A DNA stretch of 64,000 nt from an uncultured Flavobacteriaceae bacterium (GTDB lineage Bacteria; Bacteroidota; Bacteroidia; Flavobacteriales; Flavobacteriaceae): contig CANNCA010000006.1 of assembly GCA_947503005.1 (NCBI GenBank), forward strand, positions 186,001 to 250,000. The letters are read 5' to 3'. Both the position numbers and the translations under genes were made by a program. A model generated the notes under the pieces. It searched no databases, was not told where the DNA came from, and saw only the letters and a program-made list of their open reading frames with translations. Position 1 is the first letter of the stretch. The number at the start of each line of letters is the position of its first letter. Shown piece by piece: positions 1 to 64,000 of the stretch.

Positions 1-614
1 ACACCGGCTTCTTTCTCTTCTTGACTTAATACCGCATCAGATGAAGCTAGAGGTTCGAGAGTTATATTTCCTAAATCCAACCCTGCACTTTTAATGCAGC
101 GTCCTACATTTTTTATGGAAGATACTTGACCTACTACAACATGAAAATTAGCTTCTAGACGACCCCCATACATACCGATGGGTTGTTTAATCTCAGCTTG
201 ACCATCTACTTTATATTCTTGTGGCAAGACATGGATGATTTCCTCACCGGGAAGCATCACCAATTTGTACACTTGATTGCAAAGCTTGTCCAAATCATCT
301 TCGTTGATTACCTCTTCAGAATCAACACGGGTAATGTAATCGCTGTGGTGTAGACTTCTGATATGTTGACCGGCAATACCAACAACTACCGATCCGATCT
401 TCAAACCTGAATTGACCTCAGCTTCTTCAACAGCCTGTTGAATTGATTTAATGGTCTGGGTAATGTTATTCACCACCCCTCGATGAACTCCTAAACTTTT
501 TGACTTACCTATACCTAAAACCTCAATCTTGCCATACTCGTTTTCCTTACCAATTATGGCCACAATTTTGGTTGTTCCTATGTCAAGACCTACTGAATAT
601 TTACCCTGTTCCAT
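1..614 (-). CDS. ftsA: FtsA, cell division actin-like ATPase (partial, C-terminus beyond window)
   Basis: The minus-strand reading frame from the ATG at 614 gives MEQGKYSVGLDIGTTKIVAI, the phosphate-1 loop of the actin/Hsp70 ATPase fold as found in FtsA. About 204 codons are present and the frame is still open at base 1, so the gene is cut by the window edge. FtsA tethers FtsZ filaments to the inner membrane and recruits later divisome proteins. It follows ftsQ by 14 bases as the last visible gene of the dcw cluster; ftsZ is expected just outside. Family assignment is firm; the C-terminal membrane helix cannot be seen. Confidence 0.95.
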   Translation of the reverse strand, partial: MEQGKYSVGLDIGTTKIVAIIGKENEYGKIEVLGIGKSKSLGVHRGVVNNITQTIKSIQQAVEEAEVNSGLKIGSVVVGIAGQHIRSLHHSDYITRVDSEEVINEDDLDKLCNQVYKLVMLPGEEIIHVLPQEYKVDGQAEIKQPIGMYGGRLEANFHVVVGQVSSIKNVGRCIKSAGLDLGNITLEPLASSDAVLSQEEKEAG

Positions 615-628
615 TTTGATGATCGATT

Positions 629-1348
629 TTAAATTTTAGTGCACACTACTTGATTGTTAAACTCCAAACTAACGACGTTGTATTCTTCTAAAGTTTTGTC
701 TTTGTTCGCTTTGGCATAAAATGCCTTGAAATTATTAAACTTCTCATCAAGACCATCAACACCACCCAAATTCACTACAAACTGCTCCATTCTAAATTTT
801 AACTGGTAATCATCTTCTGCCTCAACATGAATACCGACAACGTTCTTACGAAGAAATTCATCTTCGTTTATATACTTCAGAATCTCATAAACATCTTCTA
901 AACTCTTACCCGTGATATTGCCCGTAATAATTGGCACACGCGCAGAATGGCTCATTGACAAAGGCATACGTTTACCCTCATCATCGAGATAAAACTTAGA
1001 ACTCCCCTCAATACGTCCGATTGGTTTGCGCTGCACAATCTTAGTTGCCAGTTTACCGTTGACGGTCAGATAAACTTGTGCGCTTTTCACCATTTTATTG
1101 GCTTCAATGACCTTCTCTATAGTATTCAAAACTAATTTTTCTTTGGGCACATTGTTGAGGTTGCCATAATTTTGTATTAACAATTTATTAACCATGCCTT
1201 CGGTAATGTAAAGGTTCTGATCCCCAACGAATTCGATCTCAATTTCGTTGATTTTTTTGGTGGCGCTCCTTTGATTTGAAAAAGCGTAAAGCCCTGTCAC
1301 CGTTATTAAAAGCGCTAGTACCTTGATATAATTCCAATTAACTTGCAT
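629..1348 (-). CDS. ftsQ: FtsQ/DivIB cell division protein
   Basis: A 239-residue bitopic protein: a short cytoplasmic N-terminus, one membrane helix (about residues 7-25) and a periplasmic part that begins with a POTRA-like stretch (IEIEFVGDQNLYITEGMV). FtsQ links FtsA/FtsK to FtsL and FtsB in the divisome. I chose the ATG at 1348; the frame can be extended two codons to a TTG at 1354. The start overlaps the end of murC by 11 bases, so the two are probably translationally coupled. Sequence conservation in this family is low; position between murC and ftsA supports the call. Confidence 0.88.
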   Translation of the reverse strand: MQVNWNYIKVLALLITVTGLYAFSNQRSATKKINEIEIEFVGDQNLYITEGMVNKLLIQNYGNLNNVPKEKLVLNTIEKVIEANKMVKSAQVYLTVNGKLATKIVQRKPIGRIEGSSKFYLDDEGKRMPLSMSHSARVPIITGNITGKSLEDVYEILKYINEDEFLRKNVVGIHVEAEDDYQLKFRMEQFVVNLGGVDGLDEKFNNFKAFYAKANKDKTLEEYNVVSLEFNNQVVCTKI

Positions 1349-2690
1349 ACTCAAATTCTTTTTTTATTTTTTCGACTTCCAATCCTATATCTCCAGCACC
1401 CATAGTCACCAGAACATCAGGATTTTGAAGTTTAATTTCTTGCAATAAATTCTCCTTTTTAATTACTTTTTTATGTGGATTTTCTATCTTTTCCAATAAC
1501 CATTCTGAAGTGACACCTGCCATTGGTTTTTCCCTTGCTGGATAAATATCCAATAATAATATCGCGTCGAATTTTGACAGACTTGTTGCAAATTCATCTA
1601 TAAAATCTTTTGTTCTCGAAAAAAGATGCGGTTGAAAAACGGCCAAGACTTTCTTATCCGGGTGCATTTCTGAAATGGCATCATAAACTGCGTTGATTTC
1701 CGTAGGATGGTGCGCATAATCATCGATATAAACAAACTCATCTTCTTTGATCTTGTAGGAAAACCTGCGCTGTACTCCCTTAAATGTTTCTAATGCTTCA
1801 GCTAGGCGGTGCATGGGGGAACCTGTTTCCACCGCCATCGCAAAAGCTACTAGACCATTGAGCAGGTTGTGCCTGCCCGGTTTGTTGAACTTAACACCTG
1901 ATAGGGTCTTTTCCGGTGTGTTCAAATCGAATATGTAGGTGCCATGTTCTACTTTTATATTTCGGATACAGTAATCCGAATCATCTTCTATACCATAAGT
2001 CACTCCTTTTAAAGGCAACCCATTTCTAACAAATAGTTTTCCATTAGGTTTAATAAGACTTACAAAATCCCTGAAAGATTCTTTTAAGGCTTCACTACTA
2101 CCATAGATATCCAAATGATCAGCATCCATTGAGGTAATGCACGCCACATTCGGCGTCAGTCGTAAAAATGAGCGATCAAACTCATCCGCCTCCACCACAG
2201 AATGATCAACTCCACTAAAGAAAAAGTTACTGTTGAAATCTTCGGATATTCCTCCAAGAAAAGCGGTAAAAGGAGTTTTCGTTTCTTTTAACAAATGTGC
2301 TAGAATACTTGAAGTTGTGGTTTTACCATGCGTTCCCGCAACAGCTATACAAAAAGTATCATTGGTAATAATTCCCAAAACTTCTGAACGTTTTTTAATT
2401 TCAAATCCTGCGTTCAAGAAATACTGATACTCATTGTGGTCATTGGGTACGGCAGGAGTATAAACGATTAACGTATCGGTTGGATCGTATTCGTAACTTT
2501 TGACCAAATCAGGGTTGTCATCATAGTGGATGTCAATTCCTAAAGTAGCTAACTCGGCGGTCAAGGGGGAGGCGGTCTTGTCGTACCCGGCCACATTTTT
2601 ATTTACGAACTTGAAATAACGCGCCAAAGCCGACATACCGATACCTCCGATACCGATAAAGTAGACGTTATGTATGCTATTCAAATTCAT
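1338..2690 (-). CDS. murC: MurC, UDP-N-acetylmuramate--L-alanine ligase
   Basis: Cytoplasmic ATP-dependent ligase that adds L-Ala to UDP-MurNAc, the first step in building the peptidoglycan stem peptide. The N-terminal Rossmann motif GIGGIGMS lies at residues 13-20 and the Mur ligase P-loop GTHGKTTT at 119-126. The conserved DDYAHHP stretch of MurC follows in the C-terminal half. At 450 residues it has the usual family length. The ATG start at 2690 touches the murG stop by one base, and ftsQ starts inside its 3' end. No unusual residue was seen. Confidence 0.97.
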   Translation of the reverse strand: MNLNSIHNVYFIGIGGIGMSALARYFKFVNKNVAGYDKTASPLTAELATLGIDIHYDDNPDLVKSYEYDPTDTLIVYTPAVPNDHNEYQYFLNAGFEIKKRSEVLGIITNDTFCIAVAGTHGKTTTSSILAHLLKETKTPFTAFLGGISEDFNSNFFFSGVDHSVVEADEFDRSFLRLTPNVACITSMDADHLDIYGSSEALKESFRDFVSLIKPNGKLFVRNGLPLKGVTYGIEDDSDYCIRNIKVEHGTYIFDLNTPEKTLSGVKFNKPGRHNLLNGLVAFAMAVETGSPMHRLAEALETFKGVQRRFSYKIKEDEFVYIDDYAHHPTEINAVYDAISEMHPDKKVLAVFQPHLFSRTKDFIDEFATSLSKFDAILLLDIYPAREKPMAGVTSEWLLEKIENPHKKVIKKENLLQEIKLQNPDVLVTMGAGDIGLEVEKIKKEFEYAS

Positions 2691-3778
2691 TACTTCAATA
2701 ATTTTTCTATCTCATCAACAATGTCCTTGGTGGCATTCGGCATCGCTAGTTTTTTAATATTGGTTTTTAGCTCTTGCTGTCTTTCTTCGGATTTAAAAAT
2801 TTCTGAAAAGACGGTTTCAAAATCCGTCTCCAAGTCTTTTTCGCGTATCAATACTGCTGCATTTTCATTGGCCAATGCCATGGCGTTCTTGGTCTGATGA
2901 TCTTCCGCTACATTCGGAGAGGGAATAAAAATGACTGGCTTACCTACAATGCACAACTCCGAAACGGAACCTGCCCCGGCACGAGAAATCATGATATCCC
3001 CTGCTGCATAAGCTAAATCCATTCGAGAAACATAATCCAAAACTTTTACCCACTCACTCTCATACTTTGTATATTCCTCATAATATAATTTACCACACTG
3101 CCAGAGTAACTGAATACCTAATTCTTTAAAATAGCTCAGTTTATTTTCTATCAATTGGTTGATGCGTCTGGCACCTAGACTTCCACCAAGTACAAAGACC
3201 GTTGGCTTATCGGGGTTTAATCCGAAAAAACTTAAAGCTTCTCTCGAATCACTTTTCGCCTCGACCAAATCACCTCGCACGGGATTACCTGTTTTTACGA
3301 TTTTGTCCTTCGGAAAAAATTGCTCCATTCCATCATAGGCAACGCAAATTTTGGCTACCCTATCTTTCAACAATTTGTTGGTTATACCGGCGTATGAATT
3401 CTGTTCCTGTAAAACACATGGAATACCGCGACCGGAGGCCACTCTCAAAAGTGGACCACTAGCGAAGCCCCCGGTACCTATTACGGCATGAGGTTTATAA
3501 TGCGACACTATGTTACCTGCTTTTATCAAACTACTTATCAGTTTAAAGGGAAACATTAAATTTTTCAAAGTCAGTTTCCGTTGTAACCCGGTAATCCACA
3601 ATCCTTCTATCTGGTATCCTGCTTGCGGTACTTTTTCCATCTCCATGCGGTCCTTCGCTCCCACAAATAAAAATTTGGCTTCAGGATACCTCTTTTTTAA
3701 TTCGTTCGCTATCGCTATGGCGGGATAAATATGTCCGCCTGTACCTCCCCCAGAAAGAATGAACCTATAATTGTCCAC
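2690..3778 (-). CDS. murG: MurG, lipid II synthase (UDP-GlcNAc transferase)
   Basis: Peripheral membrane glycosyltransferase that adds GlcNAc to lipid I to give lipid II. The N-terminal glycine loop [12 protein letters not shown] (residues 9-20) and the C-terminal donor-site stretch [11 protein letters not shown] are both present. Length 362 residues is normal. The start codon is GTG (3778), which lies inside the last codons of ftsW (14-base overlap), so translation is likely coupled. Order ftsW-murG-murC is the usual dcw order. Confidence 0.97.
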
Positions 3779-4961
3779 TTAAAATTTCTAAAGGATTATT
3801 CTCATTCACTTTTTTACCAGCCCTCTTCTTGGCGTGACTTTTATTACTTGCACTCAAGATGATACCAATTGCTAAACAAGTCATCCAACTTGAAGTTCCT
3901 CCACGACTTATTAAGGGCAGGTTTTGTCCCGTTACCGGAAATAGCTCCACAGCAACGGCCATATTAATCAACGCTTGGAATACAATGGGAATCCCAACGC
4001 CCAACACCAATAATTTTCCAAAAATTGTCTCACTTCCATTAGCTACCACTACAATTCTGAAGAGCAACAAAAGGTAAAAGAACATGATGGCAAAACCGCC
4101 TATCAGACCATATTCCTCAATAATTATCGCATAGATAAAGTCAGACTCACTTTGCGGCAAGAAGTTCTTCTGTACGCTTTTGCCGGCACCTTTGCCTATG
4201 AGTCCGCCAGAAGCAATTGCAATCTTAGCTTTTTCAATTTGGTAGGCATCTTCGGTATCTTCACCACTCATAAAACTCTCGATTCGAGCTTCCCAGGTAT
4301 CCACCCGATTCGAAAAAGCATCCGGTACTGCTTTTGCGGCCAATATGAACATGACCAAAGAGAGGACACCTGCTCCTACTATAGCCAGAAGATATTTAGT
4401 TGGGTAACCTCCGATAAAAGCCAGTAACAACACCATTGAAAAAATGATGCCTGCCGTTGAAAAGTTAGCGGGCAGGATCAAAATAATCACTAAGAAAACA
4501 GGAATCCATAACGGAAGTATGCTCTCTTTAAATGTAATTGTCTTATCCTTAATTTTAGTAAGATACCGAGCCACATAAATCATTAGAACTACGGCCGCTA
4601 AGTTAGAAGGCTGAAAAGAGCCTACTAGGGGCACGCTGATCCATCGACTGGCATTTGCCCCTTCAATGGTAGCGCCTTGAGCCAATGTAAACATCAACAG
4701 CAACAATACAATCGGCATCGCAATCAACGAGAGCCCTTTAAAATAGTGTGTTGGTATTTTATGTACCCCATAGATAATGCCGAAACCAAGGACCAGTAAC
4801 ATGGCATGTTTGACCAAATGCCCTAAGGTCGTTCCATTATCCATCACATATACCAAATTACTGCTAGCACTATACACCGGTAAAAATGAAAATAGGGCCA
4901 AAAGGGCAACTACCGCCCAAATCGCCTTATCACCTTGTATGTTCTTAAAAAAATCTAGCAC
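3765..4961 (-). CDS. ftsW: FtsW, SEDS-family septal peptidoglycan polymerase
   Basis: Polytopic inner membrane protein of 398 residues with about ten hydrophobic segments, a SEDS glycosyltransferase that polymerises lipid II together with FtsI. The SEDS signature near the C-terminus is visible as [12 protein letters not shown], and the loop [20 protein letters not shown] matches the large periplasmic loop region. It starts with GTG at 4961, one base after the murD stop, and overlaps murG by 14 bases. RodA is the main alternative, but position inside the dcw cluster favours FtsW. Confidence 0.95.
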
Positions 4962-4962
4962 T

Positions 4963-6297
4963 CTACAAATTCTTTATAGCTTCTTTAAACTGATTACCCC
5001 TATCCTCGTAGTTTTCAAACAAATCAAAACTTGCACAGGCCGGTGACAACAACACTGTATCACCGCGCTCCGCAATTTTGTAGGCCACCTTTATAGCCTC
5101 TGACATTGCAAAAGTTTCGACCATTAAATCGACAACGTTGCCAAAGGCATCCTTAATTTTTTCATTGTCAAGTCCTAAACAAATAATAGCCTTTACTTTT
5201 TCGTGTACTAGTGGCATCAAAGGTTTGTAATCATTGCCTTTATCCACTCCTCCAACAATCCATATGGTGGGTGCGCTCATACTGTCAAGTGCAAAATAAG
5301 TCGCATTGACATTGGTTGCCTTTGAATCATTTATGTATTGAACATGACCAATTTTCAAAACCTTCTCCAATCGATGTGCCGCACCATGAAAATTCGCGAT
5401 ACTTTGGCGAATGGTTTCTTTACGAATACCGATTAATTTGGAAGCGGTTGAGGCAGCCATAGTATTCTTCAAATTGTGTTTTCCTTCAAGTGCTAGGTTA
5501 TCAGTTTGCATTGTTATGGTGTTATTTTGCGTCGTTATTTTTATTTCTTGGTTCTTGAGACATGCACCTTCCTCGATTTCCTTTCGGATGGAAAAAGGCA
5601 ATAACTGGGATTTAATAGGATGCTTTTCAAGCCATTTCGTAATCACTTCATCATCTGCATCGTAAATGAAATAATCCGATTCCGTTTGGTTCAGCGCTAT
5701 CCGAAATTTGGAGGCGATATAATTTTCAAATTTGTAATCGTACCGATCCAAATGATCTGGTGTGATATTGGTCAAAATCGCGATATGCGGTTTGAATTCT
5801 TTGATGCCGTCCAGTTGAAAACTGCTGATTTCCAAAACGTAGTAATCGAAATTCTCTTCAGCGACCATCTTTGCATAGCTATCACCAATGTTACCTGCCA
5901 TGCCAACATTGACCCCCCCTTCTTTTAAAATGTGGTTCGTTAGCATGGTTGTAGTGGTCTTTCCGTTGCTGCCCGTAATTCCGATAATTTTCGCATCGGT
6001 ATATTTTGATGCGAACTCGATTTCGGAGATTACCGGAATTCCTTCCGCGACCAATGCCTTTACCAACGACACGTTATCGGGTATACCCGGACTTTTCATG
6101 ACCACGTCGGCATTCAAAATCTTGACCTCGGTATGCTGTTCCTCTTCCCAATCAATCCCAAAATGTTCAAGAACTTTTTTATACTTTTCTTTAATCTCTC
6201 CTTTATCGGATACAAAAACTTCGTATCCTTTTTTCTTCCCCAGGATGGCGGTCCCCACGCCACTTTCGCCTCCTCCAAGAATCACCAATCGCTTCAT
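4963..6297 (-). CDS. murD: MurD, UDP-MurNAc-L-alanine--D-glutamate ligase
   Basis: Cytoplasmic Mur ligase that adds D-Glu to UDP-MurNAc-L-Ala. The ATP-binding loop GSNGKTTT is at residues 109-116; NDSKATN, a MurD hallmark in the C-terminal domain, is also present. Length 444 residues is typical. The ATG at 6297 lies just after the mraY stop and the stop is followed by ftsW after one base. Confidence 0.97.
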   Translation of the reverse strand: MKRLVILGGGESGVGTAILGKKKGYEVFVSDKGEIKEKYKKVLEHFGIDWEEEQHTEVKILNADVVMKSPGIPDNVSLVKALVAEGIPVISEIEFASKYTDAKIIGITGSNGKTTTTMLTNHILKEGGVNVGMAGNIGDSYAKMVAEENFDYYVLEISSFQLDGIKEFKPHIAILTNITPDHLDRYDYKFENYIASKFRIALNQTESDYFIYDADDEVITKWLEKHPIKSQLLPFSIRKEIEEGACLKNQEIKITTQNNTITMQTDNLALEGKHNLKNTMAASTASKLIGIRKETIRQSIANFHGAAHRLEKVLKIGHVQYINDSKATNVNATYFALDSMSAPTIWIVGGVDKGNDYKPLMPLVHEKVKAIICLGLDNEKIKDAFGNVVDLMVETFAMSEAIKVAYKIAERGDTVLLSPACASFDLFENYEDRGNQFKEAIKNL

Positions 6298-6298
6298 T

Positions 6299-7519
6299 CT
6301 AGCGTATTTTCAAAGTCACAATGGTCGCAATTGCCAACATGATTCCTACAATCCAGAAACGGGTCACGATTTTACTTTCGTGATAGCCTTTCTTTTGATA
6401 GTGATGATGTAAGGGCGACATTAAAAAAATGCGTTTTCCCTCTCCTAATTTTTTCTTAGTGTATTTGAAGTAGCCCACTTGCAGCATCACAGAAATCGAC
6501 TCGGCAAAAAAGATTCCGCATAACAAGGGGATGAGTAATTCTTTTCGTACTATTATCGCGATTACGGCTATTACACCTCCAATAGTCAAACTTCCAGTAT
6601 CGCCCATAAAAACCTGAGCAGGAAAAGCATTATACCAAAGGAAACCAACAAGGGCTCCCACAAATGCCGTAATGAACACTAGCAGTTCATCGGAACCAGG
6701 TATGTACATAATATCCAAGTAGTCAGAGAAAATCACATTACCCGAAACCAAGGCGAAAACACCAAGGCTAAATCCTATTATTGCCGAAGAGCCAGCAGCT
6801 AATCCATCAATACCATCAGTCAGATTTGCTCCATTCGAAACAGCGGTTACAATAAGAATGATAATTGGAATGAATATCAACCATGCATATTCTTTGGCAC
6901 CATCACCAGCCCAACCAATAAAATCTCCATAATCAAATTCGTTATTTTTCAGGAATGGAACGGTAGTCATCGTAGATTTTACCTCTTTTCCACGTACTTC
7001 TTGAACCGTAAATTGTTCTGTTATCGTAGTCCGATTATGGTCACGCATTGTGACCTCAGGGTGAAAGTAAAGTACCGCCCCGACGATTAGGCCCAGAACT
7101 ACTTGACCAATCACTTTAAAACGCCCTTTTAGACCTTCTTTATTTTTCTTGAAAACTTTGATATAATCATCAACGAATCCGATGATACCCATCCATACCG
7201 TAGTAAAGATCAATAAGATTATATAAATATTATCGAGCTTGGCAAATAACAAAACCGGAATCAAAGTTGCCAAGATGATAATGATACCGCCCATGGTAGG
7301 TGTACCCGCTTTTTGTTTTTGACCATCGAGACCCAAATCTCGAATGGACTCACCCACTTGCTTTTTTTGAAGGATAAGAATTATACGCTTACCATAAGAT
7401 GTCGCTATTATCAAAGAAAACAAGATAGCCATGCCCGCGCGGAAGGTGCTGAACTGAAATAAGCTCGCGCCAGGCACTTGGTATTGTTTTTCTAAATATT
7501 CAAATAAATAGTACAGCAT
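6299..7519 (-). CDS. mraY: MraY, phospho-N-acetylmuramoyl-pentapeptide-transferase
   Basis: Integral membrane enzyme that transfers phospho-MurNAc-pentapeptide to undecaprenyl phosphate, giving lipid I. Diagnostic motifs are present: [11 protein letters not shown] near the N-terminus, FVDDYIKV with the DD pair, [18 protein letters not shown], and the C-terminal [13 protein letters not shown]. At 406 residues it exceeds the roughly 360 of the E. coli enzyme; the extra length is an insertion around residues 160-195 between membrane helices, which I believe is usual in Bacteroidota. It abuts murE with no gap. Confidence 0.97.
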
Positions 7520-8983
7520 TTATTTTTCCAGTTCTAACAATAGTTCTTTGATGATTTCAAAATCATCGAAATCAATTCGTTTTCCGTTTGTTTCTTGATA
7601 TGTTTCATGGCCTTTGCCGGCTACAAGTATAATATCGTTGGCAAGCGCCAATTGACAGGCTGTCTTAATCGCCTGTTCTCGGTTCTCAATAGATAGGATT
7701 TTTTTAGTATTCTGTGGTTGAACACCTCCAACCATTTCCTCAATTATTGCAGCTGGCTCTTCCGATCGGGGGTTATCGGAAGTAAAGATGGCTTTATTGC
7801 TCATCTCTGAAGCGATATGACCCATAACCGGGCGCTTAGATCTGTCTCTATCGCCACCACACCCCACAACGGTGATGACGTTTTCATTTCCAGTTCTCAA
7901 CGTGTTGATAGTATCAAGCACGTTTTTTAGCGCATCCGGTGTATGGGCATAATCGACTATAGCTGTAATTTTCTGTTTTGATATATAATATTGAAAGCGC
8001 CCATCTACATTTTCGAGTTCACTTAAAAGACGTAATGTTTCAAATTTTTCCAAACCTAATAAGTCCGCAGTGGCGTAAATCGCCAGCATATTGTAAGCAT
8101 TGAAATGACCGATCAATTTCGACCAAAGCTCGTTGTCATTGATTTTCAATAATTGTCCATCAAATTGATTTTCCAATATTTGGGCGCGATAGTCCGCGTA
8201 GGTTTTTAAAGCATAAGTATATTTTCTGGCCTTTGTATTCTGTAACATGACCAGACCGTTCTTATCATCAATATTGGTCAACGCGAAAGCAGCTTTGGTA
8301 AGGTTGTCGAACAAAATTTTCTTGGTATCGCGATACTCGGCGAACGTCTTGTGGTAATCCAAGTGATCATGGGAGAGATTGGTAAAAATCGCTCCTTCAA
8401 AAACCAAACCTTCTGTTCTTTTTTGATGGATACCGTGAGAGCTGACCTCCATAAAACAAAACTCCACGCCTGCATCGTTCATCAACTTCAAATGTTCATT
8501 GATCGTTAATGCATCGGGTGTTGTATGGCTTGTTTTGTACTCAGTTTCATCCACCATTATTTTGATAGTTGATATCAGACCTACCTTATACCCCGACTTT
8601 TTGAACAATTGATATAGTAAGCTGCTAACCGTGGTTTTTCCGTTCGTACCAGTGACTCCAACGAGTTTTAAATTTTTAGACGGATTATTATAAAAATTGG
8701 AAGCCATTATTGCCAAAGCGGAATTACCGTTACGCACCTCCACATAGGTAATCTCGTTGACCATTTGTTGAGGCAGCTCTTCACAAATAATCGCCTTGGC
8801 ACCGGAATTAACTGCTTTTTCAATGTATCCATGCCCATCAGTGACCAAACCGCGGACGGCCACAAAAACATCGTCCATGGCAACTTTACGCGAATCGAAT
8901 TGCACCGAATTCACCATAACATTGGTAGACCCACTTACTGCGGTAAGGCCAACTCCATATAATATGTCCTTTAGGAGCATCAT
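7520..8983 (-). CDS. murE: MurE, UDP-MurNAc-tripeptide ligase (meso-diaminopimelate type)
   Basis: Adds the third stem-peptide residue to UDP-MurNAc-L-Ala-D-Glu. The P-loop GTNGKTT is at residues 112-118. DNPR at 403-406 is the motif that selects meso-diaminopimelate rather than lysine, so this organism should have mDAP-type peptidoglycan. Length 487 residues is normal. The start codon overlaps the ftsI stop in an ATGA arrangement, and the stop is followed directly by mraY. Confidence 0.97.
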   Translation of the reverse strand: MMLLKDILYGVGLTAVSGSTNVMVNSVQFDSRKVAMDDVFVAVRGLVTDGHGYIEKAVNSGAKAIICEELPQQMVNEITYVEVRNGNSALAIMASNFYNNPSKNLKLVGVTGTNGKTTVSSLLYQLFKKSGYKVGLISTIKIMVDETEYKTSHTTPDALTINEHLKLMNDAGVEFCFMEVSSHGIHQKRTEGLVFEGAIFTNLSHDHLDYHKTFAEYRDTKKILFDNLTKAAFALTNIDDKNGLVMLQNTKARKYTYALKTYADYRAQILENQFDGQLLKINDNELWSKLIGHFNAYNMLAIYATADLLGLEKFETLRLLSELENVDGRFQYYISKQKITAIVDYAHTPDALKNVLDTINTLRTGNENVITVVGCGGDRDRSKRPVMGHIASEMSNKAIFTSDNPRSEEPAAIIEEMVGGVQPQNTKKILSIENREQAIKTACQLALANDIILVAGKGHETYQETNGKRIDFDDFEIIKELLLELEK

Positions 8984-10986
8984 GAAAGTTCCAATATAAT
9001 TTTAGCGGCTTTTTTAATATCCGTTCCGTGTGAGACAGACTGTTTTTTTACCGTACCATTTCCCTTTACTTCTACTTCAAGCCCAAGATTCTCTAAAATG
9101 GATACTGCATCCATTCCGCTCATGCCCTTCACATTAGGTACTTGATTGTATTTTTTCTGAGATTCAGCGTAATATCTTTGGTACTCTTTTTCCAGATTAT
9201 CATTGGTATTCTCCAATGTTTCGACCTCATCGATCAACGGATTATTTGCATAAACTTTTTGAGCAATTGATTTGAATACAGGTCCGGAAACATCAGCCCC
9301 GTAATATCCCACACTTTTATCTGGTTCATGTATGACCACGATACACGAGTATTTCGGATTGTCAGCCGGAAAATATCCCGCAAATGATGAGATATATTTC
9401 ATCACATCAGGATCCTTGCTTACATAGTTTTTCTGGGCCGTACCCGTTTTTCCTGCCATGGAAAAATTTGGGGAATACATTTTATGACCTGTACCGTGTT
9501 TTTTCTCGACTACATTTTTCAAAAGGTGTTGTACCTGCTTCACTGTCTTCGCGGAACATATCGAAGGGTTTATTATTTCTTTGTCAAATTTGAAAATCGT
9601 GCGGTTCAGTTCTTTGACTTCTTTAATCAAGCGCGGTTTCACCATTTCACCATCATTGGCAATGGCGTTATAAAAAGTTAGTATTTGCAATGGAGTCATT
9701 GAAACTTCATACCCATAAGCCATCTGCGCCAACGAGAGACCGGACCACCCTTTATCGCCCGGAAAACGCAATACCGGTTTACCTTCTCCTTTTATAGGAA
9801 GTCCGATTTCCTTTCCGAGGTTCATACTCATCAACCGATTTACATATTTAGAAGGTTCTTGTTTGTACCCATCATGAACCATTTGCGCGAAAGCCGTATT
9901 AGAAGAAACTTCAAAAGCCTTGGCCATCGAAATTTTCCCATATCCACCATGCTTGGAATCTTTGACCCGATGGCGGTAAATTTTCCAATACCCTTTTCCG
10001 GTATCCTTAACGGTGCTTGTATCGATGACACCGTCTTCCAAAGCGGCCACGAGATTCATTAGCTTAAAGGTTGAACCCGGTTCGTGCGATTCTCCGATGG
10101 CATAATTCAGCCTTTCATAGTATTTTCCTTCCTTGGTTTTACCCAAATTAGAGATTGCTTTTATCTCACCTGTCTTCGTCTCCATCACAATGACACAACC
10201 GTGGTCGGCATTGTATTTTTCAAGCTGACCCAACAACGCATGATGTGCGATGTCCTGAATATTGATGTCGATGGTGGAGATAACATCATAACCATCTTTT
10301 GGCTCAATGATATTTTCTTGCCCTAAAGGCTTCCATTGACCTTTGGCGATTTTTTGTTTTAATCTTTTACCTTCTTTACCTCTTAGGTATTCCCCAAAAG
10401 CACCTTCAAGACCAACTCTAGTGCGATACCCGTTTTCATCGACACGTTCGTAACCCACACTACGTTCAGCGATTTTTCCTAAAGGATGTTCTCTAATCGT
10501 CTTCTGTTCTACAATAAGTCCCCCTTTGTAGGGACCCATTTTAAACAAGGGAAATGTTTTGACTTCGACATATTCAGAATAATCAAGGTTACGGGCAACC
10601 AATGTGTACCGATTCTTGTTCGCCTTAGCCTTTCTAAAAAGTTGAACATATTCTGCAGAAGGTTTACCAGTAAGCTTGGAAAGTGCTTCAGAAAGTGGCT
10701 TTAGGTTCTCCTGAAAGTCCTTTTCACTAACGGTCACCGCATCAAAACGGATGGTATACCGTGACACTGATGTCGCCAATAAACTTCCATCATCGGAGAT
10801 AAGGTCACCACGATTGGGAGCAATCGTGAACATTTTAGAGGTACGTTCTTCTGCTAGATCGCGATATTTTTCACCATCGACCATCTGTATGCTTACCAAT
10901 TTAAAAAGCACCGCACAAGCGAACAGGAACAGACAGCCTGCCACAAAATACAATCGTTTCAATATGTTCTTATCGGTTACGGCCAC
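8980..10986 (-). CDS. ftsI: FtsI/PBP3, septal transpeptidase with C-terminal PASTA domain
   Basis: Class B penicillin-binding protein of 668 residues, anchored by one helix (about 12-32), that cross-links septal peptidoglycan with FtsW. Active-site motifs are in order: STFK at 305-308 (Ser305 nucleophile), SSN at 361-363 and KTG at 513-515. Residues from about 614 on (VPNVKGMSGMDAV onward) form one PASTA domain. The start is GTG at 10986, overlapping the ftsL stop by one base. A PASTA-tailed FtsI is common in Bacteroidota but absent from E. coli PBP3. Confidence 0.96.
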   Translation of the reverse strand: MAVTDKNILKRLYFVAGCLFLFACAVLFKLVSIQMVDGEKYRDLAEERTSKMFTIAPNRGDLISDDGSLLATSVSRYTIRFDAVTVSEKDFQENLKPLSEALSKLTGKPSAEYVQLFRKAKANKNRYTLVARNLDYSEYVEVKTFPLFKMGPYKGGLIVEQKTIREHPLGKIAERSVGYERVDENGYRTRVGLEGAFGEYLRGKEGKRLKQKIAKGQWKPLGQENIIEPKDGYDVISTIDINIQDIAHHALLGQLEKYNADHGCVIVMETKTGEIKAISNLGKTKEGKYYERLNYAIGESHEPGSTFKLMNLVAALEDGVIDTSTVKDTGKGYWKIYRHRVKDSKHGGYGKISMAKAFEVSSNTAFAQMVHDGYKQEPSKYVNRLMSMNLGKEIGLPIKGEGKPVLRFPGDKGWSGLSLAQMAYGYEVSMTPLQILTFYNAIANDGEMVKPRLIKEVKELNRTIFKFDKEIINPSICSAKTVKQVQHLLKNVVEKKHGTGHKMYSPNFSMAGKTGTAQKNYVSKDPDVMKYISSFAGYFPADNPKYSCIVVIHEPDKSVGYYGADVSGPVFKSIAQKVYANNPLIDEVETLENTNDNLEKEYQRYYAESQKKYNQVPNVKGMSGMDAVSILENLGLEVEVKGNGTVKKQSVSHGTDIKKAAKIILELS

Positions 10987-11309
10987 TATTCTTGTTTGTT
11001 GGACTTTACTTTAATTTTCTTTGGAGGATCTTCAGATGGGTACAATTCATCTTCCTCAACTATTTCAGTAATTTTTGATTCTAAGCGTAATTTTTGAACA
11101 TCAGATCGCACGTCTACGAACTCACTACGCAGCTCTTTTACCTGCTCGTTCAAAGCTGCAATCTGATGCACCTTTCTATCTGCACTATGTGAGCTTCCGA
11201 TCATTACGGTTGCTAAAAAAGAGGCGAATAGAATGAACAACCAATTTTTGGGCGCATCGCCACTGACCAAAAACTTTCCTTTTAATATGTCTAATAATCC
11301 GTTTTTCAT
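10986..11309 (-). CDS. ftsL: FtsL-like divisome protein
   Basis: A 107-residue bitopic protein with a membrane helix near residues 23-40 (WLFILFASFLATVMIG) followed by a heptad-rich segment (IAALNEQVKELRSEF onward) and a charged tail. This is the FtsL layout, and the slot between rsmH and ftsI is the canonical ftsL position; sequence identity between FtsL proteins is too low to rely on alone. The ATG at 11309 is chosen; a TTG one codon earlier is possible. Confidence 0.8.
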   Translation of the reverse strand: MKNGLLDILKGKFLVSGDAPKNWLFILFASFLATVMIGSSHSADRKVHQIAALNEQVKELRSEFVDVRSDVQKLRLESKITEIVEEDELYPSEDPPKKIKVKSNKQE

Positions 11310-11330
11310 CAATTATGTCCTTTTATTGTC

Positions 11331-11350
11331 ATTCCCGCGATGGCGGGAAT
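11331..11350. repeat. ATTCCCGC-gatg-GCGGGAAT palindrome
   Basis: A perfect 8-bp inverted repeat with a 4-base loop in the only sizeable gap (11310-11476) of the dcw cluster. Its outer bases fit the ATTCCC-N8-GGGAAT pattern of short dispersed repeats known as dRS3 in Neisseria and of similar palindromes in many bacteria. No U-tract follows on either strand, so it is not an obvious intrinsic terminator. Confidence 0.7.
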
Positions 11351-11476
11351 CTTATCGCACTACTTTAAAACACCCAGTTTATATCTCTCTAACCCCCTTC
11401 TACGGTTGAATTGGGCATTTCAATATCAGTTTTACACCTCACTCAATCCCTCCTTATTAGGAGGAAAGCTATTATG

Positions 11477-12370
11477 TCAAATTCGTTCTGCAATCCGCAA
11501 CTTCGCACTTCTTGCCCTATTGTTTTCCCGAATCTCTTCTTTCGAAGGAACGATCAGTCCTCCTACTTTTTTAAAGGGGACGTCAATGTTCCCGTAAAAA
11601 TCTTTTTCCGGCTCACCTTCAAATTGACCGGCTCTGATAAATCTTTTCACCAAACGATCTTCTAAGGAGTGATAACTGATTACACTTAATCTTCCTCCCT
11701 TATCCAATAAATCTGGCGTTTGCATCAAAAACTCTTCGATCACTGCTATCTCTTGATTCACTTCGATGCGAATCGCCTGATAAATCTGCGCAAGGATCTT
11801 ATGCTCTTTCGACTTTGGCAAAAACTGTTGCAACACCGCTTTCAATTGATCGGTTGTTTTAATCGGGCTTTCAGTTCTACTAGTGATAATAGTATTAGCC
11901 ATCGCGTTCGCATTTCTGAGGTCTCCATAATTGAACAACACTTTTCGGAGCTCTTCATAAGTATATTTGTTGACCACATCATACGCTGAAATCGTATTCT
12001 TCTTGCTCATGCGCATGTCCAAATCCGCATCGAAGCGAGTTGAAAAACCACGCTCCGCTACATCGAACTGATGAGAAGAAACACCGAAATCTGCCAAGAT
12101 TCCATCCACCTTCCGAATGCCATAGAACTTTAAAAACTGCTTGATATATCTGAAATTCTCGTTGATGAGGGTAAATCTTGAATCATCTAATGCATTTTCC
12201 AAAGCATCTTCATCTTGATCAAAAGCTAACAGTTTACCCCTTTCCCCGAGTCGTTTCAATATTTCTTTGGAATGTCCTCCACCACCAAAGGTTACATCCA
12301 CGTAAATTCCATTCTCTTTAATCGCGAGTCCATCAACGGACTCTTTCAATAAGACGGGATTATGATACAT
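11477..12370 (-). CDS. rsmH: RsmH (MraW), 16S rRNA m4C1402 methyltransferase
   Basis: S-adenosylmethionine-dependent N4-methyltransferase acting on C1402 of 16S rRNA. The protein starts MYHNPVLLKESVDGL, as usual for the family, and has the SAM loop DVTFGGGGHSKEIL, ADFGVSSHQFD and the C-terminal SYHSLEDRLVKRF. I place the start at the ATG at 12370 rather than the longer in-frame option at 12391; it then overlaps the mraZ stop by 11 bases, giving 297 residues. It is the second gene of the dcw cluster. Confidence 0.95.
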   Translation of the reverse strand: MYHNPVLLKESVDGLAIKENGIYVDVTFGGGGHSKEILKRLGERGKLLAFDQDEDALENALDDSRFTLINENFRYIKQFLKFYGIRKVDGILADFGVSSHQFDVAERGFSTRFDADLDMRMSKKNTISAYDVVNKYTYEELRKVLFNYGDLRNANAMANTIITSRTESPIKTTDQLKAVLQQFLPKSKEHKILAQIYQAIRIEVNQEIAVIEEFLMQTPDLLDKGGRLSVISYHSLEDRLVKRFIRAGQFEGEPEKDFYGNIDVPFKKVGGLIVPSKEEIRENNRARSAKLRIAERI

Positions 12371-12833
12371 CTGGTATATCCTCTCCTTCATTACCCATCA
12401 CGTCTTCCGCCAAAGCAGCAAAATCATCGGCCGTAACGTCAATTGCTTTTTCATAGCTAGCTTTATCCCAAATCTCAATAATGTTCACTGCAGGGCTCAA
12501 AGTGATTTCTTTTGTTATGCCTGCGACTGCAACCAAATTCTTCGGAATCAATAACCTACCCGTACTATCAATCTCCACTTCTTTCACTCCAGCCATAAAT
12601 ATTCGGATGAAGTCATTGTTCTTTTTCACGAATCGGTTGAGCTTGTTGATTTTTTTCATCATGACATTCCATTCGCCCATGGGCCAAAGCTCCAAACACG
12701 CTCCACTGACCGATCTCTTAATGACAAAACCATCTTTAAGCACTGGCAACAGGCGGTTTTTTAGCGCAACAGGTAACATTACCCTACCTTTGGCATCAGC
12801 CTTGCAATCGTATGAACCGTTGAAATTGATCAC
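12360..12833 (-). CDS. mraZ: MraZ, transcriptional regulator of the dcw cluster
   Basis: A 157-residue protein with two AbrB-like MraZ repeats: FNGSYDCKADAKGRVMLP near the N-terminus and VEIDSTGRLLIPKNLV near the middle. MraZ is a ring-forming DNA-binding protein that regulates its own operon. The start is GTG at 12833, chosen because the conserved family N-terminus begins there. Three spaced repeats upstream (12880-12909) fit an autoregulatory operator. It leads the cluster. Confidence 0.95.
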   Translation of the reverse strand: MINFNGSYDCKADAKGRVMLPVALKNRLLPVLKDGFVIKRSVSGACLELWPMGEWNVMMKKINKLNRFVKKNNDFIRIFMAGVKEVEIDSTGRLLIPKNLVAVAGITKEITLSPAVNIIEIWDKASYEKAIDVTADDFAALAEDVMGNEGEDIPDVS

Positions 12834-12862
12834 CTAAATGGTTGGTTTTGCTTTTAATAACT

Positions 12863-12870
12863 CAAATATA
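12863..12870 (-). promoter_or_regulatory. Candidate -7 element of the mraZ/dcw promoter
   Basis: The minus strand reads TATATTTG, an exact match to the Bacteroidota -7 consensus TAnnTTTG, 30 bases before the mraZ GTG. No clear TTTG -33 element lies 19-21 bases further upstream; that position is occupied by the repeats at 12880-12909. Confidence 0.55.
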
Positions 12871-12879
12871 TAAATATTA

Positions 12880-12909
12880 TTACCACTTCTTACCACATTT
12901 TACCACTTT
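12880..12909 (-). promoter_or_regulatory. Triple direct repeat, putative MraZ operator
   Basis: On the minus strand three consecutive 10-mers read AAAGTGGTAA, AATGTGGTAA and GAAGTGGTAA. The core GTGGTAA recurs with an exact 10-bp period, one helical turn. E. coli MraZ binds TGGGN repeats with 10-bp spacing and a Mycoplasma MraZ binds AAAGTG-type repeats, so a ring-shaped MraZ is the obvious ligand. The array covers where a -33 element would sit relative to the -7 at 12863-12870, which suggests repression by promoter occlusion. Confidence 0.7.
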
Positions 12910-13067
12910 ATGGATAAATTTTCCATTTTTTTGACGAATCATGTGGTGACGGGTCGTAAAGATTAAGTTCAAAAGATGTCACATCGCATTGAAAAATAGT
13001 TGAGTGAAGTACTTCTTTGGTTTTTTTCATACGTCAAATGAGATTAAATGTATTATGCGGAAATGTC

Positions 13068-13075
13068 TATATTTG
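13068..13075 (+). promoter_or_regulatory. Candidate -7 element for the alpha/beta hydrolase gene
   Basis: TATATTTG matches the Bacteroidota -7 consensus exactly, 24 bases before the ATG at 13100, in the region divergent from mraZ. No convincing -33 element was seen. Confidence 0.4.
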
Positions 13076-13099
13076 CCCAGTATCAGATTTGGCTAAAAC

Positions 13100-13864
13100 A
13101 TGAATGAAAAGATGGTTACGGAAGGTAAGTACAAGTACATGGAGAAGGGGGAAGGTACCCCCATCATTATTTTACATGGGCTTATGGGCGGACTCAGTAA
13201 CTTTGAGGGTGTCATGGATTATTTTCCAAAGAAGGGATACAAAATCTTGATTCCCGAACTACCCATTTACGATATGCCCATGTTGAAAACCAACGTGAAG
13301 CAATTCGCTAAATATGTGGAAAAATTCATTGAGTTCAAGGGACTCGAAGATGTTATTCTTTTGGGCAATTCTTTAGGTGGCCACATAGGTTTGTTACATT
13401 CTAAAATGTATCCTAAAAGGGTCAAAGCTTTGGTCATAACTGGTAGTTCAGGCTTGTACGAGAGTGCCATGGGCGACGGCTACCCCAAAAGAGGTGATTA
13501 TGAATTTATCAAGAAAAAGGCTCAAGATGTTTTTTACGACCCTGCGGTAGCCACGAAAGAAATCGTTGATGAAGTTTTCGCGACGGTCAATGACCGTATC
13601 AAATTGGTCAAAACCCTCGCCATAGCTAAAAGTGCCATACGTCATAATATGGCGCAAGACCTACCTAAAATGCGCACGCCAACTTGTATTATTTGGGGAG
13701 AAAACGATGGGGTCACACCACCTGATGTCGCTGAACTCTTTCATGAACTTTTGCCTGATTCCGATTTATTCTGGATAAAAAAGTGTGGGCACGCGCCGAT
13801 GATGGAACATCCAAAGGAATTCAATACCTTACTTAACGCATGGCTTGTAAAAAGAGGATTTTAG
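13100..13864 (+). CDS. Alpha/beta hydrolase
   Basis: A 254-residue cytoplasmic alpha/beta-hydrolase. The oxyanion-side motif HGLMGG is at residues 26-31, the nucleophile elbow GNSLGG puts Ser91 at the catalytic site, Asp203 sits in WGENDGVTPP and His231 in KCGHAPMMEHP, so the triad is complete. No signal peptide is seen. It is transcribed divergently from mraZ. The substrate cannot be told; related proteins include esterases and C-C bond hydrolases. Confidence 0.88.
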   Translation: MNEKMVTEGKYKYMEKGEGTPIIILHGLMGGLSNFEGVMDYFPKKGYKILIPELPIYDMPMLKTNVKQFAKYVEKFIEFKGLEDVILLGNSLGGHIGLLHSKMYPKRVKALVITGSSGLYESAMGDGYPKRGDYEFIKKKAQDVFYDPAVATKEIVDEVFATVNDRIKLVKTLAIAKSAIRHNMAQDLPKMRTPTCIIWGENDGVTPPDVAELFHELLPDSDLFWIKKCGHAPMMEHPKEFNTLLNAWLVKRGF

Positions 13865-14065
13865 TCAGTTGATAATTCATCAAAGTTTAGACTTGCCCGA
13901 TTGCAGGTTCAAAGTACGTTTCTTTCAACCTTGAGCTTTGAAATGAACCCTAGAAAGTTGTTTTTAACTTTGACCCTTTTATTTCGAAGAGAATCTTTAG
14001 CTCCAAATCTCTCCCTAAAGATAGAATACCTTTTATAACTTTATACTTCTTAAATCGATATTTCC

Positions 14066-14686
14066 TTGAAAATAAAATCCGCCAACTTTGTAATCAGTAA
14101 TTCTGAAGTTTCAAAATGTCCGAAAGATTCGTTGCCCGAATATGCATTTATCGGTCGCTCGAACGTTGGTAAATCGTCTTTGATAAACATGTTGATGGAG
14201 CGAAAAAATTTGGCCAAAACCTCGGGCCGGCCTGGAAAGACCCAGCTCATCAATCATTTTAAGGTCAACGGTAATTGGTTTTTGGTCGATTTGCCGGGTT
14301 ACGGATATGCTCGCGTGTCTAAAAAAGACAAAAAGACCTTTCAAAAGTATATTACCAACTATTTTATGCAGCGCCAACAATTGGTCTGTTCTTTTGTCCT
14401 GGTCGATATACGTCATGAGCCACAACCCATCGATATGGAGTTTATGGAATGGCTCGGCGAAAACGGAATTCCCTTTTGTATCGTCTTCACCAAGGCTGAT
14501 AAGCTAAAGCCTAAAATCATTGAAAAAAACGTAGATACCTACCTACAAACTTTATTAGCAGGGGTTTGGGAAGAAGTACCGCAGTATTTTGTGACCTCTT
14601 CAAGTAAAAATATCGGGCGGGATGAGCTACTGGGTTTTATCGACAGGGTGAACGAGCAATTCTTCTTAGAAAACAAGCAACCTTAG
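14066..14686 (+). CDS. engB: EngB/YihA, ribosome biogenesis GTPase
   Basis: A TRAFAC-class GTPase of 206 residues involved in large ribosomal subunit assembly and needed for division in several bacteria. G1 is GRSNVGKSS (30-38), G3 DLPGYG (75-80) and G4 TKAD (142-145). The start is TTG at 14066: it gives the family N-terminus (MKIKSANFVIS) and there is no better ATG. The 200 bases upstream (13865-14065) hold no gene that I can support. Confidence 0.95.
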   Translation: MKIKSANFVISNSEVSKCPKDSLPEYAFIGRSNVGKSSLINMLMERKNLAKTSGRPGKTQLINHFKVNGNWFLVDLPGYGYARVSKKDKKTFQKYITNYFMQRQQLVCSFVLVDIRHEPQPIDMEFMEWLGENGIPFCIVFTKADKLKPKIIEKNVDTYLQTLLAGVWEEVPQYFVTSSSKNIGRDELLGFIDRVNEQFFLENKQP

Positions 14687-14742
14687 CGGTTGGCATTTTG
14701 AGAAAAAGTTATTTCATAGAGCCATACAGATGAAGAAGCTGC

Positions 14743-15126
14743 TCACAGTATGTTTACTCTTTCTTTTATTAAATCTACAAGCTCAGTGGCATTTTCAAAC
14801 TTATTGAGCTCTTCTGTTTTTACGAATAATTCTAACTCTTCCGTGCTTTCTATTAAAACTATCGGAAAGGTGAACTTATGTCCAAACTTCGATTTATAGG
14901 TCTTGGCAAATTCATCCTTATGCAGAAATTCCATTTCGATATCGGTTTCGTTCCTAAACTTTTTCCAAATTGAATTTTCTGAAAATACGCCGTAAGTAAT
15001 GTTACATAGGCTGCATTCATAGGTTGCAGGACTGAATATTTTATGAGCACTGTCCATTACCATATTTCGTAAGCCAGAATCGGCATTGTAAACGAAAATT
15101 AGTTTTTTAAGACCTCTTCTATCCAT
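14743..15126 (-). CDS. Conserved protein of unknown function with a CxxC pair
   Basis: I do not recognise this 127-residue protein as a characterised family. It is soluble, without signal peptide or membrane helix. Visible features are FVYNADSG at residues 11-18, the pair Cys38-x-x-Cys41 within YECSLCNITYG, and FPIVLIES about residue 87. The alternation of strands and helices would fit a thioredoxin-like fold, but this is only a guess. It stands alone, convergent with engB and divergent from the beta-lactamase gene. Confidence 0.65.
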   Translation of the reverse strand: MDRRGLKKLIFVYNADSGLRNMVMDSAHKIFSPATYECSLCNITYGVFSENSIWKKFRNETDIEMEFLHKDEFAKTYKSKFGHKFTFPIVLIESTEELELFVKTEELNKFENATELVDLIKERVNIL

Positions 15127-15164
15127 CTAAAAAATGATATATTTAAACACCTTATTACGATTAC

Positions 15165-15905
15165 ATGTCAAAAGCACTTGTACTTTTTTTTGGTCTTTTC
15201 TCCATAGTCATACTTACTGAATGTAAGTCTAAAGATACCGTTAAAGCTTACGAATCAGAAACCTTAAAAATCATTCCGCTATCCGAAAATAGTTTTATCC
15301 ATGTTTCTTATCTACAAACGGAGACTTTTGGAAAAGTAGCCTGTAATGGTCTTATCTATTTGAATGATGGTGAGGCGGCCGTTTTTGATACGCCCTCAGA
15401 TCGAAAGGCAACTCTAGAATTGATCAATTGGCTGAGTGAAACCCAACATCAGAAAATCAAAGGCTTGGTAATCAATCATTTTCACATTGATGCTATGGGC
15501 GGAATAGAAGAGTTTTCGTTAAAAGGTATTCCCACCTACGGCAATAAAAATACCGAGAACCTTATCACTTCTTTGGATAAACGACCAAGTCAAGTTTTTG
15601 AAGAAGCACTGACCCTTAGGGTTGGACAATCGGAAGTTCACAATCGGTTTTTTGGAGAGGCACATACGGTGGATAATATTGTGAGCTATATTCCGGATGA
15701 AGAATTACTTTATGGAGGTTGCATGATCAAATCGCTACAGGCTACAAAAGGAAACCTTGAAGATGCCAATGTAAAAGATTGGAGCAAGACCGTTGAAAAA
15801 ATCAAAGAAGAATTCCCCAATCTAAAAACAGTCGTACCGGGCCATGGTAGTCATGGGGATACGGAATTACTGGATTACACGATTTCCCTTTTTAAACTTA
15901 ATTAA
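15165..15905 (+). CDS. Subclass B1 metallo-beta-lactamase
   Basis: A 246-residue exported zinc hydrolase. All six B1 ligands are visible: His105, His107 and Asp109 in NHFHIDAMGG, His167 in GEAHTVDN, Cys186 in LLYGGCMIK and His227 in VPGHGSHG. The Cys ligand separates B1 from B2/B3 and from most non-lactamase members of the superfamily. The signal sequence ends in ILTEC; Cys20 could be lipidated although Glu at -1 is unusual for a lipobox. Chromosomal B1 enzymes are known in several Flavobacteriaceae. A beta-lactam substrate, including carbapenems, is inferred from family only. The stop lies one base before the next start. Confidence 0.85.
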   Translation: MSKALVLFFGLFSIVILTECKSKDTVKAYESETLKIIPLSENSFIHVSYLQTETFGKVACNGLIYLNDGEAAVFDTPSDRKATLELINWLSETQHQKIKGLVINHFHIDAMGGIEEFSLKGIPTYGNKNTENLITSLDKRPSQVFEEALTLRVGQSEVHNRFFGEAHTVDNIVSYIPDEELLYGGCMIKSLQATKGNLEDANVKDWSKTVEKIKEEFPNLKTVVPGHGSHGDTELLDYTISLFKLN

Positions 15906-15906
15906 C

Positions 15907-17532
15907 ATGAAAAGAGCATTGACCTTGACTTTTACAATCGCACTACTTTTATTTTTAGGATGTAATGAAAAAACCGAAAAAGAAAGAATATCGCCTGTAT
16001 CTGCACCTTTTTCCGAATTAGACACCTTGGCTATTAATGATTGGTGGAACAGGGGCGACAATCCCATTGTCAATTTAAAAGTAGGCCGCGATAGTGTAGT
16101 CGCCTTTGGAATTTATACGGTATCGAACAACACTCTAAAGTTAAGTGCACAATTGTATCCACTTTATCCGGAAGAAACTCGGGAAGTCCGTCTGGAAATT
16201 CAGGAAAATGGACGGTGGAAGGAAATACAAAAACAAAAAATCAATGACTTGGGTTGGTCCGCACTCTTCCGAGTTGAAAATTGGGACACTTCACAAGACA
16301 CCAAATACCGTATTCGTCATGGAGAAAAAGCGCATTACGAAGGACTAGTTCGAAAAGACCCAACTGACAAATCGGAAATCTCTATGGCAGCATTGTCGTG
16401 CAATTCAAATAAAGATCGCGGTATGCGTGAAAACTATGTACGCAATATCAATCACCAAAATCCTGATTTGATATTCTTTGCGGGAGACCAGTCGTATGAC
16501 CATACCGAACATACGGCGGCGTGGTTGAAATTTGGACTCCAATTTAAAGAGACCTTTCGCGACCGACCGGCCATTACCATACCCGATGACCATGATATCG
16601 GGCAAGGTAATCTTTGGGGCGAAAACGGAAAAGTTTCTACCTCGCCAGGTAGCCCTGACGGTGGCTACACCTATCATCCGGAATATGTAAAAATGGTAGA
16701 ACGCTGCCAGACCGCTCACCTACCTGACCCTTATGACCCTACACCTGTTCAACAAGGTATTGGAGTGTATTATACAAATTTGGTTTTAGGGGGAGTTGAT
16801 TTTGCCATTCTAGAAGATCGAAAGTTCAAATCAGGCCCTGAAGGAAAGATTCCACAACAAGGGCCACGACCCGACCATATTCGTAATCCGGATTATGATC
16901 CGGCCTCGATTGATCTACCTGGACTAAAACTTTTGGGAGAACGCCAATTGAATTTTTTGGATTCTTGGGGAGACAAAAACTCCGAGGCCCTAAAAGTAGT
17001 GCTCTCCCAAACCGGTTTTTGCGGCGGAGCCCATATTCATGGTCAAAAGACGAATCGCCTACATGCCGATCTTGATAGTAATGGTTGGCCGCAGACGGGT
17101 CGAAAAAAAGCCTTGGAACTGATTCAAAAAGCCGGAGCTATTCATATTGCTGGTGATCAACACTTGGCTACGGTCATCAAACAGGGGATTAATGAATTCG
17201 GTGACGGCCCCTGGGCCTTTGTTGTACCTGCCATCGTAAACGACTATTACAGCCGTTGGTGGTGGCCCGAAGATGAAAAAATGGGTGCACATCCGAACAA
17301 GAACACCACACTCCCGTGGACGGGTGATTACCATGACGGCTTCAACAACAAAATTACCATGATGGCCTACGTGAACCCAGAAAGTCCTTCGAAAGGAAGC
17401 GGTTACGGACTTATTCGTTTGAACAAAAATACCAAAGAAGCAACTTTTGAGTGTTGGCCCCGCTATGTTGACGTTACTAAAGAAGACGCTGTGCAATTTG
17501 AAGGGTGGCCGATGACCGTTTCTATAGAGTAG
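15907..17532 (+). CDS. PhoD-like alkaline phosphatase/phosphodiesterase, lipoprotein
   Basis: A 541-residue secreted metallophosphatase with the lipobox LLFLGC (Cys19). Metal-site motifs of the PhoD family follow: ALSCNS, FAGDQSYDH, PDDHDIGQGN and, near the C-terminus, AGDQHLATVI. PhoD enzymes hydrolyse phosphomono- and diesters outside the cytoplasm. The ATG at 15907 is chosen over an upstream in-frame start because it gives a clean lipoprotein signal. It starts right after the beta-lactamase stop, so the two are probably co-transcribed. Confidence 0.85.
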   Translation: MKRALTLTFTIALLLFLGCNEKTEKERISPVSAPFSELDTLAINDWWNRGDNPIVNLKVGRDSVVAFGIYTVSNNTLKLSAQLYPLYPEETREVRLEIQENGRWKEIQKQKINDLGWSALFRVENWDTSQDTKYRIRHGEKAHYEGLVRKDPTDKSEISMAALSCNSNKDRGMRENYVRNINHQNPDLIFFAGDQSYDHTEHTAAWLKFGLQFKETFRDRPAITIPDDHDIGQGNLWGENGKVSTSPGSPDGGYTYHPEYVKMVERCQTAHLPDPYDPTPVQQGIGVYYTNLVLGGVDFAILEDRKFKSGPEGKIPQQGPRPDHIRNPDYDPASIDLPGLKLLGERQLNFLDSWGDKNSEALKVVLSQTGFCGGAHIHGQKTNRLHADLDSNGWPQTGRKKALELIQKAGAIHIAGDQHLATVIKQGINEFGDGPWAFVVPAIVNDYYSRWWWPEDEKMGAHPNKNTTLPWTGDYHDGFNNKITMMAYVNPESPSKGSGYGLIRLNKNTKEATFECWPRYVDVTKEDAVQFEGWPMTVSIE

Positions 17533-17685
17533 CACTAATAAGTTCTGCGCAATATGATGTAGATAACAATTGGAGTAAAAGAGCTAAATTTATTGGCCGG
17601 TGTTTATTTACCAAGTCCACCAAATCTTTGGAGTTTTGCAATAAAAAAATAACTACAAAATGATAACGTATTGAAATCTAATTCA

Positions 17686-19245
17686 ATGTTAAAAATGACA
17701 AATGTATTTATAGGACTGCTGATTGTCTTGTTCTTTGTCAACTGCAATCAAAAAATAGAACAAGACAAACAAAAAGAGAAATCTTCAAATTCTATTAATC
17801 TAGAAGAATTTACTTCTATGCAGATGAAAGATGTAGAGCAAATCTCAGTTGAAGTTGATCTTGAAGGAGCCGTAGAAAGACTATCCAAGGCCATACAATT
17901 TAAAACTATAAGTAATCAAGATAGAAATGATTTTGACACAGAGGCATTCAGTGCTTATCATGAATTCTTGGTGAACTCGTACCCGGAAATTCACAAGAAA
18001 TTAAAAAGAGAGGTATTAGGTGAACCTCGCCCTTATAGTTTGCTTTATACTTGGGAAGGCAAAGACCTCAACTTAACGCCTGCATTATTTTATGCGCATC
18101 AAGACGTGGTTCCCGTTCTTGAAGACTCCAGAAACCAATGGAGGGCAGAGCCCTTTTCAGGCATCGTTAAAGATGGATATATCTGGGGGCGCGGTGTTTT
18201 GGATGACAAAAATCAGATTCATGCAATTCTCGAAGCAGTAGAAATGAAAATCAAGCAGGGTTGGCAACCATCACGTACCATTTACCTTGCATTCGGACAT
18301 GATGAAGAGGTGGGAGGCCCAGAGGGTGCCAAACATATTGCTGACGTGTTGGAACAGCGTGGTATAGAAAAGTTTGCCTATGTGATGGATGAATCTGCTC
18401 CACTAACGCCAGGTATCTTCCCAGGTATCAAGCAAAATACCGCCCTTATTGGTATTGCCCAAAAAGGTTTTATAAGTTTGGAACTTACCATAAATGGCCA
18501 GGGAGGACACTCCTCCATGCCATTGGAGGAGTCCAATATCGGTATTTTGGCTGAAGCGATAACAAAATTGGAAGCTGCCCAATTCCCCTACAAAATTCAT
18601 CCTGCTGTTCGTCATCAATTCCGATTTATAGGACCTGAATTAGACGAAGACAAAAAACCGTTATATGCAGCCGTGGCATTTGGCAAAGATGATGTGATCA
18701 CCGATTTAGAGCAGCAATTCATTGATATCATGGCAACTAATGAGGTAACAAGATCAATGCTTCACACGACTATTGCGGTAACCATGTTCAATGCAGGAAT
18801 CAAGGATAATGTACTCCCGCCTTCGGCGACGGCTGTGGTAAACTTTAGGCCTATGCCGGGAGACACACCCGAAGTAATAATTGGACATGTTAAGAAAGCC
18901 ATAGATGATGAACGTATCACGATTCGGGATATTTCTGCTTCCACCCCTGCAACCAATATAGCTAATCCCCATGGTCAAGGATACAAATTGCTTGAAAAAA
19001 CTATTCGTCAGACTTGGGGAAATGATTTAATCGTATCTCCTTTCTTCGTTATGGGAGGCTCGGACGCAAAACATTTTCAAGCAAGGGATTTTGCGCCAGA
19101 TGTCTATACGTTTACAGCATTACAATTAGAGTCAAACGAAGAGTTCAAAGGTTTTCATGGTGTGAATGAACGCATATTGGTTGAGGAATATGGTAAATCA
19201 ATCGGGTTCTTTTATACATTGTTAGATAATATAGAATTACTGTAA
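17686..19245 (+). CDS. M20 metallopeptidase lipoprotein, PM20D1/carboxypeptidase S-like
   Basis: A 519-residue protein with a lipoprotein signal ending FFVNC (Cys20). The di-zinc M20 motifs are intact: His138 and Asp140 in YAHQDVVPV, Asp172 in RGVLDDKNQ, Glu206-Glu207 in FGHDEEVGG, and the late MGGSDAKHF. The spacing and sequence resemble the carboxypeptidase S/PM20D1 branch, whose members cleave (or condense) N-acyl amino acids and dipeptides. The ATG at 17686 is chosen over a TTG at 17671. The 153-base gap before it contains no clear promoter. Confidence 0.88.
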   Translation: MLKMTNVFIGLLIVLFFVNCNQKIEQDKQKEKSSNSINLEEFTSMQMKDVEQISVEVDLEGAVERLSKAIQFKTISNQDRNDFDTEAFSAYHEFLVNSYPEIHKKLKREVLGEPRPYSLLYTWEGKDLNLTPALFYAHQDVVPVLEDSRNQWRAEPFSGIVKDGYIWGRGVLDDKNQIHAILEAVEMKIKQGWQPSRTIYLAFGHDEEVGGPEGAKHIADVLEQRGIEKFAYVMDESAPLTPGIFPGIKQNTALIGIAQKGFISLELTINGQGGHSSMPLEESNIGILAEAITKLEAAQFPYKIHPAVRHQFRFIGPELDEDKKPLYAAVAFGKDDVITDLEQQFIDIMATNEVTRSMLHTTIAVTMFNAGIKDNVLPPSATAVVNFRPMPGDTPEVIIGHVKKAIDDERITIRDISASTPATNIANPHGQGYKLLEKTIRQTWGNDLIVSPFFVMGGSDAKHFQARDFAPDVYTFTALQLESNEEFKGFHGVNERILVEEYGKSIGFFYTLLDNIELL

Positions 19246-19446
19246 TTATTATAAATTATAGTTCTAACGATGACCTAACGATATAACACGAACAAAAATA
19301 ACAAGGCCTAACATAAATAGTTTAATATGTGGTCACATAAAAATATCTCGACGATTTCTATCGAAAGCTAGCACTTTGTTCTCCTTTCTAACTTATTACC
19401 ACGCTAATTGCCATCTACTAAATGTTGTGGAAAACTTAAAAACTTC

Positions 19447-20616
19447 ATGAAAATCGATAAAAAATTAAAGGAATTACCGTTAACCAAATCTAATCCCAGT
19501 GCATTGGAATCTCTTTTTGGAAATGGTTATATTACACCAATGTGGGTTGCAGATATGGAGTTTCAAATAGCAAAACCCATCCAAGATGCTCTAATTGAAA
19601 GAATTTCTAATTCCGGATTTGGTTATGAATATAAGCCCGAATCTTTTTTCATAGCACAAAAGAAATGGTATGAACAAAACTATCAGGTCGATCTGAACAA
19701 AAAGCACATTTTATATAGTCCGAGTATCACTACAACAATCTCGGTTCTAATTGAAAATTTCACATCGGTAAGTGACGGAATAATAATACAACCCCCTGTG
19801 TTTATGGAATTCAGAGATGTGATAAGAAACACTAAACGTAGAATAACGAAAAACCCTCTTAAATTAATTGATAAACATTATCAAATTGATTTTCAAGATT
19901 TAGAAGAAAAAGCGAAATTGGAAACCAATAAAGTTCTGATTATTTGCAACCCTCACAATCCAGTAGGTAGAGTTTGGACTAAAGAGGAGTTAAACCAAGT
20001 TGTTCGTATTTGTAAAGAAAATGATATACTTCTCATTTCGGATGAAATACATAAAGACATTATCCTTTTCGAAAATAAATTTACCTCGGCCCTACAATTC
20101 ATCAAAGATTATGAAAAAATAGTTGTTTGTACGTCTGAAGCCAAGACTTTTAACCTTTGTGGCATTACAGACTCAATGGCGATTATTTCAAGTGATGAAC
20201 TGAGAAAGGTTGTATCCCGTACTTTTAAAAAATACAACTTAGGTAGAACAAACGCCCTCACTAGAGTTGCTTTGGAAACATCATATACGAGCGGAGGTAC
20301 TTGGCTAAATAACCTAATAGAAACGATAGAAGATAATGTCGTAAGCATAGCGCAAGAAATAGAGAATTCTAATATTCAGTTGATAAAACCGGAAGGAACC
20401 TATCAACTTTGGCTGGATTTTAGAGAAGTTTTTGAGGACACTAATGAAATGTTTGCCAAAGTATCCGAAGGTTCGGGTATTGGGCTTAATGCTGGACATT
20501 GGTTTGGGCGTGAAGGAGCATTATTTATGCGAATGAACATAGCTACTTCTAAAGACAAGATTTTGAATTCAATTACCAAGATAAAAAAAGCGGTGCCTAA
20601 CGACACCTCCTACTAA
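19447..20616 (+). CDS. PatB/MalY-type PLP-dependent aminotransferase or C-S lyase
   Basis: A 389-residue fold-type I PLP enzyme. The N-terminal TPMWVADMEF is diagnostic of the PatB/MalY branch, DEIHKDI carries the Asp that holds the pyridine ring, and SEAKTFNLCG holds the Schiff-base Lys (the usual form is SKTFN). Enzymes of this branch are mostly cystathionine beta-lyases or aminotransferases, so cysteine/methionine metabolism is possible. I use the ATG at 19447; an upstream ATG at 19408 adds a 13-residue non-conserved tail. The gene looks more AT-rich than its neighbours. Confidence 0.82.
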   Translation: MKIDKKLKELPLTKSNPSALESLFGNGYITPMWVADMEFQIAKPIQDALIERISNSGFGYEYKPESFFIAQKKWYEQNYQVDLNKKHILYSPSITTTISVLIENFTSVSDGIIIQPPVFMEFRDVIRNTKRRITKNPLKLIDKHYQIDFQDLEEKAKLETNKVLIICNPHNPVGRVWTKEELNQVVRICKENDILLISDEIHKDIILFENKFTSALQFIKDYEKIVVCTSEAKTFNLCGITDSMAIISSDELRKVVSRTFKKYNLGRTNALTRVALETSYTSGGTWLNNLIETIEDNVVSIAQEIENSNIQLIKPEGTYQLWLDFREVFEDTNEMFAKVSEGSGIGLNAGHWFGREGALFMRMNIATSKDKILNSITKIKKAVPNDTSY

Positions 20617-20682
20617 AAGCTCTGATCCTTTTTGGAAAGCTATTTTTAAGGTAAACCCCGTCGACAAGCATAGCGAATCGAA

Positions 20683-21018
20683 TTACCTCTTCAACTCCAA
20701 CTTCTCGGCAAAATAATCGCAAAAGTCCTTCATCTGGGCGGTCATCTTTTCATCTTGAGTAGCCTTCATAAAAGTATCGGAAAGCGATACTAAAGTTTGA
20801 TGAAAAAAGATTTTCATCTCATCAACGGGCATGTCTTTGGTCCACAAATCGATTTTTAACGATTCTTTGTTCTTACTATCCCAAACTGAAAGAAGCATCG
20901 CTTTTGCTTCTTCATTGTCAACACTACCATCTTGAGCGGACCAGTTCAAGGTTTCCGGCACACGGTTTTCATCTAAACCAACTGTTAAGGTAATTTCTGA
21001 AGTATGTAGCTCGGCCAT
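20683..21018 (-). CDS. gldC: GldC, gliding motility protein
   Basis: A 111-residue soluble protein matching GldC of Flavobacterium (MAELHTSEITLTVGLDENRV, then the LNWSAQDG segment). GldC supports gliding motility and the type IX secretion machinery; its exact role is not settled. I use the ATG at 21018: the open frame extends further upstream but into gldB. It begins one base after the gldB stop, the order gldB-gldC known from gliding Bacteroidota. Confidence 0.92.
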   Translation of the reverse strand: MAELHTSEITLTVGLDENRVPETLNWSAQDGSVDNEEAKAMLLSVWDSKNKESLKIDLWTKDMPVDEMKIFFHQTLVSLSDTFMKATQDEKMTAQMKDFCDYFAEKLELKR

Positions 21019-21019
21019 T

Positions 21020-21985
21020 TTATTTTCGGGGTTTGAAGTTTGATTTTTTAAAGATTTCTTCTGCTGGTAATCCAAGTAGTTCCTGTACCGAAACTTCATT
21101 CCTCTCCATAAAGGCACGAACAATCTGCCAACCAATATAGCGACCTACACGTCCTGGCGATTCATTATCAATCAGTTCCAATCCAAACTTTGAAAAGGGG
21201 GCGGGATCTAGGAAGCGTGGCGCCAACTCCCTATCAGTACTATATAGGTGCTCTTGCTCGATAAAGTTACGCCAGATGGGTTCTTCATTGGCGATGGCCC
21301 ATTCGAGCTCTTCTTGGGTATATCCCAATTTATCGGCATCGGACGCGTTGGGCATGAGCTTGTCTTTCAGGTACAATTGTTTTCCGTAATAAATTAGCTG
21401 CGCCAAAAAGCTACGATCCTTAGGTCGCGGCACTACTTTGTTCGCAAAAGCACTGGCGACATCGCTCACAAGGTATTTCTTGTCTAAACCTTTCACGATA
21501 TATTTAGGTATTTGCTCGTAGAAATGATGTTCAGGACCTAAATAATTATCCAAACCTAAAAGTAATAGTGTATCTGTCAAAACTATTCTTGTATCGTATT
21601 GTACATCAGAGGTCAACGTAACTACTTTCGGCAAAGATGCTTCCGGAAAATAGTATTTGATATGCTGAAAGAGCGTTGTCAGGTCAGTTTCCTGTTCCGA
21701 GAAATCCGGAAATCCTTTTTGCACTTCAAAAGACAACTCTTTTTGAATGGTATCATTCAACTTCGCCACCCAAATACTATCGGGATATTGTTGCGGAAAA
21801 AGGTAGGGGTACTCGGTTTTTAGCTTTGGCAAATCTTGAGGTGAGGCCTCCGCAAACGAAAGATCAAACCTTGAAACAGTAAGATCTACCTCTATTTTTG
21901 AAATATCCTCTTCTATTTTGTCATTCTCATTGCACGCATAAAGTACGCTTAAAACTAAGAATACCATAAAAATAGGTCGTTTCAT
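21020..21985 (-). CDS. gldB: GldB, gliding motility lipoprotein
   Basis: A 321-residue lipoprotein: signal sequence with lipobox LYAC at residues 15-18. The body carries the GldB family sequence (IEVDLTVSRFDLSFAEA, then YLFPQQYPDSIW). GldB is required for gliding and for stability of other Gld proteins in Flavobacterium johnsoniae. It is divergent from nadE, as in other flavobacteria. A TAACTTTG element at 22042-22049 on this strand fits its -7 box. Confidence 0.93.
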   Translation of the reverse strand: MKRPIFMVFLVLSVLYACNENDKIEEDISKIEVDLTVSRFDLSFAEASPQDLPKLKTEYPYLFPQQYPDSIWVAKLNDTIQKELSFEVQKGFPDFSEQETDLTTLFQHIKYYFPEASLPKVVTLTSDVQYDTRIVLTDTLLLLGLDNYLGPEHHFYEQIPKYIVKGLDKKYLVSDVASAFANKVVPRPKDRSFLAQLIYYGKQLYLKDKLMPNASDADKLGYTQEELEWAIANEEPIWRNFIEQEHLYSTDRELAPRFLDPAPFSKFGLELIDNESPGRVGRYIGWQIVRAFMERNEVSVQELLGLPAEEIFKKSNFKPRK

Positions 21986-22041
21986 AAAAAGTAGTCTTCG
22001 GTAAATTTTATTATTAAGTACTTCCGTTTTATTTTTAGCGG

Positions 22042-22049
22042 CAAAGTTA
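22042..22049 (-). promoter_or_regulatory. Candidate -7 element for gldB-gldC
   Basis: Minus strand TAACTTTG matches TAnnTTTG exactly, 56 bases before the gldB ATG. No clear -33 element is visible. Confidence 0.4.
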
Positions 22050-22074
22050 ATCGTTTTAAATAATACCTCATCCT

Positions 22075-22863
22075 ATGCAGACGGAAAAAGTAGTTGACCA
22101 CATCGTTAATTGGCTTAGAGATTATGCCACGAACGCGAACATGAAAGGCTTTACAATCGGTATTTCGGGAGGAATTGATTCCGCTGTTACCTCTACCCTT
22201 TGTGCCAGAACCGGACTCGAGCTTCTATGTCTAGAAATGCCCATTCATCAAGCAGCCAATCAAGTCGGTAGAGCTTCAAGACATATTGAATGGTTAAAAT
22301 CGAATTTTAATTCTATTTCCAGACTTGAAGTGCAGCTAACCCCGGTTTTCGATAGTTTGATAGCAAACCTGCCCCCGGTAGCAAATGAAGAGGATCGATT
22401 TATGTCATTGGCCAACACCAGGGCGCGTTTACGAATGACCACACTATACTATTTTGCTGCTTTAAAGGGGTATTTGGTTGCTGGAACAGGAAACAAAGTG
22501 GAGGACTTCGGTGTAGGATTTTATACCAAATATGGTGACGGAGGGGTTGATTTGAGTCCGATTGCAGATTTATTAAAGACGGAGGTTTATGAAATAGCCA
22601 AATTCTTAGGAATAAACGATGAAATTATCAAAGCGGCCCCTACAGATGGGCTCTGGGGCGATAACCGCACGGACGAAGACCAAATAGGTGCATCATACCC
22701 AGAATTGGAGTGGGCCATGAAAATGAAGGATATGGGCAAGACCGTTGATAACTTTAATGGCCGTGAAAAGGAAGTTTTTAGTATATTTAGCAGGCTCAAC
22801 GCCGCCAATCAACATAAAATGCTTCCAATACCCGTTTGTAAGATTCCAGAAGCGTTTTTATAG
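22075..22863 (+). CDS. nadE: NadE, ammonia-dependent NAD+ synthetase
   Basis: A 262-residue cytoplasmic N-type ATP pyrophosphatase that amidates nicotinate adenine dinucleotide. The PP-loop GISGGIDSAVTS is at residues 28-39; GTGNKVEDFGVGFYTKYGDG and the ending HKMLPIPVC are family features. There is no N-terminal glutaminase domain, so it should use free ammonia. Its position next to gldB/gldC is conserved in flavobacteria. Confidence 0.95.
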   Translation: MQTEKVVDHIVNWLRDYATNANMKGFTIGISGGIDSAVTSTLCARTGLELLCLEMPIHQAANQVGRASRHIEWLKSNFNSISRLEVQLTPVFDSLIANLPPVANEEDRFMSLANTRARLRMTTLYYFAALKGYLVAGTGNKVEDFGVGFYTKYGDGGVDLSPIADLLKTEVYEIAKFLGINDEIIKAAPTDGLWGDNRTDEDQIGASYPELEWAMKMKDMGKTVDNFNGREKEVFSIFSRLNAANQHKMLPIPVCKIPEAFL

Positions 22864-23031
22864 CAATTTGACCTAAAATGTTGTACGCTAGTCGAATAAA
22901 ATCATAAAATTCATCGTTTTTGTGAAAAAAACATGATTTTTGTTAATGAATTATATAATTAAACCTTACATTGCGTGTCAGTATTTATAGACAACCAAAC
23001 CAACGTCTCCTAATCTAGAAAAAAATCAAAA

Positions 23032-23661
23032 ATGATTAAAGTTTTAATTGCGGACAATCACCCTATCATTCGTATGGGAGTGAAGCACGTTTTAGATTCT
23101 GCTGCAGGTTTTAAAGTAGTAGACTCAGCCTCGACAACAGACGAACTTTTCGAAAAATTGGAAAAAGTAACTCCGGATGTTGTTATGTTAGAAATGGATA
23201 TTCCTGAAATTAACGGAATAGCCACTTTGCGTAAAATCAAAAAGGAGTATCCGGATGTAAAAGTTTTGATGTACAGTGGACAATCAGAAGATGTGTACGC
23301 TTTAAGTACAATAAGAGCTGGTGCCTTTGGCTATTTGTCAAAAGCTTCTGATATCGACTACATAATTTCTGCGGTCAAAAAAGTAAGTGAAGGTAATATG
23401 TTCATTACCAATGAGCTTGCACAGCGATTGGCATTTGATGAAGGAACCCAAAAACCACGAAGGTTCTTCAGAAAGCTTTCTTCTCGAGAAGTAGAGGTTT
23501 TGAAGTTGCTCGCCAGTGGCAAAAGAAATAAAGATGTTGCACAGGGCCTCAATCTCAATGAGAAAACGGTCAGCACCTACAAAGCACGTTTGATGAAAAA
23601 GTTGAACGTTGACAATATGGTAGATTTGTTGCAACAAGCAAAGGCTTTAGAACTTTACTAA
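23032..23661 (+). CDS. NarL/FixJ-type response regulator with Glu at the phosphoacceptor position
   Basis: A 209-residue two-domain regulator: receiver (1-120) and LuxR-type helix-turn-helix (about 146-205, LSSREVEVLKLLASG then NLNEKTVSTYKARLMKKL). In the receiver, the segment PDVVMLEMDIPEINGI places Glu54 where the phosphorylated Asp normally lies; the acidic pair is Asp8-Asn9, while Ser82 and Lys104 are conserved. A Glu there often mimics the phosphorylated state, so this is probably an orphan or constitutively active regulator. No kinase gene is near. It precedes a terminator and converges on dnaG. Confidence 0.9.
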   Translation: MIKVLIADNHPIIRMGVKHVLDSAAGFKVVDSASTTDELFEKLEKVTPDVVMLEMDIPEINGIATLRKIKKEYPDVKVLMYSGQSEDVYALSTIRAGAFGYLSKASDIDYIISAVKKVSEGNMFITNELAQRLAFDEGTQKPRRFFRKLSSREVEVLKLLASGKRNKDVAQGLNLNEKTVSTYKARLMKKLNVDNMVDLLQQAKALELY

Positions 23662-23701
23662 ATTCGTAAAGGCTCTGCCAACCAGAGGTTATTTTATTTT
23701 C

Positions 23702-23733
23702 AATACCCCAAAGGTTTAGACTTTTGGGGTATT
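23702..23733 (+). terminator. Intrinsic terminator between the response regulator and dnaG
   Basis: An 11-bp perfect stem (AATACCCCAAA / TTTGGGGTATT) with a 10-base loop, followed on the plus strand by TAAATTTTTTT. It ends the response regulator transcript and may also act on the converging dnaG transcript, though the U-tract is better on the plus strand. Confidence 0.8.
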
Positions 23734-23827
23734 TAAATTTTTTTGGTATTCATTTCAGGAAAGTACTCTGTTCAATTTTTTGTTCAATAAATTGTTCATG
23801 GTATCGCAATTTTGCTAAAACAACTTT

Positions 23828-25813
23828 TTAAAAATCAAAGGAAAGGACTCTCCCAAGTTTCTCACTTAGTAATTTTTTAAGTTCTAAATAGTCCATTATC
23901 TCTTTAACAAGCTCTTCATTTTCATCATTATTTTCAGTTTGAATATGAAGTGAGGAAATTAATTTTTGTATTAGAAAAGATCTTAATGTCAATATAGTTT
24001 CACTAACTAGTTGAACTACTTTGTCTTCTTTCTTTTTAGGGTAAATATCTTTTCTTTCCCAATTATGGATAACATCTTTTTCATCCTCCATTATAATTGA
24101 AGATATCTCAGGAACAAAACGCTGATTTAACTCTGTAATAAATGATTTTAATTTAAAATCATCTTTTAAATTCATTCCTTCTATCAAAGTTTGATATATA
24201 CTTTTAAAATCCTCGTTTGAAAATTCAATTTCATCCTCTTGCAGATTCAGATATACATTTTCATATACTCTTAGCTCTGTATTTTCAGATTTAAGCTCTA
24301 GTTCACCTTCTTCATTTTCCTTTAAAATCAAATCTTCAAATTCTCTTGTTTCGTACCCATATAACAGTAAAATTCCAATAATCTTACGTTCTAATTCATA
24401 CTGTAGGTCTACTTTCTCTACCTTTATCTCATTCTTGACAACATCGAACGCCTTTTGCTCTTTCTTTACATGCTTCGAAGCGTCAGTTTGGTTTTTCTTG
24501 CCTATTTGCGCTAGAGTGCTGAAGAGTACACCTTCAGAAACGTTCATGATCTGAGCACATTCTTGCACATAGATTTCGCGTTTAATGGCATCTGGAATCT
24601 TCGCAATGCTATTGACGATATCACGAACAGTTTCGGCTCGTTTGATAGGGTCATCGGCTGCTTCTTCGGCCAATAGACTGGCCTTAAACTGAATGAAATC
24701 CTTTGAATTTGATTTGAGGTAATCTAAAACCTCTTCTAATTCATTATTCTTCGAAAAACTATCGGGATCCTCCCCTTCTGGAAACGTACAGACCTTGACG
24801 TTCATACCTTGTTCCAAAATCAAATCGATGCCTCGTATAGATGCCCTCAATCCTGCGGCATCACCATCGAAAAGGACGGTGATATTTTTTGTCAACCGGT
24901 TGATCAAACGAATCTGTTCGGGAGTTAAGGCTGTTCCGCTCGAAGAAACTACATTTTGAATTCCCCTTTGATAAAATTGAATAACATCAGTGTATCCTTC
25001 CACCAAATAACAATTGTTTTCTTTGGCGATGGCTTGCTTGGCAAAATAGATGCCATATAGCACCTTACTTTTATGGTAAATATCACTTTCTGGGGAATTC
25101 AGATACTTCGCAGCTTTTTTATCATTGGTCAAAATTCGTCCCCCAAAACCCAATACGCGACCGCTCATGGAGTGAATTGGAAACATCACACGTCCTTTAA
25201 AGCGATCGAACTTCTTGGTATTTTGAGGGTTGGCGGAGTCTTCCTTAACAATCGTCAACCCCGTTTTTTCAAGATATTTGAGCTGATAACCACTTTCGAG
25301 GGCGGCTGTTGTGAATCCATCCCATTGGTCCAAACAATAGCCTAGACTAAACTTTTTAATCGTATCATCGGTAAAACCGCGTTCTTTGAAATAGGTAAGT
25401 CCTATGGCTTTGCCCAGTTCACTTTTCCATAACATTTCAGAAAAATGCTGTTGTGCATATTCAGAAACCAGATACATACTTTCGCGCTCATTGGCCTCCT
25501 GCTTTTCTTCATCGGTACGTTCGGTTTCCTCTACCTCGATATTATACTTTTTAGCCAAATATTTGATGGCTTCTGGATAGGTGAAATGTTCATGTTCCAT
25601 CAAAAAAGCGACAACATTTCCACCTTTGCCACTACTGAAATCCTTCCAAATCTGTTTGACCGGACTCACCATAAAACTAGGCGTACGTTCGTCACTAAAA
25701 GGGCTCAATCCTTTGAAATTAGATCCCGATTTTTTCAATTGTACAAAATCACCAATGACCTCCTCTAACCGGGCGGTTTCATATACTTGGTCTATGGTTG
25801 TTTTTGCAATCAA
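23828..25813 (-). CDS. dnaG: DnaG primase with a degenerate zinc-binding domain
   Basis: A 661-residue primase that makes RNA primers for replication. The N-terminal domain aligns with the CHC2 zinc finger, but all four ligands are replaced: Ser37, Ser40, Asp58 and Ser61 stand where Cys, His, Cys, Cys are usual (FKGLSPFSDERTPSF, then KQIWKDFSSGKGGN). The TOPRIM core is intact (VEGYTDVIQFYQRG, VLFDGDAAGLRA). The C-terminal helicase-interaction region is long and acidic. The start is TTG at 25813, as no in-frame ATG lies upstream. I believe zinc loss is shared with related flavobacteria. Confidence 0.94.
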   Translation of the reverse strand: MIAKTTIDQVYETARLEEVIGDFVQLKKSGSNFKGLSPFSDERTPSFMVSPVKQIWKDFSSGKGGNVVAFLMEHEHFTYPEAIKYLAKKYNIEVEETERTDEEKQEANERESMYLVSEYAQQHFSEMLWKSELGKAIGLTYFKERGFTDDTIKKFSLGYCLDQWDGFTTAALESGYQLKYLEKTGLTIVKEDSANPQNTKKFDRFKGRVMFPIHSMSGRVLGFGGRILTNDKKAAKYLNSPESDIYHKSKVLYGIYFAKQAIAKENNCYLVEGYTDVIQFYQRGIQNVVSSSGTALTPEQIRLINRLTKNITVLFDGDAAGLRASIRGIDLILEQGMNVKVCTFPEGEDPDSFSKNNELEEVLDYLKSNSKDFIQFKASLLAEEAADDPIKRAETVRDIVNSIAKIPDAIKREIYVQECAQIMNVSEGVLFSTLAQIGKKNQTDASKHVKKEQKAFDVVKNEIKVEKVDLQYELERKIIGILLLYGYETREFEDLILKENEEGELELKSENTELRVYENVYLNLQEDEIEFSNEDFKSIYQTLIEGMNLKDDFKLKSFITELNQRFVPEISSIIMEDEKDVIHNWERKDIYPKKKEDKVVQLVSETILTLRSFLIQKLISSLHIQTENNDENEELVKEIMDYLELKKLLSEKLGRVLSFDF

Positions 25814-26000
25814 TTTTAATTCTTTTTTACAATTGTCCGTATCGGTAAATATAAGCTAAAATGAATCCTTGTAAAAGAGGGTATCCCCATTTTCAGGGAG
25901 TACGATTTCACTAGACAAGGGGTAAAAATCGAGCAGTGAACACAGCAACTTTGTACCATAGAATTTAAAAACCCAATAATAACCTTAAAAAACAAAAATT

Positions 26001-26426
26001 ATGATCTGGGGAATTACATTAATCTTGTTGAGCATCATCGCGGTACCCTCTTTGATACTCGCAAAAAAACCAAACGCCAAAGAATTACTTGAAAAAATCG
26101 AACCTTACCAAGGCTGGTTAGGTATTGTATTCTGTTTCTGGGGAGTCTGGGGAATCATTACGGCCATCTTGAATATTGGTTGGCTAACAACTTCACCCAT
26201 ATGGTGGATAACCTTTTTGGCCGGAAACATCGTTTCGGCAGTCCTAGGTTTTATGCTGGGCTTTGGTCTGATCAACAAGTACTTTTTATCCAAAAATGAT
26301 ACGGCAAAAGTCAAAGCCGAAGAACTCCGTGCCAAAATAGCCCCTAAACAAGGGAAGTTGGGTATCCTGGGAATCATAGTCGGAATATGGATGATCGCTG
26401 CTTCCTTTTTCTTTGCAGTAGCATAA
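26001..26426 (+). CDS. Small integral membrane protein with internal duplication
   Basis: A 141-residue protein with about four hydrophobic segments and no recognised enzymatic motif. Two halves repeat each other: residues 25-57 ([20 protein letters not shown] onward) and 105-137 ([20 protein letters not shown] onward). Each unit is a charged amphipathic helix, a P-x-QG-x-LGI hinge and a membrane helix. Function unknown; it is divergent from dnaG with 187 bases between, which must hold both promoters. Confidence 0.75.
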
Positions 26427-26517
26427 GTTTATCATTCAAAATTCGTTAAATAGTTAACTAAATATATTCTTAAACATTTTTTTCCTCATTAAGGAAATAC
26501 ATTAAACCAAAATAATT

Positions 26518-27123
26518 ATGAAAAAAGTAGTTCTTAGTATGGCAATGTTATTAATGACAGTTGGTGTCTTCGCCCAAAACTTTCAAAACAACATAACGGT
26601 GAATGGCAATCACAAATATTCCATTGCTCCTGAATATAGTAGTAAAATGATTGTAAGTCTCAACAATGTCTATTACGACGCCCAAACAATGAGTTTGTCC
26701 GAAGTTAAATCTGGCTACCTTGACAAATTAGGTAAAGTTGGTATCAGCAGCGACCGTTTGAAAGAAGATCCGCTGCACTATGCATTACTTGGCTACGAAA
26801 AAGAAGGACTTATTTTAGAATTTAAAACAAATTCATTGGAAGAAATGCAGAAATTTCTTGCCGTGAAGTCTATCGGAGTAACCCGTTCAGATACTACCCT
26901 AGAGGCTGAATTGACAGATGCTCAAATGGCAGACTATGCGAAAGCCGCTTTTGACAATGCGAAGAAAAAAGCGCAAGGCCTTGCCGCTAAAATTGGAAGA
27001 GAAATTGGCCAGGCAATTTACGTTAGCGACACCAATTACAAAAAAATATCAGAGTCGATGTACTATGGTAATACGAATCAAGACCGTGATTATTATATAT
27101 CCGTTTCTTTTGAACTGCAATAA
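26518..27123 (+). CDS. Periplasmic SIMPL (DUF541)-like protein
   Basis: A 201-residue exported protein with a Sec signal peptide (MKKVVLSMAMLLMTVGVFAQ, cut after about residue 19). The layout agrees with SIMPL/YggE proteins: a VNGNHKYSIAPE opening strand, a charged middle, then the helix FDNAKKKAQGLAAKIGREIG followed by a final strand. SIMPL proteins are periplasmic or outer-membrane-associated with poorly known roles. It has a downstream paralogue at 27241. Assignment rests on pattern, not on a database match. Confidence 0.7.
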   Translation: MKKVVLSMAMLLMTVGVFAQNFQNNITVNGNHKYSIAPEYSSKMIVSLNNVYYDAQTMSLSEVKSGYLDKLGKVGISSDRLKEDPLHYALLGYEKEGLILEFKTNSLEEMQKFLAVKSIGVTRSDTTLEAELTDAQMADYAKAAFDNAKKKAQGLAAKIGREIGQAIYVSDTNYKKISESMYYGNTNQDRDYYISVSFELQ

Positions 27124-27147
27124 GAATTAGTTGGTTGTTTATTGAAG

Positions 27148-27202
27148 AGTCCTGTTCGCCCTAGCACATCTGTCCATGTTTCTAGTTTCGGTGAGCAGGA
27201 CT
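27148..27202 (+). terminator. Possible hairpin between the SIMPL-like paralogues
   Basis: AGTCCTGTTCGCC (27148-27160) pairs with GGTGAGCAGGACT (27190-27202), 11-12 of 13 positions, with a 29-base loop. No U-tract follows, so it is a weak terminator candidate; it could also be a processing or regulatory structure. Confidence 0.35.
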
Positions 27203-27240
27203 TACCTTTAAAGACCTTCTGAACAACAAATAACAATCGG

Positions 27241-27810
27241 ATGAAAACAATCAATAACGGATTTAATGGAATTTTAGTCAATGGCGTTTATGAATATTCC
27301 ATACGGCCTACTTATTATCTTAAAATGATAGTTAGTTTGGTCAATGCTGATTATGATAGTCTGCCTAGAAGTTTTGAAGAGCTCAAAGATGAATACATGG
27401 GGAAACTCGTTGACGAAGGTGTTATGGGCTTGGGCAATGGCAGCATCACTGAAGATGACTTAGCATACGGCATGATGGGCTACGAAAAGGAAGGTACCGT
27501 GATCCAATACAAAACTACATCTTTAGAAATGGTACAAAAGTTTCTTTCTGTGAGATCTGATGGAGTTGTAAAATCAGAGGCTACTTTTTGGGTGGAGCTT
27601 TCAGCTGTTGAAATGGCGGACTACTCCAAAAAGGCATTTGAAAATGCTAAGGACAAAGCAGAAGGTATTGCAACCAATCTTGGAAAAAAAATTGGTGACG
27701 TCGTCTTAATCGAAGACCTTCAAATGCAAAAGTTTATGGAAGGTTTCTACTATACTGACATGTTAGATACTCGGGAGTATCGCGTAACGGTCGGTTTTGA
27801 AATGAAATAG
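27241..27810 (+). CDS. SIMPL-like paralogue lacking a signal peptide
   Basis: A 189-residue protein alignable along its whole length with the product at 26518 (LVNGVYEYSIRP, MMGYEKEG, VQKFLSVRSDGV, FENAKDKAEGIATNLGKKIG). It begins directly at the first conserved strand and has no signal peptide; an in-frame TGA at 27220 rules out an unseen N-terminal extension from an upstream start. It is therefore predicted cytoplasmic, unlike its neighbour, and may be a decaying or relocated duplicate. It is followed after 10 bases by the DUF4846 gene. Confidence 0.65.
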   Translation: MKTINNGFNGILVNGVYEYSIRPTYYLKMIVSLVNADYDSLPRSFEELKDEYMGKLVDEGVMGLGNGSITEDDLAYGMMGYEKEGTVIQYKTTSLEMVQKFLSVRSDGVVKSEATFWVELSAVEMADYSKKAFENAKDKAEGIATNLGKKIGDVVLIEDLQMQKFMEGFYYTDMLDTREYRVTVGFEMK

Positions 27811-27820
27811 ATTTCCAAGG

Positions 27821-28702
27821 ATGGATAAAAATGTACTCTTTCTGTGCTTTTTAATGCTACTTTTTCAGGCCTGTGGACAAAACCGCCCTGCCGAAAAACA
27901 GATAGATACAAAAGAAGGAAAGGTTTTAGCCGCTTCATCAGTGGAATTAATAGATCCTGTGGGAAATACGGTCGAAACTAGATTTTCACCTCCGTTGGGA
28001 TATCAAAGAGTTGATGTGAACAGTAGTTCATTTGCAAACTATCTTAGAAATCTTCCGTTGAAGAAAGCCGGTTCAAGCGTCAAGTATTTCAATGGCGCTA
28101 CCAAACCCAACCGAAACGTTTATGATGCCGTAATCGACTTGCCAATAGGGAAGCGAGATCTTCATCAGTGCGCCGATGCTGTCATGCGATTAAGAGCGGA
28201 ATATCTATATGCAGAAGAAAAGTACGATAGCATTCATTTTAATTTTACCAATGGCTTTCAAGCAGATTATACGAATTGGAAGAATGGAAAACGTATTTCA
28301 GTTTCGGGTAATACGGTACGCTGGAAATCAAATGCAACACCATCAACTTCGTACAAAGATTTTTGGAACTATTTAGAAATGGTATTCAGCTATGCAGGTA
28401 CAGCTTCATTAGAAAAGGAAATGGAGCCTATTATCTTAGAAGAAATGCAAATAGGTGATGTATTCATCAAAGGCGGATTTCCGGGCCATGCCGTAATCGT
28501 TATCGATATGGCCGAGCACAAAACCTCAAAGGAAAAAATCTTTCTTTTGGCACAAAGTTATATGCCAGCACAGGATATTCAGCTTCTTAAAAATCCAAAC
28601 GATGCCGAATTAAGTCCGTGGTATTCAACTAATATTACAAGTGAACTTAAAACTCCCGAATGGACTTTCAAAAAATCTGATTTGAAACGATTTTCAAATT
28701 AA
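27821..28702 (+). CDS. DUF4846-family lipoprotein
   Basis: A 293-residue lipoprotein with lipobox LLFQAC (Cys18). The conserved DUF4846 text is clear: SSFANYLRNLPLKKAGSSV, the segment YDAVIDLPIGKRDLHQCADA, then a C-terminal segment with GDVFIKGGFPGHAVIV and LAQSYMPAQDI. The conserved Cys/His in the last part hint at an NlpC-like fold, but no activity is known to me. It lies 10 bases after the SIMPL-like paralogue and is probably co-transcribed. Confidence 0.8.
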   Translation: MDKNVLFLCFLMLLFQACGQNRPAEKQIDTKEGKVLAASSVELIDPVGNTVETRFSPPLGYQRVDVNSSSFANYLRNLPLKKAGSSVKYFNGATKPNRNVYDAVIDLPIGKRDLHQCADAVMRLRAEYLYAEEKYDSIHFNFTNGFQADYTNWKNGKRISVSGNTVRWKSNATPSTSYKDFWNYLEMVFSYAGTASLEKEMEPIILEEMQIGDVFIKGGFPGHAVIVIDMAEHKTSKEKIFLLAQSYMPAQDIQLLKNPNDAELSPWYSTNITSELKTPEWTFKKSDLKRFSN

Positions 28703-28729
28703 CTATCTTTAGATTCGTACCGCGAAAAA

Positions 28730-28981
28730 ATGATTCTCTTCTTCGGCACACGGACAGGAAAAACGGAGGTTCAGCAACTTGAAGGAGTTGCCTGCCCCTA
28801 CTGCGAACAATTCAATACACTTATCGTGACACGAACCGATAATTGGTTCCACTTATTTTGGATTAAGCTTTTTAGATTATCTACTCAAGTACACGCTGAA
28901 TGTTCACACTGCAAAAGGGCCTATTTTGAGAAGGAATTTTCGGATGATATGCGCCGAAATCTCATTGAACACAGTAACTAG
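28730..28981 (+). CDS. Small zinc-ribbon protein
   Basis: An 83-residue protein with two CxxC knuckles, Cys22/Cys25 (CPYC) and Cys58/Cys61 (CSHC), spaced as in a zinc ribbon. The segment between them (WFHLFWIKLFRL) is hydrophobic and may touch the membrane. Function unknown. It follows the DUF4846 gene by 27 bases and converges on the DUF5694 gene. Confidence 0.7.
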   Translation: MILFFGTRTGKTEVQQLEGVACPYCEQFNTLIVTRTDNWFHLFWIKLFRLSTQVHAECSHCKRAYFEKEFSDDMRRNLIEHSN

Positions 28982-29017
28982 CTCGGTTTCTCTTTCCCAA
29001 AAATCAAATCTTTCTTT

Positions 29018-29896
29018 TTAGTTATTTATAATGGATTTGAGTTCAACAACACTCCAAGCATCATTTTGATCAATAAAGTCTTTTAGTATTGCCGCGTGAC
29101 TTGCACCGACCAAAACCATTATTCGTTCATCCTCGCTGTCTGTACCCTTCTGAATCAATGACCACATGTACAAATTGCGCTTGTACCATTCAGCGGTGAG
29201 ATAAGGCCCGATGAAATTATCCCTTGGTCCTGCAACCAGTGGGATTTTGTTGTGAAGTTCGTTACTCATTTCTCTCAACTCAAGAGTATTTAAATGGTAT
29301 GTCAATTCTAATAACGACGCTCCTTTTTCAATTTTGCTGTCAAAATCTGCTGTAAAAACTTCTATCATTTCTCCAATTCGTGATTGAATATCCACTTGCC
29401 TGTTACTCTCAAGCACAACCATAAGACTATCGAATGGGAATTCAGTTTTGTAGTCAATACCATTGACTTGGCTTACACCTCTTTTTTTTGCTACCCGAAA
29501 TGCCAATTGAAATATTTCATTCTTTTTATAGAAGTCACTTAAGCTGTCGTTGGCAAAATAAGTACCCTTCAGATATTGTTGGTAAAGTGAATCTAACTCG
29601 ATTTGCTCGTCATAATCCCATTCCACAAATATTTTAGTTGGCTTGAACGCGGCAATCTTGTCCGTAATAAAATCTAACTCTTTCTGGGATTCGTCCTTCA
29701 GAATATCAAAAGATTTGGTCTTGGCCACATCTGCTCCTGGGTTGTTGTAGTGAAAAGTTCCGATGAGGAGTACCTCTTTTTGATTTTTCTTCGAGGTAAT
29801 TTTATCGTTTGCCAAATTTGTTTGTTCTTCTTCCTTACAATTAAAGAGAATAAATGTTAACAGTAAAGCGCCTAAAATTATCTTGATGTTTCTCAT
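29018..29896 (-). CDS. DUF5694-family lipoprotein (TraB/TIKI-like fold)
   Basis: A 292-residue protein with lipobox FILFNC (Cys20). The GTFHYNNPGAD motif and the later FVEWDYDEQ, GPRDNF and VLVGASHAAIL segments match DUF5694, a group related by pattern to the TraB/TIKI superfamily in which GxxH and E/R motifs form a presumed metal-dependent active site. Enzymatic role unknown. It sits 36 bases after the beta-barrel gene on the same strand. Confidence 0.72.
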   Translation of the reverse strand: MRNIKIILGALLLTFILFNCKEEEQTNLANDKITSKKNQKEVLLIGTFHYNNPGADVAKTKSFDILKDESQKELDFITDKIAAFKPTKIFVEWDYDEQIELDSLYQQYLKGTYFANDSLSDFYKKNEIFQLAFRVAKKRGVSQVNGIDYKTEFPFDSLMVVLESNRQVDIQSRIGEMIEVFTADFDSKIEKGASLLELTYHLNTLELREMSNELHNKIPLVAGPRDNFIGPYLTAEWYKRNLYMWSLIQKGTDSEDERIMVLVGASHAAILKDFIDQNDAWSVVELKSIINN

Positions 29897-29932
29897 GTTT
29901 CCCTTGTATTTTGAAGAATTTCAGAATTGTTA

Positions 29933-31003
29933 TCAATCCAAATCAAATCTAACGCCCAAGGAAACATTTCGCTGTTCAACCACGGCATCTTTAAAAATAG
30001 GATTCAAATCGTATTTGGCATAGAGCTGTATGCCATCGAAACCCATGTAAGCACTCAAACCGTAGACAAAACTGGATGTGTTGTAGCCTCTTTTTAATTT
30101 ATCCTTTACATTTTCGCCCTCTCGGGTGTACTTCAATTTTTGTCGTGCGCCAATATTGAATCCACCATAGCCTCCAATGCCAAATCGAAACTTATTTCGA
30201 ATGGAATAGCGAATCTTCTCATCGGTCTCAATAAACCGTGAGGGACCAATTTCAAAATGAATGGGAAAAACCAGGTTGTCCATTCTGAACTTAGATTTTC
30301 TCAAATCGAATTCAAAATCCTGAAGAGTAGTTTGCCCATCCTCTACTACAAAGTATTGATTGTCTTTCATTTTCAATCCGTTGAATTGAAATGACAATCC
30401 ATAACTGAATCGAACTGCATTCGAGTTCTTGAAAACACGGGTTCTCCATGCCCAACCCAATTCAAAAAAACGACTTCCGCCAAGTTGATAGGGAGAATCG
30501 TCCAAAGATTGGCCGTCAATTATCGCATTGTTCAACCCAATAGCGATTACTGGATCTACATAAGTGCGACGATCGTACTTGACATCTTTTTTCCAATCAT
30601 TTGAATTAAAGGACAACACCCGTTCTCCATTAATATCTATTTTAAACATACCGTCATCATATTCCTCAGAATCGGATAAAATAAAAGTTTCTCCCTCATT
30701 ACGTTCTAATAGTGCAATCTTATTATCGATAATAGCAATGCTGTTTTCAATATTCAAAGCACGTTTTTTAGCCGCATTTTCTTTCTGGTTTTTAGCCTCT
30801 TCATCGGTAATATCTTCATTCCTTAGTCGCTTATTGATTTTTTCAATCTCAAACTTCAAAGCTTCCTTTTCTTGCTCAACCACATCGTCTTTCAAATTTT
30901 GAAGTATCTCGATTTTCTTTTGAAATTGTTCTTCCTGTGCGTTCATATTCTGAGAAAGTAACGCAATTGATAGTAGTAAAAAATAAAGTGTAATAGTTCT
31001 CAT
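29933..31003 (-). CDS. Outer membrane beta-barrel protein with N-terminal coiled coil
   Basis: A 356-residue exported protein. A signal peptide (MRTITLYFLLLSIALLSQNM) is followed by a charged heptad-rich region (about 25-95) and then by alternating strands typical of a porin-like barrel ending in VSLGVRFDLD. I choose the ATG at 31003; the open frame reaches 31066 but reads through the intergenic repeat. It lies in the same direction as the sigma-factor/membrane-protein pair and is a plausible target of it. Confidence 0.72.
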   Translation of the reverse strand: MRTITLYFLLLSIALLSQNMNAQEEQFQKKIEILQNLKDDVVEQEKEALKFEIEKINKRLRNEDITDEEAKNQKENAAKKRALNIENSIAIIDNKIALLERNEGETFILSDSEEYDDGMFKIDINGERVLSFNSNDWKKDVKYDRRTYVDPVIAIGLNNAIIDGQSLDDSPYQLGGSRFFELGWAWRTRVFKNSNAVRFSYGLSFQFNGLKMKDNQYFVVEDGQTTLQDFEFDLRKSKFRMDNLVFPIHFEIGPSRFIETDEKIRYSIRNKFRFGIGGYGGFNIGARQKLKYTREGENVKDKLKRGYNTSSFVYGLSAYMGFDGIQLYAKYDLNPIFKDAVVEQRNVSLGVRFDLD

Positions 31004-31027
31004 AATGATTTTGATTTGTTCAACCCT

Positions 31028-31055
31028 CACCCAACCCCTCCTTATGAAGGGGGTG
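31028..31055. repeat. Palindromic CCTCCTTAT-type repeat
   Basis: CACCC...CCCCTCCTTATGAAGGGG...GGTG forms an imperfect palindrome in the gap between the sigma-associated membrane gene and the barrel gene. A related sequence, CCCTCCTTATTAGGAGG, lies at about 11449-11465 in the rsmH-ftsL gap. The shared core suggests a dispersed intergenic element. Confidence 0.5.
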
Positions 31056-31087
31056 AATGAAGTCAAAAATTATTGATTGATGAAATA

Positions 31088-31843
31088 TTAATTGTTGCGA
31101 TCCGCAACGGCTGTACGTACTTTTAAGAATCCACTTTTTAACGATTCAAAGATTTGATCTCGAAAAGACTTATCAAGTTCATCTTCTGCTTCACTAAGTA
31201 AGGCCATAGCGTCTACCGAATGACCATCTCGAAGCAACTTATTTGTCAAAATCTCACTTTGGGCCTTCCTCAGTAGAGAATCAACCTCAGCTTCAGTTAG
31301 TTGCTCTTGGTTTTGTTCCAGGGCATCAACTTGAGCAATTACTTCTCCTATTTTAATATTAAGAACCTCTTCAGCAGTATCATCGAAAAGAATGTGAACA
31401 TTCTTGGAAGCGTCGGAAAGTTGCTCTATAGCGGCTTCTTTTTCAGGAACTTCCTCAATTGTCTCGACCACTATTCTCTTTTTTTCATTAGGAACTTTCT
31501 CCGTAGTAACTACCTCAACCTCATTTTGTTGAATTTCGATTTTTTCAAAATCATCAACTTTTTCAAAATCATCAACCTCATCACTTGCCTTGGTTTCATC
31601 TTCAACAACTTGAATGTTCGATTTTGAAATTGTATTGTTTGTATTGAAAACAACCACTGAAACTATTAGCAACCCTACTAGGCATGCCGCTACAACATAC
31701 CAAAAATAGCCTCGCCTTTTCGGCTGTTCGATTACAGTTTCATCAAGGCGATCACTCAGCTTCAACCAAGCATCGGATGAAGGCTGAATCTCTCGCTCTT
31801 CAAATTGCTTTTTAATATGGTTTTCAAATTTATTCGGTACCAT
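31088..31843 (-). CDS. Putative anti-sigma-like single-pass membrane protein
   Basis: A 251-residue protein: a cytoplasmic N-terminus (about 45 residues with a WLKLSDRLDE stretch common upstream of Bacteroidota anti-sigma helices), one membrane helix (about 46-66) and an acidic, low-complexity periplasmic part with no known domain. It overlaps the ECF sigma gene by 14 bases, which is the usual place for an anti-sigma factor. The classical FecR domain is not seen, so regulation of the sigma factor is inferred from context only. Start: ATG 31843 rather than TTG 31849. Confidence 0.6.
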   Translation of the reverse strand: MVPNKFENHIKKQFEEREIQPSSDAWLKLSDRLDETVIEQPKRRGYFWYVVAACLVGLLIVSVVVFNTNNTISKSNIQVVEDETKASDEVDDFEKVDDFEKIEIQQNEVEVVTTEKVPNEKKRIVVETIEEVPEKEAAIEQLSDASKNVHILFDDTAEEVLNIKIGEVIAQVDALEQNQEQLTEAEVDSLLRKAQSEILTNKLLRDGHSVDAMALLSEAEDELDKSFRDQIFESLKSGFLKVRTAVADRNN

Positions 31844-32393
31844 AACCAATAATATTTTGTTGCTTTAATTTTTCCTTTAACATTTTTCTTGCCTTGAACA
31901 GTTGTGATCTTGACGTTCCTTCCGAAATATTCAACATCTCGGCAATTTCAGTATGGGAATACCCTTCAACAGCGAACATTACAAAAACAGCGCGATATCC
32001 TTCGGGCAGACCATCAATTAAGCTTTGTATATGGGCAATATCCAAATCAATGGATGTTGTTATACTTGGTGCCGCCGTTTTTTCAAATATACCTTCATCG
32101 AACACCACAAATTGCTGTTTTCGCAAATGTGTTATGCTTTCTCGTACCATGATTCTACGAATCCAGCCTTCAAAGCTGCCCTCGAATCTAAAACTATCCA
32201 AGTACTTAAAGACCTTTACAAAACCATTGATCATAACATCTTCAGCAAAATGAAGGTCTTTAACGTATTGCCTGCAAATGCTTAACATCTTAGGAGCGTG
32301 CTGTTCATAAAGTCGTTTTTGCGCCTCCCGATCTCCGGCTATGGATTTCTTGATGAGCTGCTTCTCGTTACTATAAAATGAAATGATTTTCAA
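31830..32393 (-). CDS. ECF-type RNA polymerase sigma factor
   Basis: A 187-residue sigma-70 family protein with region 2 (about 22-90, including DVMINGFVKVFKYLDSF and FEGWIRRI) and region 4 (about 125-180, LPEGYRAVFVMFAVEGYSHTEIAEML, then SRSQLFKARKML). Region 3 is absent, as in ECF factors. The start is TTG at 32393; no ATG fits. It precedes a membrane protein, a beta-barrel and a lipoprotein gene on the same strand. Confidence 0.9.
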   Translation of the reverse strand: MKIISFYSNEKQLIKKSIAGDREAQKRLYEQHAPKMLSICRQYVKDLHFAEDVMINGFVKVFKYLDSFRFEGSFEGWIRRIMVRESITHLRKQQFVVFDEGIFEKTAAPSITTSIDLDIAHIQSLIDGLPEGYRAVFVMFAVEGYSHTEIAEMLNISEGTSRSQLFKARKMLKEKLKQQNIIGYGTE

Positions 32394-32465
32394 GGCTTTT
32401 AAAGTTAACTTCTACTACCTAGACGTTCAAAGCTTTTGTTACGTTGCCTACAATAGAAAAAAAAA

Positions 32466-33443
32466 TTATTTTTTTCGCTCCACTACATAATTAACCATCA
32501 ACTCTAGCGAGTCTTTATATGCTGATTTGGGGTAAGCCTCTAATAAATGTAGTGCCTCTTCTTTAAACAAAAGCATTTTTGAAACGGCATAGTCTAAACC
32601 ACCACGATTTTTCACAAATGTAATGACCTCTTTCACGCGCTTTTTATCTTTATTATGATTTTTGACGGAATTGATCAACCACCTTTTTTCCTTATTTGAA
32701 CAGTTGTTCAAGACATGAATTAGTGGCAAGGTCATTTTCTGTTCTTTTATATCGATACCAGTGGGTTTTCCGATTTGCTCCTCACCGTAATCAAAAAGGT
32801 CATCTTTGATTTGAAACGCCATTCCACAGAGTTCGCCGAATTTTCGAAAGGTCTCTACATCTTGCGAATCAGGTTTCACTGAACAGGCACCTAAACTGCA
32901 ACAAGAGGCAATTAAAGTCGCCGTTTTTTGACGTATTATTTCATAGTAAACTTCTTCCGTAATATCAAGTCGGCGCGCTTTTTCAATTTGCAGCAACTCA
33001 CCTTCCACAATTTCCCTAACCGCTACTGAGATAATTTTGAGCAAATCAAAATCTTCGTGCTGAATGCATAACAGCATTCCTTTCGAAAGTAAGTAATCGC
33101 CCACTAAAACGGCGATTTTATTCTTCCAAAGAGCATTTATTGAAAAGAAGCCTCTTCTCTTATTACTTTCATCTACCACGTCATCATGCACCAAGGAGGC
33201 GGTATGTATCAACTCGATAACCGATGCTCCGCGGTAGGTACGCTCAGTGACTTCGCCATTGTTCAGCAATTTCGCACAAAGAAAAACAAACATAGGTCGC
33301 ATTTGTTTACCTTTTCTATTTACGATGTAGTAGGTAATTCGATTCAACAAAGCCACCTGTGAGGACATGGAATCACGAAACTTTGTTTCAAAAAGTTCCA
33401 TTTCCGAACGAATCGGTTCTTTTATTTGAGATACGACTTTCAA
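32466..33443 (-). CDS. Trans-polyprenyl diphosphate synthase
   Basis: A 325-residue isoprenyl chain-elongating enzyme. The first aspartate-rich motif is HDDVVDE and the second is KDDLFDYGEE; the GKQMRP start of the substrate pocket is also visible. Products are likely long-chain (octaprenyl or heptaprenyl) for the menaquinone side chain; chain length cannot be read from sequence. The start is TTG at 33443, giving the N-terminus MKVVSQIKEPI common in flavobacterial homologues. It lies 141 bases after rlmN. Confidence 0.9.
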   Translation of the reverse strand: MKVVSQIKEPIRSEMELFETKFRDSMSSQVALLNRITYYIVNRKGKQMRPMFVFLCAKLLNNGEVTERTYRGASVIELIHTASLVHDDVVDESNKRRGFFSINALWKNKIAVLVGDYLLSKGMLLCIQHEDFDLLKIISVAVREIVEGELLQIEKARRLDITEEVYYEIIRQKTATLIASCCSLGACSVKPDSQDVETFRKFGELCGMAFQIKDDLFDYGEEQIGKPTGIDIKEQKMTLPLIHVLNNCSNKEKRWLINSVKNHNKDKKRVKEVITFVKNRGGLDYAVSKMLLFKEEALHLLEAYPKSAYKDSLELMVNYVVERKK

Positions 33444-33584
33444 CAGCTATTTTTTTCGTGGGGGCCTCGGGTTTGTAATTATAAAATTAGACAATAAAAG
33501 TTGTTTCTGATTTTATTGTTTCCATTGTTACGGGTTATCCATTATTTAATTTGAAATTCAAAACAAGTGAAACTTGAAACCCAT

Positions 33585-34625
33585 TTACTGTTTATTCGCT
33601 AACTGTCCACAGGCTGCATCGATATCCTTTCCTCTTGAACGCCGAACCGTGACGACGATGTTATTGCGTTCAAGGGTATTAATGTACATATCGATGGCTT
33701 TTTTAGTAGCTTGTTGAAATTCGCCATCGTCAATAGGATTGTACTCAATCAGATTTACTTTTGAGGGTGCAAAACGGCAAAAATCGACCAAAGCGTCTAC
33801 GTCTTTTTGAGTGTCGTTAATTCCCCGCCATACCACATATTCATAGGTGATTCTGCTGTTGGTCTTCTCATACCAATACTGCAGCGCTTCTCGTAAATCT
33901 GAAAGGGGGAAAGTTACATTAAAAGGCATAATGGAAGTGCGAATATCATCAATAGCAGAATGCAATGACACGGCCAATTTAAACTTCACTTCATCATCGG
34001 CCATTTTCCTAATCATCTTGGGTACACCTGAAGTCGATACTATAATTCGTCTTGGGGACATACCTAACCCTTCAGGACTCGTAATTTTATCAATAGCCTT
34101 AAGCACATTATTATAATTCATCAGAGGTTCACCCATACCCATAAAAACAATATTGCTCAAAGGGCGATCAAAATACAATCGACTTTCGTTATCTATGGCC
34201 ACCACTTGATCATATATCTCATCAGGATTCAGGTTCCGCATTCTTTTTAGCTTGGCCGTTGCGCAAAACCTACAATCCAAACTACAACCGACCTGACTTG
34301 AAACACATGCCGTGGTTCTCGTACTGGTAGGAATCAAAACCGATTCAACTATCAAATCATCATGCAGACGAACTGCATTCTTAATAGTACCATCACTACT
34401 TCTTTGCATCAAATCCACTTTGATATGATTGATGACAAAATTGAGTTCCAGTATTTCGCGGGTCTTCTTTGAGAGATTGGTCATTACATCAAAAGAATGG
34501 GCCGATTTTTGCCAAAGCCATTCGTAAACCTGATTGCCACGGAACGCTTTATCCCCATTGGCAACAAAGAAATCACGCAATTGGTCTTTGGTCAAAGCTC
34601 GAATATCTTTCTTTTTTGTTTCCAC
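33585..34625 (-). CDS. rlmN: RlmN, 23S rRNA A2503/tRNA A37 C2-methyltransferase
   Basis: A 346-residue radical-SAM enzyme that methylates C2 of A2503 in 23S rRNA and of A37 in tRNAs. The cluster motif CSLDCRFC (CxxxCxxC) and the C-terminal Cys in DAACGQLANKQ, used for the methyl-Cys mechanism, are both present. The start is GTG at 34625. A strong terminator lies between the upstream queA and this gene, so rlmN probably has its own promoter. Confidence 0.95.
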   Translation of the reverse strand: METKKKDIRALTKDQLRDFFVANGDKAFRGNQVYEWLWQKSAHSFDVMTNLSKKTREILELNFVINHIKVDLMQRSSDGTIKNAVRLHDDLIVESVLIPTSTRTTACVSSQVGCSLDCRFCATAKLKRMRNLNPDEIYDQVVAIDNESRLYFDRPLSNIVFMGMGEPLMNYNNVLKAIDKITSPEGLGMSPRRIIVSTSGVPKMIRKMADDEVKFKLAVSLHSAIDDIRTSIMPFNVTFPLSDLREALQYWYEKTNSRITYEYVVWRGINDTQKDVDALVDFCRFAPSKVNLIEYNPIDDGEFQQATKKAIDMYINTLERNNIVVTVRRSRGKDIDAACGQLANKQ

Positions 34626-34641
34626 AAATACCGGATAAAAA

Positions 34642-34679
34642 AATCCCTCTCTACGCTATTTTAAATATAAAGAGGGATT
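34642..34679 (-). terminator. Intrinsic terminator after queA
   Basis: On the minus strand AATCCCTCT (34679-34671 side) pairs with AGAGGGATT over 9 bp with a 20-base loop, followed by a run of seven T residues (34637-34643). It ends the queA transcript before rlmN. Confidence 0.85.
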
Positions 34680-34726
34680 CAAAGTGTTTTAAAAGCTACC
34701 CCATAGGGGGAATGAATATATATACA

Positions 34727-35776
34727 TTAAATGATCAACATCGCATCACCATAGGAATAGAACTTGTATTGCTCTAGAATAGCTTCCTTGTAGGCCTTCT
34801 TCATCAAATCATGACCCATAAAGGCGGAAACCATCATGAGCAAAGTAGATTTTGGCAAGTGAAAATTCGTAACCATTGCATTTGCTATGCTAAATTCATA
34901 TGGAGGAAAAACGAACTTATTCGTCCACCCATCAAACGTATTGAGTGTTTGCTGTGATGAAACCGCGCTTTCTAATCCACGCATTGCTGTGGTCCCTACA
35001 GCACATACCCTTTTCTTTCTCTTCTTTGCATCATTTACAATTTCGGTAGCCCTTTCATCGATAATAAGTTCCTCACTATCCATCTTGTGCTTCGAAAGAT
35101 CTTCTACCTCCACCGGATTGAAAGTCCCCAAACCAACATGTAGGGTAAGTTCGGCAAATTTGATGCCTTTGATTTCCAATCGTTTTAAAAGGTGTTTTGA
35201 GAAATGCAATCCTGCGGTAGGTGCGGCTACTGCTCCTTCATGTTTTGCATAAATGGTTTGGTACCTATCCTCATCTTCTGGCTCGACATCTCTTTTGATG
35301 TATTTTGGTAGTGGTGTTTCACCCAATTCCCTTAATTTTCTTCTGAAATCAAGATAAGACCCATCATAAAGAAAACGTAAGGTTCTACCTCTGGAGGTTG
35401 TATTGTCGATTACTTCAGCAACCAAAGTTTCGTCATCACCGAAGTACAGTTTATTACCAATTCGTATTTTACGTGCCGGATCGACCAAAACATCCCAAAG
35501 ACGCTGTTCTTCGTTCAATTCTCGAAGTAAAAACACTTCGATTCGAGCCCCGGTTTTTTCTTTATTTCCATAGAGCCTGGCAGGAAAAACCTTAGTATTA
35601 TTGATGACCATAATATCATCTTCATCAAAATAGTCGATAAGGTCTTTGAACATTTTATGCTCTATTTTACCAGTTTCCCTATGAACGACCATTAATTTGG
35701 ATTCATCTCTATTCTCTGCGGGATACTCGGCCAATAAATTATCAGGAAGCTCAAAACTGAAATGTGATAGTTTCAT
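34727..35776 (-). CDS. queA: QueA, tRNA preQ1(34) S-adenosylmethionine ribosyltransferase-isomerase
   Basis: A 349-residue enzyme of queuosine synthesis that transfers the ribose of SAM to preQ1 in tRNA and makes epoxyqueuosine. Family motifs include [13 protein letters not shown] near the N-terminus, [10 protein letters not shown] in the middle and [16 protein letters not shown] near the end. It starts at ATG 35776. A good promoter lies at 35909-35940, leaving a 5' leader of more than 100 bases; the stop is followed by a terminator, so the gene appears monocistronic. Confidence 0.95.
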
Positions 35777-35908
35777 CTGTTTATGTTTATTTAATTATAA
35801 TAGGTCAGATGTAATTCGCCATTTAAATTCTCTGTTTGTATCCAGAGTCCTAGTGGCTCAATTCATATGCTATTTTTTTGGTGCTTAGGTTACTATTTTT
35901 TGCGGCTG

Positions 35909-35940
35909 CAAATATACGATGTGCGGATAGGGGATGTCAA
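35909..35940 (-). promoter_or_regulatory. Promoter for queA (TTG-N21-TATATTTG)
   Basis: Minus strand: TTG at 35940-35938, a 21-base spacer, and TATATTTG at 35916-35909, an exact TAnnTTTG. Both elements and the spacing fit the Bacteroidota primary sigma consensus. It lies directly after the aroA stop. The transcript would carry a leader of about 125 bases with a small CTCTG/CAGAG hairpin. Confidence 0.65.
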
Positions 35941-35952
35941 GTAAAAGGGGAA

Positions 35953-37182
35953 TTATAATTCCGTTACCTGAAATTGAAGTGATTCTAAATCGTTCCAAAA
36001 ATCGGGATATGATTTCGAAACCACCTCTGCATCATTAATAAAGATTACTGTCTTAACGGCCAGCGGGGCGAAAGCCATAGCCATTCTATGATCATTATAA
36101 GTGTCTATTGCTATACCTGATTTTATATTCGCCAAAGGCTCTAATATTAATGCTTTATCAGTTACCGAAATAGACGCGCCCAATTTTGACAGTTCTTGAT
36201 ATAATGCTTCGAGACGATCCGTTTCTTTTATTTTTAAGGTATGTAAGCCGGTCAAATGACAGCCCATACCCAGTCCGAAACAAGTAACGGCAATAGTCTG
36301 GGCAGTATCGGGAGCATTCGCAAGATCTAGGTTGACAGTTGGTAGCTTGGGATTGTCAATTTTCTTAAGTGTAATCTTGTTTTGATTAAAAGCTGTTTCC
36401 ACACCGAAATCTGAGTAGATTTCCGACAAAACGCTATCACCTTGTAAACTGTTCTTTTTATAGGCCGAAAGAGTAATTTCAGTACCTACTTCACATAGTG
36501 CCACAATACTATAAAAATAGGAAGCAGAGCTCCAATCCGACTCAACAACCAAATTGGTTGCTACAACCGACTTTTTGGGCGTTACCTTAATTAGATTTCC
36601 GTTAAAGGTACTAGCGACCCCAATCTGCTCCAATAAAGCCAATGTCATCTTAATGTAGGGTATGGAGGTGATTTTACCTATCAATTCCAATTCCAAGCCG
36701 TTTTCCAAACTTGGAGCGGTCAACAGCAGCGACGAGATGTACTGACTGCTAATATCCGCTGGTAGACTCACTTTGTTTTTCGTGAGTTTCTTACCCTTTA
36801 TTTTTAAAGGCGGGTATCCTTCATTTTGTTCATACTCAATCTCAGCCCCTAATTTGCGTAAAGCATCAACTAATACCTGTATTGGTCGTTCTGTCATTCG
36901 CTTTGAACCTGTCAGGATTACTTCTTTTCCCTCTTGAGAAGCAAAATAACTCGTCAAAAAACGCATTGCAGTACCCGCATGATGAATATCAACAATCCCC
37001 TTAGTAATTTGTAATCCTTTTTGCATAACATCGGCATCATCGGAATTCGAAATATTAGCAATGGAAATAGAGGGGTATAGTGCTTGCAGCAACAAGGATC
37101 GGTTCGACTCACTTTTTGAGCCGGTAATTTGAATATTTGAATTTAACAGGGTGCTATCAGGTGCGGATATTTTTAACTTCAA
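35953..37182 (-). CDS. aroA: AroA, 3-phosphoshikimate 1-carboxyvinyltransferase (EPSP synthase)
   Basis: A 409-residue shikimate-pathway enzyme that joins PEP to shikimate 3-phosphate. Visible motifs: GSKSESNRSLL near the N-terminus (LPGSKS-like loop), HHAGTAMRFLT, and DTYNDHRMAMAFAPLA near the C-terminus. The sequence is somewhat shorter than the E. coli enzyme (427), as is usual here. The start is TTG at 37182. It follows the MazG-like gene by 36 bases and lies apart from the aromatic operon at 43687-47709. Confidence 0.93.
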   Translation of the reverse strand: MKLKISAPDSTLLNSNIQITGSKSESNRSLLLQALYPSISIANISNSDDADVMQKGLQITKGIVDIHHAGTAMRFLTSYFASQEGKEVILTGSKRMTERPIQVLVDALRKLGAEIEYEQNEGYPPLKIKGKKLTKNKVSLPADISSQYISSLLLTAPSLENGLELELIGKITSIPYIKMTLALLEQIGVASTFNGNLIKVTPKKSVVATNLVVESDWSSASYFYSIVALCEVGTEITLSAYKKNSLQGDSVLSEIYSDFGVETAFNQNKITLKKIDNPKLPTVNLDLANAPDTAQTIAVTCFGLGMGCHLTGLHTLKIKETDRLEALYQELSKLGASISVTDKALILEPLANIKSGIAIDTYNDHRMAMAFAPLAVKTVIFINDAEVVSKSYPDFWNDLESLQFQVTEL

Positions 37183-37218
37183 GGTTGGGTGTATTAAAAA
37201 CGAGCCCCAAAGATAGTA

Positions 37219-37545
37219 TTATTTCAACTTTTGATTGCTGTGATGTCTGTCGTGATCGCGCTCGGCTTTGATGTCCAATTTTTTATCGAAGGCTTCTTGC
37301 AAATCTACGCCCGTTTGGTTGGCCAAACAGAGTACTACGAACAAAACATCGGCCAATTCCTCACCTAAATCTTTAGATTTATCCGACTCCTTTTCACTCT
37401 GCTCTCCATAACGTCGAACGATAATACGGGCCACTTCACCTACTTCTTCGGTAAGTTGGGCCATATTTGTGAGTTCATCAAAATAGCGGACACCATGTTC
37501 TTTAATCCACTTATCTACCTTTTCCTGTGCTGTTTGCAGTTCCAT
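37219..37545 (-). CDS. MazG-like nucleotide pyrophosphohydrolase
   Basis: A 108-residue all-alpha NTP pyrophosphatase-like protein. The metal-binding motifs EEVGEVAR and, further on, EELADVLF (ExxE...ExxD) are intact, as in MazG/dUTPase-type enzymes that remove non-canonical nucleotides. It overlaps the end of the upstream transglutaminase-like gene by 35 bases when started at the ATG at 37545; a longer start at 37566 is possible. Substrate unknown. Confidence 0.85.
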   Translation of the reverse strand: MELQTAQEKVDKWIKEHGVRYFDELTNMAQLTEEVGEVARIIVRRYGEQSEKESDKSKDLGEELADVLFVVLCLANQTGVDLQEAFDKKLDIKAERDHDRHHSNQKLK

Positions 37546-39481
37546 CAGTGTTTTTTGATAGTACAACCTGTTCGGTTTCTTTGGTAATTATCTGGTTGAA
37601 ATATTCTTTGAGCGCACCATAATGCAAAGAAGAAACGATTGCTTTATTTAGGTCAAAGGTAATCGATAATGTGATTTTTCCATTCTTATTATCGATAACA
37701 TATTTGAATTTACCCAATTCTTCAGGTAATGCCATAGCGATTGGTTTTGGAAGAGACTCCACAACATATCCCTCAGGAATTGATATTTCGAATCGATATT
37801 TATCGATAACAGGAAAACCAAAATCGACAGGGAACTCCCTTTTCTCCAATTTAAAAGGATTTTCATCTGTCTTTAGAAACAATGTAGGAGTCAAGTACAT
37901 TTTATCTCCAATTATATCAACACCCTCCTCAAACTCATAATCAAATGATTCTACCACTGGTCCTTCATGGGTATCTATATTTTTCACCAGATATTCGTCG
38001 ATTTCAACACCTGAAAATGTACTTTCTCGGTTTGTAATCTGTGTTTCATCATCTTTATCCTTGGCTTTGTTTCTGAAAACATAGGCACTATGATTTGTAT
38101 AACGCGCCATGTATTTTCCACTCATTGAGCCGTCTGCCGTTAGATTGGCCTTTAATGAATATCTGTTTAGAGCCTTTTGAGGTTTGATGGAATAAATATG
38201 CTTCCAAACCTTATTGTTATTATCGATCAATAGTCCTCCCCAATTATAGTCTTTTATAGGAAGTACATTGATATTGCTAAACTCATCAGTAGCATCCATA
38301 TAATAATCCTTATCATCAATTTTTGCGTGTGCGATCACGTAATTCAATCGTTCTAAGGTTGGAAAAAAGGGTATCGAATTATCTTTCGTACTAAGCACTA
38401 TGGGGTTTGCATTTATACCAGCATATCGCAACATTGCAACCAAAAGCAAATTTATGTCAGCGGCATTACCTTTTTTCTCCTTTAAGGTTTTCTTTAATCC
38501 ATGTTGAAAATACTTACCATCAACACCGTTCCACTCCGTACGTTCCTTAACATGTTTAAAAAGGATTTTCGCTTTTTTCAATTTATCAGATTCTCCAGCA
38601 ATTAAAATGTCTAAATCATCATCAAATGATTTTGTTTTATCCAATTCCTTTTTATAATCAGTTGAACTCCCAATATTCTTTGCTACATCTTCCCAGCTGT
38701 GAGAATAACTTTTAGTCAATACACCGGGTATGTCAATCGAAACCAATTCGAACATTACGCCGGCCCTATAATTATTCATGTTATCTACCAATGGCTCATC
38801 TTTTAGTGCGGGAATATTGGAAAGTTTATACGTATTGACCACCATATCCATGCCCATCCGAGCATCTCTTTTTGTCTCAATCGTAGGTCGAAACGCAAAA
38901 TATCCCCTATGGGTTTTTTTAAAATTAAACCCTTTAGGTGTTCTTATCTCGGCCTCTATTTCCTTCACAGGAATATCTCTCTGAAAACGGAAATCATCAA
39001 GATTCCAAATGAACGGAGAAGTTATTTTATAGGAAAACTCCACGACAGAACCCTCTTTTACATTCGGCATGGTAAATTTAACTTGCTTGTAGTTATAGCT
39101 TAATTGTGATTTGAATATTTGCTCTTTATCCAATTCGGAAGTAACAATTTTGTTATTATCTAGATTGTAGGTAATAGCCTTTATTCTACCCACAGTTTCT
39201 TCACTAGACCTACCGTCAAACAAGTTGATATACTCTGTGGCATGCTGGAAACCTTCTTTCGAATAGATCTTTATTCTTTCACGAATTTCGGTTACCAAAT
39301 TACCTGAGAGATAGTAGGTATTCTGATATCTAAACAAAACAGCCGCATCAGCATCTTCATCTAACGGATACTTATTTTCTTTTAACTCTTCGACCGAAAC
39401 TTCGCCAAACTCGTAATCTTGACCATAAAAAGTCGAACACATTAATAATAAGGCCAATAGGTTGATTTTCAGGTTTATCAT
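37511..39481 (-). CDS. DUF3857/transglutaminase-like protein without the catalytic Cys
   Basis: A 656-residue exported protein: signal peptide (residues 1-20), a DUF3857 N-terminal beta-rich domain (about 40-260), a transglutaminase-like core (about 290-400) and a C-terminal beta domain. In the core the usual GxC is replaced by KKGNAADINLLL, with Ala340 where the nucleophile lies, although His385 and Asp396 remain. It is thus probably catalytically dead, or a binding protein. Its ATG overlaps the stop of the next gene upstream (ATGA), which encodes the intact paralogue. Confidence 0.82.
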   Translation of the reverse strand: MINLKINLLALLLMCSTFYGQDYEFGEVSVEELKENKYPLDEDADAAVLFRYQNTYYLSGNLVTEIRERIKIYSKEGFQHATEYINLFDGRSSEETVGRIKAITYNLDNNKIVTSELDKEQIFKSQLSYNYKQVKFTMPNVKEGSVVEFSYKITSPFIWNLDDFRFQRDIPVKEIEAEIRTPKGFNFKKTHRGYFAFRPTIETKRDARMGMDMVVNTYKLSNIPALKDEPLVDNMNNYRAGVMFELVSIDIPGVLTKSYSHSWEDVAKNIGSSTDYKKELDKTKSFDDDLDILIAGESDKLKKAKILFKHVKERTEWNGVDGKYFQHGLKKTLKEKKGNAADINLLLVAMLRYAGINANPIVLSTKDNSIPFFPTLERLNYVIAHAKIDDKDYYMDATDEFSNINVLPIKDYNWGGLLIDNNNKVWKHIYSIKPQKALNRYSLKANLTADGSMSGKYMARYTNHSAYVFRNKAKDKDDETQITNRESTFSGVEIDEYLVKNIDTHEGPVVESFDYEFEEGVDIIGDKMYLTPTLFLKTDENPFKLEKREFPVDFGFPVIDKYRFEISIPEGYVVESLPKPIAMALPEELGKFKYVIDNKNGKITLSITFDLNKAIVSSLHYGALKEYFNQIITKETEQVVLSKNTDGTANSTGKGR

Positions 39482-41385
39482 ATATTTGATTTTAATACAA
39501 CTTTGGAAGCATCATACTTAGTTATCTGTTTTAAGAAGCTTCGATATTCCTTATAGTTTTCTTTGGGATAATGTCCTTGGTTTATCGCTAGTTTTCTAGT
39601 CAATTTAACCTTACCGTCAAATTCTTCAATGCTTATTCTGTAAGATCCGAATTGATTCTGAATGTCTATCGGTTCTGGAATGGACTCTAAGACATAACCC
39701 TGAGGTATTGCAATGAAATACTCATCTTCGTCTAAAAACCCGCGTTGAATCTCAAAAGGTAGTTTGCGATTTTGGTATCGAGGAGGCACATTTTTTAACC
39801 TATTGAAGATATTTGGGGCGAATAAGATTCGTTCACCGTTCTTAGAAGCATATTTTCTAGCATTAATCTGTACATCTTCGATAAATTCAACCGTTTCCAT
39901 TTCATTAGAGAATTGGTAGGTTTCGATATCTAGATTATTGATTGTACCCCAGTAGTTTTTGTAGTATTTCTTTATGGTATCATCGGATTGTGTCTCTATA
40001 CCAAATTTGTTGTCATATTGAATTCCTTTACTTTGGATTATAATTTCTCCGGTGATACCACCATCTGAATCCAAGTCACAATTCGCTTTTGATTTTTGAT
40101 AGTTTTCATTGTTTAAATAGGAAGTGGTTTTCACCAATTCACCACCATCGGGTTTTATAACAAAAACCGTTCTATCATCAGTAAAATCACCAATAAAACC
40201 AAAAGGATGTATCTGTGATGTGCAATCTATCCAAAAGTATTTTCCTTGATATGGTATGGCCAAAATCACATGATTACCCTGTGCCAAATTCGGAAAATCC
40301 TCTTCAAAGCCTATTTTATCACTACCAGCTTCTACGTGCACATAATAGGCGTCAACCCCTACAGCCTTTAGTAAAGCTTTGGTATAATTTGACAATCCTT
40401 TACAATCGCCATATTTAACACGGTCTACCTCTATGGCGCTTATAGGTTGAATACCACCAATACCCACCTGAACGCTAATATATCTTGTATTTTCTTGAAC
40501 ATATTTGTAGACTATTTTGGCTTTTTCAAGGTCATCAGTTTCGTTCTTAACCAGATTTTTGACGATTTCTTTAGTGCCTACAGGAAGCTCATCCCTTTTA
40601 GACAATAAGTTTTTGTGCATCCAAATGCCAAGGTCATTCCAGTCATTTATGGTTGCATCGTATCCCTCATAGTGAAAGTTTACAGGACGAATCAGTAGTT
40701 GAGGTGCAATTTTACCAAAAGAAGGGCTATAACTTTCGTTCTTAAAAGCAGCGATATTCTCGGCTAGATATACTAAACTAGTATCTGTAGATAAATTCTT
40801 AAAATCGATTCCATCAAAATTTTTCTCTTTGATTATGGGTTTCAATTGTGGGGAAGCATATTCAATGACCAACCTACTCTTTTCAGTACTTATCATGAAG
40901 TCTTCAAGTAGAGGCCAAACAGCTGGTATTTCACCGGTATTTGAGGTGCTAAGTTCATATACCAACTCCATTGAATAAGGATAGTCAATTGGCATATATG
41001 GATAGTATTTCACCCTTGAGTCAGAGTAAAGCGTGCTTCCGTCAACTGCGCTGGCATCCTTAAAGTCTTTCTTCCTAAACTTATCAACAACTTTGCCTTC
41101 TTTATCGTAAATAATCAGGCTAATATCCTTGACCTTTCTTCCATTATCATAGCCAACATAAGGCATAGCATATTTATTACCTGATTCATTTAAAACAGTA
41201 ACTACTCTACTCCGTTGTATAGACATCGAGTTTTTTGAATTCAAAGACACATGTAGTTCATCGAAACGCACAACGGCATTGGCATTTTTTGTCAATGCTG
41301 CATCAAGTAAAGAGGTTTGATATTGAGCTTGGGCCGAAGAAATAAAATAAATGAGTAGGGAACTCAGTATAAAAAGTAGGCGCAT
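39478..41385 (-). CDS. DUF3857/transglutaminase-like protein, catalytic triad intact
   Basis: A 635-residue exported protein with a signal peptide (to about residue 20), DUF3857 and a transglutaminase core carrying Cys328 (YGDCKGLSNY), His372 (GNHVILAI) and Asp387 (WIDCTS). Such periplasmic Bacteroidota proteins are presumed proteases or cross-linking enzymes; no substrate is known. Domain layout equals that of the product downstream, and the two overlap by four bases, so the active and the inactive member are made from one transcript. Confidence 0.83.
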   Translation of the reverse strand: MRLLFILSSLLIYFISSAQAQYQTSLLDAALTKNANAVVRFDELHVSLNSKNSMSIQRSRVVTVLNESGNKYAMPYVGYDNGRKVKDISLIIYDKEGKVVDKFRKKDFKDASAVDGSTLYSDSRVKYYPYMPIDYPYSMELVYELSTSNTGEIPAVWPLLEDFMISTEKSRLVIEYASPQLKPIIKEKNFDGIDFKNLSTDTSLVYLAENIAAFKNESYSPSFGKIAPQLLIRPVNFHYEGYDATINDWNDLGIWMHKNLLSKRDELPVGTKEIVKNLVKNETDDLEKAKIVYKYVQENTRYISVQVGIGGIQPISAIEVDRVKYGDCKGLSNYTKALLKAVGVDAYYVHVEAGSDKIGFEEDFPNLAQGNHVILAIPYQGKYFWIDCTSQIHPFGFIGDFTDDRTVFVIKPDGGELVKTTSYLNNENYQKSKANCDLDSDGGITGEIIIQSKGIQYDNKFGIETQSDDTIKKYYKNYWGTINNLDIETYQFSNEMETVEFIEDVQINARKYASKNGERILFAPNIFNRLKNVPPRYQNRKLPFEIQRGFLDEDEYFIAIPQGYVLESIPEPIDIQNQFGSYRISIEEFDGKVKLTRKLAINQGHYPKENYKEYRSFLKQITKYDASKVVLKSNI

Positions 41386-41466
41386 TGGTATGGTTTGGTC
41401 GTAGTACTACAACGCGAAGCAACTGAATTTCTTACATAGATGGTGAAATATATCGACAAGAATGGA

Positions 41467-41919
41467 TTATTCTCGATTTTTGGTATCAATGACAATGGTT
41501 ACCGGACCGTCATTGAGTAATTCAATCTGCATATCAGCCCCGAAAATTCCAGTCCCTACTTTCATGTCTAAATCGGCTTCGATTTGTAAGATGAATTTTT
41601 CATAAAGCGGAATTGATACTTCTGGCTTTGCCGCTTTTAAGTAAGATGGCCGATTTCCCTTTTTCGTGGATGCATGCAAGGTAAACTGACTGACTACAAT
41701 CACCTCGCCATTCGTATTCAAAAGTGATCTATTCATCACTCCTTCGCGGTCATTGAAAATTCGAAGATTGACAATTTTTCGAGAGAGCCATTTAATATCC
41801 TCTTGGGTGTCGGCATTTTCGATTCCCAATAAAACGAGCAACCCATTCTTGATTTCGGAAATTTTCTTTCCTTCAACCGTAACACTAGCCTTTGAAACTC
41901 GTTGTAGTACCGCCCTCAT
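41467..41919 (-). CDS. dtd: Dtd, D-aminoacyl-tRNA deacylase
   Basis: A 150-residue homodimeric enzyme that hydrolyses D-aminoacyl-tRNAs. Hallmarks are MRAVLQRVSKASV at the N-terminus, the SQFTLHAST motif and the GPVTI motif near the end (NDGPVTIVID). It overlaps rsgA by four bases (ATGA) and is probably co-translated with it. Confidence 0.96.
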   Translation of the reverse strand: MRAVLQRVSKASVTVEGKKISEIKNGLLVLLGIENADTQEDIKWLSRKIVNLRIFNDREGVMNRSLLNTNGEVIVVSQFTLHASTKKGNRPSYLKAAKPEVSIPLYEKFILQIEADLDMKVGTGIFGADMQIELLNDGPVTIVIDTKNRE

Positions 41920-42869
41920 TTTTTCTCTCCAAATGAATCGGTACGATAGTTATCTTCTTCCCCCGTCAACATTTGCGCATAGCTTTTATAGCGGCTCCAA
42001 GAAACCGCATCATTATCTAAGGCCGCTTTTACCGCGCAACTGGGTTCGTCCAAATGCAAGCAATTATTGAATTTACACCCGGCTTTCAGTTTAAAGAACT
42101 CCCGAAAATAGTCCCCTATTTCTTCTTTTTTCATATCTACAACACCAAATCCTTTGATGCCCGGAGTGTCTATAATTCTCCCATCGAAACCTAAATCGAA
42201 CATCTCGGCGAAGGTAGTCGTATGTTGTCCTTGCAAGTGTTGTTCTGAAATTTCAGCGGTTTTTATATCTAAAGTAGGTTCAATTGAATTAATCAAAGTA
42301 GACTTGCCAGCACCCGAATTACCAGCGAACATACTGGTTTTACCATTCATCAATTCTTTTACCTGACCCACATTTTTACCTGTTTTCGCAGAGATTCCAA
42401 TACAGGTGTATCCTATATCTCTATATAATTTGGCCAAATATTTAACTTCATCCAACTCCTCGATTTCATAAGTGTCTATTTTGTTGAAAAGCAAAACCGC
42501 TGGAATGTCATAAGCCTCAGCTGTCGCCAAAAACCGATCTATAAATATTGGATATGTCTTTGGATTATTCAATGTCACCAACAAGAAAACTTGATCCAGA
42601 TTGGCAGCAATTATATGGGTCTGTTTTGAAAGGTTGACCGATTTTCTGATGATGTAATTCTGGCGCTCTTTAATGACCGAAATGACCCCTACAACCTCAT
42701 CTCCAATTTCTTCTATTTCGAACTCCACAACGTCACCAACCGCAATGGGATTGGTGCTTTTAATTCCCTTGATTCGAAATTTGCCTTTAATACGGCATTC
42801 ATAAAACGTGCCCTCCGTAGATTTTACAGTATACCAACTACCTGTGGATTTGTAAACGGTGCCCGTCAT
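41916..42869 (-). CDS. rsgA: RsgA, small-subunit ribosome maturation GTPase
   Basis: A 317-residue circularly permuted GTPase of 30S assembly. After an OB domain come G4 (LLFNKID), G1 (GNSGAGKSTLIN), G3 (DTPGIKGFG) and a C-terminal zinc site (CKFNNCLHLDEPSC). Length is normal. It has a gap of about 275 bases upstream (42870-43145), divergent from the secreted protein at 43146; apart from a weak GAAATCC/GGATTTTC hairpin near 42963-42980, nothing else was recognised there. Confidence 0.96.
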   Translation of the reverse strand: MTGTVYKSTGSWYTVKSTEGTFYECRIKGKFRIKGIKSTNPIAVGDVVEFEIEEIGDEVVGVISVIKERQNYIIRKSVNLSKQTHIIAANLDQVFLLVTLNNPKTYPIFIDRFLATAEAYDIPAVLLFNKIDTYEIEELDEVKYLAKLYRDIGYTCIGISAKTGKNVGQVKELMNGKTSMFAGNSGAGKSTLINSIEPTLDIKTAEISEQHLQGQHTTTFAEMFDLGFDGRIIDTPGIKGFGVVDMKKEEIGDYFREFFKLKAGCKFNNCLHLDEPSCAVKAALDNDAVSWSRYKSYAQMLTGEEDNYRTDSFGEKK

Positions 42870-43145
42870 GCTACATTGTTGTTCTTAACCATAGCTGCAA
42901 AATAAAGGTTTTTGTATGAACCTACTGTGTTTTCATATCAATATATTGGCTCTAACTTAATGAAATCCGTGCTGGATTTTCATAGAAAAACAACCTAACT
43001 TTTCAGTGTTTCTTATGAAAATAGCTTTTTTATAAAGTCTAAATCAATAATCGCCCATAATTTAAATGCGACATTTTATTCTTAGTTTCATACAACCTTA
43101 AAGTTCAAGTATTGTCTTTAATCAATACATAATAAAAATAAAATC

Positions 43146-43589
43146 ATGAGAAAAATTGTACTAATTGCAAGCTTATTACTGGTCGCGTCATTAGATGCCA
43201 ATGCCCAACAAATAAAAGTCATTACCAGTGTAGAATCGATTGTGCCTAGCGGGCTAGGTCGTTCAAGGATTATCGATGCCCAAGAAGAAAAAGATTTTGG
43301 GGAGTTCACTTCGGAGCAAACCGAAGAGGACAATACCCGAAACAAATCGAAACGTGGTGATATTCGTATAAAGAATTTTGAAGAAACTAAATTGCTGAAC
43401 TTTTATAATATAGCCGGTATTCGGTTTCAGAACATAGCTGCTAACGATGCGGTAATTTCATCAAAACTAACAGACATGATTAAGGATGGATGGGAATTAA
43501 TGTTTGTTACTAGTGGCGTAGAGGCCGACGCCGGTGGCGATGACGGGCAGGGCATATTCATTACGCGATACATTTTTAAGAAAGAGTAA
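43146..43589 (+). CDS. Secreted protein of unknown function
   Basis: A 147-residue protein with a clear Sec signal peptide (MRKIVLIASLLLVASLDANA, cleaved before QQ). The middle is acidic and polar. The C-terminal 70 residues (FYNIAGIRFQNIAA, then DMIKDGWELMFVTSG, ending ITRYIFKKE) have a pattern reminiscent of DUF4177, but this is weak. It stands alone, divergent from rsgA. I do not know its role. Confidence 0.65.
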   Translation: MRKIVLIASLLLVASLDANAQQIKVITSVESIVPSGLGRSRIIDAQEEKDFGEFTSEQTEEDNTRNKSKRGDIRIKNFEETKLLNFYNIAGIRFQNIAANDAVISSKLTDMIKDGWELMFVTSGVEADAGGDDGQGIFITRYIFKKE

Positions 43590-43640
43590 AATCTGTCATA
43601 AGTTCTACCCACAAAGAAGAGAAGTCCATACGTCATCATT

Positions 43641-43666
43641 AGCGCACCTATGCGGGCAGGTGCGCT
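43641..43666. terminator. Hairpin between convergent genes
   Basis: AGCGCACCT (43641-43649) pairs perfectly with AGGTGCGCT (43658-43666) around an 8-base loop. It lies between a plus-strand gene ending at 43589 and a minus-strand gene ending at 43687 and could slow both polymerases, but neither strand has a U-tract. Confidence 0.45.
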
Positions 43667-43686
43667 CAATGTGACATCCAGTAGTA

Positions 43687-44769
43687 TTAAGAATTAATTA
43701 CCTTCTCTTGATGGTTGATCGATTCTTGGTGGATTGCCTTGAACATTTTCAAAACAAACTCTTCACTCAGGCCTTTCGACTCACCTTCTAGAATCATGGC
43801 ACCCAAAATCTGGTTCCAACGATTTGATTGTAAAACGGCAACGTTTCTTGACTTTTTCAATTCACCAATTCCATCGGAAATTTTCATTCTTTTTCCCAAG
43901 GTATCAATCAACTGATTATCGATAACATCTATTTGAGCCCTTAAGTTGCTCAATTGACTATTATACTCTGCTTCTGGGTCGTCTTCTTTTCTGATTTTCA
44001 AATCGTTCATAATTTGGACCAATCTTTTGGGTGTTACTTGCTGCGCAGCATCGCTCCACGCATTATCAGGATCGTGATGTGTTTCGATCATCAATCCGTC
44101 AAAATTCAAATCCAATGCCGTTTGTGAAACGTCAAAGATCATATCACGTTTACCTGTAATGTGTGACGGGTCATTGATCAATGGCAAATCAGGAAATCTA
44201 TTTTGAAACTCGATAGCTAATTGCCATTCAGGAATGTTTCTATATTTCGATTTTTCATAGGTCGAAAACCCTCTATGAATTGCTCCTAGTTTATTTATTC
44301 CTGCGGTATGCAAACGTTCGATTCCGCCCAACCATAAGGCTAAATCAGGGTTTACTGGGTTCTTTACCAAAACAATTTTATCCGTTCCTTCCAACGCATC
44401 GGCCAATTCTTGCATGATAAACGGGCTCACCGTTGAACGTGCTCCAATCCAAAGTAAATCGATATCGTGTTCCAAAGCCAATTCAACGTGTGCACGATTG
44501 GCAACCTCAGTAGCCGTTTTCAATCCGGTTTCCGCTTTAACTTTCTGGAGCCATTTGAGACCTAGTGCCCCAACACCCTCAAAATTACCTGGACGTGTTC
44601 TTGGTTTCCAAATGCCCGCACGGTAATAATTGACATCGGTATCTTTCAGACTATGTGCTATACCTAAGACTTGCTCTTCCGTTTCAGCACTACATGGCCC
44701 TGCTATCACTAGTGGATGGTCTAAACCCATATCATCCAGCCATGTTCTCATTTCTTTTGTATTCTCCAT
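43687..44769 (-). CDS. Bifunctional DAHP synthase/chorismate mutase (type II)
   Basis: A 360-residue fusion. Residues 1-260 are a DAHP synthase of the small KDPG-like class (VIAGPCSAETEEQ, RAGIWKPRTRPGNFEG, LPLINDPSHITGKRD), which joins PEP and erythrose 4-phosphate. Residues about 268-355 are an AroQ chorismate mutase helix bundle (LSNLRAQIDVIDNQLIDTLGKRM). The fusion puts the first step of the shikimate pathway and the branch to prephenate in one protein, where the mutase may also serve as the regulatory domain. It is the last gene of the pheA-tyrA operon. Confidence 0.94.
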   Translation of the reverse strand: MENTKEMRTWLDDMGLDHPLVIAGPCSAETEEQVLGIAHSLKDTDVNYYRAGIWKPRTRPGNFEGVGALGLKWLQKVKAETGLKTATEVANRAHVELALEHDIDLLWIGARSTVSPFIMQELADALEGTDKIVLVKNPVNPDLALWLGGIERLHTAGINKLGAIHRGFSTYEKSKYRNIPEWQLAIEFQNRFPDLPLINDPSHITGKRDMIFDVSQTALDLNFDGLMIETHHDPDNAWSDAAQQVTPKRLVQIMNDLKIRKEDDPEAEYNSQLSNLRAQIDVIDNQLIDTLGKRMKISDGIGELKKSRNVAVLQSNRWNQILGAMILEGESKGLSEEFVLKMFKAIHQESINHQEKVINS

Positions 44770-44829
44770 TACTTAATGTTTAGTTCTAACTTTTTGAATT
44801 AATATTTTGATTCCTTTATAGCGTTGAGG

Positions 44830-44854
44830 CCCTTCGACTGTGTTCAGGATGACA
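44830..44854. repeat. CCCTTCGACTG-type dispersed repeat
   Basis: CCCTTCGACTGTGTTCAGG followed by ATGACA in the tyrA-DAHP synthase gap resembles a short element (CTTCGACTnnGCTCAGnnTGACA) seen in many intergenic regions of flavobacterial genomes. Only one copy is visible here. Confidence 0.4.
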
Positions 44855-44877
44855 TACTTTGTCTCTTGTCTTTTAAA

Positions 44878-45738
44878 CTATTTTTTGTTCAAAGGTATTC
44901 CGTTTAAAATCTCTTTTATCTTATTGGTATTGTCCATTTGCTCATAAATACCCTGATAGTCATTTCGCAATAACATCTGTTTGAATTCTTCAAGATTCTG
45001 AATGTATTCATCCAGTGTTTCAACTACATTTTCCCTATTCTGCTCAAATATGGGTGTCCACATCGCCGGAGAGCTTTTTGCAAGTCGTACCGTGCTTTCG
45101 AAACCCGACCCGGCCATATCAAAAATATCACGTTCGTTTTTCTCTTTTTCGATAACGGTCTTTCCTAACATAAAAGAACTGATATGCGACAAATGGGAAA
45201 CATATGCAATATGCTTATCATGAGCTTCGGGATTCATATATCGGATGCGCATTCCCATTTTCTGAAAGAGTTCCAACGCTCTCTCTTGTAATTTGAAAGC
45301 TGTTTTTTCCACTTCACAGATAATATTCGTTTTGCCATCGTATAATCCAGAAATAGCCGCGGTAGGACCTGAGAACTCCGTACCCGCAATAGGATGCGCA
45401 GCTAAATAATTTCTTCGCTTAGAATGGTCTTCCAGTGACTTGCATATTAAGCTTTTGGTAGACCCTCCATCGAAAACCACACAATCATCGTTCACTCCAT
45501 TTAAAATTTCAGGAAGCTCGGTTACCAAAACATCCACAGGAATAGATACGATTACCATATCTGCTAAACCTAAATCGTCGTAGCTAGATTTCGTATCAAT
45601 TAAATTTAACGCTAAAGCTTCTTCTACATGAGCCTCATTTGCATCAATTCCATAAATTTTCGCATTAGGATGAATGCTTCTGATGTCTTTTGCAAAAGAA
45701 CCTCCGATCAATCCGATACCGATTATAAATACGTTCAT
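44878..45738 (-). CDS. tyrA: TyrA, prephenate dehydrogenase
   Basis: A 286-residue NAD(P)-dependent enzyme that turns prephenate into 4-hydroxyphenylpyruvate. The nucleotide loop GIGLIGGSFAKDI lies at residues 7-19; DGGSTKS, HPIAGTEFSGP and SHLSHISSFML are family features. No ACT or chorismate mutase domain is attached. It starts one base after the aminotransferase stop. Confidence 0.93.
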   Translation of the reverse strand: MNVFIIGIGLIGGSFAKDIRSIHPNAKIYGIDANEAHVEEALALNLIDTKSSYDDLGLADMVIVSIPVDVLVTELPEILNGVNDDCVVFDGGSTKSLICKSLEDHSKRRNYLAAHPIAGTEFSGPTAAISGLYDGKTNIICEVEKTAFKLQERALELFQKMGMRIRYMNPEAHDKHIAYVSHLSHISSFMLGKTVIEKEKNERDIFDMAGSGFESTVRLAKSSPAMWTPIFEQNRENVVETLDEYIQNLEEFKQMLLRNDYQGIYEQMDNTNKIKEILNGIPLNKK

Positions 45739-45739
45739 A

Positions 45740-46885
45740 TCAAAATCTGTCTATTGCTTCTTGAATCTTTTCCTTGGTAACACAAAGTGAAAACCGAATA
45801 TACCCTTCACCATTAGTTCCAAAAATCGTTCCTGGTGCTATAAATATGTTTTTATCATATAAGATTTCATCAATAAACTCCTCAGCAGGTTTACTTCCTT
45901 CCGGTAGCTTGGACCAAACGAACATGCCAACAGCATCCTTGTCATAAGTACATCCTATTTTGTCGGCCAGACGGAACATTAATTCCCTTCTAGAGGAATA
46001 AACTTCATCCAAATGTTCAAACCATTCTTTACCGCTTTGCAAGGCGGCAATCGCTCCTTTTTGAATACCATAGAACATGCCTGAATCCATGTTGCTTTTT
46101 ACTTTCAAAATAGATTGAATGTGCTCCGCTTTACCCAAAACCATACCAACACGCCATCCTGCCATATTAAATGTCTTGCTCAGTGAATTCAACTCAAGGG
46201 CTACATCCTTGGCCCCTTCGATATTTAGAATACTAGTCGGATTCTTACTTAACACAAAACTATACGGATTGTCATTAATCAATAATATATTTTTCTTCTT
46301 GGCGAAATCAACGAGCTGTTTAAACTGAATTTTTGTAACAGTTGCCCCCGTAGGCATATGAGGATAACTCACCCACATCAATTTCACTTTGGAAAGATTT
46401 TCATTACCTAGAGCTTCCAAATCAGGAAACCAACCATCGGTGCCATTTAAATTATAACTTCTACAAACGCCACCGACTAATTTCGTAACCGAATTATAGG
46501 TGGGATACCCAGGATTCGGAATCAAAACCTCATCTCCTGGGTTTAAAAAAGCCATACTAATATGCATGATACCTTCTTTGGACCCCATTAAAGGCAAAAC
46601 CTCATCAAGAGGATTCACCTTTACCGAGAATTTCGATGCATAAAAATCAGCAATCGCCTCGCGAAGTGTCGGCAAGCCCTGATAACTTTGGTATTGATGT
46701 GCACCGGTATCGGTAACCGCATCTTTAACTGTATCTATAACAGCTTGAGATGGAGCTAAATCAGGACTACCAATACCCATATTGATAATCGGACGACCTT
46801 CAGCCATAAGTCCACGCACTTCTCGCAACTTTTTTGAGAAGTAGTATTCTTGAACCGTTTCCAATCTATCAGCCGTTTGTATCAT
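45740..46885 (-). CDS. Class I/II aminotransferase, probable aromatic/prephenate aminotransferase
   Basis: A 381-residue fold-type I PLP enzyme. INMGIGSPDLAPS opens the substrate loop, NDNPYSFV holds the ring-binding Asp, and the Schiff-base Lys is in NSLSKTFNMAGWRVG. General members act on many amino acids; placement between pheA and tyrA points to transamination of phenylpyruvate, hydroxyphenylpyruvate or prephenate. Overlaps pheA by four bases (ATGA). Confidence 0.85.
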   Translation of the reverse strand: MIQTADRLETVQEYYFSKKLREVRGLMAEGRPIINMGIGSPDLAPSQAVIDTVKDAVTDTGAHQYQSYQGLPTLREAIADFYASKFSVKVNPLDEVLPLMGSKEGIMHISMAFLNPGDEVLIPNPGYPTYNSVTKLVGGVCRSYNLNGTDGWFPDLEALGNENLSKVKLMWVSYPHMPTGATVTKIQFKQLVDFAKKKNILLINDNPYSFVLSKNPTSILNIEGAKDVALELNSLSKTFNMAGWRVGMVLGKAEHIQSILKVKSNMDSGMFYGIQKGAIAALQSGKEWFEHLDEVYSSRRELMFRLADKIGCTYDKDAVGMFVWSKLPEGSKPAEEFIDEILYDKNIFIAPGTIFGTNGEGYIRFSLCVTKEKIQEAIDRF

Positions 46886-47709
46886 ACCATGGCATTTTTA
46901 TATTCGCCCAATACTTTAAAGTTTTCAGACATGATGTTCAGCAATGCTTTTGCCTTTTCAAAATTGGCATAACCATCAAAAGTCACATCAACAAAGAAGG
47001 CATATTTCCAAGGAGTTTCTATAATAGGGAGGCTTTGAATCTTTGTTAAATTCAAATTACAATCACTCATTACATTAAGCATAGCGGCTAAACTGCCCCG
47101 TTTGTGGTCAGTAATGAAACGTACCGATGCCTTATTGATATCCTCCTTCGGAAGCTCTTTATTCTTTGTTTTTACAATGATAAATCGAGTGGCGTTATTC
47201 TTTATCGTCTGTATGTCCGATGCTACGATGTCCAGATTATATAATTCAGCGGCTACCTTGGGTGCAATTGCCGCGATTCCTTTCAAACTATGTTCTTCAA
47301 TTTGTTTGGCAGTCTCGGCCGTATCTACATCTTCGACCATTTTAATATGTGGTCGGGTCTTTAAATATTCCCTACACTGTAAAAGGGCCATCGGATGTGA
47401 ACGCACTTCATGAATATCAGTTAAGCTTTGTCCTTTAAGGACCATAAGATTATGATGAATGTTTAAATAATGCTCACCAATAATGTGAAGACCATTGTCA
47501 TAGACGAGCGCATAATTTGGAATAATCGATCCTGCAATCGAATTTTCGATAGCCATAATACCTTTGTCGGCCTTGCCTTCTAAAAGCTCATCCACCAACC
47601 CGTGAAAGGACATGCATTCCACAAGTTCGATATCATCACCATAGTAGTCCTTTGCTACCTGATGATGGTTTGATCCTTTAATTCCTTGTATTGCTATTCT
47701 TAAACCCAT
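46882..47709 (-). CDS. pheA: PheA, prephenate dehydratase with ACT domain
   Basis: A 275-residue enzyme that converts prephenate to phenylpyruvate. The catalytic part shows AIENSIAGSI and the dehydratase signature NNATRFIIVKTK; the C-terminal ACT domain begins at SVRFITDHKRGSLAAML and has the LTKIQSLPI Phe-binding motif. Chorismate mutase is not fused here but to the DAHP synthase at the operon end. ATG at 47709 is preferred over TTG at 47718. An attenuator with a Phe/Tyr-rich leader peptide precedes it. Confidence 0.95.
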   Translation of the reverse strand: MGLRIAIQGIKGSNHHQVAKDYYGDDIELVECMSFHGLVDELLEGKADKGIMAIENSIAGSIIPNYALVYDNGLHIIGEHYLNIHHNLMVLKGQSLTDIHEVRSHPMALLQCREYLKTRPHIKMVEDVDTAETAKQIEEHSLKGIAAIAPKVAAELYNLDIVASDIQTIKNNATRFIIVKTKNKELPKEDINKASVRFITDHKRGSLAAMLNVMSDCNLNLTKIQSLPIIETPWKYAFFVDVTFDGYANFEKAKALLNIMSENFKVLGEYKNAMV

Positions 47710-47727
47710 TATAGTCAACTATGAACG

Positions 47728-47753
47728 AAAAAAGTCCCGCTTTTGCGGGACTT
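47728..47753 (-). terminator. Attenuator terminator of the pheA operon
   Basis: Minus strand AAGTCCCGC-AAAA-GCGGGACTT is a 9-bp GC-rich stem with a 4-base loop followed by four more Ts, so the U-run is six long. It lies between the leader peptide and pheA. The 5' arm AGTCCC (47752-47747) can instead pair with GGGACT at 47791-47786 inside the leader ORF, an antiterminator that excludes the terminator. Confidence 0.9.
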
Positions 47754-47778
47754 CCATACTATATCTTGTTGCAATATA

Positions 47779-47847
47779 TTATAACAGTCCCTCACCTCTT
47801 TTAAAGAAGTAAAAAAAGTAACCGTTAAAGAAATATTGCTTAATCAT
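47779..47847 (-). CDS. Leader peptide of the pheA operon (Phe/Tyr attenuator)
   Basis: A 22-codon ORF too short for standard gene finding: it begins MIKQYFFNGYFFYFFKR and ends GEGLL. Six Phe and three Tyr codons lie within eleven consecutive codons (47802-47836 region), exactly the end products of the operon behind it. The stop (47779-47781) is just downstream of the segment GGGACT (47786-47791). A ribosome stalled on Phe/Tyr codons leaves that segment free to form the antiterminator; a ribosome reaching the stop covers it, and the terminator forms. The mechanism is inferred; the ORF, codons and complementary segments are seen. Confidence 0.88.
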   Translation of the reverse strand: MIKQYFFNGYFFYFFKRGEGLL

Positions 47848-47865
47848 GATACACTTAAACTTGGG

Positions 47866-47895
47866 CTAATGTATGAATTAAATTTTAAATTCAAA
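47866..47895 (-). promoter_or_regulatory. Promoter of the pheA leader and operon
   Basis: Minus strand TTTG (47895-47892), an 18-base spacer and TACATTAG (47873-47866), one mismatch from TAnnTTTG. Transcription would begin about 12 bases before the leader ATG. The -33 box overlaps the stop codon of the upstream peptidase gene. Confidence 0.55.
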
Positions 47896-49393
47896 GTTTT
47901 TCTTGTAAAATAGCTAACATGGTTTTAATTCCCTCTCTATAATTTCCCAATCGGATGTTCTCATTCGGACTATGTTGATTGTTATCTCGATTGACCGTTG
48001 GAACAGTAACCGCTGGAATGCCCAAAGTAGTCACAAAAGGAGAAATCGGGATGGAGCCTCCACTCATTCGAATCATAATGGGTTCCTCACCAAATGCATT
48101 TTTCAAAGCACTACGCAACCATAGCCCAACTTCGGAATCAAAAGAAGTGCGAAACGATTGATACGAAATCTCAGAAGTAAAAGTTGCTATCTTGCTATGA
48201 GCCAAACGTTCTTCTTCAGTTGGTTCCCTATCGACTATAATATACCCCTGGTCTTCAATGTGGCCCTTTATTAAATCTAAAAGACGTTCAGGGTCTGATT
48301 CCAAAACCAGCCGAACATCAATTTCTGCACGTGCCCAACCGGGAATTATAGTACGTACTTTCTCATCGATCCATCCCGATTGCATTCCACGAATGTTTAA
48401 AGAAGGATACTGAATGGCTTCTTGATAATAACTTCCCACTTTATCGGTTTCTGCAATTTGAAGTCTGTTTTTGATTTGATTCTCGTTATCTGGCACTGCC
48501 TTCAAAATCATTTCGGTTTGTGCATCAATTTGGATTCCATCATAAAAACCTGGAATGGTTACCTTGCTATCATCATCTTTCATAGAAGCCAATAATTTTG
48601 ATAATCGCAATGCCGGATTGGGAGCGTAATTTCCAAAATGACCGCTGTGTTGTGGCACTACGGGCCCATAAGTGGTCAAAGTGATGGTAGCTATACCTCG
48701 TGCGCCAAATGTTAGGGTAGGCCTGTTCGTAATGTGACGTGGGCCATCATAAATGATTAGCATATCAGCCTTGAGCAATTCAGCATTGTCAGTCACAGCT
48801 TGCGGTAATCTCGGTGAGCCAAGCTCTTCCTCAAAGTCCATAATGACCTTGATATTGTAATTGGGGATGATTTTGGCATCTGCTGCTGCATCGAGAGCGG
48901 TTAAGAACATTGCCACAGGCCCTTTGGCATCACTGGCCGAACGTGCAAAAACTCGCCAGTCATCTTCATAGTCAGTGATTTTTTCCCATGCAAGTTTTTC
49001 CCAATCTCCATTGGAGTTTTTCTTCTTCAAGGTCGGTGAATACGGACTCTCTTGAAACCAACGTGTACTATCTACCGGTTGACCGTCAATTTGCAAATAA
49101 ATCAGAACGGTCTTTTTTGACTTATTGAGTTTGCGTTCCGCCAGCAGAAGCGGTGCTGTTTCAGTCTTGATTCTATTTGTAGTGAAGCCTCTTTCAGCAA
49201 AACTCGTTTCACACCAGCGTACATTTTTTTCAATGTCATCGGGATAGAATGCATCATTAGGGATACTCAATAACTCTTTCAGCATCGGAAAAGACTTCTT
49301 GGCGTAGCTGCTTGAAAGCATATCTAGCTGCGATGTATTTTGGGAAAACAGTAAAAAAGGAAACCATAAAAAAAGGATAAGGTACTTCATCAT
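47891..49393 (-). CDS. M20-family peptidase-like protein, first zinc His replaced by Gln
   Basis: A 500-residue exported protein with a signal peptide (to about residue 17). M20 motifs: YLQIDGQPVD (residues 99-108), where Gln101 replaces the usual zinc-binding His and Asp103 is kept; ASDAKGPVAM; DFEEELGS with the catalytic Glu pair; MSGGSIPIS; and NQHSPNENI with the late His. It lies upstream of the pheA operon on the same strand but is separated from it by a promoter. Peptide cleavage is plausible but altered metal binding is likely. Confidence 0.82.
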   Translation of the reverse strand: MMKYLILFLWFPFLLFSQNTSQLDMLSSSYAKKSFPMLKELLSIPNDAFYPDDIEKNVRWCETSFAERGFTTNRIKTETAPLLLAERKLNKSKKTVLIYLQIDGQPVDSTRWFQESPYSPTLKKKNSNGDWEKLAWEKITDYEDDWRVFARSASDAKGPVAMFLTALDAAADAKIIPNYNIKVIMDFEEELGSPRLPQAVTDNAELLKADMLIIYDGPRHITNRPTLTFGARGIATITLTTYGPVVPQHSGHFGNYAPNPALRLSKLLASMKDDDSKVTIPGFYDGIQIDAQTEMILKAVPDNENQIKNRLQIAETDKVGSYYQEAIQYPSLNIRGMQSGWIDEKVRTIIPGWARAEIDVRLVLESDPERLLDLIKGHIEDQGYIIVDREPTEEERLAHSKIATFTSEISYQSFRTSFDSEVGLWLRSALKNAFGEEPIMIRMSGGSIPISPFVTTLGIPAVTVPTVNRDNNQHSPNENIRLGNYREGIKTMLAILQEKL

Positions 49394-49464
49394 AGTAGTA
49401 TTTACAACTACTAAAATAGTACTTATCCCTTTAAGGGGAAACTACGTATAACTGAGGAACAATC

Positions 49465-49926
49465 CTAGAATTTTAAAGCCAACCCAATGCCATTTTGATT
49501 ACTTGTAGGAACTAGGCGATATGAAGTTTTTTTACCTAAGGCATCATTGTACTCTAAAATAGCCGTTTTCTTGTTCTTTGCAGAAGCGTGAAAGAATATG
49601 GCACCAATTAGTCCACTTCCAGCCGCCGCAATTGCGGGTGCTGTTAGCGGCTCGTTTTTGTCAAGATTCGACAATAACCAAATTGACGCACCAAAATTAG
49701 CTGCACCAAATACTAACCCACCAAGAGCTTGTTTTTTAGACTTTTGCCAATGCATTTCCGCCACTTGACTTTCCTTCATGATGGCATCGATTTCTTTCCA
49801 GGACAACTTTGTTTTATCTTGATAAAACGATTCTCCCCACATGCCGGGGAATGAAGTGATTTCTTGTGCTTTTAGACCTGTTGTACACATTCCTAAAAAT
49901 ACTATTGCTATTACTAATTTCTTCAT
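49465..49926 (-). CDS. Small exported protein with two hydrophobic segments
   Basis: A 153-residue protein of unknown family. A signal peptide (MKKLVIAIVFLGMCTTGLKA) is followed by a polar stretch, then two glycine/alanine-rich hydrophobic segments (about 69-88 and 92-112) and a short beta-rich tail ending GIGLALKF, which resembles an outer-membrane C-terminus. An 11-bp inverted repeat lies just upstream (49935-49972). Confidence 0.6.
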   Translation of the reverse strand: MKKLVIAIVFLGMCTTGLKAQEITSFPGMWGESFYQDKTKLSWKEIDAIMKESQVAEMHWQKSKKQALGGLVFGAANFGASIWLLSNLDKNEPLTAPAIAAAGSGLIGAIFFHASAKNKKTAILEYNDALGKKTSYRLVPTSNQNGIGLALKF

Positions 49927-49934
49927 GACTTTAA

Positions 49935-49972
49935 TTTTTGTTTAAAGATACTTAATTTTTATTAAACAAAAA
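49935..49972. repeat. 11-bp inverted repeat in the leader of the 49465-49926 gene
   Basis: TTTTTGTTTAA (49935-49945) and TTAAACAAAAA (49962-49972) are perfect complements with a 16-base loop. The minus strand over 49974-49967 reads TATTTTTG, a -7-like element inside the repeat, so this could be an operator or a leader hairpin. Confidence 0.5.
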
Positions 49973-49977
49973 TAGAA

Positions 49978-50148
49978 TTAACCTTGATCTAACACATTTT
50001 GAAATGCTTCTACATACCTATTAAAGTGCCGCATCTCTTGCTCGGTAAATTCCTTTTCGTTACCATCCATTATTATGTCGATTAATCTTCGATATCCTTG
50101 CAAATTTTCTAAGATATCTTCTATCTTGACGTACTTTTCATCAAAACT
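49978..50148 (-). other. Short open segment, possible gene remnant
   Basis: An open frame of 56 codons without a good start (closed upstream by TAA at 50149-50151). It reads FDEKYVKIEDILENLQGYRR and later MDGNEKEFTEQEMRHFNRYV, charged and helical like real protein. Only an internal ATG near 50067 could begin it, giving about 30 residues. It fills the otherwise empty 49927-50205 gap and may be a decayed gene; I do not recognise the family. Confidence 0.3.
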
Positions 50149-50205
50149 TTATTTGAAGAATTGAAGTGGACGTTTCCAAAGATTATATCTCTGACATCAA
50201 ATGAC

Positions 50206-51294
50206 TTAAGATATTACTCGAGATATTAGAACATCAATTACTTGGTCTAGTTCATCCTGAATACCCGGATTTGTACAATTCGTCAAAATTGAAAAAACCA
50301 TTTGCTTTTCTGGATACACAAAAAAGTTTGAATAGCCTCCAACGCCATTTCCGACGTGTCCGTAATAAGGTCTTCCCTTTTTATCTTCACTCACCTGCCA
50401 ACCTAGCCCGTAGTAGGTTTTCTTTCCATTGCTAATTTCGGAGGTCAAAAAGGGAGAAAGTATATCTTTTGTTAAGACCTCTTCATCTAAATAAGCCTGA
50501 CCGAATTTCGCAATATCTTCCGATGTGGAAAGGTAGCCTCCACCTGCAAGCTTGAAATAATTGTCTACAGGAATGGCAGTTCGGAATCCACCGAGACGGT
50601 TTTTGGAGTAAAATTTTGTTAACCTAGGGATCTCGACGGTGCTCTTCGCAACATTGGGCGCAATAGTATTGCCCATCTCCAAAGGCTTTAAAACGGTGTC
50701 CTGAACGTATTCTTCAAAAGGAATTCCGCTCACCTCTTGCATTGCCAATGAAATCAAGACCCAATCGAAACTGTTGTACAGATAATCCGATCCAGGCTCA
50801 AAAAGCAGTTCGTCACCTTTAAAGATTTCTATACTTTCTTTAATGGTGTATGGCCTGTTCAGTCCGTATTCCGTGCCGCGATAACCACGGATTCCCGCGG
50901 TGTGGCTAGCAAGTTGCCGAATAGTGAAATCCCATTTCTTTTTTGGATAATAAGGAACGTAAGTATAAAAAGAACTGTCCAGATCAATCAAACCGTCATT
51001 GACCATATGCGCCAAGGCGGTTGCAGCAATGTTTTTAGAAACACTGGCTATTCGGAAAATACTTTTTCTTGGATCAATCGGAGTTTTATTCTCCAAATCG
51101 GCATAGCCATAGCCTTTTTGTAGTACTGTTTTTCCTTTTTGCAGAACTGTAATTGAAATACCGGGAACTTTCTTTTCATCGACAAGTCGACTCAGTACTT
51201 TATCAGCTTTCGCCAAACCAACCAAAGCAGCATCTTCCCCTAGGATTCTTCTGGAGGAGAAAAGATTTTGCAAATATTTCTTGATGGGATTCAT
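50206..51294 (-). CDS. Serine hydrolase of the beta-lactamase/PBP4-like class C family
   Basis: A 362-residue protein with the SxxK motif SVSK (Ser84-Lys87), Tyr173 in YLYNSFDW (the usual YxN has Ser in third place, as in LACTB-type proteins) and the HxG-like GHVGNGVGG. There is no clear signal peptide. Members include esterases, D-aminopeptidases and LACTB-like proteases; true beta-lactamase activity is not implied. It overlaps the DUF2807 lipoprotein gene by four bases. Confidence 0.82.
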   Translation of the reverse strand: MNPIKKYLQNLFSSRRILGEDAALVGLAKADKVLSRLVDEKKVPGISITVLQKGKTVLQKGYGYADLENKTPIDPRKSIFRIASVSKNIAATALAHMVNDGLIDLDSSFYTYVPYYPKKKWDFTIRQLASHTAGIRGYRGTEYGLNRPYTIKESIEIFKGDELLFEPGSDYLYNSFDWVLISLAMQEVSGIPFEEYVQDTVLKPLEMGNTIAPNVAKSTVEIPRLTKFYSKNRLGGFRTAIPVDNYFKLAGGGYLSTSEDIAKFGQAYLDEEVLTKDILSPFLTSEISNGKKTYYGLGWQVSEDKKGRPYYGHVGNGVGGYSNFFVYPEKQMVFSILTNCTNPGIQDELDQVIDVLISRVIS

Positions 51295-52115
51295 TCTTTG
51301 AATATCAACCGTCCGTTGAAGAGCTCTTGCACATTGACTTCTGGAGGACGATTACTACTTATGACATCTCCTGTGCCACGAATCACGCCCTCGAGCGATT
51401 GCTGTGGATTGATGAAAATATCATTTGTGCCGCGATGATTTATTTCTATGGATCCGGCAATCAAGTTTTGTGCTTCAATACGCGAATCTCCAGCGGCGAC
51501 CTGTACATCTAAATTTGTTGTGCTTCCACTCAATTTAAAATAGGTAATGCCATTAACGATAATATTGATATTCTCCGAATTCAGTTCCAAGTCAAATTCC
51601 CCATCAGTAGTTTCGCTTTCCGGATTTAGAAAACTTTCTGAAATCAAGGTCAATTCCGTATAATTTAGAACTCCGTCACTCCGAATGGATAACCCAGTAC
51701 TGCTTCGTATCTCTTCGATATTTGGCGATGTTACATAAACGGTTGTAAGCCCATAATCACGAACATAGTTGCACCCGTTCGTATCCCTAAGTAGAAGACG
51801 GTCACTTTCAACTTCAGCCGTTACATCATTTCTGAGGAATTCTCCTGTTTCTATTTCAACCTTCTGTTCGGTTCCTTGAACTAGAACTAAACTTACATTC
51901 TCGAAAACGGTAATTTTAGTGAAATCAGCAACCGCTACTTCTTCTCGAACTAGTTTTCCCGAATTTTGAAAACAGTCTGAGGCGGAGTCGGAGTTGCAGG
52001 AAATGAACATGAGAAAACATAGGGCGGCTAGGAATATTTTTCCAGTAATGGAAAACACCTTCCTACACCCCACAAAGGGCGAATACGTATAAAAAAACCT
52101 ATTCGATAATCTCAT
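51291..52115 (-). CDS. DUF2807 (head GIN domain) lipoprotein
   Basis: A 274-residue protein with a lipobox LMFISC about residue 40. The body is a regular beta-strand repeat (FTKITVFENVSLVLVQGTEQ, then paired LxxLNxxSENINI-type strands), the pattern of DUF2807, a beta-helical adhesin-head-like domain. The N-terminus is longer than usual for a lipoprotein signal; a GTG at about residue 20 (VFSITGKIF) may be the true start. Stop overlaps the serine hydrolase start (ATGA). Confidence 0.75.
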   Translation of the reverse strand: MRLSNRFFYTYSPFVGCRKVFSITGKIFLAALCFLMFISCNSDSASDCFQNSGKLVREEVAVADFTKITVFENVSLVLVQGTEQKVEIETGEFLRNDVTAEVESDRLLLRDTNGCNYVRDYGLTTVYVTSPNIEEIRSSTGLSIRSDGVLNYTELTLISESFLNPESETTDGEFDLELNSENINIIVNGITYFKLSGSTTNLDVQVAAGDSRIEAQNLIAGSIEINHRGTNDIFINPQQSLEGVIRGTGDVISSNRPPEVNVQELFNGRLIFKE

Positions 52116-52133
52116 AACTCGTAATTCATAACT

Positions 52134-53228
52134 TTAAAACCTAATCCCTACACCAAACTCAACGGCTTCGGCCGCTGCCCCATGTGACTTAAGGGAAATT
52201 TCTCCAAACCACTCATTTCCAAAATAACGTTTTAAACCCATGCGATTGTAGACCTTCCCTTCAAAGTCATAAGGGTAATAGACGTAATATCCCAATTGAC
52301 TGGTAATACTCAATTTATTGATAAATAGTTCATGCCCAACAAATATCCCTACTCGTTTAAAATCGGTATCCGCAGCTATATTATTCTCCGGAAATGAAAT
52401 AGATTGAAATCGAATCAACTCCTTTAAAAAATTGGAAAAAAAGATATCTGTTCCAAGCTGTATGGCACTTTTTCTTCCAAGCCTTTTATCTGCATATCCT
52501 GAAAGAACAACAAATCCGTATTGACCTGAATCGATGACATCACTTTCGTTTACTCCTCCTCGGAGAACCAAATTGTATCGCACCGGTTCAGTGATTTTCT
52601 CTTTTTCCCTGCGGATATAATCGGGCTCATTGTCATTATTCAGGGTATATAATAAGCCAGCATTGATGGCTAAGCTATTCGTAGAGGTGTTGGGAGCTTT
52701 TACGTTCGCATTAGAATAATGTATGACCGAGATTCCGGCCTGAAATCCCAAGTTTTTAAAAATGTTTGCTTTATGGAAATTCAACATCAAATAAGTCGAA
52801 CTTAATATGTGCGACCCGTAGGCATTATTTCGAAAATTTAAATTTTTATCATAAGGATTGGTGTTGTATGCCAAACCCTGTCCAATTCGTAGTTGAAGAT
52901 TACGTTTCAAAAAGTAAAAATTGAAATGGGCATACATTCCAAAGTTCTTACCTAAGGTTGGATTGACCATATCCTGATATATAAACGACGCACCTAAATC
53001 GGGATAATTGTACCATTGCTGCCATTCTTCTTTGCCGTATGTAGTGCGGCTATAGCCCAAAATCAACCCTGACGGATGTTCCGTAATTAAATGAGAAATA
53101 TCAGGGTTATGAAGAAATACAGACCCGTAAAATGAGCTTACATCGAGGGTATACGTTTCTTCCTCTTTTTCTTGGGAGAAACCGACCATGACCGAAAAAA
53201 CGATACAGAAAAGAACTTTTGGGTTCAT
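52134..53228 (-). CDS. PagL-like lipid A deacylase (acyloxyacyl hydrolase family)
   Basis: An outer-membrane beta-barrel enzyme, 364 residues from the ATG at 53228 (a TTG at 53237 is not needed). A signal peptide ends near GFSQ. The PagL active-site pattern HYSNANVKAPN is clear (His170, Ser172, Asn173 in this numbering), and the protein ends in strands typical of a barrel (AVEFGVGIRF). PagL removes the 3-O-linked acyl chain of lipid A; at this length an extra N-terminal region is present. A TAACTTTG element abuts the start codon. Confidence 0.78.
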   Translation of the reverse strand: MNPKVLFCIVFSVMVGFSQEKEEETYTLDVSSFYGSVFLHNPDISHLITEHPSGLILGYSRTTYGKEEWQQWYNYPDLGASFIYQDMVNPTLGKNFGMYAHFNFYFLKRNLQLRIGQGLAYNTNPYDKNLNFRNNAYGSHILSSTYLMLNFHKANIFKNLGFQAGISVIHYSNANVKAPNTSTNSLAINAGLLYTLNNDNEPDYIRREKEKITEPVRYNLVLRGGVNESDVIDSGQYGFVVLSGYADKRLGRKSAIQLGTDIFFSNFLKELIRFQSISFPENNIAADTDFKRVGIFVGHELFINKLSITSQLGYYVYYPYDFEGKVYNRMGLKRYFGNEWFGEISLKSHGAAAEAVEFGVGIRF

Positions 53229-53303
53229 GGGGTTCAAAGTTAATCAGATAAAATTTCATGCTTCTAATTTATAGCTGATTTTCTCTGAACATGAAGCGAA
53301 AGT

Positions 53304-54257
53304 TCAAAATATCTCTTTTGCAATCGCCCTTATATTATCCGACTTGCCCATTGAATAGTAATGTAAGACTGGAGCACCGGCTGCCAATAACTCTTTTGAT
53401 TGTTGTACACACCATTCGACCCCAACCTGTCGAACGGCCTTGTTGTCTTTACATCTCTCCACAGCATCTACTAAATCTTCGGGCAAATCTATTTTAAAGA
53501 CCTGTGGCAACAGATTCAGGTGCCGTTTCACCGCTATCGGCTTAATTCCAGGTATTATGGGAACATCGATACCAATATCGTTTGCGGCTTTGACAAAATC
53601 AAAATATTTTTTATTGTCAAAAAACATTTGTGTAACCACATAATCTGCTCCCGCATCCACTTTTTCCTTTAGTCTTTTTAAATCTGTTTTCATAGATGGT
53701 GCCTCCATGTGCTTTTCTGGATAGCCGGCAACCCCAATACAAAAATGAGAGCAATCCTCGGTTTCGATTACTTCATGCAAATATTTGCCACAATTGAGAT
53801 TTTGAATTTGCTCTACGAGCCCTAGTGCAAAATTGTGTCCACCCTTGGTAGGCTCAAAATACTTTTCCTCACGCATTGCATCACCACGTAGTGCCATAAC
53901 GTTATCAATTCCCAAATAATGACAATCGACTAAAAGATATTCGGTTTCTTCTTTGGTAAATCCACCACAAAGAACATGGGGTACAGTGTCAACATCATAC
54001 TTATGTTTTATAGAGGCACAGATACCTACGGTACCTGGTCGCATTCGAGTCAGCTTTTTATCAAGTAAACCATCTCGGTCAATATAGATGTACTCTTCAC
54101 GCGATGTGGTAACGTCTATGAATGGCGGTTTGAATTCCATCAAGGGATCAATATTATCGTAGAGTTCTTGAATATTCCTTCCTTTCACCGGAGGAATTAT
54201 TTCAAAAGAAAATAAGGTCTTTCCTTCTGCTTCTTTTATATGGTCAGTTACTCTCAT
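53304..54257 (-). CDS. metF: MetF, 5,10-methylenetetrahydrofolate reductase
   Basis: A 317-residue flavoprotein that makes 5-methyl-THF, the methyl donor for MetH. FSFEIIPPVKG at the N-terminus carries the catalytic Glu; ALRGD and GADYVVTQMFFDN follow as expected. It is the third gene of the SAM-riboswitch operon, 12 bases after the second metH gene. Confidence 0.95.
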   Translation of the reverse strand: MRVTDHIKEAEGKTLFSFEIIPPVKGRNIQELYDNIDPLMEFKPPFIDVTTSREEYIYIDRDGLLDKKLTRMRPGTVGICASIKHKYDVDTVPHVLCGGFTKEETEYLLVDCHYLGIDNVMALRGDAMREEKYFEPTKGGHNFALGLVEQIQNLNCGKYLHEVIETEDCSHFCIGVAGYPEKHMEAPSMKTDLKRLKEKVDAGADYVVTQMFFDNKKYFDFVKAANDIGIDVPIIPGIKPIAVKRHLNLLPQVFKIDLPEDLVDAVERCKDNKAVRQVGVEWCVQQSKELLAAGAPVLHYYSMGKSDNIRAIAKEIF

Positions 54258-54269
54258 ATTTTTAAACTA

Positions 54270-56957
54270 TTAGTCGTCAGCAATATTGGGTGCCAACCAC
54301 TTGGTAGCATCCTCAATTGAAATTCCCTTGCGCTCAGCAAAGTCATTTACTTGATCTTCCTTTATTTTTCCTAATCCGAAATACCTGGCTTCGGGGTTTC
54401 CGAAATAGTAACCCGATACTGAGGCTGCTGGCCACATAGCCAGACTCTCTGTAAGCTTAACGCCTATCCTTTCTTCTACTTTAAGTATCTCCCAAATCGT
54501 CAATTTTTCCAAATGGTCCGGACAGGCAGGATAACCTGGTGCAGGTCGAATCCCTTTATACGATTCATTAATTAAATCTTCATTGCTCAAATCTTCGTTC
54601 GCAGCATATCCCCAATGTTTTATTCGTACTTCCTTATGTAAATATTCAGCAAAAGCCTCTGCCAAACGATCTGCCAACGCTTTAATCATAATTGAACTAT
54701 AGTCGTCTAAATCCTTTTCATATTGTGCTGCTAATTCCGCGGTTCCAAAACCTGTCGAGACACAAAAACAGCCTATATAATCTTGCTTTCCACTTTCTTT
54801 GGGAGCGATAAAATCGGATAAGGCATAATCGGGCACTCCTTCTCTTCGTTGCAGTTGTTGTCGGAGGGTTCTAAAGACAAAATTGTTCTCACCCGTTTGA
54901 ACCTCAACATCATCATTAATAGAATTAGCAGGAAAAAGTCCAAATATTCCCTTAGCCTTTAACTGTTTTTCTTTTACTATTTTCTTAAGCATCTTTTGAG
55001 CATCGTTAAAAAGTTCAGATGCTTGCATACCGACAATATCATCGGTTAGTATATCAGGAAATTTTCCGTGTAGTTCCCAGCTTCTGAAAAAAGGCGTCCA
55101 GTCAATAAAATCTACCAATTTTTCCAAATTCAAATCTTCAATAACTTGAACGCCGAGCTGATTTGGTTCTTTGATTTCAGAAGTGTTCCAATCGATTAGA
55201 AATTTATTTTCTCGCGCTTTTTCTATGGATTTATATTTTTTTTGAACGGAACGTTTCAAAAATTTGTCCCGAAAGACATCATAGTCTTCCTTAATTGACC
55301 TTTTATAACCATCGGCCGTATCTTTTTGTAACAAGTCACCAACTACCGTGACCGCACGTGAAGCATCATTTACATGTACAACCGCTTGGCTATATTGTGG
55401 GTCTATCTTAACGGCAGTATGGGCCTTACTAGTAGTTGCCCCGCCGATCAACAAAGGAACTGTAAAGTTTTTACGTTCCATCTCTTTGGCCAAATGTACC
55501 ATTTCGTCCAACGAGGGAGTTATCAATCCACTTAGGCCTATTACATCTACGTTGTGTTCTATGGCGGCAGCAATTATTTTTTCAGGTGGAACCATTACCC
55601 CTAAATCTATTATCTCATAATTGTTACAAGCCAAAACAACACTAACGATGTTTTTTCCGATGTCATGAACATCTCCTTTGACCGTTGCCATTAGTATTTT
55701 TCCGGCACCCTCTGAATCTCCTACCTGTGGATTCAGTAATTTCTCCTCCTCGATATAGGGTAGTAGATGCGCCACTGCCTTTTTCATCACACGAGCCGAC
55801 TTTACCACTTGAGGTAAGAACATTTTTCCACTTCCGAAAAGGTCGCCGACAACGTTCATACCAGTCATCAAATTACCTTCGATCACTTCAATAGGTTTGT
55901 TCGCAGCTTGTCTTGCTTCCTCTACATCTTCAACGATATATTGATCTATTCCTTTGACCAAAGCTCTTGTAATTCGGTTTTGCAGTGGTTCCTCACGCCA
56001 AGACAGATCTACTTTGCTTTCTTTGGCCTTCCCAACAACCGATTCCGCGAAATCGAGCAATCTTTCTGTAGCATCGTCTCGACGGTTGAGCATAACGTCT
56101 TCAACGCGTTCCAATAAGTCTTTCGGAATATCGTCATATACCTCCAACATTGTCGGGTTTACGATACCCATGTTCATTCCCGCTTTGATTGCATGATACA
56201 AGAAAACGGAATGCATGGCTTCCCGAACCGGATTATTTCCCCGGAATGAAAATGAAACATTACTGACTCCTCCGCTCACACTAGCATATGGCAAATTTTC
56301 ACGCACCCATTTCGTTGCTTCGATGAAATCAAGTGCATTCCGCCTATGCTCTTCCATTCCCGTGGCAACGGGAAAAATATTCAAATCGAAAATGATATCC
56401 TCTGGAGGAAAACCAACTTTTTTGACCAAGACTTCATAAGAACGTTTTGAGATTTCTATACGCCGATCATAATTATCTGCTTGGCCAACCTCATCAAAGG
56501 CCATAACAATTACTGCAGCACCGTATCTTTTTATAAGTTTCGCATGTTGAATAAATTCATCTTCACCTTCTTTCAGACTAATGGAATTTACCACACACTT
56601 GCCTTGGACCACTTGCAAACCGGCTTCAATGATTTCCCATTTGGAGCTGTCTATCATAATGGGCACTCTGGCAATATCCGGTTCTGCAATGACCAAGTTT
56701 AAGAACTTGATCATAGCTTCTTTGCCATCAATCAAGCCATCATCCATATTTATATCAATGATTTGGGCGCCACCTTCTACCTGGTCTCTAGCAACATCTA
56801 AGGCTTCTTCGAACTTCTCCTCCTTGATGAGTCTCAAAAACTTCTTTGAACCGGCTACATTGGTGCGCTCTCCAACATTGATGAAATTGCTTTCTGGAGT
56901 TACCACAAGTGGTTCGAGGCCACTTAACTTTAAATATTTTGGTTTCTTTTCTACCAT
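54270..56957 (-). CDS. metH: MetH C-terminal part: folate, cobalamin and reactivation domains
   Basis: An 895-residue protein covering three of the four modules of cobalamin-dependent methionine synthase: methyl-THF binding (from [16 protein letters not shown]), cobalamin binding with the His ligand in [10 protein letters not shown], and the C-terminal SAM-binding activation domain with [12 protein letters not shown]. The homocysteine module is encoded by the gene directly upstream. The two parts must assemble in trans. It starts at ATG 56957, directly abutting the upstream stop. Confidence 0.95.
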
Positions 56958-57962
56958 TTATACGTTTTCAACCATCAACGCTCTTGGGTCGTATTGATTC
57001 ACTAATTCTGCAATTGCCGAAATGTGATCCGGAGTTGTACCACAACATCCGCCCACAATATTGACCAATCCTTTTTCAACATATTCTTTTATCTGTGCCG
57101 CCATTTGCTCCGGGGATTCGTCATATTCTCCAAAAGCATTTGGCAACCCTGCATTGGGGTGGGCTGAAATAAAATGCTCAGATTTTTTGGCCAGTACCTC
57201 CAAATGAGGCACCAAGTGACTGGCACCTAAAGCACAATTAAAACCCACGGAAAGAATCGGAATATGGGAAATTGAAATCAAAAATGCTTCTGCGGTTTGC
57301 CCGGATAAGGTTCTACCAGAAGCATCGGTTATTGTACCGCTGACCATAATAGGTACATCAATATTTCGTTCTTCCTTGACTTGCTCGATGGCAAAAAGTG
57401 CTGCTTTTGCATTAAGCGTATCAAAGATGGTTTCCACTAAAAGTAAATCTGCACCACCATCTAATAGGGCTTCTGCCTGCTGTTTATAAGCTATTCGGAG
57501 TTCATCAAATGAAACCGCGCGAAACCCAGGGTCATTGACATCGGGAGACATACTCGCCGTTTTATTGGTCGGGCCCATACTGCCTGCGACAAACCTTGGT
57601 TTGTCAGGTTCCACTGTTGTGAATTCATCCGCAACTTTCTTAGCAATTTTTGCGGACTCATAGTTCAATTCATAGACTAATTCTTCCATATAATAATCGG
57701 CCATTGCGATTGTCGTACCGGAGAAGGTATTCGTCTCAACGATATCGGCACCTGCCGCAAAATATTTGCGATGGACTTCTGCAATGGCTTCCGGTTGGGT
57801 CAATGATAATAAATCATTGTTACCCTGTAAAGGATGCTCCCAGTCTTTGAACCGTTCCCCCCTGAAGTCTTCCTCTTGAAATTTGTAGCGTTGCAACATC
57901 GTACCCATGGCACCGTCTAACACTAAAATACGCTCTTGTAAAATGTTCTTAATATCTGCCAT
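56958..57962 (-). CDS. metH: MetH N-terminal part: homocysteine-binding module
   Basis: A 334-residue zinc-dependent homocysteine S-methyltransferase domain, equal to the first module of Met[15 protein letters not shown] opens the domain; the zinc ligands are Cys in [10 protein letters not shown] and the Cys pair in [11 protein letters not shown]. It alone cannot use cobalamin and must act with the product of the next gene. It is the first gene behind the SAM-I riboswitch. Confidence 0.95.
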
Positions 57963-58040
57963 AAATAGTAGTCAAAAACAGTGAAATGGTAATGTAAAAT
58001 ATCAAGTAAGGAAAAAGTATAGACAATCTGTCTTTCTTTA

Positions 58041-58142
58041 GTTATCTGCCTGCCAACTGGCAAATAGAATGTAGCACCTTCTTTAAAGATAAAGGGTTGC
58101 TAAGGTTTCATAGGGTCTAATCCCTCCACCTTTCTTGATAAC
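58041..58142 (-). promoter_or_regulatory. SAM-I (S-box) riboswitch upstream of metH-metF
   Basis: Minus strand: P1 is GTTATC (58142-58137) with GATAAC (58046-58041). Between lie the S-box core AAGGTGGAGGGATTAGACCC, then TATGAAACCTTAGCAACCC and GGTGCTACATTC, all in consensus order. Bound SAM should turn off the methionine genes. A 5-bp AGACA/TGTCT hairpin with a short U-run follows at 58033-58021 and is a weak candidate for the expression platform. Confidence 0.92.
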
Positions 58143-58233
58143 AATTTCAATGTATTAATGAACTGACCACAAAGAAACGGCACAGGTTAATTAAAACCAA
58201 ATTCTAGGGTCATTATTAATCATACTTAAATCC

Positions 58234-58274
58234 AAAAAAGAAAGCCCTTCACTCGCCAAAAATGAAGGGCTTTC
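58234..58274 (-). terminator. Strong intrinsic terminator after the sulfur/siroheme operon
   Basis: Minus strand GAAAGCCCTTCA pairs with TGAAGGGCTTTC over 12 perfect base pairs with an 11-base loop, followed by six Ts (58239-58234). It separates the reductase gene from the metH leader. The rest of the 57963-58296 gap holds the riboswitch and no gene. Confidence 0.92.
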
Positions 58275-58296
58275 AATTCGCTAAAAATGGGATGCA

Positions 58297-59358
58297 CTAT
58301 AAAATACTCTGCACCACTTCTTTTTTTGCCTCTTTTTTACTGCCGTCAAAGCCTTCGACACCACCAACGGTAGTATATTTCATCACATAACGTTTTCCTG
58401 GATTAATGATTTGATATGCGTATTGACACATGACAGCCGCTTCATGAAAACCGGAAAGTATGAGTTTTAGTTTTCCCTCATAGGTATTCACATCACCAAT
58501 AGCAAATACGCCAGGAATGTTGGTTTGATAGTCTTTTGAATTGTTGACCTTGATTGCATTTCTTTCGATTTCCAATCCCCAATTTCCTATAGGGCCCAAT
58601 TTAGGGGCCAAACCAAACAACGGAATGAAATTATCGACTTCAAGATAAGTTTCGCCTTTTTCATTATTGTTGTGCTTTATAACTACCGCCTCTAAATGTT
58701 CATCGCCATACAATTTTCTTACCTCAGCTTCCGTGTACAGTTTTATCTTTCCAAGTTTTGCTAATTCGGACGCTTTTTCCACAGAATCCAGAGCACCGCG
58801 GAATTCATTTCTTCGATGTACCAATGAAACTTCGGAAGCTACCTCAGCCAAATATATGGCCCAGTCCAAGGCAGAATCTCCACCGCCTGCGATGACCACT
58901 TTCTTATCGCGATAGACCTCTGGGTCTTTAATGATATAGGCGACACCTTTATCCTCAAAATCCTGAATGTTTACTATTGGTGGTTTTCTCGGTTCGAACG
59001 AACCTAATCCTCCAGCAATAACAACAACCGGAGCTTGATGCTGCGTTCCTTTGTTCGTGGTAATTATATAAGAACCATCATCTTGTTTGTCTAAAGTTTC
59101 GGCACGTTCGCCTAAAGTGAATCTCGGTTGAAAGGGCTTTATTTGATCTATAAGGTTATCAACTAAATCTCCGGCTAGAATTTCCGTAAAAGCGGGAATA
59201 TCATATATCGGTTTCTTCGGATAGATTTCCGAACATTGACCCCCAGGTTGGGGCAATGCATCTATCAAATGGCATTTCAATTTCAATAAACCCGCTTCAA
59301 AAACAGTGAATAAGCCTGTTGGGCCTGCGCCTATGATTAATATATCTGTTTTTATCAT
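58297..59358 (-). CDS. NAD(P)/FAD-dependent oxidoreductase, ferredoxin-NADP reductase/YumC-like
   Basis: A 353-residue thioredoxin-reductase-fold flavoprotein: FAD loop IIGAGPTGLFT at the N-terminus, NADPH loop VVIAGGGDSALDWA in the middle and GVFAIGDVNTYEGKLKLI near the end. The thioredoxin-reductase CxxC is absent, which points to the ferredoxin(flavodoxin)-NADP+ reductase group. As the last gene of the sulfite reductase operon it may supply electrons to that enzyme. Confidence 0.87.
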   Translation of the reverse strand: MIKTDILIIGAGPTGLFTVFEAGLLKLKCHLIDALPQPGGQCSEIYPKKPIYDIPAFTEILAGDLVDNLIDQIKPFQPRFTLGERAETLDKQDDGSYIITTNKGTQHQAPVVVIAGGLGSFEPRKPPIVNIQDFEDKGVAYIIKDPEVYRDKKVVIAGGGDSALDWAIYLAEVASEVSLVHRRNEFRGALDSVEKASELAKLGKIKLYTEAEVRKLYGDEHLEAVVIKHNNNEKGETYLEVDNFIPLFGLAPKLGPIGNWGLEIERNAIKVNNSKDYQTNIPGVFAIGDVNTYEGKLKLILSGFHEAAVMCQYAYQIINPGKRYVMKYTTVGGVEGFDGSKKEAKKEVVQSIL

Positions 59359-59371
59359 TTTTTAATATTAT

Positions 59372-59950
59372 TTATACTTTTTCGACTAATTTTTGCGTGA
59401 TTTCGTTCATTTTATCCACTTTTTGTCCAAAATCGCCCTTAATAGTTTTTCTATAATCATTAAGGTTTTTTACCATTTGATTGATATTCTCTGGAATGAC
59501 ATCTTCGAAATATTGCCGCAATCGTTTTGCCGTAGTTGGCGATTGTCCGTTCGTTGAAATTGCAATCTTTACATTTCCTTTCGTTACAATTCCTCCCATG
59601 TAAAAATCACAATATGGAGGATTGTCGGCGACATTAACCAGAATATTTAATTTACGACAGTCTCTATAGATTTGAATATTTACCTCTGGTACATCAGTGG
59701 TCGCGATTACCATATGTTTACCATATAAATAATTGGCATTGTATGCATCCACTATTAAGTCGACATGATGCTTAGCGGCCAATTCTTTTGTAGCCTCTCT
59801 AAACATTGGCGCCACCATCGTCACCTTCGCATTTGGACTTGACTTGGTCAAAAAATTAAGTTTTTCTTCGGCTACATTACCTCCCCCAACAACTAAAATA
59901 TGAAGATTCGAAGTTTTTAAAAAAATTGGATATAGATTATTCCTTTCCAT
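59372..59950 (-). CDS. Precorrin-2 dehydrogenase/sirohydrochlorin ferrochelatase, Met8-like
   Basis: A 192-residue NAD-dependent protein of the CysG N-terminal/Met8 family. VVGGGNVAEEKLNFL is the dinucleotide loop; the stretch STNGQSPTTAKRLRQYFED follows the conserved family pattern. It oxidises precorrin-2 and may insert iron to complete siroheme, the cofactor of the neighbouring sulfite reductase. It directly follows cobA by two bases. Confidence 0.9.
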   Translation of the reverse strand: MERNNLYPIFLKTSNLHILVVGGGNVAEEKLNFLTKSSPNAKVTMVAPMFREATKELAAKHHVDLIVDAYNANYLYGKHMVIATTDVPEVNIQIYRDCRKLNILVNVADNPPYCDFYMGGIVTKGNVKIAISTNGQSPTTAKRLRQYFEDVIPENINQMVKNLNDYRKTIKGDFGQKVDKMNEITQKLVEKV

Positions 59951-59952
59951 TG

Positions 59953-60720
59953 TTAATAGACTAATTCCGTTTGAAAGTATTGCTTTTGTATATTTAAAAT
60001 TTGCTCTCGGTGCCTTACTACTGCTCCAATAATTATTATTGCGGGGTTCGCCAATTCTTGTCTTTCTACCTCTCTTTCAATTGAAGCAATGGTACCAACA
60101 CCTACTTTTTCATTTTCTCGGGTTCCGTTTTGAATAATGGCAATCGGTGTTTCCGATTTTCCTTCTTTTTTAAAAAGGGCAATAATTTGAGTAAGCTTTG
60201 ACATTCCCATTAAAATGACGGCCGTAGCACTTGACTTAGCTGCCAATCTTACATCATTCGACAATTTGTGCTCCTTGGTTGTTCCTGTAATCACCCAAAA
60301 GCTTTCCGAAGAACCCCTCTTCGTAACGGGAATATTTTGAGCCGATGGTACGGAAAGACAAGACGAAATTCCAGGAACCATAGCCACTTCCAATCCAAAA
60401 TTTGAAGCATATTCCATTTCTTCGGCACCCCTTCCGAATACAAAGGGGTCTCCACCTTTTAATCGCACTACATGTCCTTGACTTTTTGCTCGACTGACGA
60501 TAAGTTCATTGATTTGCTCTTGTTGATAAGAATAGCACCCCCGGCGTTTCCCCACAAATATTAATTCAGCCTGAGGTGCATACTCCAATAAATCCGTATC
60601 AACCAAAGCATCGTATAGAACCGCATCGGCATTCTGCAAGGCCTTTATAGCTTTTAATGTGATGAGTTCTACATCACCCGGCCCTGCTCCTACAACTGTT
60701 AATTTTGGTTGCTTATACAT
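59953..60720 (-). CDS. cobA: CobA, uroporphyrinogen-III C-methyltransferase
   Basis: A 255-residue SAM-dependent enzyme that converts uroporphyrinogen III to precorrin-2. VVGAGPGDVELIT at the N-terminus and VRLKGGDPFVFGRGAEE in the middle are diagnostic. Together with the next gene it forms the two-protein version of CysG. Its ATG lies inside the 3' end of the sulfite reductase gene (8-base overlap). Confidence 0.94.
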   Translation of the reverse strand: MYKQPKLTVVGAGPGDVELITLKAIKALQNADAVLYDALVDTDLLEYAPQAELIFVGKRRGCYSYQQEQINELIVSRAKSQGHVVRLKGGDPFVFGRGAEEMEYASNFGLEVAMVPGISSCLSVPSAQNIPVTKRGSSESFWVITGTTKEHKLSNDVRLAAKSSATAVILMGMSKLTQIIALFKKEGKSETPIAIIQNGTRENEKVGVGTIASIEREVERQELANPAIIIIGAVVRHREQILNIQKQYFQTELVY

Positions 60721-62833
60721 GTGCTAGTTCCAATTTTCTGAATAATTCCACTTTTTGAAGAAACGCTTTGGCGTCTTCTAGATAACTTTTGGCGAAGGCC
60801 TCTGTGGGTTCATTTTTGTTCAATTGCAATACCAATTCTTCAAAGTCCCCTCTTCTGTCTCCACGGAGGGAAGAAACTTGATTCAGGGTAAATAAACCTG
60901 ACTGAACAAAAATTTCATTAAAATCTTTGATGATGCTCGAATGGGTGTTGACCTTTGTCTTTTCAGCGGTCAATAATGCCTTTGCGGAATTGACCATCGA
61001 GGAATATGAATGGTAAATACTTGCAGCCCATTTACCATCTGCCAAAGTTTCTTCTGCATTTTGTATTTTCTCTTGACTTTCCAATAATAAGGTAGCAATC
61101 AAGTCAATCACGACCCCGGCACATTCGCCAATGCCAATCTCCTTTTTATATTTTTCGGTATTGCCCCAATCGATAAAATCTTCTTGGGTCAAGTTTTCGA
61201 TATCGGTCAGCGGCTTTAGAAAATCATAGAAATAATGCTCTCCTTTTTCGGCATAATAATCAGCAAAGGATTTTCCTTTACCATTTGCTTCAAAATCATC
61301 TAAAATCAACCGCAACGCTTGCGGACCTCTCTTACTGGGAACTTTTACGACCTTGTCCGCGAAGCGGCCATTGCCATTTCCGTCGTTTCCTCCACCCAAT
61401 AAAACCTGAAGTGCAGGTGCCACCAATTTATCTTTAGTACGAATGCTCATCCCCTGAAAACCAATGTTCGCCATGTTGTGCTGGCCACAAGCGTTCATGC
61501 ATCCACTGATTTTGATGACCACATCAGGATTGCTGATATATTGCGGATATTCGGCTTTGATCAACCGCTCTAATTCTTCGGCGATTCCGGTACTACTAGC
61601 GATGCCTAAATTACAGGTGTCCGTACCTGGGCAGGCTGTAATGTCCAAAGCCTTATTGTAGCCCACTTCTACAAAGCCCAACTTTTCGAGTTCTTGATAA
61701 AAGAAAGGAACCAATTCCTTCTTTATATTAGGAATCAAAATATTTTGCCTTAGGGATAATCTTATTTCCCCGGCAGCATAATTTTGAACCAGGTCTGCCA
61801 ATAATCTTGCCTTATCTGTATAGAAATCGCCCAACAGCACCTTGATACCTATAGCGACAAAATCTTCCTGTTTTTGAGGAACGATATTTGTCGACTTCCA
61901 TTTTTCGAAAGTTTCTTTATCGGTTATCTCCACATTCGGAATTTCCGCTTCGGCCACTTTTATCTTTGGATAGCTCTCCGAATCAATCGGAAATACTTTG
62001 TGCGGAACGGCTTTTTGTTCCTCTTCTAATAATTTCTTGAATCCGTCAAGTCCAATATCCTTCAACAGGAATTTCATTCGCGCCTTGGCTCTACTTTTTC
62101 GCTCGCCATAACGGTCAAAAACACGAACAACACCATCCATGAGCGGGATTATCTTATCGGAAGGAAGAAATTCGAAAAGCACATCGGCATGACGCGGTTG
62201 CGAACCTAATCCGCCACCCAGCATTACTTTAAAGCCTATTACTCCATTCTGAATTTTGGCGATAAATCCGAGATCATGCATATAGGAAAGTCCCGTATCG
62301 GCATCGCTTGCGGAAAAAGAAACTTTGAATTTACGGCCCATTTCTTGGCTGATGGGATTCCGAAGAAAATATTTGAACAAGGCTTCGGCATAAGGGGAAA
62401 CATCAAACGGTTCATCGATATCGATACCCGCGGTTTCGCTTGCCGTAACATTACGCACGGTATTTCCGCAGGCTTCCCGAAGGGTAACCTCATCTTTTTC
62501 CAGTTGCGCCCAAAGCGCGGGAGTTCTATCCAAATCAACATAATGGATTTGAATATCTTGTCGCGTTGTAATATGCAAACGCCCTGTGGAATATTCATCG
62601 GAAACATCGCAAATACCATGTAATTGCCTAGATGTCACTTTACCATAGGGTAACTTGATGCGGATCATTTGAACACCCTGTTGTCGCTGTCCGTAAACCC
62701 CACGTGCTAAACGGAGGCTTCTGAATTTCTCTTCGTCCAGTTTTCCATTATGGAACTCGTTTATCTTACGTTCCAACTCCAGAATGTCTTTCTCAACCAC
62801 TGGATTTTCTATTTCTGTTCTAAAGCTTTGCAT
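60713..62833 (-). CDS. Siroheme sulfite reductase with C-terminal HEPN domain
   Basis: A 706-residue protein. Residues 1-560 form a nitrite/sulfite reductase: two ferredoxin-like halves, TRQDIQIHYVDLD, and the [4Fe-4S]-siroheme ligands Cys401, Cys407, Cys445 and Cys449 (CPGTDTC and SGCMNAC). Residues about 570-700 form an all-helical HEPN-like tail (ADGKWAASIYHSYSSMVNSA). Sulfite reduction rather than nitrite is inferred from the cysN and siroheme genes around it. HEPN fusions of this type recur in Bacteroidota; the tail has no known function here. Confidence 0.9.
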   Translation of the reverse strand: MQSFRTEIENPVVEKDILELERKINEFHNGKLDEEKFRSLRLARGVYGQRQQGVQMIRIKLPYGKVTSRQLHGICDVSDEYSTGRLHITTRQDIQIHYVDLDRTPALWAQLEKDEVTLREACGNTVRNVTASETAGIDIDEPFDVSPYAEALFKYFLRNPISQEMGRKFKVSFSASDADTGLSYMHDLGFIAKIQNGVIGFKVMLGGGLGSQPRHADVLFEFLPSDKIIPLMDGVVRVFDRYGERKSRAKARMKFLLKDIGLDGFKKLLEEEQKAVPHKVFPIDSESYPKIKVAEAEIPNVEITDKETFEKWKSTNIVPQKQEDFVAIGIKVLLGDFYTDKARLLADLVQNYAAGEIRLSLRQNILIPNIKKELVPFFYQELEKLGFVEVGYNKALDITACPGTDTCNLGIASSTGIAEELERLIKAEYPQYISNPDVVIKISGCMNACGQHNMANIGFQGMSIRTKDKLVAPALQVLLGGGNDGNGNGRFADKVVKVPSKRGPQALRLILDDFEANGKGKSFADYYAEKGEHYFYDFLKPLTDIENLTQEDFIDWGNTEKYKKEIGIGECAGVVIDLIATLLLESQEKIQNAEETLADGKWAASIYHSYSSMVNSAKALLTAEKTKVNTHSSIIKDFNEIFVQSGLFTLNQVSSLRGDRRGDFEELVLQLNKNEPTEAFAKSYLEDAKAFLQKVELFRKLELAHV

Positions 62834-62930
62834 TCAAATTAAATTTATATTTCTATCCTATAGGTTATATAGGAATTATCAAATCATTCACTTAAAGATA
62901 TCCGCCTTGGCAGATATGACAATAGTTCAA

Positions 62931-64000
62931 CTATTGAACAAACCCTGCCCCTACTGTACTATTGGATTGGGTATCTATTAAAATAAATGAGCCGTTGGTT
63001 CTATGGTTTTTGAACTCATCGTAAAATATTGGTTTGTTCAACTTAAACGTTACCTGGGCAATATCGTTCATACCGAGTCCGGTTACATTTTCTTCTATGC
63101 CTGAGTAATCTGGATTTATCCTGTGATGGATAGTATCAACTTTCGCCAAAACTTTATTGACACCATGTTGTACGACATATTTTTTTCCAGTGATCAATTT
63201 TTCCGAATCCATCCAAGAAATGGTCGCTGTGAACTGCTTATCTATGGTCGGCAAATCTCCTGCCTTTACTAACATATCGCCCCTGCTTAGGTTGATTTCA
63301 TCTTCCAATGTTATAGTTACCGACGACCTTCTTGCAGCTGTCTTGTATTTCTTATCGTAAAAATAGATTTCCTTGATTTTTGACTTTGTTTGTGAAGGTA
63401 AGGCAACTACTTCATCTCCTATACTTAATTCGCCACCATAAACCTTTCCTGCAAATCCCCGGAAATCATGGTGTTCATCCGTTTTTGGACGTATGACATA
63501 TTGTACGGGAAACCTAGGCGTACCCACGTTCGAAACAGCCGCCAAATCCAATGCTTCTAAATGTTGCAACAAAGTTTCACCATTATACCAAGGCGTATGC
63601 TCAGATCTATTGACTACATTATCTCCCTTCAAAGCGCTAACCGGAATAAAAGTAATCTTCTGATCTTCGTAATCGCGCTTGCTCATCAATTCAGTGAAAT
63701 CAGCTTTAATCTCGTTGTACCTTTGCTCGGAAAAATTGACCAGATCCATTTTATTGATTGCGACGATAACTTCTTTAATCCGAAGTAAATTGTTTATGAA
63801 AAAATGTCGATTGGTCTGTTCTATAACGCCCTTTCGAGCATCGATTAAAATAATCGCTGCTTGACTCGTAGAGGCTCCGGTTACCATATTCCGGGTATAC
63901 TCGACATGACCTGGAGTATCGGCTATGATATAACTTTTGGTGGTCGTTGAGAAATAGATGTGGGCCACATCAATGGTAATGCCCTGCTCGCGTTCCGCTA
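62931..64000 (-). CDS. cysN: CysN, sulfate adenylyltransferase GTPase subunit (5' end beyond window)
   Basis: The C-terminal 356 codons of a translational-GTPase-like protein. Reading upstream from 63968 the frame continues as EREQGITIDVAHIYFSTTTK to the window edge, so the GTG at 63968 is internal and not a start. G3 is DTPGHVEYT and G4 is NKMD; domains 2 and 3 follow. CysN with CysD activates sulfate to APS. It reads into the sulfite reductase gene after a 97-base gap, giving a sulfate-to-sulfide unit. Confidence 0.93.
   Translation of the reverse strand, partial: AEREQGITIDVAHIYFSTTTKSYIIADTPGHVEYTRNMVTGASTSQAAIILIDARKGVIEQTNRHFFINNLLRIKEVIVAINKMDLVNFSEQRYNEIKADFTELMSKRDYEDQKITFIPVSALKGDNVVNRSEHTPWYNGETLLQHLEALDLAAVSNVGTPRFPVQYVIRPKTDEHHDFRGFAGKVYGGELSIGDEVVALPSQTKSKIKEIYFYDKKYKTAARRSSVTITLEDEINLSRGDMLVKAGDLPTIDKQFTATISWMDSEKLITGKKYVVQHGVNKVLAKVDTIHHRINPDYSGIEENVTGLGMNDIAQVTFKLNKPIFYDEFKNHRTNGSFILIDTQSNSTVGAGFVQ

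Follow-up and report, generated by a model that had tools for sequence, protein, structure and literature searches.

What controls the aromatic amino acid operon that begins with pheA in this uncultured Flavobacteriaceae bacterium, and which shortages does the control element report? The window, by which we mean the whole 64,000-nt stretch of DNA that was analysed, carries a short open reading frame (ORF) and two mutually exclusive hairpins on the minus strand upstream of pheA. From its sequence, the arrangement is very probably a classical ribosome-mediated transcription attenuator that would turn the aromatic genes on only when those amino acids are short. The initial annotation had spoken of translation attenuation; transcription attenuation controlled by translation is the proper term. 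The genes behind the leader are the following.

46882..47709, minus strand: pheA, prephenate dehydratase (PF00800), with its ATG at 47709
45740..46885, minus strand: class I/II aminotransferase (PF00155), with a 4-base overlap with pheA
44878..45738, minus strand: tyrA, prephenate dehydrogenase (NF006307, above cut-off), 1 base after the aminotransferase gene
43687..44769, minus strand: fused DAHP synthase/chorismate mutase (PF00793 and PF01817), 108 bases after tyrA

The last gene of the operon encodes the DAHP synthase/chorismate mutase fusion, in agreement with the earlier statement that the operon includes the first shikimate step. This fusion is the sole DAHP synthase found in a whole-genome profile search; the genome's other PF00793 match is a KDO8P synthase, and PF01474 gave zero matches in the whole-genome search. 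Upstream of pheA lie these elements.

47892..47895, minus strand: TTTG, –33 promoter box, weakly conserved
47866..47873, minus strand: –7 promoter box TACATTAG, of the TAnnTTTG type, 18 nt 5′ of the leader ATG
47779..47847, minus strand: leader peptide ORF MIKQYFFNGYFFYFFKRGEGLL, 22 codons, ATG at 47847, stop codon ending at 47779
47803..47835, minus strand: control block, leader codons 5-15, with nine Phe/Tyr codons
47820..47826, minus strand: region 1, AACGGTT, pairable with region 2 in the consensus fold (predicted protector hairpin)
47783..47791, minus strand: region 2, GGGACTGTT, within the final codons of the leader ORF (sequence, covariation)
47747..47791, minus strand: antiterminator hairpin, 6+5+6 bp, including the leader stop codon (fold with a stalled ribosome)
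47728..47755, minus strand: intrinsic terminator with an 11-bp stem, AAAA loop and T-run (sequence, covariation, fold)

Most of what the initial annotation had read from these letters holds. The promoter-like boxes are present as TTTG at 47895-47892, which we take to be a –33 box, and TACATTAG at 47873-47866, with a spacer of 18. The 22-codon ORF stands at 47847-47779 with six Phe codons, three Tyr codons and zero Trp codons, and the terminator, described earlier as 9 bp with a U-run, has its stem AAGTCCCGC/GCGGGACTT at 47753-47745 with 47740-47732 and six T residues at 47733-47728. For the antiterminator the proposed positions stand: GGGACT at 47791-47786 in region 2 is complementary to AGTCCC at 47752-47747 (region 3), which doubles as part of the terminator 5′ arm. 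Its proposed length of 6 bp does not, the hairpin being 6+5+6 bp, of which the covariation test covered the outer 6 bp only. A short ORF rich in product codons is found just after the promoter, with an intrinsic terminator, recognized by sequence, between leader and first gene; by geometry and covariation, the antiterminator excludes the terminator and would be covered once a ribosome sits on the stop codon. A simple terminator scan of 46500-49000 reported none, the attenuator's own included, probably because the stem runs on into the T-run. A sigma-70 promoter scan was uninformative at the locus, where the promoter is of another type.

From this anatomy we infer the following course of events. 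RNA polymerase would start a few bases past the –7 box, and a ribosome would translate the 22-codon leader. Should charged tRNA-Phe or tRNA-Tyr become scarce (in many relatives perhaps tRNA-Trp as well), the ribosome would stall in the aromatic run, leaving region 2 free to pair with region 3 while region 4 has yet to be transcribed, and polymerase would continue into pheA, the aminotransferase gene, tyrA and the DAHP synthase/chorismate mutase gene. Under good supply the ribosome would reach the stop codon and cover region 2, regions 3 and 4 would pair, and transcription would end at about 47728.

These states were folded with a ribosome in place, in the window and in the wider survey described below. 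A ribosome placed on the leader stop codon lets the terminator fold in all 132 surveyed leaders that have one, and with a mid-block stall and the 3′ arm still unmade, the antiterminator folds in 131 of the 132. The stalled-ribosome fold discriminates poorly from its shuffle, 98-107 of the 132 still passing after the last nine codons and the spacer were shuffled, and it therefore serves as an illustration. Moving the stall to the last control codon lets the antiterminator pass in just 78/132. The composite antiterminator has a folding energy of –15.8 kcal/mol with a stalled ribosome, versus –17.7 kcal/mol for the terminator stretch. At equilibrium the terminator prevails despite a stalled ribosome, both in the window and in 101 of the 132 genomes, so antitermination must depend on folding order. 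That the antiterminator forms first and persists is the usual assumption for such attenuators.

Conservation was examined among near relatives, sampled as the best 80 of 550 relatives' loci plus same-genus genomes. The 90 complete loci gave 87 pheA upstream regions from 85 genomes, with 83 distinct leaders; two genomes are present twice through different cut points (L005/L018 and L007/L033). A leader precedes pheA in all 87 regions of this sample, with the consensus MTKQYF[W/Y/F]NGFYFYFFFKRGTGLL, and the Phe/Tyr codons, for which an alignment had been suggested, are kept in every one of these 87. Within the same genus, PheA was matched in 12/14 genomes and the leader is found in 11/11 with readable upstream DNA (G004 starts inside pheA, and so has none); one of these 11 is a genome outside the 87 regions. 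TAnnTT[A/T]G occurs at the –7 position in 83 of the 87 regions versus 6 of 348 control segments, while TTTG at –33 with a spacer of 16-21 is retained in 17/87. The TAnnTTTG consensus appears in the accessible part of PMC9723704. In one relative (L009), a frame shift moves the stop codon 5′ and gives another C-terminus, and the pairing is retained; region 2 there starts inside the stop codon, so a ribosome at that codon would still cover it. In L015, L016, L018 and L067, a palindrome such as CCCTGAATTTGTTTCAGGG lies between terminator and pheA and widens the gap.

Compensatory changes, the other outcome named in advance as support, were found in both stems. On alignment A1 (57 sequences, pairwise similarity under 0.93), 98.8% of 2:3 pairs are standard, versus 20-66% with slid partners, and double changes occur in 4/6 pairs against a shuffle mean of 0.8; for 3:4 the figures are 99.7%, versus 21-60% when slid, with double changes in 5/7 pairs. 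Across the 83 distinct leaders, regions 2 and 3 pair at 494 of 498 positions. Every position pairs in 79 leaders; each of the other four has one unpaired position, which counts against the attenuator. The 3:4 pairing reaches 498/498, a figure favoured by construction, since region 3 was chosen as the best complement of region 4. Partners have altered together as GGAGCT/AGCTCC in L011, GAGGCT/AGTCTC in L041, GGAACT/AGTTCC in L060 and L085, and AGGACT/AGTCCT in L016. These pairing counts take relatedness into account only partly, through a haplotype test in which region 3 was re-dealt among the 19 2:3 haplotypes; real pairing was better (p 1e-4). By the same kind of test, covariation of the 1:2 protector was not above chance (p 0.32), and this hairpin stands as a predicted feature of the consensus fold.

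What appears by sequence to be the same attenuator is found in many other Bacteroidota. An RNA model, R1, matched 172/199 family and 100/295 class genomes at E 0.01 and was dropped for counting because of its noisy tail (strict filters, T-rich hairpins); PheA was used as the anchor instead. PheA was matched in 121/140 family genomes and 39/149 class genomes, 157 distinct genomes in all, of which G000 and G013 were already in the near set, leaving 155 for the survey; near-relative and wide sets may share genomes beyond these two. An ORF with at least 7 Phe/Tyr codons per 14 precedes pheA in 127 of the 155, a cut-off passed by 15/465 dinucleotide shuffles and by 5/155 on the reverse strand. Such leaders had been supposed rarer in Bacteroidota, a view that this count contradicts. 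At a cut-off of at least 6, 135/155 genomes pass versus 51/465 shuffles and 21/155 on the reverse strand. A terminator lies behind the leader ORF in 132 of these 135, and the antiterminator scores 10.9 with a genome's own arms versus 8.8 with arms from other genomes.

Twenty of the 155 genomes fall below the lower cut-off: 12 are without a leader before pheA and 8 are otherwise accounted for. In three (G026, G092, G140) the leader lies farther upstream; G048 and G061 are cut by contig ends; G269 and G337 have a short leader around YFWFY; and G212 is doubtful. In G140 (L345), G026 (L346) and G092 (L347) the leader ends 388-960 nt 5′ of pheA, and the DNA between attenuator and operon is perhaps a gene. 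Among class genomes beyond the family itself, the leader is counted as present in 24 of 35, spread over 15 of 21 family codes, with G212, G269 and G337 included as weaker cases. Another twelve class genomes each have an ORF with six or more Phe/Tyr codons, and nine of these twelve also have a terminator. In other classes of the phylum, ORF and terminator were found together in 3 of 20 genomes (G512, G552, G622) hand-picked among the matches listed, with G602 and G689 passed over for having PheA within a longer fused frame; the PheA proteins of those three are nearer to the window's than are those of the other 17.

Operon content was checked in 40 of the 155 genomes, all 20 below the cut-off and 20 of the 135 above it. 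Thirty-six operons were informative; G061, G048 and G269 (contig ends) and G212 (doubtful) were left out. Where a leader precedes pheA, a DAHP synthase gene follows in 24/24 operons; where none does, the gene is linked in 2 (G277, G235) and absent from the operon in 10 (Fisher p 2.6e-7, for 36 related genomes that were chosen, not random). In G336, G304 and G234, a leader and terminator of the same design stand before the DAHP synthase gene instead of pheA, with the leader reading MLITAAIYFTFFYFYFRSQNRIGAVYCPVKN in G336, a near copy of it in G304 and MNWHKAYFFYYSPSRD in G234. No leader with terminator was found before that gene in G036, G266, G231, G335, G221 or G302; G231 has an F/Y/W-rich ORF there, with the terminator absent. 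G344 (L358) is uninformative, as its upstream DNA ends after 101 bases. Based on the 24/24 versus 2/12 linkage and the three leaders found at the DAHP synthase gene, the element tends, as judged from gene order, to accompany that gene rather than pheA. Counting against an attenuator are the 12/155 genomes without a leader before pheA, of which two keep the linkage to DAHP synthase and six lack a leader-terminator pair at the DAHP synthase gene too. The Tyr codons are kept even in four leader-bearing operons (G289, G292, G250, G126) where pheA and the DAHP synthase gene have neither an aminotransferase nor a tyrA match between them.

Which amino acids are sensed turns on the Trp codons of the relatives. 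A Trp codon is present in 81 of the 135 leaders, exactly one in 80 of them. Compared with the window's long ORFs, enrichment above twofold is limited to F (5.0x), Y (4.0x) and W (3.1x); the W codons number 82 versus 17.6 expected, with relatedness ignored, and all 82 precede at least three F/Y codons. Codon 7 in the 83 distinct near-relative leaders is W in 46, Y in 21, F in 16 and nothing else; in the window's own leader it is F. On the PheA tree, in which 28 of 80 inner branches are weak, this codon has changed at least 16 times, and W was gained or lost in 9 or more of these changes. Because going from TGG to TAT or TTT takes two base changes, selection seems to retain an aromatic codon at position 7. 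These patterns suggest that the Trp codons are probably control codons too, with Trp shortage sensed in many relatives, and that control by three residues, Phe, Tyr and Trp, is possible. A place for Trp among the control codons would accord with the position of DAHP synthase, the sole one found in the genome, which feeds all three aromatic branches. We give close to an even chance to a broader proposal, that the element is an old Bacteroidota gate for which a shortage of any one of Phe, Tyr and Trp is a signal (an OR gate), the codons being interchangeable and the true target being the fused DAHP synthase/chorismate mutase, not pheA, hence its place before that gene in other operon layouts.

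The rival reading, in which only Phe and Tyr are sensed and the relatives' Trp codons are incidental, has a chance somewhat short of even. It accords with the window's leader, which has no Trp codon, with the 54 of 135 leaders that have none, and with the presence in the same genome, upstream of trpE, of another candidate leader that has three Trp codons; the codon-7 pattern would also fit selection for an aromatic side chain, and the PheA tree is weakly supported. Set against it are an aromatic residue at codon 7 in 83/83 leaders, kept through that many changes involving W, and the enrichment of W, which only F and Y exceed. Two other explanations would do away with, or demote, attenuation itself. 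Were the leader a functional aromatic peptide or a nascent-chain arrest sequence, and the hairpin a plain terminator or insulator, one would expect peptide conservation beyond Phe and Tyr, and near relatives do keep N-G behind codon 7 and a terminal K-R-G-T-G-L-L. The kept non-aromatic codons mostly overlap regions 1 and 2, however; across families the aromatic run, the terminator and the pairing remain, whereas the rest of the peptide varies, and L009, with its shifted frame and other C-terminus, still pairs, which makes this reading most improbable. Very unlikely, too, is a role in trans for the prematurely ended transcript of ~130 nt, either as a small RNA or through its peptide, that would make attenuation in cis secondary: such action has a precedent in the S. 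meliloti trp leader peptide (accessible part of PMC7298713), but the leader's association with aromatic genes and with the DAHP synthase gene suits a cis role.

Attenuation in cis, the preferred reading, has known counterparts. Among 4227 Rfam families, Phe_leader (RF01859) is the best at the leader, with 29.3 bits (E 0.0053 for 401 bases), and it matches 6/10 relatives' loci at 28.5-36.2 bits (E 0.026-1.3). With a gathering threshold of 55, the 29.3 bits of the window and the 36.2 bits of the best of the 10 loci both fall outside that family. The flavobacterial leader resembles the enterobacterial pheA leader (pheL, RF01859) in its target gene, its presumed mode of action, its richness in Phe and its antiterminator/terminator layout, and differs in adding Tyr and often Trp codons and in an operon that contains DAHP synthase. 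To our knowledge, E. coli pheL has Phe codons and no Tyr codons. In E. coli, the thr and ilv leaders each sense more than one amino acid with a single leader, for other amino acids and in another phylum. Bacteroid-trp (RF01692) is likewise a leader-peptide element of Bacteroidota, with Trp codons and another operon. A riboswitch was rejected, with no Rfam match at gathering score at the leader; the window's single match lies elsewhere, a SAM riboswitch (RF00162) at 58039-58144 on the minus strand (80.3 bits). A T-box reading of the leader was considered on general grounds and set aside.

The same genome holds further leader candidates. The sequence MKEIRTNIWWWNNSRQLS upstream of trpE (G000:C6:27977; L311, ~881-1000) is a candidate trp leader; it has a terminator-like hairpin and scores 36.9 bits with Bacteroid-trp versus a threshold of 49; the ORF between it and trpE presumably resembles a GIY-YIG endonuclease. 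Upstream of hisG (L313, G000:C2:719323-719787) lies a candidate his leader, MKNKNTHHHLSTGCQAR, and behind it a terminator-like hairpin with a T-run. The palindrome ATTCCCGCCTTCGCGGGAATGAAAA, dispersed-repeat-like, stands just before both trpE (L311) and hisG (L313).

In its accessible part, a transcriptome study of Flavobacterium psychrophilum (PMC9723704) reports strong indications that amino acid operons are attenuated through leader peptides, and places a 5′ element, without an Rfam match, upstream of pheA there and in other Flavobacteriaceae genera. That element belongs to the same gene and the same family of bacteria as ours and is described in that part by location, not anatomy; we infer that it is likely the present element. 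With a conserved 5′ element before Flavobacteriaceae pheA already in that source, the finding is not wholly new. No Phe/Tyr/Trp leader of Bacteroidota was found in a search of mainly open-access literature; a comparative study by Lopatovskaya et al. 2010 is cited in the accessible part of PMC4833913. The type of mechanism is old, and what is added here is the anatomy, the covariation, the range, the possible three-residue control and the linkage to DAHP synthase.

The case is a solid one for an ordinary mechanism, moderately interesting for its pooled signal and the target of that signal. The element could also serve to test whether transcription and translation are coupled in these bacteria, which, according to the accessible part of PMC9723704, lack Shine-Dalgarno sequences. 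Our results provide a precise, testable candidate regulator of this genome's one identified DAHP synthase and, probably, a regulator of the same kind in many Bacteroidota. If the interpretation is true, a single leader would pool information on two or three of the end products that a branched pathway makes, and act on their common first step.
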